Source of the DNA: a virus
DNA: 47,658 nt
Direction: 5' to 3' (one strand)
IMG/VR virus record: IMGVR_UViG_3300028920_000101
Location: 1 to 47,658 of that record
The position numbers were made by a program, and so were the translations under genes. The notes under the pieces were generated by a model. The model was not told the origin of the DNA. It ran no database searches and worked only from the letters and a program-made list of their open reading frames with translations. This document shows positions 1-47,658 of the stretch, one piece after another. Position 1 is the stretch's first letter. Each line of letters opens with the position of its first letter.

Positions 1-397
1 TCGGCGCTTGCACCGGCAGCGACGGGATCGCTGGGCTCCGACGCGTTATCCACTGCGCTGGCCGTACCTAGAGCGTCCGCCAAAACTTGGGCGCCACTAA
101 ACGGCGACGTCCATTGATCGGCGCTTGCACCGGCAGCGACGGGATCGCTGGGCTCCGACGCGTTATCCACTGCGCTGGCCGTACCTAGAGCGTCCGCCAA
201 AACTTGGGCGCCACTAAACGGCGACGTCCATTGATCGGCGTTTGCACCGGCAGCGACGGGATCGCTGGGCTCCGACGCGTTATCCACTGCGTTGGCCGTA
301 CCTAGAGCGTCCGCCAAAACTTGGGCGCCACTAAACGGCGACGTCCATTGATCGGCGTTTGCACCGGCAGCGACGGGATCGCTGGGCTCCGACGCGT
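1..397. repeat. 117-bp tandem repeat, left window end
   Basis: Three full 117-bp units (1-117, 118-234, 235-351) and a 46-bp partial unit (352-397) are nearly identical; the few differences include cgct/cgtt at the unit start. Each unit is 39 codons and lies in frame in the minus-strand gene. The same unit occurs at 47478-47658, so the contig ends lie inside the array and the true copy number is not known. Confidence 0.97.
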
Positions 398-533
398 CCG
401 GCTGCCCGCCAGGCGCTGGTGCGGGTGCTGAAAACCCAAAAGTAGTTCGCCCCGAGGACGTCAGAGGGTCGTAGCTGTTTGTCGGCCCGAGATGACCATG
501 TCTGAGCACTCTCCTGACGCGCGATAGAGACAT
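1..533 (-). CDS. N-terminal part of a split tandem-repeat virion protein (continues at 47658-46445)
   Basis: Reading leftward from an ATG at 533, the frame stays open to base 1 and is cut by the window end. The ATG overlaps the TAA of the upstream gene (TAATG), which supports this start. The first ~45 residues (starting MSLSRVRRVLRHGHLG) are followed by 39-residue repeats of the type DASEPSDPVAAGANADQW. The same repeats open the 46445-47658 frame. If the 53 bases that complete the interrupted 117-bp unit are restored, the frames match and give about 599 residues as a minimum. The role is unknown. Its place between the ejection-type proteins and accessory virion proteins suggests a virion component. 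Confidence 0.8.
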   Translation of the reverse strand, partial: MSLSRVRRVLRHGHLGPTNSYDPLTSSGRTTFGFSAPAPAPGGQPDASEPSDPVAAGANADQWTSPFSGAQVLADALGTANAVDNASEPSDPVAAGANADQWTSPFSGAQVLADALGTASAVDNASEPSDPVAAGASADQWTSPFSGAQVLADALGTASAVDNASEPSDPVAAGASA

Positions 534-1147
534 TACGAGCTCCTCAGATAGCGGCGAACCATCACGGTGACGTTGGCGAAAGACCCGGCCGCGCTCAAAG
601 CAGCCGCATCGGGAAATGTCGATTCGAGGAATATCTCCCCGACGACGTCATAGCGCTGACGCTTCATTTGCTGCTGGCCACCGATATCCCAATAGTTGTC
701 AAACTCTAGGGGTGGCGCCTGCACATCGAACGTGTCTCCAGTGTTTGCGGCACCGGCCCCCAAGTTGATGTTTCCGGTGAGGTAGGTCACGGTCGAAGAA
801 AGGGGGTCTCGGATGCCCACCTTGAACGCTCCCGCTGGCGTCCCTATGTCGGTGATTGCCACCGAAATCTGGCAAACGGCCGCAATGGTTTCGCGGGCAA
901 TCAAGAACGGCTGCGCATCCACCACGGTGCCAACAGCGGGCCAACCCCCAGCGAGATTTTCCGCCCGGACGCCGAGCACATAAAAGGTGTCTTGGTATCG
1001 GTTCGCGAGCTGCAGCTTGTCCAGCCCAGCCTTGCGGGCGAAATCGCTGCCGTAGAGGTCTCCTAGCGCCGTGACGACGTCGCTGAAATTCTGGTCGAGC
1101 TCGGCAAGCTCGATCGTGTCGGAGAGCTCGTTGTACGTGAGGTCCAT
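533..1147 (-). CDS. Virion-associated protein, paralogue of the next upstream gene
   Basis: 204 residues with no recognised catalytic motif. It aligns by eye with the 1148-1765 product: both have an N-terminal helical stretch, then a YQD...RAE(S/N)LAGGWP block, a TVVDA block, and a C-terminal SAAGSF followed by an arginine-rich RRYLRS/RRALRS tail. This indicates tandem duplication. A GGAG element precedes the ATG, and the upstream stop directly abuts it (TGAATG). It lies in the late operon after the tail nozzle gene, so it is probably a small tail, collar or fibre-attachment protein. That role is inferred from position only. Confidence 0.75.
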   Translation of the reverse strand: MDLTYNELSDTIELAELDQNFSDVVTALGDLYGSDFARKAGLDKLQLANRYQDTFYVLGVRAENLAGGWPAVGTVVDAQPFLIARETIAAVCQISVAITDIGTPAGAFKVGIRDPLSSTVTYLTGNINLGAGAANTGDTFDVQAPPLEFDNYWDIGGQQQMKRQRYDVVGEIFLESTFPDAAALSAAGSFANVTVMVRRYLRSS

Positions 1148-1765
1148 TCACGTGCTCCGCAGCGCCCGGCGCAGAACGACAGCGCACCGAAAAAACGAGC
1201 CAGCAGCAGAGAGACACGTCGCGTCAGCCGTCGTGCCAACCAAGGCGATGCATCGCGGCGTCGTGCCGAAGGCGAGAGTCTCGCCTGATGCGTAGGCAAC
1301 GTTTCTCGTGCCCGCCGCCCACGCCGCGTCAGCGCCGCCAGTTGCGACAATGGTCCCTCCACCGGTGATGGTCGCAACGTTCGTGAAGGCGCCCGTGTCG
1401 TAGTGCCCCCACTGCAGAGCAAAGACACCCGTACCGGCCCCGACGTCGTCACATGCCCAGCTCACTTGCACGACCTTCCACTCGGGATCAGTGGTCACTA
1501 GGTCGTTAATCCCAGGCACGACCACCGCATCCACGACGGTGTTGGCTCCCGGCCACCCACCAGCGAGGCTTTCGGCGCGGCAAGCCAGGTGCAACATTGC
1601 ATCTTGGTACGGCTCAGCCAGTTGTCCGCTGGTAATGGCTGCGGACGCATTCATGTCGCTAGTGTCGAACGCCCCGAATTTCTGCACCAGCGCCGCAAAA
1701 TTGTCCTCGATTTCCTTCTTCACGGGCGGGTCACTCAAGGTCGGGTAGGGTATCGATATCGACAT
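1148..1765 (-). CDS. Virion-associated protein, paralogue of the next downstream gene
   Basis: 205 residues, starting MSISIPYPTLSD, with an acidic helical N-terminus followed by a beta-rich region. It shares the AESLAGGWP, TVVDA and SAAGSF blocks with the 533-1147 product. The ATG overlaps the upstream TAA (TAATG) and is preceded by GAGGTG. No known family is recognised. Together with its neighbour it is probably a structural or decoration pair. Confidence 0.75.
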   Translation of the reverse strand: MSISIPYPTLSDPPVKKEIEDNFAALVQKFGAFDTSDMNASAAITSGQLAEPYQDAMLHLACRAESLAGGWPGANTVVDAVVVPGINDLVTTDPEWKVVQVSWACDDVGAGTGVFALQWGHYDTGAFTNVATITGGGTIVATGGADAAWAAGTRNVAYASGETLAFGTTPRCIALVGTTADATCLSAAGSFFRCAVVLRRALRST

Positions 1766-2388
1766 TACAGCACCTCGGTGAGGCCCGGCGAGAGGTAGGC
1801 GACAAAAGGCATTTGCTGGAGTGAGGACAGAGGTAGAGCCGAGAGGTCAACCGTGTCAGGGAATGTCGTCGCGAACAAATAGCGAAACCGAAAGAGCGTT
1901 GTGCTCGCGTTGAACAGGTTTACGCACCCAACGCTAGAATTGTTGATCTGAAGCATCGCGATGAAGTGCAAGCGATCCGCCGCGAGCGTAACAGAGGACG
2001 GTAGGGCCAACGCTTTGCGTCCCGTCACGGTCGCGTCGAACTTCACATAGCTAGGATCGATTTTGCGCAGCACAGAAACGGAGTCGGCGGACAACACGTA
2101 AAGCGCCATCTCGAAGCTGGCGCTCGGCTGGCCGAGACTGACATTGACGCGGGCCTCGGAAACCACGACGTTGTGAGGCTCGACCTGGAGAGGCGCGAAA
2201 AAGATATAATTCGCCGCGACGTTCGAGCTCACCCCTGGGATCGAATGCGCGAGCATGCGCGCGGTAGAGACCACGTTGCCCACAGACGGCGTGAGGGCGC
2301 GCTCACGCAACGCGTACGATTCTGTCTGACCGACATAGTTGTCAGTGCCTGCCCGCGCACCGCGTCCGTATGGTAGATCAGTCATCAT
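1765..2388 (-). CDS. Hypothetical late virion protein
   Basis: 207 residues, starting MMTDLPYGRGARAGTDN. The N-terminal third is polar; the rest is beta-rich with many Val, Ser and Phe residues, as in small phage tail or collar proteins. The two adjacent ATGs overlap the stop of the 2385-4481 gene, with GGAG upstream, so translational coupling is likely. No motif gives a specific function. Virion assignment rests on its place immediately after the nozzle-like gene. Confidence 0.72.
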   Translation of the reverse strand: MMTDLPYGRGARAGTDNYVGQTESYALRERALTPSVGNVVSTARMLAHSIPGVSSNVAANYIFFAPLQVEPHNVVVSEARVNVSLGQPSASFEMALYVLSADSVSVLRKIDPSYVKFDATVTGRKALALPSSVTLAADRLHFIAMLQINNSSVGCVNLFNASTTLFRFRYLFATTFPDTVDLSALPLSSLQQMPFVAYLSPGLTEVL

Positions 2389-4481
2389 CTACGCTCCGGG
2401 AAAGGCAGCAGGTTGACGTCCATCGACGATATCTTGAATCGCTGACCGGCGACCGACTGAGAGAGCTTCACGTTGAACTGGTCCCCGTCGACGCGAAAAT
2501 GGAGATGTCCGTAGCGACGCCCGCCGGAGGCCCACTCGGTTACGCCGTCCACCGGGGGATCGCTCCATGACGGTTCGGTTGCGTCGGTCATATCGACGTC
2601 GCCGGCTGCTGTGTTGACCTCGTCCTCGTGGCGCCTAATTTCTATGTTTACAGTGTTACTCTCGGCGTCTGAGAGAAGCTCCACCTCCCTGAGTCTCAGC
2701 CGCGTGTGCCCCTTGAGTGCGATCTCTCGCGTCGTCACATATGAACTGATGGTTTGGTGGTGGTCGTATTTGCCATGCCCCAAGGCGAATAGCTGCGACC
2801 TGTCGTTGACGAAGTATAGCGTTTCCGCCTGCCCGAAGACCTCACCCTCGATCAGGTGTTCCGCCTCGATCGCGTCCCAAATCCACCAGGCGTTTTGGTC
2901 GTAGTCCCACACGAGGAGCTCGTTGTTGACTTTGCTCTCGCCGTACGGAACAGCCAGCACGTAGCAATTCCAGCGGCGCATGTGTGCCGACACGGCGCGG
3001 TGCGCGTTGCCCCAATTGAGGCTGTTCACATAGCGACAAAGGCGGTCGGGTGGAGCATAGTCGCCCCTCGCTTGGCCGAGCGTAGCCTTGCGTATGTTCG
3101 GCGTGCCATCAAAAACATAGACGCCGTCGTTGCCGAGGAACACGAGCCGGCCGCGTATCTTCTGGATGCTGTTCTCGCTGACACAGCCAACGCCAGAAAC
3201 GACACGCACGATCGCGTAGCGCTGCGTGCTGAATTCTGTCTGTCCTGCCGCTACCGCGAGGTAGATCGAGTCACGCTTGAATACCACCACGTGCTCGCCA
3301 AGAGACGCGAGCGCAGTGATTTCGCTCATGTCGTCTTCGCCAACTGTGGCCGTGTTGAAGGTAGGGAAAACGTTGTGGTACGGATACGGCCCACTCCAAC
3401 GCAGCCGGGTTCCCTCTGCTGTCCACATTCGGGTTCGAGCCCACAACAAACGGTCTGCTTCCGGATACGCGCTCAATTGGGCAATGTAGTCGCGCGAGTA
3501 TGCGGCGCGCTCGCCGACTAGCGTCTCGTCGTCCTCTACGCGCGCATCGAACTCTTGTTGGTTGGTTTCGATTTCCAACGGCACGGCGACGACGACACCG
3601 CCCAGTGCAACATAGAGCGTCTCGGTTTCCTGCACGAACGCGTAGGACGGCGCCGCGTCAATATCTGGCCGCCTGGCGAGGACGTCGGTCTCGACCCACC
3701 CAAAGCCTGGGTTGCTCGGGCTGGACAATTTTCGGATCGTGACGTCGACCCCATCGGATACGCCACACAGCATTGCCGACGCCAGCGCGCGACGGACCGC
3801 AAACGCCCAGCTCAACGGATTGCTGCCGGAAACGATGGAAGCGCGCGGCGCGCTAGATATCAGTGTCGCCGACGCGCCGAGCACGGTCCAACGCAGCCAA
3901 TACCGGGTGTTAGAGTTGAACTCCGCCAGAGCCCAGTCGGCCGGCGCTACGAGGTTGACGACGAGACTGCTTCCGGGATTCACCAGCGGAGAATAGCCTG
4001 TCAAGCTTTCAAAAACACCGACGCTTAGGATCGGGTAGTCTGTACCGCTGTAATTGGCGCCGCCGTAAACATGCCGAAGGTGCTTCCAGTTTGTGCCGTC
4101 GTAGTATTCACAGAGACTATGAGGCTTCAGCCCGCCGAGCTCGAACGCGATCCTATACAGGCACAGAAGGTTTGCCGGGTCGTCGGTGAATCCAAAATAC
4201 ATACGGTCACCGACAGAGAAAACGGTTGATCCGAAACCGGCCGGGTAATTCGTGAGAACGCCGCCTATTTCTGACACCCAGACCGGGTTTGACAGCACAG
4301 TGGTGAGATCGCCGCCTTCGAGGACGAGCGCGCCCTCGTACCCCGGCCGCGTCTGCAGCCGGCCCTTGCGGACCCACATGTTCCGGGCGTCGGCGACTTC
4401 ACCGGGAACGACGAGTTCGGGCTGTTGGTTGATGCCCTTGTGGAGTGTGCTCCGTACCCTAGTGTAGTTGCGCCGAGGCAT
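2385..4481 (-). CDS. Probable tail nozzle / head-to-tail stabilisation protein
   Basis: 698 residues, all-beta in appearance. The N-terminus (about residues 10-48) has the pattern KGINQQPELVVPGE followed by ARNMWVRKGRLQTRPGYEG. This GINxxxxPxxLxPGE...NxxxxxGxLxxRPG layout is typical of podovirus tail nozzle (T7 gp12-like) and tail stabilisation proteins, which form the distal part of the short tail. Repeated aromatic and glycine-rich strands through the body fit a beta-propeller. It follows the adaptor-like gene at 5412-6113 in the usual order. The exact family cannot be set without a structure search. Confidence 0.7.
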   Translation of the reverse strand: MPRRNYTRVRSTLHKGINQQPELVVPGEVADARNMWVRKGRLQTRPGYEGALVLEGGDLTTVLSNPVWVSEIGGVLTNYPAGFGSTVFSVGDRMYFGFTDDPANLLCLYRIAFELGGLKPHSLCEYYDGTNWKHLRHVYGGANYSGTDYPILSVGVFESLTGYSPLVNPGSSLVVNLVAPADWALAEFNSNTRYWLRWTVLGASATLISSAPRASIVSGSNPLSWAFAVRRALASAMLCGVSDGVDVTIRKLSSPSNPGFGWVETDVLARRPDIDAAPSYAFVQETETLYVALGGVVVAVPLEIETNQQEFDARVEDDETLVGERAAYSRDYIAQLSAYPEADRLLWARTRMWTAEGTRLRWSGPYPYHNVFPTFNTATVGEDDMSEITALASLGEHVVVFKRDSIYLAVAAGQTEFSTQRYAIVRVVSGVGCVSENSIQKIRGRLVFLGNDGVYVFDGTPNIRKATLGQARGDYAPPDRLCRYVNSLNWGNAHRAVSAHMRRWNCYVLAVPYGESKVNNELLVWDYDQNAWWIWDAIEAEHLIEGEVFGQAETLYFVNDRSQLFALGHGKYDHHQTISSYVTTREIALKGHTRLRLREVELLSDAESNTVNIEIRRHEDEVNTAAGDVDMTDATEPSWSDPPVDGVTEWASGGRRYGHLHFRVDGDQFNVKLSQSVAGQRFKISSMDVNLLPFPERR

Positions 4482-4488
4482 TCATCGG

Positions 4489-5415
4489 TCAGGCCCGCGC
4501 CTTCCCGCTCCCTTCGAGTTTGGCGCCCACCCCGCCCTTTTTCGGCCGCTTCTGTTCGAGCAGCTCTTTGTACTTCTTCGGGTCGAGGTTGCGGGCGCGC
4601 ATGGCCGTGTTGATCATCTGCCGATGCTCTAGCTTGCTCGGGTTGCCGTACCGCTCATCGAGACACCTGAACCAAATTGCCTGCCACAGCTTCTCACGCA
4701 CGTCCCTGAGCTCGTCGAGGTCCTCGTAGTCCTCCTCGTGGCGCGCCATCATCGGCCCGAACACGGGGTGGTGCTTCGAGAACGTGTCCATGTCCACACG
4801 CAGGCCGTACGCCTGCAGCTCGTAGAGCCTCCAGTCGGGCTGGGCCTCGTAGTTGCGGGGCTCGGCGACGACCGCGAGAGCCCCGGTCAGCCCTGGGAGC
4901 TGAGCCGCGTCACGCCGCAACAGCCAGTCGGCCAGCGTCATCCCGAGCCGGAAGCGCCTGAACGGCGGAAGAGAGACCGCACGGCTCGGCATGTTCAAGG
5001 ACTCTTTGCTGGACGGATCGTTTTTGCAGGGCTGAATGATTTGATCCCCCTGCATCGTGTAGGTGATGACGTGCGGCTGACGCAGCGGATGAGGAATCAC
5101 CTCGTCCACCATTTTTCCGCCTCGCTGCACCAGCGTGATCTGCGTCGTCTCGGGCCAAAACGGGCTGCCCGTCATGTTCGCGACGTACACGAGAGACTCG
5201 CCGTCCTTGGGCTCCGGAAACTGGACCGGCTCGTAGACGCGCACGCACTTCGGGCGGCGAATCAGAAACTCGCGCGCCACCTCATGCGGGAAGTCGAGCA
5301 CCGCGTACGGGGGCAGTTCGTACGTGACCGCGCTGTCCTCGTCATCTCCGTACGTGATCCATTGACGGATGTCGGAGATATTCTCGAGCGTGGCGTATTC
5401 GTGGTGCTCTGTCAT
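4489..5415 (-). CDS. Hypothetical structural-region protein
   Basis: 308 residues from the ATG at 5415 (MTEHHEYATLENISD). This start is chosen over an upstream in-frame one because it overlaps the previous stop as ATGA and has GAGGAA four bases upstream. The C-terminus is strongly basic (LLEQKRPKKGGVGAKLEG), and a charged helical segment with many Glu, Asp and Arg residues precedes it. No catalytic motif is recognised. It lies between the adaptor and nozzle candidates, so it may be a portal-tail junction or internal protein. Confidence 0.75.
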   Translation of the reverse strand: MTEHHEYATLENISDIRQWITYGDDEDSAVTYELPPYAVLDFPHEVAREFLIRRPKCVRVYEPVQFPEPKDGESLVYVANMTGSPFWPETTQITLVQRGGKMVDEVIPHPLRQPHVITYTMQGDQIIQPCKNDPSSKESLNMPSRAVSLPPFRRFRLGMTLADWLLRRDAAQLPGLTGALAVVAEPRNYEAQPDWRLYELQAYGLRVDMDTFSKHHPVFGPMMARHEEDYEDLDELRDVREKLWQAIWFRCLDERYGNPSKLEHRQMINTAMRARNLDPKKYKELLEQKRPKKGGVGAKLEGSGKARA

Positions 5416-6113
5416 AGGTTCCTCGGTGTACTGCCGTAGATGCCGGACATCGCGGTTGTCGTCCCGGGGTAGCCCGTCTGTGCCGGGCGACCTTGGCAAA
5501 TTGCCTTCCAGAATCGCTCTCTTAGCTCGTCACGGCGTTTTCGAAGCGCATCGATTATCTGGTCGTCGGCGACAAAGCGCAGCTTCAAACATGCCGCGTA
5601 CGCCAGCAGATGACGGAATCGCCGCGGGACCAGCGTCGGCTCGTCCATGTCATCGAACATCTGCGCGGGCTCGGCAACGTAGGTGAATCGAACGCTCTTG
5701 TCGCTGCCTGGCCCCGTGAGACCCCACTGGAGCGTGCGCCGGTCGAGCCAGTGGTGATTGCCGCTCTCTCGCCAGTTCGAGACCCAGAGCTGTGTCCAGG
5801 CCCCTGTGGCGGCCGCTGTCGCGTCGCGCGTCTCGACCCGGTAGAGCGTCGCGTCTGCGAGTTCGTCGCCGACGTCGAGCGTCGGGGAGCTGCCGGGCCA
5901 GTTCAGTGTCTTGAGCGTGAGAAAGTAACTCACGTCGCCCATCTGGGCGGCCTCCTCCACCTCGTCCACGTAGGCCTCATTGACGGCCTCACGAAAATGC
6001 TTGTCCGCGTCGGTGGAGGGACCGCGCATGTCCTGGTCGACTTGCGACTGGTTGAAATTATACAGGAACTTGACCTCTTCGATCAGCTCCTCGAGGTTCC
6101 AGCGCTTGGCCAT
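5412..6113 (-). CDS. Probable head-tail adaptor (tail tubular A-like)
   Basis: 233 residues. The protein opens with MAKRWNLEELIEEVKFLYN, has a long central strand-rich part, and then a helical bundle with the segment RFRHLLAYAACLKLR near residue 170. Size, architecture and its place upstream of the nozzle-like gene match podovirus adaptors of the T7 gp11 / P22 gp4 type, which attach to the portal and receive the nozzle. The call is mainly by layout. The stop overlaps the next start by four bases. Confidence 0.55.
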   Translation of the reverse strand: MAKRWNLEELIEEVKFLYNFNQSQVDQDMRGPSTDADKHFREAVNEAYVDEVEEAAQMGDVSYFLTLKTLNWPGSSPTLDVGDELADATLYRVETRDATAAATGAWTQLWVSNWRESGNHHWLDRRTLQWGLTGPGSDKSVRFTYVAEPAQMFDDMDEPTLVPRRFRHLLAYAACLKLRFVADDQIIDALRKRRDELRERFWKAICQGRPAQTGYPGTTTAMSGIYGSTPRNL

Positions 6114-6631
6114 CAGGTAAACCCCATCGGGTTCAACGGTGGCATCTTCTCCGAGCCGGTCTTGAGTTCGTAGTCGCCCGCAGCGATGGCTTTTTCAGAC
6201 TTCGTGATGTGCTTGTCGGCGATCGTGGTGCCGGAGTGCGGCGACTTGTTCGCGCGCCATCGCAGGTATTGGCCTTGCTCGCCCGCAGACTCTCTGAGGT
6301 GGTGGCGGCGCCCGGCTTGCCTCTTAGACCATGCTCGTCGGGCTCGGTCTCGCAGGGACGTTTTGTACCGGGCGACTCGCCTTATGACGCGGCCGGAGAA
6401 TACCTCGCCCGGTGAGACCTCGTCAATCCATATGGGGACGCGGGCGAGCCGGTCGTAGTCCGTGCCAAAGACCGGCCCGTTGTCGCCCCAGCGCTCGCGG
6501 TACGTCTGCGAAGCGAGCCTCTGAGGATAGAGGTCGATGATAGCGAACTGGCGCCTCTCCCCGTGCCAACCTAGTCGTGCCCACGGAGAGAGGCGCTCGA
6601 TCGCTTCACATACCCATTGCGGAGGGTGCAC
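6113..6631 (-). CDS. Hypothetical basic protein of the structural region
   Basis: 172 residues from a GTG at 6631 (GTG CAC CCT) with GGGGGA just upstream. It is rich in Arg, Trp and Lys; a cluster around residues 85-115 (ARYKTSLRDRARRAW) is strongly basic and could contact DNA or an acidic partner. The stop shares a base with the next start. No family is recognised. Location suggests a virion or assembly role. Confidence 0.65.
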   Translation of the reverse strand: MHPPQWVCEAIERLSPWARLGWHGERRQFAIIDLYPQRLASQTYRERWGDNGPVFGTDYDRLARVPIWIDEVSPGEVFSGRVIRRVARYKTSLRDRARRAWSKRQAGRRHHLRESAGEQGQYLRWRANKSPHSGTTIADKHITKSEKAIAAGDYELKTGSEKMPPLNPMGFT

Positions 6632-6639
6632 GAATCCCC

Positions 6640-6975
6640 CTAGGCCCCGATGCCGCCTGAGCGCTGAGCCGTGAAAAAAAACAGGACGCGCACGGTCGCG
6701 CCGGTCAGGTCAGCGCCGGACTCGGCCTTGACGCGAATCCTAGAGGTGTCGTTGGTCGTGTTGTCGCTCGCGCGAATGTGCTCCACGTCTACGACGGGGT
6801 CGCCGCTGGTCGCCTCCACCGTCGTGGAATATTGGATGAACTCCGGCTTGACGCCGGCCGGGCCGCCATGAGCGGCGTCGACGGTCTCACTGGGCTCGAT
6901 CGTCGTGAGATTCAGCTCAGTCACGAGATAGGGCCAGTTGTGTACTTCCCTCGCGGTTCCTACAGTCGTTGCCAT
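6640..6975 (-). CDS. Small beta-rich virion protein
   Basis: 111 residues, starting MATTVGTAREVHNWP. It is Thr/Val-rich with alternating hydrophobic strands and no charged core, typical of small decoration or connector proteins. AAAGGGG lies upstream of the ATG. It sits between the 7007-7786 gene and the basic protein at 6113-6631. No specific function can be read. Confidence 0.68.
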   Translation of the reverse strand: MATTVGTAREVHNWPYLVTELNLTTIEPSETVDAAHGGPAGVKPEFIQYSTTVEATSGDPVVDVEHIRASDNTTNDTSRIRVKAESGADLTGATVRVLFFFTAQRSGGIGA

Positions 6976-7006
6976 TTACTACCCCTTTCGGGTCCCAAAG
7001 GTGGGC

Positions 7007-7786
7007 CTACTGCAGGCCGATCTTGATGTGCTCGATGACGGCGTTGTCCCCGACTGCGCCCGCTTCAGCCTTCACGAAGAGCAGCGACGGGATAACGATG
7101 TCGTCGGTGTCGAATGTCGTCACCGCGCTGACGGTTGTGAGGGCGGCGCCGTCGACCAGCCACGAACACACGCCAGTGGCCGAGACGTTGACCCGCAGCG
7201 TCTTGCTGGCCAAATCTGCCCAGTTTTCGGTGGAGTCGACGGCAGTGGCGGTGCCCGTGCCGCCTCCCGTTTGGTTGACCGCCATGACCGTTTCGATGGC
7301 GCCCGCATTGCCGTTGACGTACGAGAAATCGGTGTACTGCACCGCACTGCCGAGATCAGTTGGCTCGTCGTCGATGGTCACGTACGCGGCCGCCTTGCGG
7401 AACCCCACGGCGCACACCTGATAGTTGGACACGTCATCGAGCCCAATCTTGGCCTCGAAGAAGAACGCGGGGTCCGTCCCGATCTTGAACGCCCCGAACC
7501 GATTCGCGTCCGCGAGAATCCCGAAGCCGAATTCGCACCCGAAATCATCGTCGGAATCGATCGAGACTTGAAGGCCGTTCCCGACGTTCGCCACAATCGC
7601 TCGCGCGTCAGCAATCGAGTCGTCGTCGTCGAGCGCGCCGTTGTGGTACTTCTCGAGGACGTAACGACCGAGTTGGATGTGGCTCACTGTCGTGTCCGCC
7701 CCAGCGGCCGCGCCACCCGAACCGAGCACCATGACCGGCGCATGGTTCATACAGTCGATGTAGCCGTTCTTGTTGATGCTTGCCAT
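7007..7786 (-). CDS. Beta-rich structural protein, lectin-like sandwich possible
   Basis: 259 residues, starting MASINKNGYIDCMN. It has many Gly, Ala, Asp and Val residues and alternating strand patterns. The segments FGCEFGFGILADANRFGAF and TLRVNVSATGVCSWLVDG recall concanavalin-like beta sandwiches found in phage decoration and fibre proteins, but this is an impression of fold only. GAGGGC precedes the ATG. It follows the 7796-8194 gene, close to the capsid, so head decoration or a capsid accessory role is possible. Confidence 0.65.
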   Translation of the reverse strand: MASINKNGYIDCMNHAPVMVLGSGGAAAGADTTVSHIQLGRYVLEKYHNGALDDDDSIADARAIVANVGNGLQVSIDSDDDFGCEFGFGILADANRFGAFKIGTDPAFFFEAKIGLDDVSNYQVCAVGFRKAAAYVTIDDEPTDLGSAVQYTDFSYVNGNAGAIETVMAVNQTGGGTGTATAVDSTENWADLASKTLRVNVSATGVCSWLVDGAALTTVSAVTTFDTDDIVIPSLLFVKAEAGAVGDNAVIEHIKIGLQ

Positions 7787-7795
7787 GCTCTGCCC

Positions 7796-8194
7796 TCAGT
7801 CGGTCCAGACACCGACGATGTAGAGACGTACCAAGGCGTCACTGACGGTAACCACTCGCAGAGACGCCCCCGCATTCAGGTCGGTGTAGTCGTCGTCGAG
7901 CTCTCCGACGCTGAACCGGTCGGTGTCCCCCTTCGCACTGAGATCGACGGTGTCCGTGATGTCATTCGTCCCGTCCGTCACCTTGACGGTGTCGAGAGCG
8001 GCGCCGGCGCCAGTCATGATGCCGTACACGTCGATGATGCGACACGAGCGCGGGCACGACTTGTCCCACACGCGGTAGGTAGTCGTGCTCGCCTTTGTCG
8101 CCACCTCGAGAACGAACGGGATGCCGCCAGTCGCAGCAGAGCTCAGGCTCCGCTCGTCTGACAGCCCGTTCAGAGTTAGTGCTCTAACGCCCAT
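7796..8194 (-). CDS. Small capsid-proximal virion protein
   Basis: 132 residues from the ATG at 8194 (MGVRALTLNGLSDERSL). This start is chosen because AAGGAGG lies nine bases upstream; longer in-frame starts run into the capsid gene. It is a beta-rich protein with few charged residues, directly downstream of the capsid gene and a strong hairpin. Size and place fit a head decoration protein, but no family motif is recognised. Confidence 0.68.
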   Translation of the reverse strand: MGVRALTLNGLSDERSLSSAATGGIPFVLEVATKASTTTYRVWDKSCPRSCRIIDVYGIMTGAGAALDTVKVTDGTNDITDTVDLSAKGDTDRFSVGELDDDYTDLNAGASLRVVTVSDALVRLYIVGVWTD

Positions 8195-8228
8195 CCCCTT
8201 GTACCTCCTTCCCATCCGGGGGGATGAA

Positions 8229-8261
8229 GGGGCGCGGTCTGTCCCCCGACGACCGCGCCCC
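8229..8261 (-). terminator. Strong hairpin after the capsid gene (terminator or attenuator)
   Basis: An 11-bp perfect stem (GGGGCGCGGTC pairing with GACCGCGCCCC, loop of 11) lies in the 82-base gap between the capsid stop and the Shine-Dalgarno of the next gene. On the minus strand it is followed by TTCATCC, not a full U-tract. It probably lowers read-through or protects the 3' end of capsid mRNA. Confidence 0.5.
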
Positions 8262-8276
8262 CCAGCCATGCCCGGC

Positions 8277-9542
8277 CTAGTAGGCCGAGGTCCGCACCTC
8301 GTTGATATCCACGATTTTGCCGCACTTGTTTCGCTGCAGAATCGCCAATTCGCAGCACTCCAGCGCGGTCGCCGTGTAGACGGCGTTCTGGTCGTTGCGC
8401 TTGAAGATGGGGGCGCCGGGCCCATCCCGCCGCCAATCCAAGGGGGCCTGGACCGCGAAGAGCAGCTCTTCGGGCGCGATCAAGTAGAACCGCCCGTGAG
8501 GACTGTCCGGGTCCGGCACGATGTTCACCTTGCCGACCGTGGTCTGGAACGTCGTCGTGACGATTCCCATGGTCGTGTCATCTGGGCGTAGACGAACCTC
8601 GCCCTCGTATAACTCTTCCAGCACCGTGCTTTGCCAGGTATTCGTCAAGCAAGTCATGCCGTTTGGCGCATTCTCGCCGGACTCCTGCTTGATGCCCATG
8701 AGCGCCTGCCGAAACAGCGTAGGCGTCATCGCACGCGCGGTGCCGGCCGAAAACAGCCCAGTGGCCCCGTTTGCGAGAACCGTAGAGCTGTAGCGCGGAT
8801 ACGTCGTGACGTTGACGTTTTGAAACGTCGTCGCGGTATCGTCGATCAGCTTGTCGAGCCCAGTGATCGCCCGCGAGTACGCACTGTCGTCACCCGTGCC
8901 CCAGACGACATAATCACCCGTCGCCTGGCCAGACGCCGCCAAGGTGGCGGATGGCGTGACGGTGGCCTCGCCGGCTGCCGTCTGCGCCCGGGCCACCTTG
9001 GAGACCTCGAAGCTGTCGTGGATGGTCGTCGGCGTGGTGGCGTCCCTTATTTCGAAAGACTTACCGTCCCAAAGTGCACGCGCGTCACGCACCGTAAACG
9101 TCGCACCAGACGCAGTAGCGCCGATGGTCGTCATGATCCCAGTGCCGTCGCGGGTAAAACAGTAATTCTCGTACTTCCTCATCCCCTCGAGCAAGCCGTC
9201 GAGCTCAGACTCGGTCACCGAGATCGACGCGCCCTCGGTCGTGGCCGCGTTTTTCAAAATCCCGTCTGTCGCCTGCACTGAACCTGTGAGGAATTTTCGG
9301 TATATTTTTGCGAACACGTAGGACTGCTTGCCTGCTGGAGGCAACTTGCCGCCGTCCTCGATGTTGCCGACGCCGACGTTGCGCGCCACGTGCACCGAGA
9401 AGTCGAGGCTTTCGCCCTGCCACTTCTTCTCTTTGGCCTTTGCGATTTGTCTCGCATTGGTCGTGTTGTTCAGAGTGCGCCGGATCCCAGGCATGTACTT
9501 GATCCACGACGCGCCATAATCATCGATTCCTACACCAGCCAT
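8277..9542 (-). CDS. Major capsid protein
   Basis: 421 residues, starting MAGVGIDDYGASWIKYMPG. It lies directly after a scaffold-like gene, which follows the portal, in the standard packaging-capsid order. A helical N-terminus and long beta/loop regions (SFEVSKVARAQTAAGEATV and others) are compatible with the HK97-like fold expected of tailed-phage coat proteins. GAGGTGAGG precedes the ATG. The strong hairpin downstream fits the high expression expected of this gene. Identity comes from context and size rather than a diagnostic motif. Confidence 0.78.
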   Translation of the reverse strand: MAGVGIDDYGASWIKYMPGIRRTLNNTTNARQIAKAKEKKWQGESLDFSVHVARNVGVGNIEDGGKLPPAGKQSYVFAKIYRKFLTGSVQATDGILKNAATTEGASISVTESELDGLLEGMRKYENYCFTRDGTGIMTTIGATASGATFTVRDARALWDGKSFEIRDATTPTTIHDSFEVSKVARAQTAAGEATVTPSATLAASGQATGDYVVWGTGDDSAYSRAITGLDKLIDDTATTFQNVNVTTYPRYSSTVLANGATGLFSAGTARAMTPTLFRQALMGIKQESGENAPNGMTCLTNTWQSTVLEELYEGEVRLRPDDTTMGIVTTTFQTTVGKVNIVPDPDSPHGRFYLIAPEELLFAVQAPLDWRRDGPGAPIFKRNDQNAVYTATALECCELAILQRNKCGKIVDINEVRTSAY

Positions 9543-9550
9543 GCCTCACC

Positions 9551-10510
9551 TCATGAGAGCGCCGGTTTTCCCGCAAGCTCCCATTTGTGGTACGAGTTGT
9601 ACCCCGCCTTTTGCAATTGCGACCACGGGGGATAGCTGTCCCCCGTCGCGCCGGCTCGCCCGCGCGGGGCGGGTGCAGGCGTCGACTGGCTGGCCTCAAT
9701 TTTCTGGCCACGGGTTTTGTACCCGTGACGGAGCGAGTCTCGCGCGTAACCGTTCAGTGTCGATCGGACGGATTTGACCGCCTCCATTGGCGGCAGCCGC
9801 TCAGTATGAGCGGTCATCAGGACCATGCGTGCGAGCATGTCGCGACGCCTCGGATCGACCTGGCCGCCCATTGCTGGAACGAGAACCTGATCGACCGCCG
9901 CATCGATCTGCTGATTGAGCCGCTGCGCTTGGGCGCGCCGCTGTGACAGCGTCTGCTGCTGCTGCTGCTGCTGCCGCATGCCCTGAAGCTCTTGCCGTAG
10001 AGCCTGAATTTCCGGGCCGTACACACCAGCCGCTTGCTTCTGGGCCTCCGTCAAAACCTCGCTCTTGAGCTGGGTGACGGGGTCGGTATCCGCCTGCTGC
10101 TGGGGCGCAAACTGGCGCAGCTCCTGCAACATCCGTGTCTGTTGCTGCTGGAACTGCTGCTGCATCTGCGCCAGTTGCTGCTGATGCTGTTGCTGCTGCT
10201 GCTGCATCTGTTGGCGATACTGCCGCGCACGTTGTGACAGCGCGCGGATTCGCCGCTCGGCCCGTGAACCAGGAGGCTCTGCGTCGCCCTCTCCGTCCGG
10301 CTTCTTTGCCGAGTCATCGTCCGCGAAGAACGCCTCGAGCTCGGCCAACTCATCGGGGGTATGGCCTTCAGTGTCAGCCGCCGCGTCCTGGGGTGTAGAC
10401 GCAGGTGTACCCTCGTCAGTCTGTGGTGCCGTTTCTGTCGACTCCGCGCCCGCGGCGGCATCTATGATTTCTGCCGCAGTCGTGCCCGTCGTCTGGTCGT
10501 CGTCGTCCAT
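9551..10510 (-). CDS. Scaffold protein
   Basis: 319 residues from the ATG at 10510 (MDDDDQTTGTTAAEIIDAA), chosen over an upstream TTG because GGGGGA precedes it. The first ~100 residues are acidic and low complexity. Residues ~105-190 are a long glutamine-rich coiled coil (QQ and QQQ tracts), and the C-terminal part is basic and helical. An acidic, coiled, Gln-rich protein between portal and coat is the classical scaffold layout; it guides coat assembly and is absent from the mature head. The CAG/CTG-type tracts make this gene prone to slippage. Confidence 0.8.
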   Translation of the reverse strand: MDDDDQTTGTTAAEIIDAAAGAESTETAPQTDEGTPASTPQDAAADTEGHTPDELAELEAFFADDDSAKKPDGEGDAEPPGSRAERRIRALSQRARQYRQQMQQQQQQHQQQLAQMQQQFQQQQTRMLQELRQFAPQQQADTDPVTQLKSEVLTEAQKQAAGVYGPEIQALRQELQGMRQQQQQQQTLSQRRAQAQRLNQQIDAAVDQVLVPAMGGQVDPRRRDMLARMVLMTAHTERLPPMEAVKSVRSTLNGYARDSLRHGYKTRGQKIEASQSTPAPAPRGRAGATGDSYPPWSQLQKAGYNSYHKWELAGKPALS

Positions 10511-10644
10511 CAGTTCCCCCGACGGTAACGCCGTCAATCGTGGTGTGGAATCCCAGCAGTACGATGCGAGCGAATCGGATTCGGTGACAGGCTACACCAC
10601 CGAAGGGGATTCGTGCAACCCCCTAGAAGTTCGAAGAAGATTCG

Positions 10645-12915
10645 TCAGCCCTCGTGGCGGGCTTGGCGCCGGGCGAGTTGCTCGCCGGATTGGTCGGCCC
10701 GCTGCACCATTTGCGCCGCGTCCGCCTGCGGGGAATTGGGCCTCTGCGGGCCAGGCTGCCCGCCTTGCTGCATGACCCCGCCCCCCCCGGGGGCGCCTCC
10801 AGGCTGCGGCGCTCGCTGCTGACCGACCATCGGTCCTGGAGCGAACGCGACGGTTTCCTCCATGGGCCGCTGCTGCGCCTGCAATATTTCCACGTAGGCG
10901 CTCCAGATGCGGCCGACCATCTCGACCAGCATCGGGTCCTCGTTGCGGCCAGGCCCCCGCAGCCACGCTGTCAGGCCCTCGACGATGATTTCGCAGTCGT
11001 CCCACGGACGCGGCACGAACTGGCCACCTTGCTTGATCATCTGCGGAATCGAATCCGCGTAGGCCCGCTCGCTCGAGTTCATATCCGGCGCGATGCCGGG
11101 CAGCCGCAGCCCCGCGGCCCGCTTGAACCCCTTGATGTCGACAATCCCGGTCTGAGGGTCCGTGAACACGCCGGCCTGCAGTAGCTCTAGGGCCTCCTGC
11201 AGCCGCAACGCGGGATTTTTCGATAGAGAGTCCTCCTCGACGAGCTCGATATCCCAACCGGGGCGCAGGTTCATTTCCTCCCACGTGTGGGAGATCACAC
11301 GGTCGCGCCCGGTCACGGTCCACGCACGCTCTGGCGTGTAATAGTGCTGGCCGGTCTGCAGGATGCCACGGTGCAGCTCCAGCCACTCCGTGCTGTTGTC
11401 GACCATGATCGGCGCTATCGCTTCGCTGCTCTGTGCCTCCTGGATCGCGGCGAAGCGCCCGCTCTCTCGTCCGCCGCCGTAGCCCATCTCTTCGTCCGTG
11501 ACGCCAAATTTGCTCATGATGCTCCTGGCGAGACGGTCGAGCTCGGCGTACACGTAGGCTGGGAACTGCTGTATCTCGAGGTACCCGGGCTTACCTCCGA
11601 TCGGGTTGTATCGGATGTGGCGACCGGGCTGATCATCCCATTCCGCCGTAGTGATGCGGGACTGCATGGGCACCAATTTTTGAGGATTGAACGTGAGCTC
11701 CCGCACCGTTCGGCACTGGGTCAGCAGCTTGTTGAGCTCGCGCTGTGTGTGCCAGGCGTGCGCGATGGGGCATTCTCCCCAAAATTCACCGTCGTTCGTT
11801 TCGAAGCGATGGACGTAGAACGGTAGTCGGCCCAGAAAGTACAGCGGGTGCTCCGACTGCTCGACGACCATATCATTGATGATCCTGATCAGCCGTCCAC
11901 GCTCGTACTTGCTCGTCGGCGCCTCGTGGAACGTGTAGAGGTAGACGTGGTCCTGCAGGAACTGGGTTTCGTTGTGCCACGAGAACCCATGAGTGTAGTA
12001 TCCGATCATGCGGTCGGTGTAGATGCCGTCCTCGGCGTGGATGTGCCGCGCCTTGTGCGGGTAGCACCGCCTCGCGTCGGAGACGGCCACCGGCTCCCGC
12101 GTGACGAACCAACGCATCTTGGTGATCTCGGGCTGGCCCGGCTCCGGGTAGCAATCGCGGGGGTCCAGCACTGTGACCTCGAGATCACCCTCGTTGATCC
12201 TGACCGTGGTCGGCACCTCCTGCTGCTGCGGCGGCTGAGCGCCGGGCGGGGCCATGCCCTGCTGCATCGCCATCTGCTGCTGCATCTGCATCTGTTGCAT
12301 CTGCGCTTGCTGCTCGGCGGCGCACACCTGGCACGGCTGCCCCGCCTGCTCGACCGGGCCGGTCCAGTGGCACGTCTTGCACCAGGCGAGGCCCTGGCCC
12401 GCGCGCTTGTTCCACCCGAGCTCGACGATGGACGTCCCCGCCCAAGGGAGCTGCTTCATCGAGCGCAGGAATTTTTTGCGCAGTTGCTCCTTGCGGGCGA
12501 TGTAGTCGAGGAACGCGTTTGCGATTTCGCTCGACCGTAAATCGTCCTGCTCGGTCGTCGCAGGCAGCACTTCCACGCCTGGGATGATGCGTGTCAGCTT
12601 GCCAGTCAGCGCGCGAGCCACGGGCCGCAAGACGTTGTCGACCGCGTGCATACGCTTCGTGTTGCCGTGGTTCCACGCGACGCGTAGAACCTCGTTCGTC
12701 GAAACGGATCGCAGAATGAGCTGATTCCCACGCAAGAAATTCAGGTAGAAGTCGGCATCCTGCTCCCAGCCGCTCCGAGCTTGCTCGGCCTCGTCAAATC
12801 GCTGCATGCACTCAGAGACGAGGTCGCGCTCCGACTCGGGCGGCGAGTAGTGGTCGTGCGGAGAGTACCCCTCCAGGATCCCTGTGGGGTCCGTCTGCTG
12901 AGTGTTCTCGGTCAT
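10645..12915 (-). CDS. Portal protein with zinc-ribbon and Gln/Met-rich insertion
   Basis: 756 residues, starting MTENTQQTDPTGILEGY, in the size range of podovirus portals. It forms the dodecameric ring through which DNA enters the head. Helical N- and C-terminal parts flank a region around residues 170-235 that is unusual: Cys179, Cys182, Cys195 and Cys198 form a CxxC-x12-CxxC pair, followed by a Gln/Met tract. The C-terminus is also Pro/Gln/Gly-rich. It is upstream of scaffold and coat and downstream of terminase, as expected. The start overlaps the preceding stop. Confidence 0.82.
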   Translation of the reverse strand: MTENTQQTDPTGILEGYSPHDHYSPPESERDLVSECMQRFDEAEQARSGWEQDADFYLNFLRGNQLILRSVSTNEVLRVAWNHGNTKRMHAVDNVLRPVARALTGKLTRIIPGVEVLPATTEQDDLRSSEIANAFLDYIARKEQLRKKFLRSMKQLPWAGTSIVELGWNKRAGQGLAWCKTCHWTGPVEQAGQPCQVCAAEQQAQMQQMQMQQQMAMQQGMAPPGAQPPQQQEVPTTVRINEGDLEVTVLDPRDCYPEPGQPEITKMRWFVTREPVAVSDARRCYPHKARHIHAEDGIYTDRMIGYYTHGFSWHNETQFLQDHVYLYTFHEAPTSKYERGRLIRIINDMVVEQSEHPLYFLGRLPFYVHRFETNDGEFWGECPIAHAWHTQRELNKLLTQCRTVRELTFNPQKLVPMQSRITTAEWDDQPGRHIRYNPIGGKPGYLEIQQFPAYVYAELDRLARSIMSKFGVTDEEMGYGGGRESGRFAAIQEAQSSEAIAPIMVDNSTEWLELHRGILQTGQHYYTPERAWTVTGRDRVISHTWEEMNLRPGWDIELVEEDSLSKNPALRLQEALELLQAGVFTDPQTGIVDIKGFKRAAGLRLPGIAPDMNSSERAYADSIPQMIKQGGQFVPRPWDDCEIIVEGLTAWLRGPGRNEDPMLVEMVGRIWSAYVEILQAQQRPMEETVAFAPGPMVGQQRAPQPGGAPGGGGVMQQGGQPGPQRPNSPQADAAQMVQRADQSGEQLARRQARHEG

Positions 12916-13370
12916 CAGTACGCCTCGTCCTCGTCCTCGAAACCCGCCGCGCCGGCCTGAAACTCTTCGCTGTCCTCCATGAGTTCGATCTCGTCGTCCA
13001 GCATGGCGTCGGTCTCGTCCTCGTCGGGCATCTGCTCGTGCGGCGAGAGGTAGAGGTCGCCATCCCCCTCGATCTCGTCCGCAGTGTCCTCCTCGAGCGG
13101 AATGCCGAGCCCCGCATCAGCGGGAGCCTGGTCGAGCATTCCCATCCCTTCCGAGAACGCGGGCATGGCAGACTGCATCCAAGCGCCGTGACTGCCCTCC
13201 TCGTAGGGATTCGCCTGAGAGTAGTCCTGATGAAGCCAGGGCTGCTGATGTTGCGTCTCGCTCTGGCCGCGCATCAGTAGCGCTGTCGAGTAGTCCTCGG
13301 TCTCGTATCCCGTCTCGGGTCCGAGGTCCGACAGCCCCATCATGGCCCCATAATCGAATCCGGCTGGCAT
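12915..13370 (-). CDS. Acidic hypothetical protein between terminase and portal
   Basis: 151 residues, starting MPAGFDYGAMMGLSDLGPE. It is very acidic, with a C-terminal half made largely of Asp and Glu (DEDETDAMLDDEIELMED), and rich in Met and Gln in the first half. GAAAGGGGGAG precedes the ATG. It may be a chaperone-like or DNA-mimic protein used in packaging, but nothing specific is recognised. Confidence 0.68.
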   Translation of the reverse strand: MPAGFDYGAMMGLSDLGPETGYETEDYSTALLMRGQSETQHQQPWLHQDYSQANPYEEGSHGAWMQSAMPAFSEGMGMLDQAPADAGLGIPLEEDTADEIEGDGDLYLSPHEQMPDEDETDAMLDDEIELMEDSEEFQAGAAGFEDEDEAY

Positions 13371-13382
13371 GATCTCCCCCTT

Positions 13383-13694
13383 TCAAAACACTTCGTACTC
13401 TCGCCCCGCCTCGTCCCGAACGACGTCTCGGGGCGCTGGCGGCATGCCCGCGTTGAGCCCCGCCTCGTGTCGCTCGAACTCGATCCGTTGCTCCCGGAGC
13501 GCCTCGCTCTGGTAGTCCCGCAACGCTCGCGCCTCGCTGGCGTCCTTGGCGTCCTTGCTCGCGATGTGGCGGAAGGCCTCCTCTGACAGAGCGCTCATCG
13601 TCGCCCGCTCGCCGCGGACATGCATCAGCAAGAGCACGCCGAAAATGAGACTCGGCAGCATCGCGCCGGCCGCGCAAATGATCAGTTCCCCCAT
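13383..13694 (-). CDS. Single-pass membrane protein with charged helical tail
   Basis: 103 residues from the ATG at 13694 (MGELIICAAGAMLPSL), chosen because GGGGGA lies upstream and it overlaps the terminase stop by 13 bases. Residues 2-24 form a hydrophobic N-terminal anchor; the rest is a charged helix rich in Glu, Arg and Ala. This is the topology of an inner-membrane spanin (Rz-like), and T7-like phages keep an Rz gene beside terminase. No outer-membrane partner is seen nested here, so the spanin call is tentative. Confidence 0.6.
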   Translation of the reverse strand: MGELIICAAGAMLPSLIFGVLLLMHVRGERATMSALSEEAFRHIASKDAKDASEARALRDYQSEALREQRIEFERHEAGLNAGMPPAPRDVVRDEAGREYEVF

Positions 13695-15571
13695 TCGTCC
13701 CCCTGGGCGCGGGCGCGGAACTCCTCCCACACCTCCTTGTCGTGTTGGTCGAGCTGCGACTGGCTCTCTTCTCGCGCCCGCTCGGCCGCCAAGTTGAAGT
13801 CATATAGCGAGAAAGCAATCGCGACGTAGAGTGCCACGGCCAGCGACATGACTCGGTCGTCCGGCATGCCGCTCTCTCCCCGGAATCGAACAGTCAGACC
13901 GCTGTCCGTCAGCTCCTGGCCGAACGTGCCCAGCTCCTCGAGCGTGTCGTCGCACATGACGTGCAAGGCCCGGTAACCCGTGCGGCGGTCCTTGATTTGC
14001 TGCTGCGTGATGGACACCATCGTCGATTTGCTGCGGATTGTCGTATCGACACCGAACACTGCATCTGCCGCAAACTCGACTTGGGTCTGGTCCGTGACGT
14101 CGCGAAACAGGTTCCAGTAACCCCAGTCCCGTAAGCATCGGATTGTCTCGTTGCCGGGACCATTACGCTCGATTACGAGTATCGCGCCGTTGTACAAAGC
14201 CCCGAGTTTGAAGCAGTCTTCCGCGAAGTGCTGCGGGTTGATCCAGCCATGGAGCTGAGCGACCATCGTGAACGTGAGCAGCCCCTCGGAGAACTCCATT
14301 CTGAGCACACTGGCACAGCTCGCGTCCCCTTTGATCAATCCCTGCGCGACGTCGCCGCCGATCACGTACTGGGCGGACGGCTCTGGATGCTCCCACACGC
14401 GCAGCGGCCCCTCGTCGTTCCTGATGAACAAGGGCTTTGGGTCAGTGTCCTGGTAACTGCCGAGGATTTCGCGCACGTCACGCCCGCGCTCGTCGGTGAA
14501 AACGAGAAACCCACGGGTGGGAGCACAGACTTCGTCGGCCATCGCAGCGAGTTCGAGCTGGTCAAATACGCCGGTTGCCGAGTAGGCCGCTGGCCGACCG
14601 TAGACGCGCGCCTCCACCTCGGCGGGTGACATCAACTCCATGGAGGCGCGAATTTTGTCGTGGTCCGCCAAGCCGGCAGAGAACTGATCTATCGTGTGGA
14701 GCGTGACCAGGCGCTGCTTGGTCCCTGGAACGAGCTTGGCGCCTTTGGCATCGCGCGTGAGGACCTTGTGACTCCAAAAGCCCTTGCCTCCCAGCGGGGT
14801 CTCGGTCATGACGAGGCCGCTGTGGCGCACGGTCTCTAGGCGCTTGAGGCACTCGCCCAGAAACTGCGCGGGCACCTGCTCGTCGAAATGGACCAGCGCG
14901 TACGCCGCGCCGGGCATGGCGGCCGGACCCTGCCTCTCCGAGAACAGCGTAATGGTGCTTTTGGCGTGGCGACACGAACCGGCCCTACCCGCAGCGGCGC
15001 ACTCGGGACACGACACTGTGATGATTTTGCGCGTGGCATCGTAATGGTTGAACCACTTCCCGCCTTCCGGGAACACCGGCGACAACGGATTGCCGCTTTC
15101 TCCGGTGATGTATTTGGGTTCGAATACCCGCGGTGCATACTTCGTAAAGCTGTAGCTCACGACGGCGATGTCAGCCGGGAGCTGCGGGACTTGGCGATAC
15201 GGATGCGACCCGGTTACGACGTAGTAGGCCTCCGCAATCGCGCTCTGCGTTTTGCTTATCCTGTTACCGCCGCGAAAATATCTGACCAGCGCTGTCGACT
15301 GATGAAACTCTAGAGCGACGTCGTGCGCTGGGCGGTACAGCGTCATCGGGTCGGCCTCGACGATTTGCGCGAGGTTGTCGCGCATCGTGCGCAGTGCACG
15401 AACGAACGCCACCGTTTTCTTTTGCTTGCGCTTCGCGGCTGGCCATTCTGCAATGATATCGCGGACAAAGCCGCTGTAATCGAGAAAATTCGAGACGCGG
15501 ACCTCGCCCTCGTCGTAGCCGGCCTCGGCGACTATCCGCCGGCACTCCGCCATGACGCTCGAATGGTCCAT
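13682..15571 (-). CDS. terL: Terminase large subunit
   Basis: 629 residues from the ATG at 15571 (MDHSSVMAECRRIVAE), which shares a base with the preceding TGA. The N-terminal ATPase has a Walker A-like GGNRISKT at 101-108 (Gly is more usual at the Ser position) and a Walker B LVHFDE at 226-231. The C-terminal RNase H-like nuclease has Asp407 in GGDVAQG, Glu468 in LVIERNG and Asp571/572 in MPDDR. A Cys188-x2-Cys191-x8-Cys200-x-His202 cluster inside the ATPase is unusual. It powers DNA packaging at the portal and cuts concatemers. Confidence 0.93.
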   Translation of the reverse strand: MDHSSVMAECRRIVAEAGYDEGEVRVSNFLDYSGFVRDIIAEWPAAKRKQKKTVAFVRALRTMRDNLAQIVEADPMTLYRPAHDVALEFHQSTALVRYFRGGNRISKTQSAIAEAYYVVTGSHPYRQVPQLPADIAVVSYSFTKYAPRVFEPKYITGESGNPLSPVFPEGGKWFNHYDATRKIITVSCPECAAAGRAGSCRHAKSTITLFSERQGPAAMPGAAYALVHFDEQVPAQFLGECLKRLETVRHSGLVMTETPLGGKGFWSHKVLTRDAKGAKLVPGTKQRLVTLHTIDQFSAGLADHDKIRASMELMSPAEVEARVYGRPAAYSATGVFDQLELAAMADEVCAPTRGFLVFTDERGRDVREILGSYQDTDPKPLFIRNDEGPLRVWEHPEPSAQYVIGGDVAQGLIKGDASCASVLRMEFSEGLLTFTMVAQLHGWINPQHFAEDCFKLGALYNGAILVIERNGPGNETIRCLRDWGYWNLFRDVTDQTQVEFAADAVFGVDTTIRSKSTMVSITQQQIKDRRTGYRALHVMCDDTLEELGTFGQELTDSGLTVRFRGESGMPDDRVMSLAVALYVAIAFSLYDFNLAAERAREESQSQLDQHDKEVWEEFRARAQGDEWGN

Positions 15572-15951
15572 CAGCTCCCGGTGACGACGACCTCGATCTT
15601 GACGGTTCCGGCGCCAGATTGGAACGTGGGAGCGACAGACGGGTCCACGTCGACGATGCGGCACCAGTCGCCCGCGGCGAGCTGAAACGAGCACGCGGTG
15701 GCGGCTCCGCTCGACGTGTAGCCGATGGTCACGTAGTCGGTCGCATGCAGGTTGGCGACGACCATGGCCTCGGCCGTCGCGAACTCGTCAATGTCCAGCG
15801 ACGTCGCCGAGCCGTTGACGACCTCTATACGTCGAATGAATCCCTCGTCTGGCGTCAGCTCGATTTCGTGCGACGTGTTGATGCTCGGCCGCGAGTAGTC
15901 GCTGTGCTGCGAGTACTCGACGCCGATGCGCTGCCGGCAATAGTCGGTCAT
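15571..15951 (-). CDS. Small hypothetical protein between the terminase subunits
   Basis: 126 residues, starting MTDYCRQRIGVEYSQHS. It is beta-rich, with alternating Val, Ile and Thr, and resembles the small virion proteins at 6640-6975 and 7796-8194 in composition. The stop overlaps the terL start (TGATG) and its own start overlaps the preceding stop (ATGA), so it is translated in series. No motif gives a function. Confidence 0.68.
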   Translation of the reverse strand: MTDYCRQRIGVEYSQHSDYSRPSINTSHEIELTPDEGFIRRIEVVNGSATSLDIDEFATAEAMVVANLHATDYVTIGYTSSGAATACSFQLAAGDWCRIVDVDPSVAPTFQSGAGTVKIEVVVTGS

Positions 15952-16400
15952 GACGGCTCCTTCTTCACTTCGGGCGCCTGAGCGAACACGGCAGTGGTGT
16001 TGCCGGCGAGCGTGTGGCGGGTGGGATCCCAGTCGAGCAGTTTGTCGATGTCCTCAGACGTCGCCTCTACGTTGACGTTCACGCGGCGCTGCCGTGAGCC
16101 CATCATGCCCCAAGCGCGCGCTTCGAGCTCGAGCCGCTTGCGATCCTCCTCACTGGCCTGGACCGTCCGTTCCTCGAACGCCTGCAATTTGGCTCGCAGA
16201 TACGCGAGCTGGTCGGCCTCGGTCGTGCGCGGCATGCTCATCAGCTCGATGGCCTCGTACCCACGCGCAGCCAGCGCTGCGTGCGCCTGCTCATTGATAC
16301 CGTCGACGTAGATGCGCCGGCGGCGGCCCATCGACGAGACGTCGGGGAGCCGGCGCTCGGGCGGGACAAACGGGCGGTCTTCGGTGGCCATTTTGGGCAT
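15948..16400 (-). CDS. terS: Probable terminase small subunit
   Basis: 150 residues from the ATG at 16400 (MPKMATEDRPFVPPER). A longer TTG-initiated form lies in the AT-rich divergent gap and is less likely; the ATG nine bases downstream is also possible. It is a basic, helical protein with a charged coiled segment at residues ~70-105 (LRAKLQAFEERTVQASEED). As the first gene of the late operon just upstream of terL, it fits the DNA-recognition subunit, although a clear HTH is not visible. Confidence 0.55.
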   Translation of the reverse strand: MPKMATEDRPFVPPERRLPDVSSMGRRRRIYVDGINEQAHAALAARGYEAIELMSMPRTTEADQLAYLRAKLQAFEERTVQASEEDRKRLELEARAWGMMGSRQRRVNVNVEATSEDIDKLLDWDPTRHTLAGNTTAVFAQAPEVKKEPS

Positions 16401-16498
16401 GTTCGGAATCTCGCAGAAAATCGCGTGTAATGTCCAGCGCTTTAGGCTAATTGACAAAGAAAATTCGGTTTTAACTCAACAAACGAAACGAGGCGAGA
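16401..16498. promoter_or_regulatory. Divergent early/late promoter region
   Basis: This 98-base gap separates the start of the minus-strand late operon from the first plus-strand early gene. Its centre (16440-16490) is clearly more AT-rich than the surroundings and contains TTGACA at 16451-16456, without a convincing -10 at the usual spacing. Promoters for both directions must lie here or nearby, but none can be placed with certainty. Confidence 0.5.
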
Positions 16499-16756
16499 AT
16501 GAAAACGATGATCCAACTACAGACTGACACGACCTATGAATGGGTCGATTGGACGTGCGTCGTGAACGTCAATTGGATCACACACACTGATGCGCTGGTT
16601 TGTCTCGACACCGGCCGGGTGGTCTGTGCTCGCAACCTGCCAGCCTATCTGTTGGCTCGCGAGTTGGAAAACCAGGGCATCGCCCGTGTCGTCCCGTGTT
16701 CGTGGTACAGGGAGTCCAAAAACGAGGAGGATGGCGCGGAGGACCCCGGCCAGTAA
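16499..16756 (+). CDS. Hypothetical early protein
   Basis: 85 residues, starting MKTMIQLQTDTTYEWVDW. The ATG is preceded by GAGGCGAGA. It is a small mixed alpha/beta protein with three Cys and five Trp residues and an acidic C-terminus. It is the first gene of the plus-strand early region. No family is recognised. Confidence 0.7.
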   Translation: MKTMIQLQTDTTYEWVDWTCVVNVNWITHTDALVCLDTGRVVCARNLPAYLLARELENQGIARVVPCSWYRESKNEEDGAEDPGQ

Positions 16757-16817
16757 CTCGCAGCCCTCACACCCCAGACAAGTAACTCAGCCGCATTGAC
16801 CCGCACCCGGGAGTACG

Positions 16818-16827
16818 GTACGCGTAC
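16818..16827. promoter_or_regulatory. GTACGCGTAC palindrome upstream of the basic early gene
   Basis: A perfect 10-bp palindrome lies within a cluster of GTACG motifs, 24 bases before the ATG of the 16851 gene, with TTGACC upstream at 16796-16801. It could be an operator for a dimeric regulator. The evidence is the symmetry and location only. Confidence 0.3.
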
Positions 16828-16850
16828 GGCCTGTAATCAGGAGTAACAGG

Positions 16851-17246
16851 ATGGCAAAGAAACCGACGTCTCGCCGCCGTCGTCGTCTCACCCCGCGAGA
16901 ACGCGAGCAGCGGCGACAGCAAGTCGTGAAATGGGCCGAGGAGACCGATTGGACAATCGAGAGGATCGTGGCGGCGGCAAAGGAGCGATACGGCGCGGCG
17001 GGCGACAAGAACGAGGTGTCGAGGCGCATCCGCGAAGCGCGCGGCGGCCTGAAACGACCGCGCAGGAGGACCAGAGAGGCCGCCGCGCCGCTCGAGGAGA
17101 TCCCGATCCCAGGGTCGGCGTCAACGCCCATTCGAGAACTGATCGAGAGGCTGCAATACCAGATGCGGGAGGAGGGCATCAGGGAGGTCAGAATCTGGAA
17201 TGAGAGGTACACCGAGGTCAGAGAAACCACGCACGAGACGAGGTAG
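16851..17246 (+). CDS. Basic helical DNA-binding-like protein
   Basis: 131 residues, starting MAKKPTSRRRRRLTPRERE. The N-terminus is very basic (RRRRR). A helical segment at about 22-60 (VVKWAEETDWTIERIVAAAK) has the spacing of a helix-turn-helix. A second basic patch (RPRRRTR) and a C-terminal coiled helix follow. AGGAG lies upstream. It is probably a nucleic-acid-binding regulator, but the family is not identified. Confidence 0.65.
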   Translation: MAKKPTSRRRRRLTPREREQRRQQVVKWAEETDWTIERIVAAAKERYGAAGDKNEVSRRIREARGGLKRPRRRTREAAAPLEEIPIPGSASTPIRELIERLQYQMREEGIREVRIWNERYTEVRETTHETR

Positions 17247-17248
17247 GG

Positions 17249-17614
17249 ATGCGCAAGCTCAGGTTACTCAGATGTGTCAGAGGGGACTTCCGCCGAAGCG
17301 TCGCCACGCTCTACGACGAGCTGAGACGAGACAAACGTCTGTGGAAGGGCGAGCCGGGAGACGACAAGTGCTACCTGTTTGTCAGTGTCACCGGCAGACA
17401 CATGACGTTTGTCATGGGGGTTAATGAAACCCTCTTCGGCGAAGGGACACGCTGGGAGCGCAAGCGCCGAGTGATAAAATTCGTAGGCCACCGCATAGAG
17501 GGGGGCTCGTTCTCGGCGCACATGCTCGAGAACTACGCACGCGAATTGGGGATCACACTCGGACTCAAGACGATCCAGAACTGGCTGCAGGAGCAGCAAG
17601 AGGCGGGCACATGA
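17249..17614 (+). CDS. Hypothetical early protein
   Basis: 121 residues, starting MRKLRLLRCVRGDFRRS, two bases after the previous stop, with GAGGTAGGG upstream. The protein is basic, with a strand-rich centre (CYLFVSVTGRHMTFVMG) and a helical C-terminus (LGLKTIQNWLQEQQE). No motif is recognised. Its stop overlaps the next start by four bases. Confidence 0.65.
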   Translation: MRKLRLLRCVRGDFRRSVATLYDELRRDKRLWKGEPGDDKCYLFVSVTGRHMTFVMGVNETLFGEGTRWERKRRVIKFVGHRIEGGSFSAHMLENYARELGITLGLKTIQNWLQEQQEAGT

Positions 17615-17856
17615 GCGCAGAGTACGAGAGGGAGCGAGTACGGGTCGAGCTGCGGCAAAACCAGGGTATGGTGGAGCTCCGGATAGAGGACCCGACGCAG
17701 GTCATTCACATGACCCCCGGCGAAGCGATCAGTTTCGGTGGGGCCATGCTCAAGCTGGGGGTCAGGATCATACGGTCGCAGGCCGGACCAGCGCAGGCCG
17801 GACCAGCGCAGGAGGTCGCGACGGCCCCGAACCGCGATCGCGAAGGCTACAACTAG
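17611..17856 (+). CDS. Hypothetical small protein with C-terminal AGPAQ repeats
   Basis: 81 residues, starting MSAEYERERVRVELRQN, in ATGA overlap with the preceding gene. Near the C-terminus a 15-base direct repeat encodes two AGPAQ units. No known family is seen. Confidence 0.62.
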   Translation: MSAEYERERVRVELRQNQGMVELRIEDPTQVIHMTPGEAISFGGAMLKLGVRIIRSQAGPAQAGPAQEVATAPNRDREGYN

Positions 17857-17910
17857 GCCAACAAAGCGACGTGGCATCCAGAGCACGGCCGAAAATAACA
17901 CATGCGCATA

Positions 17911-17941
17911 TTGACAAGGGTTCGAGACGATGGGCTATAAA
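17911..17941 (+). promoter_or_regulatory. Candidate sigma-70 promoter
   Basis: A perfect TTGACA (17911-17916) and TATAAA (17936-17941) lie 19 bases apart, in a 73-base gap between genes. The long spacer weakens it. If active, transcription would start near 17948, inside the frame that opens at 17930. Confidence 0.4.
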
Positions 17942-18292
17942 AACACCGAGGCCTCGAAGCTAGCTCCACGAAAACAACTACGGCACCTACGGGGCGCAAA
18001 AACCGCGCCCACGTACGTTCTAGCAACAGGCGAGTCAGTTAGCACTGACCCATTGCACCGCATTCGTCTCCAGTCGCTCTGTGGCAGAGTCGGTACGGGG
18101 TTGAAGCTCTTGGACGCGAACGCGAAAATGTTGCGCTCAGGGTGCTGGAACGCACTCCCGGCGGGTGAATCGTCCGCACTGCAGACCACGAAGCCGAGGG
18201 GCCTAGCAGCAGATCATGTTACCTACGCAGATTTTGTGCCAACGCTAACGAGCGTGTCCGCAAAGAACCGACGAAAGGACGGCTGGGTATGA
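17930..18292 (+). CDS. Doubtful hypothetical protein (alternative: untranslated leader)
   Basis: 120 residues, starting MGYKNTEASKLAPRKQL. In favour: its stop overlaps the next start as ATGA. Against: no good Shine-Dalgarno, A-ending codons more frequent than in neighbours, and a possible promoter -10 just inside the frame. The composition is basic with no motif. The stretch also contains short hairpins (GTCAGT-TAGC-ACTGAC, about 18031-18046), so a structured 5' leader or small RNA is an alternative. Confidence 0.42.
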   Translation: MGYKNTEASKLAPRKQLRHLRGAKTAPTYVLATGESVSTDPLHRIRLQSLCGRVGTGLKLLDANAKMLRSGCWNALPAGESSALQTTKPRGLAADHVTYADFVPTLTSVSAKNRRKDGWV

Positions 18293-18525
18293 GCGAGTGG
18301 AAAGAGCTGCTGGCACTGTGGACGATATACAAAGGACCAGCCGACTACCCAGACAAATACGTCGTACGTCGTTTTACGATTGACGAGAAAGGCGCGGTTC
18401 CTGACGCGGCTCCCGCCTACGTAGGAGAGAGCCTCCACGAAGCGCGCAACGCGGTCCCCCGTGGTTCCGAGAAATTGTGCGCTTCCCCGGACGACGCCGC
18501 GTGCATTCTGGAGTCCTGGATATGA
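18289..18525 (+). CDS. Hypothetical small protein
   Basis: 78 residues, starting MSEWKELLALWTIYKGP. It is mixed alpha/beta with segments VVRRFTIDEKGAV and ASPDDAACILESWI. Both ends are in four-base overlaps with neighbours, which supports translation in a coupled series. No family is recognised. Confidence 0.65.
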   Translation: MSEWKELLALWTIYKGPADYPDKYVVRRFTIDEKGAVPDAAPAYVGESLHEARNAVPRGSEKLCASPDDAACILESWI

Positions 18526-18581
18526 ACGACGAAATCCTCGCGGCCATGAGAGCCGTGAGAGAGCAGCAGGAGGCATCGTGA
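18522..18581 (+). CDS. Tiny 19-residue coupling ORF
   Basis: It encodes MNDEILAAMRAVREQQEAS. The ATG overlaps the previous TGA (ATGA) and the TGA overlaps the next GTG (GTGA). Its last codons double as the AGGAGG Shine-Dalgarno of the next gene. It may be a short helical peptide or only a device for translational coupling. Confidence 0.45.
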   Translation: MNDEILAAMRAVREQQEAS

Positions 18582-18985
18582 CAACACTGACGAAGGAGAT
18601 GCGGGAGGACCTCGTGAAACTCATCGGCTCTCCGCGAGAGGACGCTCACCACCTCAATGAGCTGCTGCGCAGCCCGCTCCCCTGCGGGACAGCGGCAACG
18701 CTGCTAGTCTCGAACATGCACGCGTTCTGCAATATTGCCCTGAGAAAGGCCGAGAGCGGACCCGACGCGCCCGAACTCTCCGCCGAGGTGCTGCAGCAAA
18801 TCCGGGATAGAATAGAGGAGGCAGAGCGGGCGCTCACCACGGTAGCAGACCTCTCCATGTATGTGGCTAGAAGCTGTCTCGACGACAAAGAGCTGATCAG
18901 GGCCTATGTGGATGAAATGACGGCCCAGCTCAAGAAGCTACGGAAGCGCAACGCGGAGGCGGCCGATGAAAATATTGCTCACTGA
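18578..18985 (+). CDS. Hypothetical helical protein
   Basis: 135 residues from a GTG at 18578, chosen because AGGAGG lies four bases upstream and the codon overlaps the preceding TGA. It begins MTTLTKEMREDLVKLIGS and is almost entirely helical, with a coiled C-terminus (EMTAQLKKLRKRNAEAADE). Composition and helical layout recall the 21517 and 21749 products. Function is unknown. Confidence 0.68.
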   Translation: MTTLTKEMREDLVKLIGSPREDAHHLNELLRSPLPCGTAATLLVSNMHAFCNIALRKAESGPDAPELSAEVLQQIRDRIEEAERALTTVADLSMYVARSCLDDKELIRAYVDEMTAQLKKLRKRNAEAADENIAH

Positions 18986-19688
18986 GGCCCTGCGTCAGGT
19001 CGCCGAGGAGGTGGACCGACATACGGCTCTCTCAGCAGAAAACTCGGGGATGACACCCTCGTGCGAGCGCGGATGTCATCATTGTTGCCGACAACTCGCG
19101 CTGACGAGTACCCCGGAGATGCTGGGCTGCCTCTGCGCGCTCGGAGAGAGGCGCTTTCGGCAGCGCTGGCGAGAGAATAAAGCCATGTACGAACGCCAGC
19201 TCGAGCTGCTGGCCGCGCCGCACAACGTCAGTTGTAAGTCGTGGTTCCTCGGCCAACACGACTGCTTTTTTCTCCACGACAACGAGTGTCTCGTGTACTC
19301 GAACCGTCCGGTGGCGTGCCGGACGCACGTGTCTCTTTCTCCGGCCGAGAGATGCGCCGCAAACGCCCCAGACCCGACGATGGTGGTCCTGAGAGTATCG
19401 GATATCAGGACCTGGGCCATCCAGATGCACGCGGACATCGCGGAAAAGCTCGGCCTGCTCTCGTTGGGGTCAGCCCCCATTCCTATCGCGATGGACGTCG
19501 CCGTAGCGTTTTGGTCTCACGGGGTCGCCGCGGCCAACGAGATGATGCGCAGGCACGGAATCGACACGGCAGAGGGGACCCTAGCGCGATGGGGGCACAT
19601 AGAAGGGAAGGTGATAGAGCTGCCGCTGCACGTGAGTGCGTCACGCAAACCTGTGGCCGCTGCGGCCGGACAATCACCTACTTGCTAG
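18966..19688 (+). CDS. YkgJ-type cysteine-cluster protein
   Basis: 240 residues, starting MKILLTEALRQVAEEVD. Cys clusters CERGCHHCC (about 33-41), C90 and C99, then CLVYSNRPVACRTH (about 108-121) follow the YkgJ (UPF0153) pattern, in which the Cys residues bind Zn or an Fe-S centre. The family's function is poorly known. GGAGGCGG precedes the ATG. It is unusual in a phage. The C-terminal ~30 residues overlap another plausible frame (19589-19711), so the true end deserves care. Confidence 0.72.
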   Translation: MKILLTEALRQVAEEVDRHTALSAENSGMTPSCERGCHHCCRQLALTSTPEMLGCLCALGERRFRQRWRENKAMYERQLELLAAPHNVSCKSWFLGQHDCFFLHDNECLVYSNRPVACRTHVSLSPAERCAANAPDPTMVVLRVSDIRTWAIQMHADIAEKLGLLSLGSAPIPIAMDVAVAFWSHGVAAANEMMRRHGIDTAEGTLARWGHIEGKVIELPLHVSASRKPVAAAAGQSPTC

Positions 19689-19711
19689 AGAGAGGGATAC
19701 ACCATCGATGA
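19589..19711 (+). CDS. Possible small zinc-ribbon-like ORF overlapping the YkgJ gene
   Basis: A 40-residue frame from ATG 19589 ends CVTQTCGRCGRTITYLLERGIHHR, read here in two parts: a Cys-x4-Cys-x2-Cys cluster, then a short helix ending GIHHR. Its TGA overlaps the next ATG as ATGA, as in most junctions here. It overlaps the 3' end of the 18966-19688 gene in another frame. It may be a real micro-gene or the displaced tail of the longer one. Confidence 0.35.
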   Translation: MGAHRREGDRAAAARECVTQTCGRCGRTITYLLERGIHHR

Positions 19712-19902
19712 GCCGATCTGCGACGAGAGAGGAAATTCGAGCAACGGTGAAACAGTGCTGTGAACTCATGGACGGGGTGGAGGCGTGCATCGATACCAAA
19801 TGGCCGGTGCTGCCAACGGGGGCCAGACGCCTGCTTCAGCAGGCCCTGTTCTCGTTGAGGGTGGCCAAGGATAGGCTCATGGCTACAGAGGAGCGCCTAT
19901 GA
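19708..19902 (+). CDS. Hypothetical small helical protein
   Basis: 64 residues from the ATG at 19708 (MSRSATREEIRATVKQC), preceded by GAGAGGGAT. It is helical with two adjacent Cys residues (KQCCELMDG). The stop overlaps the next ATG (ATGA). No family is recognised. Confidence 0.6.
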   Translation: MSRSATREEIRATVKQCCELMDGVEACIDTKWPVLPTGARRLLQQALFSLRVAKDRLMATEERL

Positions 19903-20165
19903 CGAAGAAAGAGGACATGAAGAGATTTCTCGACGATGATATCGAGATGAAGCTGTTGAACGAGGTGTTTCCGGAAATCGTCTATCGACAGTGCCCGGTT
20001 TGCGAGCCCGGCAACATCATAGACATAGAAGCGACACGAGGCCTCTCTCACCTACGCGAGGCCACGGTGGAATGCGGACAGTGCGGCCGCGTGTTCCTCT
20101 ACGACGGCCGAGAGAATAGCTACACGGCGTTGCCGCGGGCGCACGAGGCCAACGAGCAGCCATGA
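19899..20165 (+). CDS. Small zinc-ribbon protein
   Basis: 88 residues, starting MTKKEDMKRFLDDDIEMK. A CPVC pair (residues 32-35) and a CGQCGRVF pair (59-62) form a two-knuckle zinc ribbon, spaced by about 24 residues. This suggests binding to nucleic acid or protein. It is in ATGA overlap at both ends, and the neighbour on the right is an HTH regulator. Confidence 0.66.
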   Translation: MTKKEDMKRFLDDDIEMKLLNEVFPEIVYRQCPVCEPGNIIDIEATRGLSHLREATVECGQCGRVFLYDGRENSYTALPRAHEANEQP

Positions 20166-20374
20166 GACAGTTCAGCTTGCCACGAGCGTTGCGCATGGCC
20201 CGCGCCAGATGCGACATGTCTCAGGGAGAACTCGCCGAGAAGTTGGGCGTCAGTAGCGCGTATGTCTCGCTGATGGAGAGCGGACAGCGCAGCCCACGCT
20301 GGCAGACCATCGAGGAAATCGCGGCGGTCACGAAGTTGAGGATCGACCTGCTCATCATGCTAGGGCGGCTATGA
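20162..20374 (+). CDS. XRE-family (Cro/CI-type) HTH regulator
   Basis: 70 residues, starting MRQFSLPRALRMARARC. Residues ~8-62 are a full lambda-repressor-like HTH: RMARARCDMSQGELAEKLG, then VSSAYVSLMESGQRSP, then a helix of the IEEIAAVTKL type. There is no dimerisation or peptidase domain, so it resembles Cro more than CI. It may act in the lysis-lysogeny switch, but its position inside a long operon rather than at a divergent promoter leaves this open. Confidence 0.85.
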   Translation: MRQFSLPRALRMARARCDMSQGELAEKLGVSSAYVSLMESGQRSPRWQTIEEIAAVTKLRIDLLIMLGRL

Positions 20375-20553
20375 CCCTGCAGACCATCTGGGACATATTT
20401 TGTTCGACGAGTGCGCCCTGGCTGATGGGGCTCTGGCTCGCCGACGCCGCACAGTTTTTCTGGAGCCGGGAGCGCACGAAAACAGGGTGGGCTGTGCTGA
20501 TGTTCGGACTCGGCGCAGCAGCTCTTCTGCTATGGGAGATGAAAGACGTATGA
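20371..20553 (+). CDS. Small membrane protein
   Basis: 60 residues with two hydrophobic segments (about 10-31 and 39-56), separated by SRERTKTG. It is ATGA-linked to the HTH gene. The size is in the holin-like range, but it is far from the lysis cassette and may instead be an exclusion or membrane-anchored accessory protein. Confidence 0.6.
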   Translation: MTLQTIWDIFCSTSAPWLMGLWLADAAQFFWSRERTKTGWAVLMFGLGAAALLLWEMKDV

Positions 20554-21026
20554 CCAACAACACGAGGGGAACCACAGTGACAGAGAGCCCGAGCGCAATG
20601 GCGGCGGCACGACGCGATTCCGCCCTGAAAGCCACCGTTGTCGAGCACGCCGCGATGCTGGCGCACGAGGCCAATCGTTGGTACTGCGCGACGATGGGAG
20701 AGGGCATCCAGCCGTCCTGGACCGAGGCGCCCGATTGGCAGGTAGCATCGGCAGTACTGGGCGCCCGAGCGATCTGGGACAACCCGAAGCTGACGCCCGA
20801 GGAGATTCACCAGATATGGTTGGAACTCAAGCACGCCGATGGCTGGCAGTACGGAGAGACCAAGGACGCGGAGGCAAAGCGACATCCGTGCATGGTCCCG
20901 TACGAGGAGCTTCCGCCAGAGCAGCGGGCGAAAGACGCCGTATTTGGCGCTGTCGTCCGGAGCGCCTTCGCTCTGCTCGAATGCGTCCACGTCTGTAGCC
21001 CAACGAGACAGGCAGACCATGAATGA
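20550..21026 (+). CDS. RyR-domain protein
   Basis: 158 residues from the ATG at 20550 (MTNNTRGTTVTESPSAM), in ATGA overlap. Residues ~33-135 match the ryanodine-receptor RyR fold found in many phage and bacterial proteins: HEANRWYC, then PSWTEAPDWQ, GWQYGETKDAEAKRHPC, VPYEELPPEQRAKD, and a helix. The aromatic and HPC/VPY residues are conserved. In bacteria some RyR-domain proteins are thought to sense nucleotide ligands or to be linked with defence or stress. The role here is unknown. Confidence 0.82.
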   Translation: MTNNTRGTTVTESPSAMAAARRDSALKATVVEHAAMLAHEANRWYCATMGEGIQPSWTEAPDWQVASAVLGARAIWDNPKLTPEEIHQIWLELKHADGWQYGETKDAEAKRHPCMVPYEELPPEQRAKDAVFGAVVRSAFALLECVHVCSPTRQADHE

Positions 21027-21312
21027 GCCCACCGAAGGGATGATCACCGAGACGGAGCTCGCGGGCATCGTCAACGCGTACTGCACGGGAGAGTGCGTCG
21101 AGACCGAGTGCGTGTGGTGTCGCATCTACCGCGCAGTGACGGCGCTGAGAGCCATACGCACGGAACTAGGCATGAGAATCGGGAGCACAGAAATCGAGAT
21201 TTTAGCACACGTCGAGGAGCTGCACAGCGAGTACCGCTCAGCGCTCGGAATCTTGCGAGAGGCCCAAAACGTGTTGCACGATTTCGAGCCAGAGGAGACC
21301 GACGGGAGATGA
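21019..21312 (+). CDS. Hypothetical small protein with a Cys cluster
   Basis: 97 residues from the ATG at 21019 (MNEPTEGMITETELAGI), overlapping the RyR gene by eight bases. Cys residues in CTGECVETECVWC (about 22-34) could bind a metal; the rest is helical and coiled. No family is recognised. Confidence 0.6.
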   Translation: MNEPTEGMITETELAGIVNAYCTGECVETECVWCRIYRAVTALRAIRTELGMRIGSTEIEILAHVEELHSEYRSALGILREAQNVLHDFEPEETDGR

Positions 21313-21524
21313 CAACCAATGACTTCGCGACGACGCAGACCATCACGAGGGTCACAGACAACGTGGTGACCCTCATCGACGACTTACTGACACGACACGC
21401 GGACGAGCTAGGCCAGGAGCTATTCGCGGTTCTAGGGGCGGCTCTGATGCATACGACGCGCTTGGGCGAATCGCTGCGACGAGCCGAGAGGATACTCGCC
21501 GAGAAGGAGAATAGCGGTGGCTGA
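21309..21524 (+). CDS. Hypothetical small helical protein
   Basis: 71 residues, starting MTTNDFATTQTITRVTD, in ATGA overlap with the preceding gene. It is helical throughout. Its length and composition are close to the 21517 and 21749 products, and it may be a distant member of the same expanded set. Confidence 0.6.
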   Translation: MTTNDFATTQTITRVTDNVVTLIDDLLTRHADELGQELFAVLGAALMHTTRLGESLRRAERILAEKENSGG

Positions 21525-21756
21525 CGACCTGCGGCAGCAAATGACGACGACGGCTGAGGCGATGATAAGAGCCTTGCTGACACTCCAAGACCTCGCGCGC
21601 TCGACGAGAGCCCCCGGAGACAGTACGCAGACAGCGTGTCACCTCCACACGCTCCACGCGCTCTGTCACATGAGCAAGGTCATGATGGAATTGCACAAGA
21701 TGTCGGTCTGTTATTCTCTCGGGACCGAGGACTGCAAGGAGACGAGCGATGGTTGA
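21517..21756 (+). CDS. Hypothetical helical protein, paralogue of the next gene
   Basis: 79 residues from a GTG at 21517 with AAGGAGA seven bases upstream. The segment MSKVMMELHKMSVCYSLG aligns with LTMMELHALTMAYMVATR in the next gene. It is all-helical. Function is unknown. Confidence 0.62.
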   Translation: MADDLRQQMTTTAEAMIRALLTLQDLARSTRAPGDSTQTACHLHTLHALCHMSKVMMELHKMSVCYSLGTEDCKETSDG

Positions 21757-22072
21757 CACATTCGAGAAGGAGTTGGCGAAGCTGCTCCAGAACGCCCTCG
21801 GGGTCGCGGAGAAGCTCGCCTTCATGGCCTCGACGCTGCGAGCCGACCCGAAACAGAACGAGGCTTACGACCGCGCCACCAGAGCGACCTCGCTCATGCA
21901 CCTGACAATGATGGAACTGCACGCGCTCACGATGGCCTACATGGTCGCGACCAGGGACGAGTTTGAAACCCTGGCGGGGATGCACCCGCTCACGATGAGC
22001 TACATGGCTGCGACGAGGGACGAGTTCGAGGCGTACATAGCAGAGAGGAGCGAGAGACAGGGCGATGAGTAG
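21749..22072 (+). CDS. Hypothetical helical protein with an internal duplication
   Basis: 107 residues, starting MVDTFEKELAKLLQNAL. The C-terminal half holds two similar copies: HALTMAYMVATRDEFE, then HPLTMSYMAATRDEFE. It is a paralogue of the 21517 product and overlaps it by eight bases. No known family is recognised. Confidence 0.65.
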   Translation: MVDTFEKELAKLLQNALGVAEKLAFMASTLRADPKQNEAYDRATRATSLMHLTMMELHALTMAYMVATRDEFETLAGMHPLTMSYMAATRDEFEAYIAERSERQGDE

Positions 22073-22307
22073 CGCATCATGGATGATACTGGGGACCTCG
22101 GCGCTCGTCGGCGCTGTTGGGGCGGGTGCGTTCGCGACGCTGTTCTTGCGCCTAGACCGAAGGATGCGAGAGTGCCTAATCTGCGTGGTCGAGCTGGTGC
22201 AGAGCAATCACGAGCGAATCCGGGCCGTAGAGCAGCGTCTGCAGGGCTGCAATAGGGACTATGAAGGAGGGGACTTTGGAGACAGGAATTGTGAGCAGAG
22301 GAACTGA
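22065..22307 (+). CDS. N-anchored membrane protein
   Basis: 80 residues, starting MSSASWMILGTSALVGAVG. A single hydrophobic helix (about 6-28) is followed by a charged helix (VVELVQSNHERIRAVEQRL). The topology resembles small phage accessory or i-spanin-like proteins. Its 3' end lies in the first copy of a G-rich direct repeat. Confidence 0.58.
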   Translation: MSSASWMILGTSALVGAVGAGAFATLFLRLDRRMRECLICVVELVQSNHERIRAVEQRLQGCNRDYEGGDFGDRNCEQRN

Positions 22308-22380
22308 CGGAAGCCGTGCCCCCCGGCGTACGCTGAATATATTGGGGACTTTGCGAGGAGGAATTGTGAGAAGAGGTAAA
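22269..22380. repeat. G-rich direct repeat, two copies 75 bases apart
   Basis: Copies at about 22269-22304 and 22344-22379 share GGGGACTTTG, a short variable part, then GGAATTGTGAG-AGAGG. The first copy overlaps the end of the 22065 gene. A G9-T-G6 run follows at 22384-22399. No known element is recognised. Confidence 0.7.
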
Positions 22381-22650
22381 TTAGGGGGGGGGTGGGGGGA
22401 CCCATGCGTGGATCGGATACGTACCCATGTGGTCCCGCCCTCCTGGGTGCAGTGGGTCAGGACCAGGGGCAGAGTTGGCTCGAGCCCTGCAGAGAAGTGA
22501 GGGAATCCAGTGAATCCGAGGCCTCGGTGCGCGTGGAATCCAAGGAATTCCAAGAATTCAGGGACGCATATAGCTTAGTTAACGATATTCTATGTCCGTA
22601 AGGCCTCGATAATACTAACCTTTTTTGAGCCATTACATTGAGTGGAATCC
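22308..22650. other. Longest non-coding gap of the early region
   Basis: No convincing gene is seen in these 343 bases. They hold the second G-rich repeat copy, the G9-T-G6 run, a GAGGCCTC palindrome, a cluster of GGAATCC/GGAATTCC motifs, and an AT-rich stretch (22565-22635) just before the 22651 gene that includes GATAAT. A promoter for the downstream operon is likely here, but the exact elements cannot be fixed. Confidence 0.55.
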
Positions 22651-23127
22651 ATGCCTCTCGAGACAGGAAAACCGCCGATCCGAAAAGCTCAAGGAAATCA
22701 GCCAACTTCAGACGTTTCCTCGAAACAACCTCATGATTTTCCCCGTCCGAGCTCTACTTCCAGAGCTTACCTTGACTCTAAGGGCCTGAAAGCACTGTGG
22801 GTTTCGCTCCCTGTGGCCCTAGACGCCCGTCTGCGCGACGTAGCGGCCAAGGCCGACCTACCCATAGCGGTGGTGGTGAGGACGCTGCTAGAGCGGTACC
22901 TAGGCCCATTAGAGGCAAGTCTGAAAAACGAGAATTCGCTGAATTCTGCGCCGGAGAAACTGCGGCATGAGCGCAAGCTCGGTGCCGCAGACGTCCGCCG
23001 TCACACCTATCGTCAGATCGCTGCCCGCGGGGGCACGCCGAGAGACAAGACCGGGAGGATAATCCCGCCAGAAGAGTACGCGTATCGAATCCCGCCCAAG
23101 AGCGAGCCCGAGGAGCCCGAGTCCTAG
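22651..23127 (+). CDS. Ribbon-helix-helix DNA-binding protein
   Basis: 158 residues from the ATG at 22651 (MPLETGKPPIRKAQGNQ), with GAGTGGA upstream; a GTG nine bases earlier is also possible. Residues ~48-86 (ALWVSLPVALDARLRDVA, then KADLPIAVVVRTLLERYL) follow the strand-helix-helix pattern of CopG/Arc-like repressors. Basic, disordered flanks surround it. It is probably a transcription regulator of this region, perhaps acting on the repeat-rich gap upstream. Confidence 0.6.
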   Translation: MPLETGKPPIRKAQGNQPTSDVSSKQPHDFPRPSSTSRAYLDSKGLKALWVSLPVALDARLRDVAAKADLPIAVVVRTLLERYLGPLEASLKNENSLNSAPEKLRHERKLGAADVRRHTYRQIAARGGTPRDKTGRIIPPEEYAYRIPPKSEPEEPES

Positions 23128-23252
23128 CTGTATCACATCCGTGCACAAAATTCGCCAGCGTAAAAACGTGTGGAAAAAAACTTGCGCAAGCGATAATCGC
23201 GCGCCAGACTATTTGCACGCACACAAAAAACCGCACGCAGAAGGGATTCGCC
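23128..23252 (+). promoter_or_regulatory. A-rich gap, possible promoter for the ribozyme operon
   Basis: A 125-base gap with AT-rich and A-tract segments (AAAAACG, GGAAAAAAAC) and GATAAT at 23192-23197, without a clear -35. It is the last sizeable gap before the tiny genes and the ribozyme cassettes, so their promoter may lie here. The evidence is composition only. Confidence 0.3.
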
Positions 23253-23348
23253 ATGTGGACACTTGCCGACTCACTCACCGCTGCCGCACTATCCGCTGCA
23301 GCCCTGGCCGCGCCATGGGCGCTCGTTATCGCTGGCTTGGGCCAGTAG
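23253..23348 (+). CDS. 31-residue hydrophobic peptide
   Basis: It encodes a peptide starting MWTLADSLTAAALSAAAL and ending WALVIAGLGQ, mostly a single hydrophobic helix. AAGGGATTCGCC precedes the ATG. It is probably a membrane micro-protein. The stop and the next Shine-Dalgarno share the sequence GGGCCAGTAGGAGGGG, which recurs at the next junction. Confidence 0.55.
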   Translation: MWTLADSLTAAALSAAALAAPWALVIAGLGQ

Positions 23349-23360
23349 GAGGGGATCACG

Positions 23361-23543
23361 ATGCAGGACGTACTCGTTGTTACGAAGACGGAGCTCAAGC
23401 GCCGGTGGGCGGGACGCAACGCCCACAGTGTGGACAAGTTGAGCTACAAAGCGTGGCTGAAGCTAGAGCTCGAGATACTCGTTGACGAGAAGGCTGGCGA
23501 CTGCGCCATGGCTCGCGCATGCCGCAAGGCGCTGGGCCAGTAG
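23361..23543 (+). CDS. Hypothetical small basic protein
   Basis: 60 residues, starting MQDVLVVTKTELKRRWA, with TAGGAGGGG upstream. It is helical and basic, and ends in LGQ like the preceding peptide. No family is recognised. Confidence 0.62.
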   Translation: MQDVLVVTKTELKRRWAGRNAHSVDKLSYKAWLKLELEILVDEKAGDCAMARACRKALGQ

Positions 23544-23552
23544 GGGGACGTC

Positions 23553-23702
23553 ATGGCGCACAGGGACCCCATGGACATCGTGCTCGCCCTGGCCGTCATC
23601 GCGGGCCTACTCCTCTCGGGACTTGGTGCCTACCGCGACTATGATGCGCTATTCGGCACGGTAGAGACGCCGCGCCAGGTATGGAACCGCTTGGTTGACT
23701 GA
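23553..23702 (+). CDS. 49-residue membrane-anchored peptide
   Basis: It starts MAHRDPMDIVLALAVIAG; a hydrophobic helix (about 7-25) is followed by a polar tail ending NRLVD. TAGGGGGAC precedes the ATG. Its TGA touches the 5' side of the first hammerhead ribozyme. Confidence 0.6.
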   Translation: MAHRDPMDIVLALAVIAGLLLSGLGAYRDYDALFGTVETPRQVWNRLVD

Positions 23703-23757
23703 GCCCACTGATGAGTCTCTTGGCCGAGACGAAACGCCCCCGGTGGGGCGTCTGGGT
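23703..23757 (+). ncRNA. Hammerhead ribozyme 1 (type I)
   Basis: The core CTGATGA (23708-23714) and GAAA (23731-23734) are both present. Stem II is GTCTC/GAGAC with loop TTGGCC. Stem III is CGCCCC/GGGGCG with loop CGGT, and is followed by UC. Stem I pairs GCCCA (23703-23707) with TGGGT (23753-23757), the outer pair being G-U. The predicted cut is after C23752, giving the next gene a 33-nt leader. The 5' edge abuts the TGA of the gene before. Confidence 0.94.
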
Positions 23758-23785
23758 AGCCAACAACGCACGAAAGGGAACAGCC

Positions 23786-24481
23786 ATGACGACGCTCAAA
23801 AACATCGCCAGTGACTGCGCGGACATCTCCGACTGGATCGTTTGGACCGACGATCTTGGCGACCCAGTGGACATGGAGAGCTATCACGGCGAGTACGACT
23901 ACGACATCCGCGTGTGCAATCGCGACGCACTGTGTGCTCGGCTCGATGAGGTGGACACTGGCGATGACTATCGCATTATCGACGTCTGCCAGCCCGGTCA
24001 CTACCGCAGCACAGAGGTCCTCATCGTACGCCCCGGCTCCGACTGCGCCCGCGAGCTCGAACGGGCCATGGTGGCGCTCGAGACCTACCCTCTGTTGGAC
24101 GACGACTTGCACTCACAACGCGAGTCCGAAGCCGCGGCGGACGACTGGACGCGCATGTCATGGCAGGAGCGCATCGCCATCCTCGCAGAAGCGGACCTAC
24201 CCATACTGGCCGCGCGGCGCGACTCACCCCACGAGGCTCTCGGATACCACTGTGACCACGAGGGGGTGCATTGGCACCGCGAGCACGGGTATCGCTACGT
24301 CGCCGTTGCCGCGGACGACGCGACGGACTCGCACGCGGCGACGTACGTGGGGCGCGCACTGGATTTGGCCGGCTTTGACGCGGGCACCCGTTACGAGTTG
24401 TGGGCGGTTTGGGCGTGCGACGACGGCTCCGCTCGTCTCAGCTATCACCGTGGCCGACTCTGCTACACCGCTACGGCGTGA
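23786..24481 (+). CDS. Hypothetical protein, ribozyme cassette 1
   Basis: 231 residues from the ATG at 23786 (MTTLKNIASDCADISDW), with AAAGGGAAC upstream. It is acidic, rich in Asp, Tyr, Trp and Cys. A segment GYHCDHEGVHWHREHGYRY near residue 152 is His-rich, and the C-terminal part is strand-rich. The opening MTTLKNIASD resembles MKTLRDITFD of the 25124 gene, so the two may be related. No known family is recognised. Confidence 0.66.
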   Translation: MTTLKNIASDCADISDWIVWTDDLGDPVDMESYHGEYDYDIRVCNRDALCARLDEVDTGDDYRIIDVCQPGHYRSTEVLIVRPGSDCARELERAMVALETYPLLDDDLHSQRESEAAADDWTRMSWQERIAILAEADLPILAARRDSPHEALGYHCDHEGVHWHREHGYRYVAVAADDATDSHAATYVGRALDLAGFDAGTRYELWAVWACDDGSARLSYHRGRLCYTATA

Positions 24482-24505
24482 CCGCTGTGCAACGCCGATA
24501 GAATA

Positions 24506-24562
24506 GCCCGCTGACGAGCCTCTTGGCCGAGGCGAAACGCCCCCCCCCCGGGGCGTCCGGGC
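24506..24562 (+). ncRNA. Hammerhead ribozyme 2 (type I)
   Basis: Core CTGACGA (24511-24517) and GAAA (24534-24537). Stem II is GCCTC/GAGGC with loop TTGGCC; its second pair is C-G where ribozyme 1 has U-A. Stem III is CGCCCC/GGGGCG closed by six C. Stem I is GCCCG/CGGGC, with the core-proximal pair changed from A-U to G-C. The predicted cut is after C24557, 30 nt before the next ATG. Confidence 0.94.
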
Positions 24563-24587
24563 AGCCAACAACCGAGGAGGCGATCAC

Positions 24588-25043
24588 ATGGCCAAGTACC
24601 AAATCACCCATTCCTGCGGGCACACCGAGACGCACGGGATCGGCGGCACCAACACCCGCGGTCAGCGCGAGAGCAAGGCCGCATGGCTCGCGACGCGTGT
24701 CTGCGGCGAGTGCTATCGGGCAGAGAGAGACGCCGCGCGGGCAACAAAATCGGCAGAGAGCGCGAGCGCTAACGCCGTCGGCGGGATGCCCACGCTCACT
24801 GGCACACCCAAGCAGATCGCTTGGGCCGAGACGCTACGGGCCGAGGTGGCCGCGAAATTGCTCCCGTTGCGTGCTCAGATAGCCGAGCGGGCGGATGGCA
24901 ACCCGCGTGTTGCGCGGGCGATGGTGGCCGCGATCGACGGCGTGATGGCGCACACCGATGCCAAGTGGTGGATTGATCAGCGCAACGTCACCTACAACCG
25001 CGCATGGATCCAAGCGCAGATCGCGGACATAGCGACAGAGTGA
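24588..25043 (+). CDS. Hypothetical zinc-binding-like protein, ribozyme cassette 2
   Basis: 151 residues from the ATG at 24588 (MAKYQITHSCGHTETHG), with GAGGAGGCG upstream. An N-terminal HSCGHTE...H and a later CGECYRAE pair (residues 8-45) look like a zinc knuckle. The middle is Ala/Thr-rich, with TGTPKQIAWAETLRAEV, a motif seen in several phage and plasmid hypothetical proteins. The C-terminus includes AKWWIDQRN. Function is not known. Its TGA abuts ribozyme 3. Confidence 0.66.
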   Translation: MAKYQITHSCGHTETHGIGGTNTRGQRESKAAWLATRVCGECYRAERDAARATKSAESASANAVGGMPTLTGTPKQIAWAETLRAEVAAKLLPLRAQIAERADGNPRVARAMVAAIDGVMAHTDAKWWIDQRNVTYNRAWIQAQIADIATE

Positions 25044-25096
25044 GCCGTCTGACGAGTCCTGTGGCGAGGACGAAAGCCCCCCCTGGGGCTCACGGT
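25044..25096 (+). ncRNA. Hammerhead ribozyme 3 (type I)
   Basis: Core CTGACGA (25049-25055) and GAAA (25072-25075). Stem II is GTCCT/AGGAC with loop GTGGCG. Stem III is GCCCC/GGGGC with loop CCCT; its basal pair is G-C where the other copies have C-G. Stem I is GCCGT/ACGGT. The predicted cut is after C25091 (CUC triplet), 32 nt before the next ATG. The compensatory changes in all three stems support a functional fold. Confidence 0.93.
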
Positions 25097-25123
25097 AGCC
25101 AAAACGCACGAAAGGGACCGACC

Positions 25124-25504
25124 ATGAAGACGCTCAGGGACATCACGTTTGACTACATCCACGTGTACTGCGATCTGACTGCTGAGGACGAGAGCCAAGC
25201 CCAGCATGAGCTGTTGGCCGAGCTCGGCAGCTTCGCGCGGTCTCTGCGTAATGAGGGGCACGATGGCGATGCTCTCGTGACCTATGCCATGGTCGAAGAG
25301 GACCGCTTGCCGGCACTTGCTGCGCATATCCGCGCAATCCATGGCGGTGGCGATGACATAGTCTATCTGTACAGTGGCGGTGAGGCCTGCAATTTCCGCG
25401 TTGTCCGACACCCCGGGCTCACTGCCGGATATCCTCTCGTGGACATGGACGAGCTGGCCGACATGTACGACACGGACGACACGGACGAGCGCGCGAATTG
25501 CTGA
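25124..25504 (+). CDS. Hypothetical acidic protein, ribozyme cassette 3
   Basis: 126 residues from the ATG at 25124 (MKTLRDITFDYIHVYCD), with AAAGGGACC upstream. It is acidic with a C-terminal run of Asp (MYDTDDTDER). It is possibly a short relative of the 23786 product by its N-terminus. No known motif is seen. Confidence 0.64.
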   Translation: MKTLRDITFDYIHVYCDLTAEDESQAQHELLAELGSFARSLRNEGHDGDALVTYAMVEEDRLPALAAHIRAIHGGGDDIVYLYSGGEACNFRVVRHPGLTAGYPLVDMDELADMYDTDDTDERANC

Positions 25505-25507
25505 GAC

Positions 25508-25557
25508 GCCCACTGATGAGTCCGTGAAGGACGAAACGCCCCCCGGGGCGTCTGGGC
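25508..25557 (+). ncRNA. Hammerhead ribozyme 4 (type I)
   Basis: Core CTGATGA (25513-25519) and GAAA (25533-25536). Stem II is GTCC/GGAC with loop GTGAA, close to the classic viroid and satellite RNA hammerhead. Stem III is CGCCC/GGGCG with a short C/G loop. Stem I is GCCCA/TGGGC. The predicted cut is after C25552, 32 nt before the next ATG. Confidence 0.94.
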
Positions 25558-25584
25558 AGCCAACAACGCACGAAAGGGAACGAC

Positions 25585-25941
<357 letters not shown>

Positions 25942-26004
25942 CCCAGACCGGGAGCGCAGAAGTCACTTTCGTTCTCATGCCAATGCGCATCTAGTAGACA
26001 CCAC

Positions 26005-26026
26005 ACACTCTCGCACAGGAGTACAC
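26005..26026. repeat. Conserved 22-nt 5' leader, copy 1 (copy 2 at 26501-26522)
   Basis: The 22 bases beginning ACACTCTCGCAC and ending GGAGTACAC are identical before the 26030 and 26524 genes and contain the AGGAG Shine-Dalgarno. They show that two unrelated genes share one leader, as the ribozyme cassettes do. Confidence 0.85.
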
Positions 26027-26029
26027 GCA

Positions 26030-26476
26030 ATGCCACGACGCACGACACACAACCGAATCCGCGAAGCTCTCGTAAACGGCACCGAGATGAGAGTCCGCGG
26101 TGTAAACATGTACACCGGAGAACGAGGCGACCGATACCGCGTAACCGCGCAAGGCGAACTCTATCTGTGGGGCAACTTGGTAGCCCATTTGCGGCCGACA
26201 TACTGCATTGTGAGTACGTGCGGCTATAACACCGAAACCACGCGCCAAGCGATCAATACGGCACTGGGAGCCTACGGCGAAAGGGTCGGGGTCACGATGC
26301 CGGTCGTGTCTGTGTGTGAGGGGTCGCTCAATTGCGGCGATGTTCTGTGGGACGGGCGGGAAGCAACGTGTACTACGACCACGTGCACGATTACTGTCGG
26401 ACCGGTGACGATGCAGTTCGCACTGCGAAGCAAGAATGGACGCCGCAAGGCAAGGAGTGCGGGCGAGACCCCCTAG
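26030..26476 (+). CDS. Hypothetical protein with the shared leader
   Basis: 148 residues from the ATG at 26030 (MPRRTTHNRIREALVNG), chosen for the AGGAG in the 22-nt leader. The segment ELYLWGNLVAHL recalls phage-encoded small proteins that start from a conserved N-terminal half. The rest is Thr/Cys-rich, with a basic C-terminus. Function is unknown. Confidence 0.65.
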   Translation: MPRRTTHNRIREALVNGTEMRVRGVNMYTGERGDRYRVTAQGELYLWGNLVAHLRPTYCIVSTCGYNTETTRQAINTALGAYGERVGVTMPVVSVCEGSLNCGDVLWDGREATCTTTTCTITVGPVTMQFALRSKNGRRKARSAGETP

Positions 26477-26523
26477 CCTCGACAGGCACCGCGCGCCATT
26501 ACACTCTCGCACAGGAGTACACA

Positions 26524-26796
26524 GTGCTACAAGCGATCACAACGAAGTACCTCGGGCCCACAAATCACCGCGGCTCGCGCATCGTGGCGCGGGCCTACGC
26601 GCGCAGGATCACGGTCGCCTGGGACCATGCTCTGGACGTCGAAGAAAACCACACCCGCGCGGCAATGACTCTGGTGCTCGAACTCGGATGGGGCCCTGCT
26701 AACCACTGGGTCGGCGGATCACTCCCCGATGGCACGGGCTACGCTTTTTGCCGCCTACCGCGCGGCGACCGGAGACTCCCCCCCGAAACCGAGTAG
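26524..26796 (+). CDS. Small conserved phage-type hypothetical protein
   Basis: 90 residues from a GTG at 26524, directly after the shared leader with AGGAG. It begins MLQAITTKYLGPTNHRGSR; this opening and the later segments AWDHALDVEENHTRAAMTL and WVGGSLPDG form a pattern common in small proteins of phages and proteobacteria. The biochemical role of that group is not known to me. Confidence 0.7.
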   Translation: MLQAITTKYLGPTNHRGSRIVARAYARRITVAWDHALDVEENHTRAAMTLVLELGWGPANHWVGGSLPDGTGYAFCRLPRGDRRLPPETE

Positions 26797-26839
26797 CCAC
26801 GCATCGCGCAACGCGGTATGGATACACACACACTCAGAG

Positions 26840-26872
26840 GGAACGCACATGACACAGACAATCGCACAGCAG
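26840..26872. repeat. 33-bp direct repeat covering leader and N-terminus (second copy 27261-27293)
   Basis: GGAACGCAC-ATG and the next seven codons (for TQTIAQQ) are identical at 26840-26872 and 27261-27293. The 27697 gene has only the leader part. It indicates recent duplication or recombination between cassettes. Confidence 0.85.
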
Positions 26873-27160
26873 ATCAGCAGGCTTTTCGGGGACGACGGCC
26901 AGCGTTTCGAGGCCGACGACGGACGCGACATCGGCGACGTTTGCGAGGAGAAGAGCGCCCGCACAGACCGCGAGCGACGCGGTTATGCTGGCTGCGCGAC
27001 CCGCTACGAGTTCGAGGACGGATCGGCGATCGTGACGCGTGACGGCGGGTGGGACATCGGGATACCTCACTGCGCCGCTTGCTATTGTTGGGAGGGAGCG
27101 GACCACGGGAGGCACGTCCCGCAGTGCATCTATTCCCCGGATTGCGAAATTGAGTTCTAA
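26849..27160 (+). CDS. Hypothetical Cys-containing protein, paralogue of the 27270 gene
   Basis: 103 residues from the ATG at 26849 (MTQTIAQQISRLFGDDG), with AGAGGGAAC upstream. The C-terminus has CAACYCWEG and CIYSPDCEIEF, which may bind a metal. The 27270 protein keeps the same first eight residues and then jumps to a version of this C-terminal segment, so one derives from the other by deletion or recombination. Function is unknown. Confidence 0.65.
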   Translation: MTQTIAQQISRLFGDDGQRFEADDGRDIGDVCEEKSARTDRERRGYAGCATRYEFEDGSAIVTRDGGWDIGIPHCAACYCWEGADHGRHVPQCIYSPDCEIEF

Positions 27161-27165
27161 CACGC

Positions 27166-27256
27166 ACGTTCCCCGCACACGCGGGGTTGAGCCGAATACC
27201 TCTTCGGTCACCTGCCAGAACGACCTCACGTTCCCCGCACACGCGGGGTTGCACAG
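27166..27256 (+). CRISPR. Mini CRISPR array: two type I-E-like repeats, one 33-nt spacer
   Basis: Repeat 1 (27166-27194, 29 nt) has the CCCCGC-ACAC-GCGGGG hairpin and ends in the 8-nt handle TTGAGCCG. Repeat 2 (27228-27256) matches its first 24 bases and then diverges, as terminal repeats often do. The spacer is 27195-27227. Length, hairpin and handle closely follow type I-E repeats processed by Cas6e. No cas gene is in the window, so host Cas proteins would be needed. The array fits exactly between two genes. With only two repeats, chance or another hairpin role cannot be excluded. Confidence 0.72.
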
Positions 27257-27269
27257 AAAGGGAACGCAC

Positions 27270-27671
27270 ATGACACAGACAATCGCACAGCAGGAAGGCG
27301 CGGACCGCGAGAAGCACGCCTCGACTTGCATCTATTGCCCGGATTGCGAAGTCGAGCTTCGTCCTGAAACCGACGAGCCATGCCCTTGCTGCAATCGGTG
27401 CAGCGCTTGCGCGCCGCGCAACCACGTGATCGCGGTCGGCTGGACAGACCGGTGCGACGCGTGCTTTCTGTCCACCGGCCGCCAATGGGTGATATTGAGT
27501 CGAGACGGCTCGTCGTACGTCTACATGATCGACACTGTGGAGCAAATAGACAGAGCGCGAGAGGACATGCGGGAGCTAGGCGTTGAGTCGGCGCCGGCCT
27601 GCGTCGGCGACCCGCTGACCCCGGACGGCGATCATTACGAGACCGGCCGCATGCTCTGGGCTGACAAGTAG
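27270..27671 (+). CDS. Hypothetical zinc-finger-like protein
   Basis: 133 residues from the ATG at 27270 (MTQTIAQQEGADREKHA), with AAAGGGAAC upstream; longer frames run through the CRISPR repeats. The N-terminal half has CIYCPDC, CPCC, CSAC and CDAC motifs (residues ~20-70), suggesting two or more zinc sites. The C-terminal half is mixed alpha/beta. It is a partial paralogue of the 26849 product. Confidence 0.66.
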   Translation: MTQTIAQQEGADREKHASTCIYCPDCEVELRPETDEPCPCCNRCSACAPRNHVIAVGWTDRCDACFLSTGRQWVILSRDGSSYVYMIDTVEQIDRAREDMRELGVESAPACVGDPLTPDGDHYETGRMLWADK

Positions 27672-27696
27672 GACCACAACCGAGAAGGGAACGCAC

Positions 27697-28341
27697 ATGA
27701 CCACGCACGATGACACCTCAAGGCATGTCCGAAAACTGTTCGAGCAAGGGAAGAAGCTCAGCGATATCGCCGAGATACTCGGATTGGAGATCGATGACGA
27801 CACTCTGATCGACGCGGGCTGGCGTGGCGACGATGGCAACGCCGAGGTAGCCTTCCCCTACGCCGACTCCGCCCAAGAGGCCGCCAACGAGTACGTGGCT
27901 GACGGGGCATGGGGTGACGGGAATGGGCTCAGCACTGTCGCGGTCGACGTCATTGTCTGGCGCCCGGCGTGGCGCATCGTGGACGGCGAGCTCGTAGCCG
28001 TGCGGCTCGATGAGCAGAAACTGCTCGGAAAGCAGGCGCCCGACGAACCGCCGTGCGACGGCGCCCGTGACGGCGAGCACGATTTCCAGGGCGCGGTGCA
28101 TGGGCTGCGCGGGGGGGCCTCGGTGCACGTCACGACGGTGTGCATGCTGTGCGGGTGCCGCCGCGAGAGCTGGAGCGCCTGCAACGTCGTCGAGACGCAG
28201 CATGATTTTGACGGGGTGAGATATACGCCGCGCCACGACTTTGACGCGGTCCTGGAGTACCACCGCGTGAACGGTATCCCCGATAATCTGGACCCAGAGT
28301 CCGCGCTAGGCCAAGCGCTCGCGGCCGACGACGACCACTGA
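27697..28341 (+). CDS. Hypothetical acidic protein with a Cys pair
   Basis: 214 residues, starting MTTHDDTSRHVRKLFEQ, with GAAGGGAAC upstream. An N-terminal helical part (ILGLEIDDDTLID) is followed by strand-rich sequence. Near residue 149 CMLCGCRRE forms a zinc-knuckle-like pair, with nearby His residues (HDF twice). No family is recognised. It ends the accessory cassette group. Confidence 0.65.
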   Translation: MTTHDDTSRHVRKLFEQGKKLSDIAEILGLEIDDDTLIDAGWRGDDGNAEVAFPYADSAQEAANEYVADGAWGDGNGLSTVAVDVIVWRPAWRIVDGELVAVRLDEQKLLGKQAPDEPPCDGARDGEHDFQGAVHGLRGGASVHVTTVCMLCGCRRESWSACNVVETQHDFDGVRYTPRHDFDAVLEYHRVNGIPDNLDPESALGQALAADDDH

Positions 28342-28346
28342 CCCTC

Positions 28347-28374
28347 TTGTCTGCCCCCCGAGATCGTGTATGCT
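28347..28374 (+). promoter_or_regulatory. Candidate sigma-70 promoter
   Basis: TTGTCT (28347-28352) and TATGCT (28369-28374) are separated by 16 bases, about 28 bases before the 28402 ATG, in a short intergenic gap. Plausible but not strong. Confidence 0.4.
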
Positions 28375-28401
28375 GCCATCGATAGGCGCACAGGGGGGGG
28401 C

Positions 28402-28674
28402 ATGTCCAATCAGATCACACTCACTCTCGATCCGACGTACGAACTCTGGGCGCGCAATCGGTGCACGTGTCTGCCCTGCTGTGGGGCGCTGGTCGACATG
28501 GTGCGCCGGCTCGCCCGAGAGGAGAGCGAGCGCCGCGGCGCACGGATACGGATCGACGTCGAGAGCCTCGCGCGTGGTGGCGGCAACGCATCTCCGCTGC
28601 TACAGACGCTGCTCGGCGAGATATTCACGGGCCGTCCCGTGATATCGAGCGCGTGTCAGACGAGGTGCGAATGA
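28402..28674 (+). CDS. Hypothetical small Cys-containing protein
   Basis: 90 residues from the ATG at 28402 (MSNQITLTLDPTYELWA), preceded by AGGGGGGGG. CTCLPCC (about 18-24) may bind a metal; an arginine-rich helix follows. The stop overlaps the next start (ATGA). No known family. Confidence 0.63.
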   Translation: MSNQITLTLDPTYELWARNRCTCLPCCGALVDMVRRLAREESERRGARIRIDVESLARGGGNASPLLQTLLGEIFTGRPVISSACQTRCE

Positions 28675-28886
28675 CTGCCCGGCCGGTCACGCTCGACGAG
28701 ATCAACGGCGCATGCGTCACTGAGCTGACTCTGCGGCTCGCGACAATGCCCGGCCGCACGCGCGACCGAGTGTTGCTCGAGGGGCTCAGTCTCGCCCATC
28801 CCGTGCGCGGACCGCTGCGTGTCCACACGCGCGTGTGCAAAATCAACGACAAATACATGGCTGAGCTGGTAGTGGTCGCAGAGTGA
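28671..28886 (+). CDS. Hypothetical small protein
   Basis: 71 residues, starting MTARPVTLDEINGACVT, ATGA-linked to the previous gene. It is mixed alpha/beta with a strand-rich C-terminus (YMAELVVVAE). It is the last plus-strand gene before the convergent minus-strand group. Confidence 0.6.
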   Translation: MTARPVTLDEINGACVTELTLRLATMPGRTRDRVLLEGLSLAHPVRGPLRVHTRVCKINDKYMAELVVVAE

Positions 28887-28890
28887 GTAT

Positions 28891-28916
28891 CGGCGGGCGC
28901 CGCACAACGCCCGCCG
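28891..28916. terminator. Convergent hairpin between gene groups
   Basis: A 9-bp perfect stem, CGGCGGGCG with CGCCCGCCG and loop of 8, lies directly after the last plus gene and faces the minus-strand group. It lacks a U-tract on either side. It is a likely terminator or RNA end-protection element for both directions. Confidence 0.5.
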
Positions 28917-28973
28917 AAGTCACTCAAAGGCTAGGTGCCAAACGAGAAGGGATTGCCCTGCTTTCAGTATGCC

Positions 28974-29195
28974 TCAGTCTGCGAGCCGATCCAAGAACTT
29001 TTCGATTTGTTTTCGCCGAGCAAGCCGACTCGGCACGTCGTCCCCCCCAGGCTGGGCCAGGAGCCATCGACAATGCGCTTGTAGGGTCACAATCCGATGC
29101 CGGGCGCGGCGTAGCTCGGTTTCGAGCTGTGACTTCTGTCGCCGTGGGTCGGGTAGCGAGCGGCCGCGCCCGGCTGGATTGCTGATGCGAGGCAT
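28974..29195 (-). CDS. Hypothetical basic helical protein
   Basis: 73 residues, starting MPRISNPAGRGRSLPDP. It is strongly basic; the second half is a helix (LETELRRARHRIVTLQAH). The start overlaps the preceding stop (TGATG) but has a weak Shine-Dalgarno. It is the last gene of the minus-strand recombination group. Function is unknown. Confidence 0.52.
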   Translation of the reverse strand: MPRISNPAGRGRSLPDPRRQKSQLETELRRARHRIVTLQAHCRWLLAQPGGDDVPSRLARRKQIEKFLDRLAD

Positions 29196-29428
29196 CAGGC
29201 AGGGCTGTTAGCGTCTGGCATTGGCTCTGGCCGGGGTTCGGGGGCGAGAGCCTCTAGGTCTGCCATCAGCGCCGCTGCCTGCGCCTCGCGCAACAGTGAG
29301 ATTGCTTTGTGCAACGCCCATCCGTCCGGTAGCTCTGCGCATAACACGCGAGCACAGCGTTTGATGGCGCCAGAGATCCTCACGTCTGAGACAAATAGCT
29401 GCTGTTGCATCGGTTGTTCGGTGGTCAA
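29195..29428 (-). CDS. Hypothetical helical protein, TTG start
   Basis: 77 residues from a TTG at 29428, chosen because AAGGAG lies six bases upstream and the codon overlaps the previous TGA (TTGA). An ATG six codons in is the alternative. It is helical with a Pro/Glu-rich tail. Nothing specific is recognised. Confidence 0.52.
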   Translation of the reverse strand: MTTEQPMQQQLFVSDVRISGAIKRCARVLCAELPDGWALHKAISLLREAQAAALMADLEALAPEPRPEPMPDANSPA

Positions 29429-29766
29429 TTTCCGCTCCTTGGCGCGTTGATCAGCAGGGCGAGCTCGCAATCCAACGCATGGCTATCGGCTGGCCCCCGT
29501 CTACAGAGAGGACAGAAGGATTTCCATTGCTCAGTGGTGTCCCGGCCCTCGCCCTGGATCGTCCTCATGACTCGCTGCGCGCGTCGCCACTGCTCGCGTA
29601 CAGAGCTGAGCTGCTCAGTCAGACGGAGCTCGACCTCGTGCTGGCCTCGGATCGCCGCGCGGAGTTGATTGCACTCCATTCGGCACTCGGCGAGCTCCGC
29701 TTGCGCCGCACGGGCCGCCTCCTCGGCGGCGGCCACCCGGGATTCGTGGGTCCTAGCGTCGCTCAT
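29425..29766 (-). CDS. Coiled-coil protein with a C-terminal Cys pair
   Basis: 113 residues, starting MSDARTHESRVAAAEEA. The first ~70 residues form an Ala/Glu/Arg coiled coil. FCPLCRRGPADSHALDC near residue 84 has a CxxC and a distal Cys/His, resembling a small zinc knuckle of the type in phage proteins near recombination genes. The start overlaps the RusA-like stop. Confidence 0.6.
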   Translation of the reverse strand: MSDARTHESRVAAAEEAARAAQAELAECRMECNQLRAAIRGQHEVELRLTEQLSSVREQWRRAQRVMRTIQGEGRDTTEQWKSFCPLCRRGPADSHALDCELALLINAPRSGN

Positions 29767-30292
29767 GCGTCAATGACTCCCACACTCCCGAGATTGAGTC
29801 AATGAGTAGTCGCACGCTACTATCCGTTCTACGCGGATGTTTTCCCGCTGTCGTCCATATCACCCAGTACATGCCCTGGATGTGGTCGTGCGGCGCGTAA
29901 AGCTTGGCCGCCTCCCCCACGCACACCTGCTTGTCGTCATGCCACCAGCGCAACAATGCATCCTGCGTGGACTTGACCAGATTGTCCCAGTCTGGCCGCC
30001 CCACATGGGGGATGACGGGGCGCGCCTTGTCGCGCTGACGACGCAATCGCAGCGGCCGAGGAAACAAAAACAACATCCGCACGCGCATGGGTCCGTCGAG
30101 GCGCCCGCCGAGGGGCATTGCCTGGTTGGCCACCCGCGATCGCCACTCGTCGGCTTGGCCATCGTCGTAGATGTGCCCGCGCTTGATTTTGCGCCCGTCC
30201 CGACTGCGGCCCCACCGCGTGCCTGCCCGTCCTCGCGGCTGCGCAACCGGGAGTCCCGATACGAACCCGGCGCCGACGGGCTCCCAGATCAG
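29753..30292 (-). CDS. RusA-like Holliday junction resolvase
   Basis: About 179 residues when read from a CTG at 30292 that overlaps the previous TGA. The frame stays open to an ATG at 30439, but that would overlap the next gene by 151 bases, so the true start is unsettled. The core matches RusA: an early QPRGRAG basic motif, HVGRPDWDNLVKSTQDAL with Asp101 and Asp103, and Asp119/120 later. RusA dimers cut four-way junctions, which fits the exonuclease and annealing genes nearby. Confidence 0.8.
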   Translation of the reverse strand: MIWEPVGAGFVSGLPVAQPRGRAGTRWGRSRDGRKIKRGHIYDDGQADEWRSRVANQAMPLGGRLDGPMRVRMLFLFPRPLRLRRQRDKARPVIPHVGRPDWDNLVKSTQDALLRWWHDDKQVCVGEAAKLYAPHDHIQGMYWVIWTTAGKHPRRTDSSVRLLIDSISGVWESLTHERR

Positions 30293-30783
30293 CGCTCCAG
30301 GATAGCCCCCACCAGCTCCTGTGGGTCCCCCGTCGGAAGCTGCAGACTCTCGCGCGCGGCGCGCTCTCGCATCCACTGCTCTTTGGTCCTCGCTTTCGTC
30401 GGAGGGCAATCCTCCCAGCACTGGGCCAACTTTTCCCATCGATTACCGTCCTCTAGGGGCGCCGGGCCTTCGGTACTCGGAGCCGTGGCGCGGGTCGGCG
30501 TGACACGCCCCATGCGCGCCAGAACCATCGCACGCAACTGCCCCGCGAAGGGAAATGCGTCCGGATACGCCGTAATGACGGGGCCGGCTGGCTCCAACAC
30601 GCGATCCACGACGTCGCGCGGGAGACCGCCGAGAGCGGCAACGTACGAGTCCATCAGCGCCGGCCGCAGCTCGTAGCGGTAGGTTCGTGCGAGGTGAGCA
30701 ATCACAGCTCGAAGCCCAGTCTCGTATTGCGTCGGCGCGAACAAGCCGCCCTGCGTCCCTGGCTGCTGTCTGTGCTTTGGCAT
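30289..30783 (-). CDS. Hypothetical replication/recombination-group protein
   Basis: 164 residues, starting MPKHRQQPGTQGGLFAP. The segment YRYELRPALMDSYVAALGG, then LPRDVVDRVL, resembles helical domains of phage helicase-loader or replication-associated proteins, but the match is weak. Its C-terminus is charged. It is the first gene of the minus-strand group and its stop overlaps the RusA-like gene. Confidence 0.58.
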   Translation of the reverse strand: MPKHRQQPGTQGGLFAPTQYETGLRAVIAHLARTYRYELRPALMDSYVAALGGLPRDVVDRVLEPAGPVITAYPDAFPFAGQLRAMVLARMGRVTPTRATAPSTEGPAPLEDGNRWEKLAQCWEDCPPTKARTKEQWMRERAARESLQLPTGDPQELVGAILER

Positions 30784-30899
30784 GCGGCAACGGTACTATC
30801 ACTGAGTACTCCAGCCAAGCCTTTTGTTACTCCCTGAGTTGACTAGTGTGCGTTTGTATCGGATGGTAGTGTGGCCGTGGGCTCGACAGGAGCCACCCA
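30784..30899. promoter_or_regulatory. Divergent control region
   Basis: This 116-base gap lies between the minus-strand RusA group and the plus-strand exonuclease gene. It holds a perfect GAGTACTC palindrome (30804-30811) and TTGACT at 30839-30844. Promoters in both directions are expected, with the palindrome as a possible operator, but no complete -35/-10 pair is convincing. Confidence 0.42.
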
Positions 30900-31895
30900 A
30901 TGCTCACCCGAGAGCAACGAGAGGCCCGCAGGGGCAAAATCACCAGCTCGCTCGTAGCCGGCTGCCTAGGCCTCCACCCGTACCAAACCCGTATCGCTGC
31001 GGCGCTCGAGGCCCGCGGCGCCAACGACGATGAGGACGACGAAACGCCGCAGAACAACAAGGCCATAGAGAGGGGGAACAAGCTGGAAGATGTCGTCCTC
31101 GGGCACGTCGCGGACGAGCACGGCTGGACGTGGACGCGGCCAGAGTTCCGGCAGCACCCGCACCACGCGTGGGCTGGCGACTCCTGCGACGCTGTCTACC
31201 ACACGACAGACGGGGAGCTCGTCGCGATCGGCGAGGGCAAAACCGCCGCTCTCGTCAGCGCACAGGGGTTCGGGGAGGAGGGAACTGACCAAGTGCCTAC
31301 GTCGTGCCTACTGCAGGCTCAATGGCACCTCGCGCATTGGCCCGAGGTTGACGTGTGCTGGGTTCCGGTGCTGGTGGGTGGGTTTGCCTTCGAGTTTCGC
31401 CTGTACCGCGTACAGCGGGAGCGAGAGCTCCAGGCGGTGCTGTTTGACGACCTGTTCCAATTCTGGGAGCGGTACGTCCACGGCAACGACCTGCCCGAGC
31501 CCGAAGCTGGGGACACGGCGTTTTTGACCAGCCGATTCCCCGTGGCGTCCCATCGCCTCATGGCCGACACCCCTCGGGTGCGCAATCTCGCTCGAGCAAT
31601 CTACGAGACGCGGACGCAGCGCAAAGCGATCACGGCGCGAGAGGACAAATTGAAGAACGAGCTGCGATTGGAGCTCGGCGAGGCTCAGGGCGTCCGAGCG
31701 GCGTGGGGCAACGTCCACTACAGGAATTCGAAGGGACGGGCCATAACGGACTGGGAGCGCATCGCCCGAGAGCTCGCGGGCGGCGACGTGCCTACCGAGC
31801 TCATGCACCGCCACACGTCCATCGCGCCGGGCGCACGGCGCCTGCTCGTCGCGCCAAGAAAAGGGGTCTGGGATGACAGCGCTACAACCATCTGA
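30900..31895 (+). CDS. YqaJ-type viral recombinase / exonuclease
   Basis: 331 residues, starting MLTREQREARRGKITSS. The family signature is visible: an early SS-x-VAGCLGLHPYQTR segment, RGNKLEDVVLG with Glu63, AGDSCDAVY with Asp94 and Asp97, and GEGKTA with Glu112 and Lys114. These form the PD-(D/E)xK nuclease centre. It resects double-stranded ends 5'-3' to feed the annealing protein encoded next, with which it overlaps by 23 bases. Confidence 0.83.
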   Translation: MLTREQREARRGKITSSLVAGCLGLHPYQTRIAAALEARGANDDEDDETPQNNKAIERGNKLEDVVLGHVADEHGWTWTRPEFRQHPHHAWAGDSCDAVYHTTDGELVAIGEGKTAALVSAQGFGEEGTDQVPTSCLLQAQWHLAHWPEVDVCWVPVLVGGFAFEFRLYRVQRERELQAVLFDDLFQFWERYVHGNDLPEPEAGDTAFLTSRFPVASHRLMADTPRVRNLARAIYETRTQRKAITAREDKLKNELRLELGEAQGVRAAWGNVHYRNSKGRAITDWERIARELAGGDVPTELMHRHTSIAPGARRLLVAPRKGVWDDSATTI

Positions 31896-32781
31896 GCAAA
31901 ACAAAGCTCTCGCAGAGACAGAGCTCGGGACTTCCGCCTCCGCAGCCAAGGCGACCGCGCTCGTGCAGGCCAAATTTACCGTGGCCGCGCGCTTTCGGCG
32001 AGACGTAGACACGTTCCGCGTCGACCTGCTCAAGGAGTGCGCGCGGACGCGATTCGCTGAGGCGGCGCGGTACCATAAGCCCGTGGGCGGTGGCGTCGTC
32101 GGCTGGTCAGTGCGATTCGTCGAGACCGCCGCGCGCATGTTCCGCAATCTCGACCTGGCGAGCCGTGTACTCACCGACGATGACGACAAGCTCGTGATCG
32201 AGTGCTCCTGTACTGACCTGGAGACGAATACGTCGTGGTCGCAGGAGTTCACGTTGTCGAAGACCGTGGAGCGAAAGAGGCCGAAAGCGGGCCAGGAGGT
32301 GCTCGGGCAACGCACGAACTCGTACGGCGACACGGTCTACCGCGTGCGAGCGAGCGACGACGAGCTGATGACCAAGTGCGGCGCTGGGATCTCGAAAACT
32401 CTCCGAACGCTCGGGCTGCGCGTGCTTCCGGCCGACGTGCTCGACGAGGCGCTCGACGCCGTGCATGCTACGCTGCAGCAGGAGCAAGCTCAGGACCCCA
32501 GCGGCTACCGCAAGCGCGTGGTGGACGCATTTGCGCGGCTCGGAGTGCAGCCTGCCGACATAGCAGCCCATCTCGGGCACCCGCTCGAGCAGAGCACGCC
32601 GGCTGAAATGAGGGAGCTGCAAGCCCTGTACCAAGCGGTCAGAGCGGGTGAGCTTCGATGGTCTGACATTGTAGCACCGGAGACGACAGAATGCAACGAC
32701 ACGAAATCCTCGAAGGTGCGAGAAGTGCTCGAGGCGCGACGAAACAAGAGCTGCGAAACGCAATCCGAGAAGCCGAAATAG
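31873..32781 (+). CDS. Probable single-strand annealing protein
   Basis: 302 residues, starting MTALQPSEQNKALAETE. Residues ~30-165 combine a helical start (VAARFRRDVDTFRVDLLK) with GWSVRFVETAARMFRNL and a strand-rich core, a layout seen in phage annealing proteins of the Erf/Sak type. Residues 200-260 are helical, and the C-terminus is basic. Pairing with an exonuclease is the usual arrangement. The exact SSAP family was not identified. Confidence 0.6.
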   Translation: MTALQPSEQNKALAETELGTSASAAKATALVQAKFTVAARFRRDVDTFRVDLLKECARTRFAEAARYHKPVGGGVVGWSVRFVETAARMFRNLDLASRVLTDDDDKLVIECSCTDLETNTSWSQEFTLSKTVERKRPKAGQEVLGQRTNSYGDTVYRVRASDDELMTKCGAGISKTLRTLGLRVLPADVLDEALDAVHATLQQEQAQDPSGYRKRVVDAFARLGVQPADIAAHLGHPLEQSTPAEMRELQALYQAVRAGELRWSDIVAPETTECNDTKSSKVREVLEARRNKSCETQSEKPK

Positions 32782-33005
32782 GTGGCGACGGCGGCAAAAG
32801 CGACTATATTAACCAGACGAGTCGCAGGCCCGATCTGCTGACGGTGGCGGAAGCAGCCAAATATCTAGGGGTTTCCGCACAGTGGCTGCGAAACAAGGCC
32901 ACGGACAAGACACGGCCGGAGAGATACAAGATCGGGCGACGGGTGTATTACACTAAAAAGATACTCGACGAGTTTATCGAGCAAGGACGACAGAAGCACA
33001 CGTAA
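32691..33005 (+). CDS. xis: Excisionase-like MerR/HTH_17 protein
   Basis: 104 residues, starting MQRHEILEGARSARGAT; the long N-terminal extension overlaps the annealing gene by 91 bases, but no later in-frame start is suitable and GGAG precedes this ATG. Residues ~48-98 form an excisionase-type winged helix: LLTVAEAAKYLGVSAQWL, then RYKIGRRVYYTKKILDEFI. It sits directly upstream of the integrase, so it probably directs excision. Confidence 0.75.
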   Translation: MQRHEILEGARSARGATKQELRNAIREAEIGGDGGKSDYINQTSRRPDLLTVAEAAKYLGVSAQWLRNKATDKTRPERYKIGRRVYYTKKILDEFIEQGRQKHT

Positions 33006-33021
33006 CCGCACGAGGCAGTAC

Positions 33022-33918
33022 ATGTCAGCACACGATCTCACCTTGGGCAAGTTGTACAACCTAGAGAGAGAGCGCTGGGCGCTCGAGGACGTAGGCGAGA
33101 ACCAGCGGAGGGCTGTCGCCTATTCCTGGACGCCGGTGCTGGCTCACTTCGGCGCGGGGTTCCTCGTCAGCGAGCTCACGTCGCGGGATGTCCGAGACTA
33201 CATTGCAGCGCGGCGCGAGTTCGTGAAGCCGTCGGGCAAGCAAATTTGCGGTAGCACGATAGCCCGCGAGGTCCAGGCGCTGAAGCGCGGCGTGCAGCTC
33301 GCCATCGACGAGGAGTTGATCCCAGCGCATCCTGTGTTATCCATGCGCCGAGTCAGTCGGTGGGGCAATCCTAGTCGAGAGATGAAATCGGGAAAGCTGC
33401 ACGATCGAGGCGTGCTCATTGCATTTCTACGCGAGCTCCCGGAGGACGTGCGCGCCTATTACGTCGTCTCGCTGCTGACTGGTATGCGAGCGGGGGAATT
33501 GATGAAGTTGACGCCAGAAAACATCCAGAATGGCACGATAAGGCTGCGAGCCGACCAATCGAAAAATCGGCGTCCGGCCGTGATTCCACTCGTCGAGGCA
33601 GCCCGGAAAGCGTTGGCTCGGCAATGCGAAGGCAGGGCCGCGGACGAGCCGATATTTCCGCCGACAGAAGTGAATTACCGGCAATATCAATCGAGACGTG
33701 CGTGCCGCGCGATCGGCTACGACAAGACCATCACGACTCGCGACATGCGCCACGCGCATGCTACGGCGATCATGCGAGAGACTGATATTGCCACAGCGAG
33801 AGATGCGTGCAGACACGCCAGCACGTGCACGACCAGCCGCTACGTCCACGCAGACCCCGATGCTCGGGTGCACGAGAGGGTCGCCGCCACGATGCCCGAG
33901 CTGACCGAGCTCACGTAG
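33022..33918 (+). CDS. int: Tyrosine recombinase integrase
   Basis: 298 residues, starting MSAHDLTLGKLYNLERE. The N-terminal SAM-like domain (1-115) is followed by the catalytic domain with Arg156 in LLTGMRAGEL, Lys181 in RADQSKNRR, Arg243 in TRDMRHAHA, His265 in CRHAST and the nucleophile Tyr274 in SRYVHAD. The first His of the HxxR box is Arg (residue 240). It integrates the genome into the host chromosome, so the phage is temperate. The attP site was not found. Confidence 0.9.
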   Translation: MSAHDLTLGKLYNLERERWALEDVGENQRRAVAYSWTPVLAHFGAGFLVSELTSRDVRDYIAARREFVKPSGKQICGSTIAREVQALKRGVQLAIDEELIPAHPVLSMRRVSRWGNPSREMKSGKLHDRGVLIAFLRELPEDVRAYYVVSLLTGMRAGELMKLTPENIQNGTIRLRADQSKNRRPAVIPLVEAARKALARQCEGRAADEPIFPPTEVNYRQYQSRRACRAIGYDKTITTRDMRHAHATAIMRETDIATARDACRHASTCTTSRYVHADPDARVHERVAATMPELTELT

Positions 33919-34525
33919 CCTGCTGTTCCGCTGCCTTCCGGCTCATCGCCTTTTCGTAAGCCGACAGTATCTGTTTCCGTAGCCCCGGGTCTTTGATTTT
34001 CTCTAGCTCTGTGCAAAATTGTGCAGCGTAGTCGCCGGTCGCAAAATTCTGTATGTTGATTGTCAGGTTCTCGATATGAATTATTTTTGCTCCGGCAAAG
34101 TCACCGGTAAGCGCGACCCGGTGGACCTCCTGGACCGCAGCCTTTACCGACCCCGGCAAATAATCCCACGAGGCCACTGCCTCGGGCTCTCCTGTGCCAT
34201 GACCGTGCAGTACGATCTTCTCTCGCAGCGTGTACGTGTTGGTGACTCCATCGTCCTTGCCGCACTCTACATGCAGATACCCGTACTCGGCTAGAGTATC
34301 GAGATGCCTCTGCACTGTCCTCCGGCTCATTCCTGCCTTCTTGGCGAGCGTTTCCTGGGAAGGGAACGCCTTACCGCTGTTCCAGCTCAGGCATGACTTG
34401 ACCACGAGATAGAGTGCCGCGGGGCCCGAGCCCATCGTCGCGACGTCGCCAGAGTCGACCATGCTGCGGAAAACGTGGAACCAGCTAGTGTGGGCGTCGT
34501 GCTTGGGGGTGCTATCGTGCGTCAT
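33911..34525 (-). CDS. Winged-helix replication-type protein
   Basis: 204 residues, starting MTHDSTPKHDAHTSWFH. Residues ~20-85 form a HTH: GPAALYLVVKSCLSWNSGK, then PSQETLAKKAGMSRRTVQR, then HLDTLAEYGYLHVE. Such proteins occur as plasmid and phage replication initiators or regulators. It lies beside an origin-like region with DnaA boxes, which supports a role in replication. A TTGACA/TAGACG promoter would start transcription at or next to its ATG. Confidence 0.65.
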   Translation of the reverse strand: MTHDSTPKHDAHTSWFHVFRSMVDSGDVATMGSGPAALYLVVKSCLSWNSGKAFPSQETLAKKAGMSRRTVQRHLDTLAEYGYLHVECGKDDGVTNTYTLREKIVLHGHGTGEPEAVASWDYLPGSVKAAVQEVHRVALTGDFAGAKIIHIENLTINIQNFATGDYAAQFCTELEKIKDPGLRKQILSAYEKAMSRKAAEQQAT

Positions 34526-34531
34526 ACGCGG

Positions 34532-34560
34532 CGTCTACGCTGTCACGCCGAATCTGTCAA
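34532..34560 (-). promoter_or_regulatory. Promoter for the replication-type gene
   Basis: On the minus strand TTGACA (34560-34555) and TAGACG (34537-34532) are spaced by 17 bases. The expected start of transcription (about 34525) coincides with the ATG, which would give a leaderless mRNA; this agrees with the lack of a Shine-Dalgarno. Confidence 0.48.
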
Positions 34561-34578
34561 CCACGCGCTGCGTCGGAG

Positions 34579-34717
34579 TTATCCACATATCCACAGCTAT
34601 CCACAGCGCAGCGTGTCAAATCCAAAAGGGGTGCGTCACTCTTGTCGCACCCCCGATTTTTTTCGCGAGCGGGGGGTGCGTCACCAGTGACGCACGATCT
34701 AGATCTATATCTAGATC
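34579..34717. other. Origin-like region: DnaA boxes, iteron-like repeats, AT-rich palindrome
   Basis: Three 9-mers TTATCCACA (34579-34587, perfect DnaA box), ATATCCACA (34587-34595) and CTATCCACA (34597-34605) lie in a row. Four GTGCGTCAC-like motifs alternate in direction between 34628 and 34695. An AT-rich inverted repeat with arms GATCTAGAT/ATCTAGATC (34696-34717) follows, a possible unwinding element. The adjacent winged-helix gene completes a replicon-like module. Confidence 0.65.
34628..34664 (+). terminator. Hairpin with T-run inside the origin-like region
   Basis: GGGGTGCG pairs with CGCACCCC, followed by CGA and seven T on the plus strand. It looks like a factor-independent terminator, and would stop plus-strand transcription coming through the integrase. 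The stem arms are the same GTGCG repeats counted as iterons, so the function may be either or both. Confidence 0.45.
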
Positions 34718-34746
34718 TTTTTCATCTACCCCTTGGCATGCCATGC

Positions 34747-35313
34747 TCAGTAGGTCACACCACAACACTTCACCCTAGCCAGGTTTGCCCGCTGTACCTC
34801 ATCCCACAGCCTGCGTATGTCCAGGTATTTGCCAGGGCAATCCACGTCGTGCAAATACCTCGCCACGGGGAACCCGTCATGCCCAGCCACAGACGCAACC
34901 CCCTTCATCCACCCCGAAAACACGTGACACAGCACTAGCAGGGAGTGCCATTGGAGCGCTGTAGGCGCCTCCGTGCGGAAGTCTCCTACGAGAGCAACCC
35001 CGATCGCCTGGAAGCCGAAAGCTGCGTTGTGCGGGGCCATGTCTAGGACACGCAAGGCTTGTTCCATCATACCACAACGCCGTATGACAAACGTATATGG
35101 CATTTGACGCTTGCTGATAGCGGCCAGGGAAGGGTCCGTGCAGTACGCTCGGGCGATCTCTGCCGCCTCCGAGCCAATGGAGCAGCGATGTACAGCGATG
35201 TTCTTCTCGTACTCCCGCCACTCCTGGGGGCGCTCCATGGCGTCCCATTCTTTGACGGCATCGATGCGATTGTACACATGGGGCACCAGATGCCCCGGCT
35301 CATGGATTAACAT
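34747..35313 (-). CDS. Endolysin: N-acetylmuramoyl-L-alanine amidase
   Basis: 188 residues, starting MLIHEPGHLVPHVYNRI, with GAGGACG upstream. The Amidase_2/PGRP fold is seen in IAVHRCSIGS with His42, MPYTFVIRRCG, APHNAAFG, QAIGVALVGDFRTEAPT, and GHDG...HDVDCPGKYLD with His145 or His155 and Cys159. His, His and Cys are the expected zinc ligands. It cuts the bond between muramic acid and L-Ala in peptidoglycan, and ends the lysis cassette. Confidence 0.85.
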   Translation of the reverse strand: MLIHEPGHLVPHVYNRIDAVKEWDAMERPQEWREYEKNIAVHRCSIGSEAAEIARAYCTDPSLAAISKRQMPYTFVIRRCGMMEQALRVLDMAPHNAAFGFQAIGVALVGDFRTEAPTALQWHSLLVLCHVFSGWMKGVASVAGHDGFPVARYLHDVDCPGKYLDIRRLWDEVQRANLARVKCCGVTY

Positions 35314-35776
35314 TCTCGTCCTCGACTGCTCGTCTAGCCGCCTCGTTGAGGTTTCGCGTTTGCCTCAGTGTTCCTGCGTCTAACGGGATGACGATGTCGA
35401 GCGCCTTGCGTACGACTCCAGGCTCGTAGGTCACCCCGTGTTGCCGTATGCACGCCGCCGTATGCCTATGCCCCAAGGCCTTCGTGGTCTCGTGCCCAGT
35501 AATCGCCGCCACCGCCACCGGCACGGCTGCAACGACCGCTGCTCCCCAGCTCATTCCCGTGGACGCCGCTGTGAGCGCTGCAGCGGCCCCTGACGCGGCC
35601 GCGACGATGGCCCAATGGTAAACCTCGGGCAACGCGTCCCAACGCCAGGAGCGGGGCAGTATGGCCTGTATCGACGGCCTGCGGTAGATGCGCAGGCTCA
35701 GGGTCACCGCGACGGCGGCCAGGCCCAGCCAGCCTGCCTGTGCGTACGCCTCTGCGAGCTCGTCTACTCCGGTCAT
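35300..35776 (-). CDS. Probable holin
   Basis: 158 residues from the ATG at 35776 (MTGVDELAEAYAQAGWL), chosen because AGGAGA lies eight bases upstream and the codon overlaps the previous stop (ATGA). Three hydrophobic segments (about 14-30, 54-72, 76-94) and a charged C-terminus fit a class I holin, though it is longer than most. It is directly upstream of the amidase and overlaps it by 14 bases. Confidence 0.65.
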   Translation of the reverse strand: MTGVDELAEAYAQAGWLGLAAVAVTLSLRIYRRPSIQAILPRSWRWDALPEVYHWAIVAAASGAAAALTAASTGMSWGAAVVAAVPVAVAAITGHETTKALGHRHTAACIRQHGVTYEPGVVRKALDIVIPLDAGTLRQTRNLNEAARRAVEDENVNP

Positions 35777-36006
35777 AGCTGCAGTCTCCTGTTGTTGCAT
35801 CGTTCGGCCGGTCGCTTGCAATCGAGAGTTGACACCGTCTGCGAAATCGATGCAATAGCGTCGTCGTGATGATGTAGAATAGCCTCGGCGCTCCCGCGGA
35901 ACCGTTGGACTTCGCCCAGCATCCGCAGGACGAGGAATAGCACCGCGGAAACCAACGAGACGACCACGCCCGACGTCAGAATGGATGTGAGGACCTCGAC
36001 GCTCAT
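35773..36006 (-). CDS. Small single-pass membrane protein of the lysis cassette
   Basis: 77 residues from the ATG at 36006 (MSVEVLTSILTSGVVVS), ATGA-linked at both ends. One hydrophobic segment (about 8-28) precedes a charged helix (EVQRFRGSAEAILHHHDD). The topology suits an i-spanin or an antiholin/second holin. No nested o-spanin lipobox is seen. Confidence 0.6.
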   Translation of the reverse strand: MSVEVLTSILTSGVVVSLVSAVLFLVLRMLGEVQRFRGSAEAILHHHDDAIASISQTVSTLDCKRPAERCNNRRLQL

Positions 36007-36638
36007 TCCTCCACCGTCCCGAGCCGTGGCCCACATGTCCCTGCCCGCAGGCATCCGAGACGCTCGGTCGGCGTCCGACTCGTCGTGTAGTAGAGCTGAG
36101 CGCGTCGCTCGACCGGCGCGAGGTCGTCGTCGTAGACCGTCCAGACGTGCACGCATTGCTGGACCGCCGCATCGATTCCGAAGACGTCCTCGTTGATGGC
36201 AGCCAGCGCAGCGGCCTCCCCTTGCGTCGGGTCCGGCTCCTGCGTCTCGTCATTCCAGTCGAGCCTGCGCCGCTCATAGAGCTCTACGTGGTAGGTCTCG
36301 CTGTCATCCTCTGCAATCTGCTCAGGCGCCGGGCGCTTGTACACCCTGCCCGCGTCCTCCTCGACGTTGTACACGCTCGCGCTCATGACGGGCGGGCGCC
36401 AGCGGATGGTGCACAGTCTGTCACGGCAACACTGCAGGTCGCTGATTTGTGCAGGCACGGAGTCAGGCCACACTGTGAGCACCCAGCCAGCGTACGCCTG
36501 GCGCTCTGCGACATCTAGCACTTCCTCGGCGGAGCGCAGATTGACTACGGCGTCGCCCGCGTCGGCGTCCTGCACGATGATCGCCACGCCAGCACCCCCG
36601 ACAACCGCTACTGCCACAATCCATCGAATGTATTTCAT
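36003..36638 (-). CDS. Exported or membrane-anchored hypothetical protein
   Basis: 211 residues, starting MKYIRWIVAVAVVGGAG. A basic start and hydrophobic segment (about 5-22) form a signal peptide or anchor; the mature part has five to six Cys (QCCRDRLC, GCLRAGTC), compatible with disulfides in the periplasm. GAGGCG precedes the ATG. Its place beside the lysis genes suggests an envelope function, such as a spanin-like or exclusion role. Confidence 0.6.
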   Translation of the reverse strand: MKYIRWIVAVAVVGGAGVAIIVQDADAGDAVVNLRSAEEVLDVAERQAYAGWVLTVWPDSVPAQISDLQCCRDRLCTIRWRPPVMSASVYNVEEDAGRVYKRPAPEQIAEDDSETYHVELYERRRLDWNDETQEPDPTQGEAAALAAINEDVFGIDAAVQQCVHVWTVYDDDLAPVERRAQLYYTTSRTPTERLGCLRAGTCGPRLGTVEE

Positions 36639-36646
36639 GTGTCGCC

Positions 36647-38116
36647 TCAGTGGTTAGGAATGCCGTTGCACGGGAATTCGATCTCGAACCGATTGAGCAG
36701 CGCGGCCCCAGAGTAGGTATCTGTAGCGGTATCTCGATTACAGACGAAGCCGAACGTATCGCCAGCGGCAACCGGCTGGTTTGCGTTGTCGTAGTCAATC
36801 GTGACTTCGGTCTTGTGAGTCGCGCTATCTGTGCCTGCCCCGCTTTGGGTGTACGTCGCCGTCACGCTAACCGCCGTCCCGTTGTCGGTCGCATCAGAGC
36901 CCCAGTCGACAGACCGATAGTCGCAGTCCCACTTGACGGTCTCGCCGTCCGCAATCGCGTCCCCAGCCTCCGCCGCCCAATAGATTTCCAGGTAGAGGTC
37001 AGCGTCACCGGTGTAGCAGTCGGGGATCTCTGGCTCGCCGCCAGCCTCTTCGGTTGCCGCATCGAACTCCAGCATCAGAAACGTGTCCTGCTTAACCAAC
37101 GATGGCGAGGTCGGGCCGAGGGTCACCGCGCCGGCCGGTATGTTGATGTAGTGCGTGAACGTCGGCACGACGAGGGGGAATTTGAGTTCGACCGTCTCGA
37201 CCCCGTCCGTCATGTCCGCGCATAGCACGTCGACCACCGCGCCGTCGTTGCTTGCTTGCATGCATAACGACGCGTCCTCATCGGTAGCGGTGTTGTCTTC
37301 GATCTCGACAACGATAGGATTGGCGTACGTGTAGGTGGAGGGTGTCGAGTTGCGCCCATTAGTCGCTATTGTGAACAACGTCCCGTTTGCGCTTTGCGAA
37401 GTGCTCAGAGCAAAGGACGGGTCGTCGGTGCCGTCGTGATGTGTTAGGCGTCCTGTGGTGTTTTTGAGCAAATACCCATCCGCGTTAGCATAGAGCGCTG
37501 CTTGCGATGCAACGGCGTTCAGGTACTGGCTACACGTTGCACCGTTGAGGCACACTTTGCCGCTTTGAGAGACCCCGACATTCCCTGTGCCCGTGCCCGC
37601 GAGGTCCTTGACAATGAGCGTATCCGCTGCGTCGTTGGCGTCGAGGACAATGCCGGTCGTCTCTGCATTGTCCTTGATGGTCACTTGGCCGTCTGCCGGG
37701 GCAGCCATCTTGGTGGACACGTACCAGCCGACGTCCCCGCCTGACGAAATAACGTCACCGTTGACCCTCAAAAAGTCAGTAGTGAGTAGTGCCTCTAGGC
37801 TGTTATCTGTGAAGAAATCCAGCGACCGGCCGCTAGACGTAATCTTGTGGTCCGATCCTGCAGCGTACTCCCACCCGATCGCCTCCCCGTCGCCGAGGCG
37901 AACCACTCCGGCGTCCGCCACATCCGCATTGTCACTCTCCAGGTAGCCGACATTCAAAATATTGTTCGAGTCCATGTCGAGGTTGTCGGTCGCAGTGAGC
38001 GGCCACGTGACACCGCCCCCCTCCTCTCGGGGGCTGGACATCTGCGCCTGCACGACGAATAGACCACTGGCGACGAGAACGCCGACGGCAAAGAACAACG
38101 CTGTGAGCCGTTTCAT
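36647..38116 (-). CDS. Large beta-rich protein with signal peptide
   Basis: 489 residues, starting MKRLTALFFAVGVLVAS. Residues 1-24 look like a classical signal peptide ending near VQA-Q. The rest is a repetitive beta-rich sequence (LRVNGDVISSGGDVGWY, QVTIKDNAETTGIVLDAN) like phage tail-fibre shafts. Phage fibres normally lack signal peptides, so this may be an exported fibre-like or surface protein. Its ATG overlaps the preceding stop (ATGA). Confidence 0.62.
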   Translation of the reverse strand: MKRLTALFFAVGVLVASGLFVVQAQMSSPREEGGGVTWPLTATDNLDMDSNNILNVGYLESDNADVADAGVVRLGDGEAIGWEYAAGSDHKITSSGRSLDFFTDNSLEALLTTDFLRVNGDVISSGGDVGWYVSTKMAAPADGQVTIKDNAETTGIVLDANDAADTLIVKDLAGTGTGNVGVSQSGKVCLNGATCSQYLNAVASQAALYANADGYLLKNTTGRLTHHDGTDDPSFALSTSQSANGTLFTIATNGRNSTPSTYTYANPIVVEIEDNTATDEDASLCMQASNDGAVVDVLCADMTDGVETVELKFPLVVPTFTHYINIPAGAVTLGPTSPSLVKQDTFLMLEFDAATEEAGGEPEIPDCYTGDADLYLEIYWAAEAGDAIADGETVKWDCDYRSVDWGSDATDNGTAVSVTATYTQSGAGTDSATHKTEVTIDYDNANQPVAAGDTFGFVCNRDTATDTYSGAALLNRFEIEFPCNGIPNH

Positions 38117-38529
38117 CCGGACACCCCCAGCGTGACGTTGACGGTCACCGTGTCGGCCGCGTCGCTCGTGGAGGCGAAGGTAATGCGCATCTGCGCTTCC
38201 TCACCGAACAGCGCGTAGTAGTAGTTATAAGCCAGCGTGGTGACCGCCATCTCGACCGTATGCGGTGACAGCGTCTCGGTTCCGGTCGAGATGCGGCCGG
38301 TAACGTTGCGCGTCCACGTGGTGCCGCCGTCAAACGACGTCTCCAGGTAGAAGCCGGTCGCTGTGCCCGAGTTGTTCACACGCACGACGTCGACCTTGCA
38401 CTGGTTGCAACCAGTGACATCGAAGGCATTGCTGGTGCGCGCCGCGTCGAGCGTGACGCCGTTGAGGCCGAGCGTGATCGGATCGATTCGCTTCGTTTGA
38501 CGCGAAAAGCTCTTGGTGTATCCCGGCAT
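38113..38529 (-). CDS. Small virion protein, paralogue of 39185-39598
   Basis: 138 residues, starting MPGYTKSFSRQTKRIDP, after a GGGGGGGG-type Shine-Dalgarno. It aligns with the 137-residue product at 39185-39598 over the full length; shared blocks are MPxYT, VRVNNSGTAT, FDGGTTW/EDGGTTW, TETL, and DTSDAAD/STSDAAD. These look like small jelly-roll or fibre-adaptor proteins. A signal-peptide gene separates the two copies. Confidence 0.72.
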   Translation of the reverse strand: MPGYTKSFSRQTKRIDPITLGLNGVTLDAARTSNAFDVTGCNQCKVDVVRVNNSGTATGFYLETSFDGGTTWTRNVTGRISTGTETLSPHTVEMAVTTLAYNYYYALFGEEAQMRITFASTSDAADTVTVNVTLGVSG

Positions 38530-38555
38530 GTCCCCCCCCGGGGCCGGTCAGGCCA

Positions 38556-39188
38556 TTACATGTTTTGGACCAACGCCCATGTGTTGGTGGTTTTGCAAAC
38601 GCACAGCGCTCCGTCGCCGCCGCCCGTGTCGGCGCAGTCGTCGGAATTCGTATCGTGAAAAATGGTTCCCTGGACACAGGTCGCTGGTATGCTGACTCCC
38701 GTGCGGTGCTTCAGGCCGGCGTTTGCCGCGATGAGCTTGCTGGCAACAACCGCCTCCGTACCATCGCTGGCGTCGATGCGAAGGTACTGGGTCGTCGAGC
38801 CGTTGTCCTTGATGGAAAACGTGATCGCTCCATCCTCGTCTGTCGACGTAACAGCTTCCTGCAAGACAGCGATTCGCGCGAAGATGTCCTTGTTTCCTGC
38901 GCTGTCGTTGCCGTACCAGTCCAGCCACTCGATGTTGTTGTTCGCTAGAGGCGTAGCGTCGTTTAGGTACACTTCTCTATACATGACCAACTCGCTCGTC
39001 GGATAACGGTACAGGTATCGAGAAGTGAACGTCGTCGTGCTTGCAGAGACGTCGTCGGTGATGGACGGTAAGGTCTCTTGCGGCGGGGTGAATCCACCGG
39101 TCGAACCAAATTGCCCGCGCGCCGTGAGGGCCATTGAAGCCACCACGAGCAGCGCCGCAAATGCGAGAGTGATCGTCTTGGTCATCAC
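38556..39188 (-). CDS. Secreted-looking protein between two paralogues
   Basis: 210 residues, starting MMTKTITLAFAALLVVA. Residues 1-25 form a signal peptide ending near ARG-Q. The body is strand-rich and ends in a short Cys pattern (CADTGGGDGALCVC). It sits between two paralogous virion genes and has GGGGGTAG upstream. Function is unknown; export is inferred. Confidence 0.63.
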   Translation of the reverse strand: MMTKTITLAFAALLVVASMALTARGQFGSTGGFTPPQETLPSITDDVSASTTTFTSRYLYRYPTSELVMYREVYLNDATPLANNNIEWLDWYGNDSAGNKDIFARIAVLQEAVTSTDEDGAITFSIKDNGSTTQYLRIDASDGTEAVVASKLIAANAGLKHRTGVSIPATCVQGTIFHDTNSDDCADTGGGDGALCVCKTTNTWALVQNM

Positions 39189-39598
39189 ACTACCCCCAAC
39201 GTGACTTGCGCAGTTATGAAATCTGCCGCGTCCGACGTGTCAGCAAAAACGACGCGCAAGAGGTCGCCCGTGTCGCCGACAATCGGCAGGTAGTAGTCGA
39301 AAGCGAGCTGTGCGATGGCCCGGCTGACAGTGTGATTATTCAGCGTCTCGGTGCCCCCGGAGATGGCCCCGCTCTGGCGCCTGAGCCACGTGGTCCCGCC
39401 GTCCTCGCTCGTTTCGAAATAGAACGAGGTCGCCGTCCCGCTGTTGTTCACGCGGACGCACGACAGCTTGAGTTGGTTGTATCCGCTGATATCTACAGAG
39501 CTCGTCGTCAGCCCCCCGTTGAGGGTCACGGCGTTTGCTCCGAGAGCCTCGGCGTCGATCCGTCGCGCCCTGACGTAGCCCTGTGTGTAGGAAGGCAT
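39185..39598 (-). CDS. Small virion protein, paralogue of 38113-38529
   Basis: 137 residues from the ATG at 39598 (MPSYTQGYVRARRIDAE), chosen because AAGGAG precedes it; longer frames extend into the next gene. It shares VRVNNSGTATSFYFETS and EDGGTTWLRR with its paralogue. It is probably a structural protein; trimeric fibre or collar proteins often have this size. Confidence 0.72.
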   Translation of the reverse strand: MPSYTQGYVRARRIDAEALGANAVTLNGGLTTSSVDISGYNQLKLSCVRVNNSGTATSFYFETSEDGGTTWLRRQSGAISGGTETLNNHTVSRAIAQLAFDYYLPIVGDTGDLLRVVFADTSDAADFITAQVTLGVV

Positions 39599-39599
39599 C

Positions 39600-42500
39600 C
39601 TAGTCTCTCCTTCTGTCGATGATCCGTCGCCGCCGCTGTATCTGCTGCTCAGCTCGGTTGATGATGCGCGAGCGCTCGCGGAACTGCTCCTCGTGGTGCA
39701 TGAACATGTAAGCATTCATGCCAGGAATGCCGCCCGTAGCAGGGTCGAACATGCCGCCGACGCTCATCGGCTTGATGCCGAGAAACCGCGCTACGTGGTT
39801 GTCCATGCCGCCCCAGTAGCGCCCGACGTCGACACGCAGCTTGAATGATAGCTCTTCAGGCTCCCCGCGGTAGAGGTCCACGAGGGCTCGCATCGGCTCT
39901 GACACACCCTTTGCCGCGCCCATGAAATAGCGGTAGACCAGGCTATCCTGCATGGCCGTCTTGCTGTTTGTGTCGACTAGAGGGGGCAGCCCACGGCCGT
40001 ATTGGTCTCGCAGGGAGATAAAGTCGCTCATGAGCCCGAGCGACGGCGCCAAGAGCTGGTCGATCGTCATCCCCTTTGCACCGCGCGTCATGAGCCCTTG
40101 GATGAACGGAAAAATTGCGGTGCTCAACGATACCGGGTCCTGCCCAGTGGCGGCGCAATACGCAGCGACCCGCGGGTCCAGGTTGATGTGCTCTTGCGGC
40201 TGCGTCTCCGGGGACGCCGACATTCCCGAGTGCCGCAAGAACTTCGGCATGTTCTCCATCGGCACGGGAGCGTAGCGGCTCGCGTAGTGTTCCCAATCGC
40301 CCTTTGCGCGCATTACCGTGGCCAATATGTCAGGCCGATCCTTCGCGAACTTCACGATGTACGGCATGATGAACTTGTTCCACGAGTAGAACGCAAAGAA
40401 GTCCTTGATGAAGAACCTCTCGGTGTCCGTGAGCAAGTTGTAATTGGCCGACCATTTGCTCGACTTGGTGAACGCCTTCATGATGCCGGCGTCGCTCATG
40501 TTGTCGAGGAAGCCCAAAAACGTCGCGAAGTGCTGGTAGTTCTCTGTCCACCGCGCATGGAATGCTGGCGAGAGCGCGTTGAAGATCATGGCCAGGTGGT
40601 CGCCGCCCGTCACCGCCTCGGCAGCCTTGCCCGTGAGCTTGTCGTAGCCCATCTTCACCGGCTTGCTCAAGAAGTCGAACTCGAGCGCGGCCTTCATCAT
40701 CTCGGGAAGCTTCGAGACGGGTCCCTGTGAGCGCAGCGCAGCGCCGATCTCGTCCTCCATTTGGGACATCAGTCGCAGGTCCCTGGCTTTCTTGATCACG
40801 TCGGCCAGGGTGTGCGCTCCGTCGTCGAGATGGACGGGAATCTTCTTGGCGTAAGCCATGGCCTGGGGATGCCTCATAGCCGCCAGAATGGCCCCTGCCA
40901 CGGCTTTCATCTGGAGGGCAGGGTCTAGGGCCTTGCTCTTCAAGGCGACCGCTGAGAGCCCCACAGAGCTCGTGAGGTTGTTGGCGGTGTACAAGAAGCG
41001 CGGGATAGTGACGGCCAACCGCCAGGCCGAGAGAAGGGGGCGCCCGACGTACCCCATCCCGGCCTCGTAACCCTCGAGCACCTTCGCCAACCGGCCACCT
41101 GGCTTTCCGGCGAAAGGCAGCATATCGTTGAGGAACGGCGCGAACTGCTTCGGAACCATCACGACGTCGTCTGCCGTAGTCTTGCCGACGCGGCCCGTGA
41201 GACGCAGGAACTCGTTCATTGCGCCCGGGCTGATGCCCGTGTCAGCGAGATTGACCCAGTCGTAGCCGGTGCTCTTTCGTAGAGCCTCGGGCATTTCGCT
41301 AACGCGTTTGAAATTCTGCATGCGCCGAACGTGCTTCAGGGCTGCAATCGAGAGGGCCTGCTGGAACACAGAGCGCCGCATCGCGTGCTGCTGCGCGACC
41401 ATGTGCAGCGCTGTAGCCGACTGCCTGTACTTTTTCAGACGCCGGCGCTTTGCTGCGAGCACGCGCGTGGAATACTTCGTCGCGTATTGGTCGAGCTGTT
41501 GCTTGCTCCACTTCTCGTGAGGCAGGATCTCACGGGGAGGCTGGCCTTCTTTCGTACGCACCTTCGGCTCGCGGCCCTGCCACTGGATCCTCGTCTTTTT
41601 CTGGAGCAACTTTTGGTGACGCCGGTTGAGCCGCCGCATCTCTGTCTTCATGTCGTAGTAGAGATTCGTCAACCGTTGCTGCTCGGGGCTCCCCTTCTCC
41701 ACCATGGCGCGCTTGCCGACGAGGTCCCACAACGCTTTGCGGTGCTCCGCAATCTGCTTCTGGGTTCGAATCAGGCGCGTAGTGTGCCCGCGAACCTGCT
41801 TGGCGACCGCACCGCGCGTCTTCATGATGCCAGGCCGAGAATCCTTCAAGTCGCCGAGGTATTTTTCGAGCTTCGCGATTTCCTTCTCAGCTTTGTGAAT
41901 TTCCCCCCACGTGCGCCCGAAGGATTGCTCGTGATATGTGACCTGCTTGGCGAGCCGCGCGGCGAGATTTTCCACGCTGGTGACCGCCTCGGCCGGCAGG
42001 CGCACGTACATGCCTTCCGCGCGCATGATCTTGCTGACCTCACGCAGCACGCCGCCACGCTTGTACTTCGGGAATGCCGTCTCCGCGTGGAGCAGCCAGT
42101 TCTTGAATGGGTCCTCTGGCATCCCCTTTAGGACCATGTCATCGAGGCTCGTCGTTCGAGCCATGGCCGATGGATGGTTCGCGGTGACCTGTGTCGGCGC
42201 CCGGAACAGGTCAGAGAGCTTTTTCTCTTTCTCGAGCTTGTGCGGCACGTAGGCCTTGCGGTATGGGCGCTCCTGAAGCTTCCCTTTGGGTTTCTTCACC
42301 CCGACGACGTCTCGGATCACTGTCGACCGAAAGGCCTGCTCGCCGCCGATGAGGTCCTTGTGCGCTCGTCGCTGGGCCTCTCTGACGCGAGCGTTCGAGC
42401 TGCCCGCTTTGATTGCCTTGACGCGCAACAGGCCTTGGCGCTTCGTCTGTCGACGGACCCGCGCGAACTGCTGCATTTTGCCGGCAAGCGTGCTGGCTGC

Positions 42501-44903
42501 GCGGTCTATGATGGCGAGCTCTATACCGGCTTCGAGCGCCTCTTGGAGCTCTGGCGGCACGTCGATGTGCGAATACGGGTCGTCGACGATGCGCGCGATT
42601 ACGGCCTTTTGTTCAGGGGTCAATGCGGCTAGTGCGGCCTTCTCGGCGTCGTCGATCTTTTGGACCTTTGGCTTGGTCAGCTTCTCGACGACGAAATCCA
42701 CGACCTCGTCAGCGTTCTTTGTGCCAACGCCGTAGTCGAGCGCGTGATTGGTGATGATTCGGTAGGGCTCCACGAGCTCGTCGGGCACGCTGGCGTAGCG
42801 CCAGGGCTGGTCCAGCATCTCGAGCAGCTCGCGCTCTCGCGGCCCCGCCTGCCCAATATGGCGGCCTATGAGCTCCAGCGTCCGGCGCTCCATCTGCTCG
42901 AGCTCGCCGATGACCATCTGCGACTTGTAGCGCACCGACTCGTGGAAGCGCTTTCCCTTCTCGGGGTCCTTTTGCATCCACGCGAGCCGACGGGACCACG
43001 CCTGATAATCGAAGACGTCGTGTATCCACGTCCCCGTTTTGATCGCCGTGTCGCTCGCGCGGGTTGCCATGTCGACGGTGGACTTCCAGTGCTCGCCTAT
43101 CAGCGGGTTCGCGGCCAGGTAGTCGCCTACTGACTGAACGGACTTTTTCGACGCGCCGAAGCTCGCGGCCACCATGGCGGGGTCTACGTCGTCAATCGTG
43201 CGTGCAGCGCTGGCAGCCGCACGCGCCGCTGCTGCGGCAGCATCGGGGACTTCCGCGGCGGTCTCGCTCAGTTGCTTCAGCACCCACTTCGAGCTTTGCG
43301 TCGCATAGCGCCCGGTCCACTTCGCGGCCTTGACTGCCGCCGTAACTGAGGTGGTGATCCCTGTGGGAAGCCCAAAGCCGACCAGGAACTCCGTCATGTG
43401 AGGGCTTGCCACGAGCGCACCGAGCGTGCGCGTCTGCATCATCGTGTTGTAGACGTGGTCGGCAGCCGCCTTCTGGAACTCGGGCGTGCGGTCGGGAAAC
43501 CGCTGCGCCACGTAATCGGCCGCATGCTGGCGGCTCACGTTTTGGGCGTGCACCAGGGCGCCTGCTATGCTGGCCGAGTGCTCGCCGCCCGAAGTGAACG
43601 CTACCGCCTGCGCGCCCGCCACCGCGCCCTCTACGAGCATTTCGCCGATTTTATCCGGATGTTCCCAGAAACCTTTGGCCGCCGCCTCAAAATCGATACC
43701 GAAAAGCCATCTCTTCGGGCGGTCTTTCATCAGCGCTTCGTTCGCGGCGTCGAGCGGCCCATCGGTGTCGCCGAGCCCGCGGAACAAGTCGAGCCCGGGC
43801 ACCCCAGAGAGCACAGAGGAAAGCCCGAGGCGCATAATCGTTTCGTGCCGCGGGTCGCGGTAGCCGGGCATGTCGGTAGCGTCGAGCACTCCGTGGGTGT
43901 CGCCGAGCCCTCGAAACAAGTCGGTCCCGGGCACTCCAGAAAGCATCGACGAAAGACCTATGCGCATGATCGTTTCGGTGCGCGCGTCGCGGTAGCCGGC
44001 TCCACCGAGGCGGCCGACCCCCTTCTCGGATAGCTCCTCGTCAATCTGTTCGAGGCGGGCCTTGTCGTCCTCGACTCCCGCGGTGTCCCCCGACATCACG
44101 CGGTCCTCGATCGATTTCCGAAGGGCATCGCGCTCCATGAGCTGGCGCTGGACTGCACCCTTCAGAGCCAGCGTTTCCTCGGGTATTTTCTCCTCGCCAG
44201 GGTACTCTTTCGCGAGCCATTTTTTTTCGGCCCCAATCGCGGCGCTGCTGTAGTTGTAGAGCGAAAGGAAGAAGTTCAACAAGCGAGAGGCAGTGCCGTA
44301 GGTCTTGGACGGCGCGTCGGCGCGGGGCTCGTTCATCTCGCGCTGCACGAGCTCTTCGAACCGCGGATCGGCGAAAATGCGATATCGCTCGCCGTACGAG
44401 TCGCGCGCTGTGCCGCTGCGCTGCGCCTTCAGGAACGCAATCCGGTCCTCGTCCGAGTCGAGTGCTTCCATCAGCACGCGGTACTCGGCTTGCTGCCTGG
44501 TCATCAGATAGGTTTGCGAGTTCTTCAGCTTCTGCCGCTGGTCGAGATTGAGGTCGACGGCGGGACCGGCAGCGAGCACCCCTTCGGACAGAGCCTCTAG
44601 CGCCGCGGCGCGCTTCTCTTCGGCCAGATCGTAGGCGTCGTTGTACGCCTTCATCGCGAACCGGCGCCCGGCATGCCGCCTGAAATTGTCGTCCTTGTCC
44701 GGGTGGACCTCCAACGCCTGCGCCTTGGCTAGGTCGATATACTCCTGCGGGTTGACGTACGAGGGCGCCTCGATTTCCCGCAAGAGGCTGACGACGCGGT
44801 GCTCTTGCTGCTCCAGCTTCTTGTAGGCCTCAACCTCGCGGAACTCCAACTCCTTGGCAGGATTCACGCCTTCATAGGGATTTATGTCGGGCAGCCTAGG
44901 CAT
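39600..44903 (-). CDS. Giant internal virion (ejection) protein with an N-terminal J-domain-like segment
   Basis: 1767 residues, starting MPRLPDINPYEGVNPAK. It is mostly long charged helices, as in podovirus internal virion proteins such as T7 gp16 that form a conduit for DNA ejection. Residues ~50-98 resemble a DnaJ J-domain: a helix, AQALEVHPDKDDN with HPD at 67-69, then a helix with RRFAMKAYNDAYDLAEEKR. Residues ~302-390 hold two 44-residue repeats (GYRDARTETIMRIGLSS type). GAG lies before the ATG. Confidence 0.78.
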   Translation of the reverse strand: MPRLPDINPYEGVNPAKELEFREVEAYKKLEQQEHRVVSLLREIEAPSYVNPQEYIDLAKAQALEVHPDKDDNFRRHAGRRFAMKAYNDAYDLAEEKRAAALEALSEGVLAAGPAVDLNLDQRQKLKNSQTYLMTRQQAEYRVLMEALDSDEDRIAFLKAQRSGTARDSYGERYRIFADPRFEELVQREMNEPRADAPSKTYGTASRLLNFFLSLYNYSSAAIGAEKKWLAKEYPGEEKIPEETLALKGAVQRQLMERDALRKSIEDRVMSGDTAGVEDDKARLEQIDEELSEKGVGRLGGAGYRDARTETIMRIGLSSMLSGVPGTDLFRGLGDTHGVLDATDMPGYRDPRHETIMRLGLSSVLSGVPGLDLFRGLGDTDGPLDAANEALMKDRPKRWLFGIDFEAAAKGFWEHPDKIGEMLVEGAVAGAQAVAFTSGGEHSASIAGALVHAQNVSRQHAADYVAQRFPDRTPEFQKAAADHVYNTMMQTRTLGALVASPHMTEFLVGFGLPTGITTSVTAAVKAAKWTGRYATQSSKWVLKQLSETAAEVPDAAAAAARAAASAARTIDDVDPAMVAASFGASKKSVQSVGDYLAANPLIGEHWKSTVDMATRASDTAIKTGTWIHDVFDYQAWSRRLAWMQKDPEKGKRFHESVRYKSQMVIGELEQMERRTLELIGRHIGQAGPRERELLEMLDQPWRYASVPDELVEPYRIITNHALDYGVGTKNADEVVDFVVEKLTKPKVQKIDDAEKAALAALTPEQKAVIARIVDDPYSHIDVPPELQEALEAGIELAIIDRAASTLAGKMQQFARVRRQTKRQGLLRVKAIKAGSSNARVREAQRRAHKDLIGGEQAFRSTVIRDVVGVKKPKGKLQERPYRKAYVPHKLEKEKKLSDLFRAPTQVTANHPSAMARTTSLDDMVLKGMPEDPFKNWLLHAETAFPKYKRGGVLREVSKIMRAEGMYVRLPAEAVTSVENLAARLAKQVTYHEQSFGRTWGEIHKAEKEIAKLEKYLGDLKDSRPGIMKTRGAVAKQVRGHTTRLIRTQKQIAEHRKALWDLVGKRAMVEKGSPEQQRLTNLYYDMKTEMRRLNRRHQKLLQKKTRIQWQGREPKVRTKEGQPPREILPHEKWSKQQLDQYATKYSTRVLAAKRRRLKKYRQSATALHMVAQQHAMRRSVFQQALSIAALKHVRRMQNFKRVSEMPEALRKSTGYDWVNLADTGISPGAMNEFLRLTGRVGKTTADDVVMVPKQFAPFLNDMLPFAGKPGGRLAKVLEGYEAGMGYVGRPLLSAWRLAVTIPRFLYTANNLTSSVGLSAVALKSKALDPALQMKAVAGAILAAMRHPQAMAYAKKIPVHLDDGAHTLADVIKKARDLRLMSQMEDEIGAALRSQGPVSKLPEMMKAALEFDFLSKPVKMGYDKLTGKAAEAVTGGDHLAMIFNALSPAFHARWTENYQHFATFLGFLDNMSDAGIMKAFTKSSKWSANYNLLTDTERFFIKDFFAFYSWNKFIMPYIVKFAKDRPDILATVMRAKGDWEHYASRYAPVPMENMPKFLRHSGMSASPETQPQEHINLDPRVAAYCAATGQDPVSLSTAIFPFIQGLMTRGAKGMTIDQLLAPSLGLMSDFISLRDQYGRGLPPLVDTNSKTAMQDSLVYRYFMGAAKGVSEPMRALVDLYRGEPEELSFKLRVDVGRYWGGMDNHVARFLGIKPMSVGGMFDPATGGIPGMNAYMFMHHEEQFRERSRIINRAEQQIQRRRRIIDRRRD
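43730..43996. repeat. In-frame 132-bp tandem repeat in the giant virion gene
   Basis: Two adjacent, clearly similar copies encode GYRDARTETIMRIGLSSMLS and GYRDPRHETIMRLGLSSVLS type units of 44 residues (132 bp), both continuing with GVPG-DLFRGLGDT. The similarity extends at the DNA level, indicating fairly recent duplication. Confidence 0.8.
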
Positions 44904-44908
44904 CAGCT

Positions 44909-45814
44909 CTAAAAGGACCCTTGAATCGCTTGAATTCCATCATCGCGGCTACGGGTTATTGGCTCATCCGCCGCAGCAGGCGGCATCGGCGGCCCGATGA
45001 ACTTTTCGGCAGGCGGCATCGGCGGCCCGGTGAGTTGCTCAGTAGCCGGCGCGCTCGCGCCCAGCGGCCTTTCAACGCTTCGGATGGCCGCCCTCACCTC
45101 GTCGGGCGTTTGCGCGCCGCGCAGAGCCTCCCGCAAGCGGAGCACCGTCCCGATGTCGTCAGCGGCCGGCGTTGCCAAAAACCTCTCGAGCAAGAGTGCT
45201 TTCTCGGCGAACGCTTCAGCTTCTTGGGTATCCATGCCCCCGAGCCCGGCGAGGATTGGCCGCCCGGCCTTGTCGTACGCGATCTCGACGTTGCCCGCCT
45301 TGAGCCATTTCTCGCTCATTCGTTTCAGCGGCTTCCGGAACCAATCGATTCTCTTCTGCCAATCGCCGCCGCCACCTCTCCTCGTCGCCTCCCTCTGCAT
45401 CCTCTTTTGAGCGTCCAGTTGGGCCTTCAGCCGACGCCACTTCTCGTCTTCGAGAATCGTGGTCTTGGTCATATCGCGGTCGAATTGCATTCCGGCCGCC
45501 CGACGCCGCTCCTTCGTAGCTCGGTCCTGCATCGACTGCTCTGCTCGCGCGCCCATCCCCCCGAGCCCCAGCGCCTCCATGATCTTGCGGTTCCGGGACT
45601 GAGGGGCGGGCTCGCCAGCCATTTGCGCGTACTTGCCCTGGAGCTCGGCCATGCGCATTTTTCGGTCGAACTCGCGGTCTTTCTTGCTCTCGATCTGGGC
45701 TTGAGCATCGGCCATGACAGCCATTGCCTGCTGCTGCTCTTGCTGCTGGCGCTGCACCTCGGCCATTCGCATCTGCTGCGAGAGCGAGAACAGAGTGTTG
45801 TTCAAGTTCACCAT
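44909..45814 (-). CDS. Coiled-coil internal virion protein
   Basis: 301 residues, starting MVNLNNTLFSLSQQMRM. A Gln/Met/Arg-rich coiled coil spans ~10-150, with VQRQQQEQQQAM at its start; a Pro-rich tail has two copies of GPPMPPA. Long, polar, helical proteins next to the giant protein are typical of the ejection complex. No catalytic motif is visible. Confidence 0.65.
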   Translation of the reverse strand: MVNLNNTLFSLSQQMRMAEVQRQQQEQQQAMAVMADAQAQIESKKDREFDRKMRMAELQGKYAQMAGEPAPQSRNRKIMEALGLGGMGARAEQSMQDRATKERRRAAGMQFDRDMTKTTILEDEKWRRLKAQLDAQKRMQREATRRGGGGDWQKRIDWFRKPLKRMSEKWLKAGNVEIAYDKAGRPILAGLGGMDTQEAEAFAEKALLLERFLATPAADDIGTVLRLREALRGAQTPDEVRAAIRSVERPLGASAPATEQLTGPPMPPAEKFIGPPMPPAAADEPITRSRDDGIQAIQGSF

Positions 45815-45815
45815 G

Positions 45816-46430
45816 TCATCGCCCTACGCGGTGATGGCCGTACGGGTTGTTGTACATCTGCAAGTAGTCATCCGTAGGGGCGTCCAGCCTACCGGCTCGC
45901 TCATCGAGCGCGATATCGGTGATGGTCGGAAGCGTCTCGTCGTATTTCGGCTTCGCGCCTGGGCCGACCTTCGGCAGGAGTTGCTTCATTTTCTCCGCGT
46001 ACCGCGCTCCGCCGCCGTCCTCGCCCCTGCCGCGACGTCCTTCGCTCATCATCCCGTAGGTGGCTGCGCCCTGGGACGCGACGCCAGGATCGGGGATGCC
46101 TGCCCCGAAGTCGGTCAGCGTATTCCAGAGAGCTTCAGCATCGCTTTCGCCGCTTTTCTTCCGGTCGAGATAAGCCTGGTGCATTCCCTTCGCCGAGCCG
46201 ACTATACCCCCTGCGAGAGCCCCGAAGGGGTTGCCGCCAGAGACCATCATCCCGGTCATGGCCCCTTGCGCCGTCGGGTTGCCCCAGTTGCGAGCCTGTT
46301 TTTGCTCGGCCTCTCGAACGACACGCTTGCGCTCGCGCGACTCCTCCGCACCGGCCTGTGTCAACGCCTCGATGAGCGCCATGATCCGCTCGCGAGGACG
46401 CGTCGTCTCGTCGTCGTACCGTGTAGCCAT
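45816..46430 (-). CDS. Internal virion protein with a glycine-rich hydrophobic segment
   Basis: 204 residues, starting MATRYDDETTRPRERIM. Charged helix (13-50), then a Gly/Ala/Met segment (TGMMVSGGNPFGALAGGIVG, about 58-80) that could insert into a membrane, followed by charged sequence. The layout resembles small ejection proteins. The stop is one base before the next start. Confidence 0.65.
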   Translation of the reverse strand: MATRYDDETTRPRERIMALIEALTQAGAEESRERKRVVREAEQKQARNWGNPTAQGAMTGMMVSGGNPFGALAGGIVGSAKGMHQAYLDRKKSGESDAEALWNTLTDFGAGIPDPGVASQGAATYGMMSEGRRGRGEDGGGARYAEKMKQLLPKVGPGAKPKYDETLPTITDIALDERAGRLDAPTDDYLQMYNNPYGHHRVGR

Positions 46431-46444
46431 CGTCGGTCACCCCC

Positions 46445-47658
<1,214 letters not shown>

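Follow-up and report, generated by a model that had tools for sequence, protein, structure and literature searches.

Four type I hammerhead motifs in series between consecutive cistrons of a phage genome and their predicted role in mRNA processing

Gene context of the hammerhead motifs

The window, by which we mean the whole stretch of DNA analyzed, is a virus record of 47,658 bases. Structural genes for a portal, a head-tail adaptor, a major head protein and an internal virion protein are located on the minus strand, and a RecE-like exonuclease and an integrase are encoded on the plus strand. This combination of genes indicates that the phage is probably temperate. Its major head protein shares about 25% identity with the counterparts in Arthrobacter and Microbacterium phages, and this likeness suggests an actinobacterial host. 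The motifs described here and the genes between them are listed in Table 1. Family searches assigned no function to the four proteins encoded downstream of the hammerheads, and no relative of cistron 1 was found. Within cistron 4, a CCCGCG-type tandem repeat (25802-25853) codes for the Pro/Ala-rich stretch of the protein.

Table 1. Coordinates of the hammerhead motifs (HH1 to HH4), the first leader and the adjacent open reading frames in the window. R1 is the covariance model described in the text.
Feature	Position	Strand	Characteristics
Upstream ORF, 49 aa	23553..23702	+	UGA directly before HH1; no Pfam match
HH1, type I hammerhead	23703..23757	+	stems I/II/III 5/5/7; predicted cut 23752/23753; R1 50.0 bits
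Leader of cistron 1 after the predicted cut, 33 nt	23753..23785	+	stem I 3' strand, pseudoknot strand, Shine-Dalgarno-like GAAAGGGA
Cistron 1 (HH1-HH2), 231 aa	23786..24481	+	weak phrog_3906
HH2, type I hammerhead	24506..24562	+	stems 5/5/7; predicted cut 24557/24558; R1 44.2 bits
Cistron 2 (HH2-HH3), 151 aa	24588..25043	+	phrog_16123, family of unknown function
HH3, type I hammerhead	25044..25096	+	stems 5/5/6; predicted cut 25091/25092; R1 38.0 bits
Cistron 3 (HH3-HH4), 126 aa	25124..25504	+	no family
HH4, type I hammerhead	25508..25557	+	stems 5/4/7; predicted cut 25552/25553; R1 59.6 bits
Cistron 4 (after HH4), 118 aa	25585..25941	+	no family; Pro/Ala repeat

The stop codon of the preceding gene ends 0, 24, 0 and 3 nt ahead of HH1, HH2, HH3 and HH4, and the distance from the predicted cut to the next start codon is 33, 30, 32 and 32 nt, respectively. 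Each predicted cut in the window lies past the stop codon of one gene and ahead of the ribosome-binding site of the following one. The serial placement between consecutive cistrons that an earlier, sequence-only reading of this DNA had proposed is borne out at four consecutive plus-strand gene junctions. The junction after 25941 has an ordinary leader and no hammerhead, which indicates that not every gene requires such processing. Around the array, neither promoters nor intrinsic terminators gave a clear signal above shuffled sequences.

Detection and structure of the four hammerheads

A descriptor of the core, three stems and a UH cut site returned exactly four matches in the window, all of them complete type I hammerheads on the plus strand. 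The full-core, three-stem descriptor gave no match on the other strand, in the reversed window or in 200 dinucleotide-preserving shuffles. In addition, we trained a covariance model (R1) on 36 hammerheads taken from other phage contigs; the four copies of the window were left out. R1 detected exactly the same four sites, each with a significant score (38.0 to 59.6 bits, E 1.6e-18 to 8.4e-11), and the next-best match in the window reached 10.7 bits (E 0.44). The Rfam covariance models, which the sequence-only reading had named as a check, reported zero hammerheads in the window at the gathering score. RF00163 (Hammerhead_1) shares core, three stems and topology with the window's motifs, but gave sub-threshold matches of 22.1 and 19.2 bits at best against a cut-off of 34. 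RF03152 (RAGATH-1) matched partially with 26.2 and 25.3 bits, far under its cut-off of 56.3, and its extra upstream hairpin is not common to the four copies. We attribute the silence of Rfam to the thresholds, set too high for hammerheads of this subgroup; the covariance evidence comes from the independent model R1 and not from Rfam. Judged by the Rfam thresholds alone, the lack of a significant covariance score, which the sequence-only reading had named as a refutation, would have applied.

All four copies carry C3-U4-G5-A6-N7-G8-A9, G12-A13-A14, the A15.1-U16.1 pair and a C at H17, and conform to the core positions of the published filter. The topology consists of three helices with loops closing stems II and III and an open stem I, in HH2 only as a near-MFE fold: the MFE fold is the hammerhead in three of the four copies, whereas in HH2, which has a run of ten C in stem III, a mispaired MFE structure beats the canonical fold by 0.7 kcal/mol. 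The first pair of stem I is A-U in HH1 and HH4, G-C in HH2 and U-A in HH3, and the second pair of stem II varies between U-A and C-G. Such changes on both sides of the stems around a fixed core had been pointed out in the sequence-only reading and are real, with the nuance that the supposed change from C-G to G-C in stem III may in HH3 be the loss of a whole base pair, because this stem is one pair shorter. The four starts and cut positions given in the sequence-only reading are identical to ours.

The sequences also allow a pseudoknot of 4-5 bp between loop II and the 3' flank in HH1-3. In HH1 and HH2 the loop sequence UUGGC can pair with GCCAA just 3' of stem I, and in HH3 UGGC can pair with GCCA. 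HH4 has a shorter loop II (GUGAA) without an evident pseudoknot.

Hammerhead arrays in other phages

Searching IMG/VR with one pattern yielded 5 contigs and a looser pattern at least 119 stretches. These loci and the window form the comparison set, the contigs of which were thus chosen for holding at least one motif. In the loci listed plus the window, the descriptor recognized at least 226 hammerheads (at least 184 distinct) in at least 108 contigs. A genome scan gave three matches that failed a structure test and were rejected. Among the matches listed, 48 contigs have two or more hammerheads and 28 have three or more, with a maximum of ten, 276 of 280 same-contig pairs share a strand, spaced by about the length of a gene (median 532 nt), and 222 motifs in 1.1 Mb of other phage DNA compare with 0 in the reversed sequence. 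All four opposite-strand pairs of the set originate from a single contig (L007), in which one motif at 14172 on the plus strand faces four on the minus strand. Whole-record searches with R1 revealed that the hammerheads form a localized run in most records; a 69.4-kb contig, for instance, holds 10 at 49.4-56.1 kb, and a 51-kb contig holds 9 at 4.4-8.7 kb. A T7-like RNA polymerase suspected by eye in another contig (L102) was not confirmed by Pfam.

The placement relative to genes is similar to that in the window. Among the matches listed, a stop codon is found at most 10 nt from the motif start in 168 of 226 cases (74%) compared with 60 of 1130 random places, and a start codon lies 20-39 nt past the cut in 139 of 226 compared with 159 of 1130. 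Since all reading frames are used, this points to placement of the motif at the end of the ORF and not to frame selection. The longest pairing between loop II and the 3' flank, counted for one motif per contig among the matches listed, has a mean length of 2.84 bp compared with 2.33 bp after permutation (0 of 500 permutations as high). In the contig L005 the letters of the pseudoknot change together (GACC/GGUC, GGCC/GGCC and CAGCC/GGCUG).

In ten array loci only 2 hammerheads pass the Rfam cut-off compared with about fifty detected by the descriptor, and Rfam misses about 95% of the hammerheads checked. As the current cut-offs hide most of them, phage hammerheads are probably much more common than annotation shows.

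Relation to known hammerhead clusters

That a series of four type I hammerheads separates phage cistrons is supported by their core and fold, the covariance scores, the common strand, the location and the comparison with many other phages, with self-cleavage as a prediction. The sequence-only reading knew of no serial array separating consecutive cistrons, but the arrangement is not new: clustered hammerheads in prophages, where multiple copies flank individual genes or short gene blocks, were described in 2011 together with the proposal that long phage transcripts are processed into mRNAs for one operon or one gene (Perreault et al., 2011; PMC3088659). Tandem arrangements cleave in vitro, and a triple array of A. 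tumefaciens cleaves in E. coli (PMC3088659). Like the array in the window, these clusters (A. tumefaciens, C. scindens, A. caulinodans) are serial and flank single small (pro)phage genes, and many of their members have a stem I/II pseudoknot. The array, in which several hammerheads of the same direction flank individual genes of a record that encodes an integrase, a portal and capsid proteins, fits this kind; added here are scale and anatomy. In detail, the window differs in that its phage is unrelated and each of four consecutive junctions holds a type I motif. Three of these motifs begin no more than 3 nt from a stop codon, and other contigs contain up to ten hammerheads among the matches listed. 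Prokaryotic hammerheads often lie close together and flank small ORFs of unknown function, with their role still open (2017 review, PMC6155905), and an enrichment of self-cleaving ribozymes close to one another and to genes of Mu-like phages is on record (2023 paper, PMC10085705). For the tight stop-codon placement and for arrays of eight to ten hammerheads no published report was found in the mainly open-access literature covered. The role of hammerheads in phages has been an open question since 2011, and arrays that fill whole runs of gene junctions, at a fixed place after the stop codon and ahead of the ribosome-binding site, allow the idea of mRNA processing to be put directly to the test.

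Proposed role in mRNA processing and alternative explanations

We consider it likely that the four hammerheads act in cis as an array that cuts a polycistronic phage transcript at consecutive gene junctions into single-gene mRNAs. Hammerhead cleavage leaves a 2',3'-cyclic phosphate on the upstream product and a 5'-OH on the downstream product. The upstream mRNA would therefore keep its stop codon and end in the GC-rich stem III hairpin with the cyclic phosphate, and the downstream mRNA would begin with the 5'-OH and a short leader bearing the ribosome-binding site. As the cut would be located between stop codon and ribosome-binding site, both proteins could still be made from the products. The likely purpose would be to give each gene an mRNA of its own, with ends and a lifetime controlled separately from those of the others and without a host nuclease. 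At its sites in the early region of T7, RNase III cuts the polycistron between genes and leaves mRNAs of one gene each that end in a 3' hairpin. The processing proposed here would be comparable but autonomous, since the T7 sites are cut by a host protein, whereas in the window the RNA itself is predicted to cut. The sequence shows the motifs with their core, fold and pairing, the position at gene junctions and a matching anatomy in many further phages; cleavage at the window sites, the ends of the products and a benefit to the phage are inferred. The slightly more stable misfold of HH2 and the lack of a pseudoknot in HH4 are points against processing.

An mRNA can also be targeted for decay by its 5'-OH end, as in the case of glmS and RNase J1 in Bacillus, so that stabilization is not the only possible outcome. 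It is conceivable, although rather unlikely, that cleavage takes place but serves chiefly to reduce expression: the protected 5' end would be lost, the 5'-OH mRNA would be degraded or poorly translated and small accessory genes would be tuned down, possibly gated by terminating ribosomes that unfold the motif. Among the matches listed, the stop codon abuts the ribozyme or lies inside it in most copies (within -8 to +7 of the core in 152 of 226, with the core's own UGA as stop in 39 and a stop ending directly before the core in 27). A terminating ribosome must therefore cover the 5' half of the motif, which makes interference plausible, and the motifs are followed by small genes (median 85 aa, among the matches listed). 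On the other hand, the leaders in the window retain a Shine-Dalgarno-like site after the predicted cut and no ORF would be broken by it. That the phage arrays represent a widespread form of ribosome-gated mRNA cutting, in which translation termination at the built-in stop, often the core UGA, would time the separation of cistrons, appears quite unlikely to us.

Hammerhead and leader are repeated as a unit in the window. Leaders related to that of cistron 1 follow HH3 (25092-25123) and HH4 (25553-25584), and the repeat of HH1 and HH3 extends into the first codons, although BLASTP detected no homology between cistrons 1 and 3. Other phages have homologues of cistron 2 (L131-L138) in stretches without hammerheads nearby, and the motif is therefore not tied to that gene family. 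Both observations would be expected if hammerhead and leader were a neutral spacer cassette spread by recombination between genes, with catalysis lacking a role. We regard this as very unlikely, as the copies diverge and yet their stems stay paired through two-sided changes around a fixed core. Across phages, two-sided changes were counted in 163 cells compared with 42 in shuffles among the matches listed, a difference that is partly built in, as the descriptor demands stem pairing; the results for pseudoknot, strand and stop codon are free of this effect.

Circular mRNAs, for which gene-length RNAs with a 5'-OH and a 2',3'-cyclic phosphate would be joined by host RtcB or by reversal of the ribozyme, are highly improbable: the units between predicted cuts (805, 534 and 461 nt) would have RtcB-type ends and RtcB is present in an actinobacterial control genome, but the phage itself has no RtcB, the product ends fit plain processing equally well, and circular or spliced products were looked for and not found by Perreault et al. 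(2011; PMC3088659).

Relatives and duplications in the array region

The leader pattern has no other occurrence in IMG/VR, the array region gave no DNA match to annotated phages, and with the DNA of the array loci no named phage with an array was found. One close relative (contig L009, 13.5 kb) contains no hammerhead and probably does not cover the array region. Leaders are also duplicated outside the array, with GGGAACGCACATGAC occurring three times (26837, 27258 and 27685) and ACACTCTCGCACAGGAGTACAC twice (26005 and 26501) in the window, so that duplication of leaders is common in this region. In another phage contig (L008), two genes of one hammerhead array (7561 and 8345) look like paralogues by eye (ERFYFWLF...GYTEGYKT), which suggests that gene-plus-ribozyme cassettes duplicate.

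Between two phage genes on the plus strand of the window (27166-27258), CACGTTCCCCGCACACGCGGGGTTG occurs twice at a distance of 62 nt. Judged by its sequence, this looks like a mini-CRISPR array with one spacer and type I-E-like repeats; repeat and spacer have no exact match elsewhere in IMG/VR. It is flanked by a 64-nt duplication of coding sequence (27091-27154 and 27293-27356) with 80% identity. About six degenerate CRISPR-like repeats of the form CCCCGC...GCGGGG are also present in an unannotated intergenic region of the Streptomyces phage Eklok (L143; MT521991.1, about 34400-34700).
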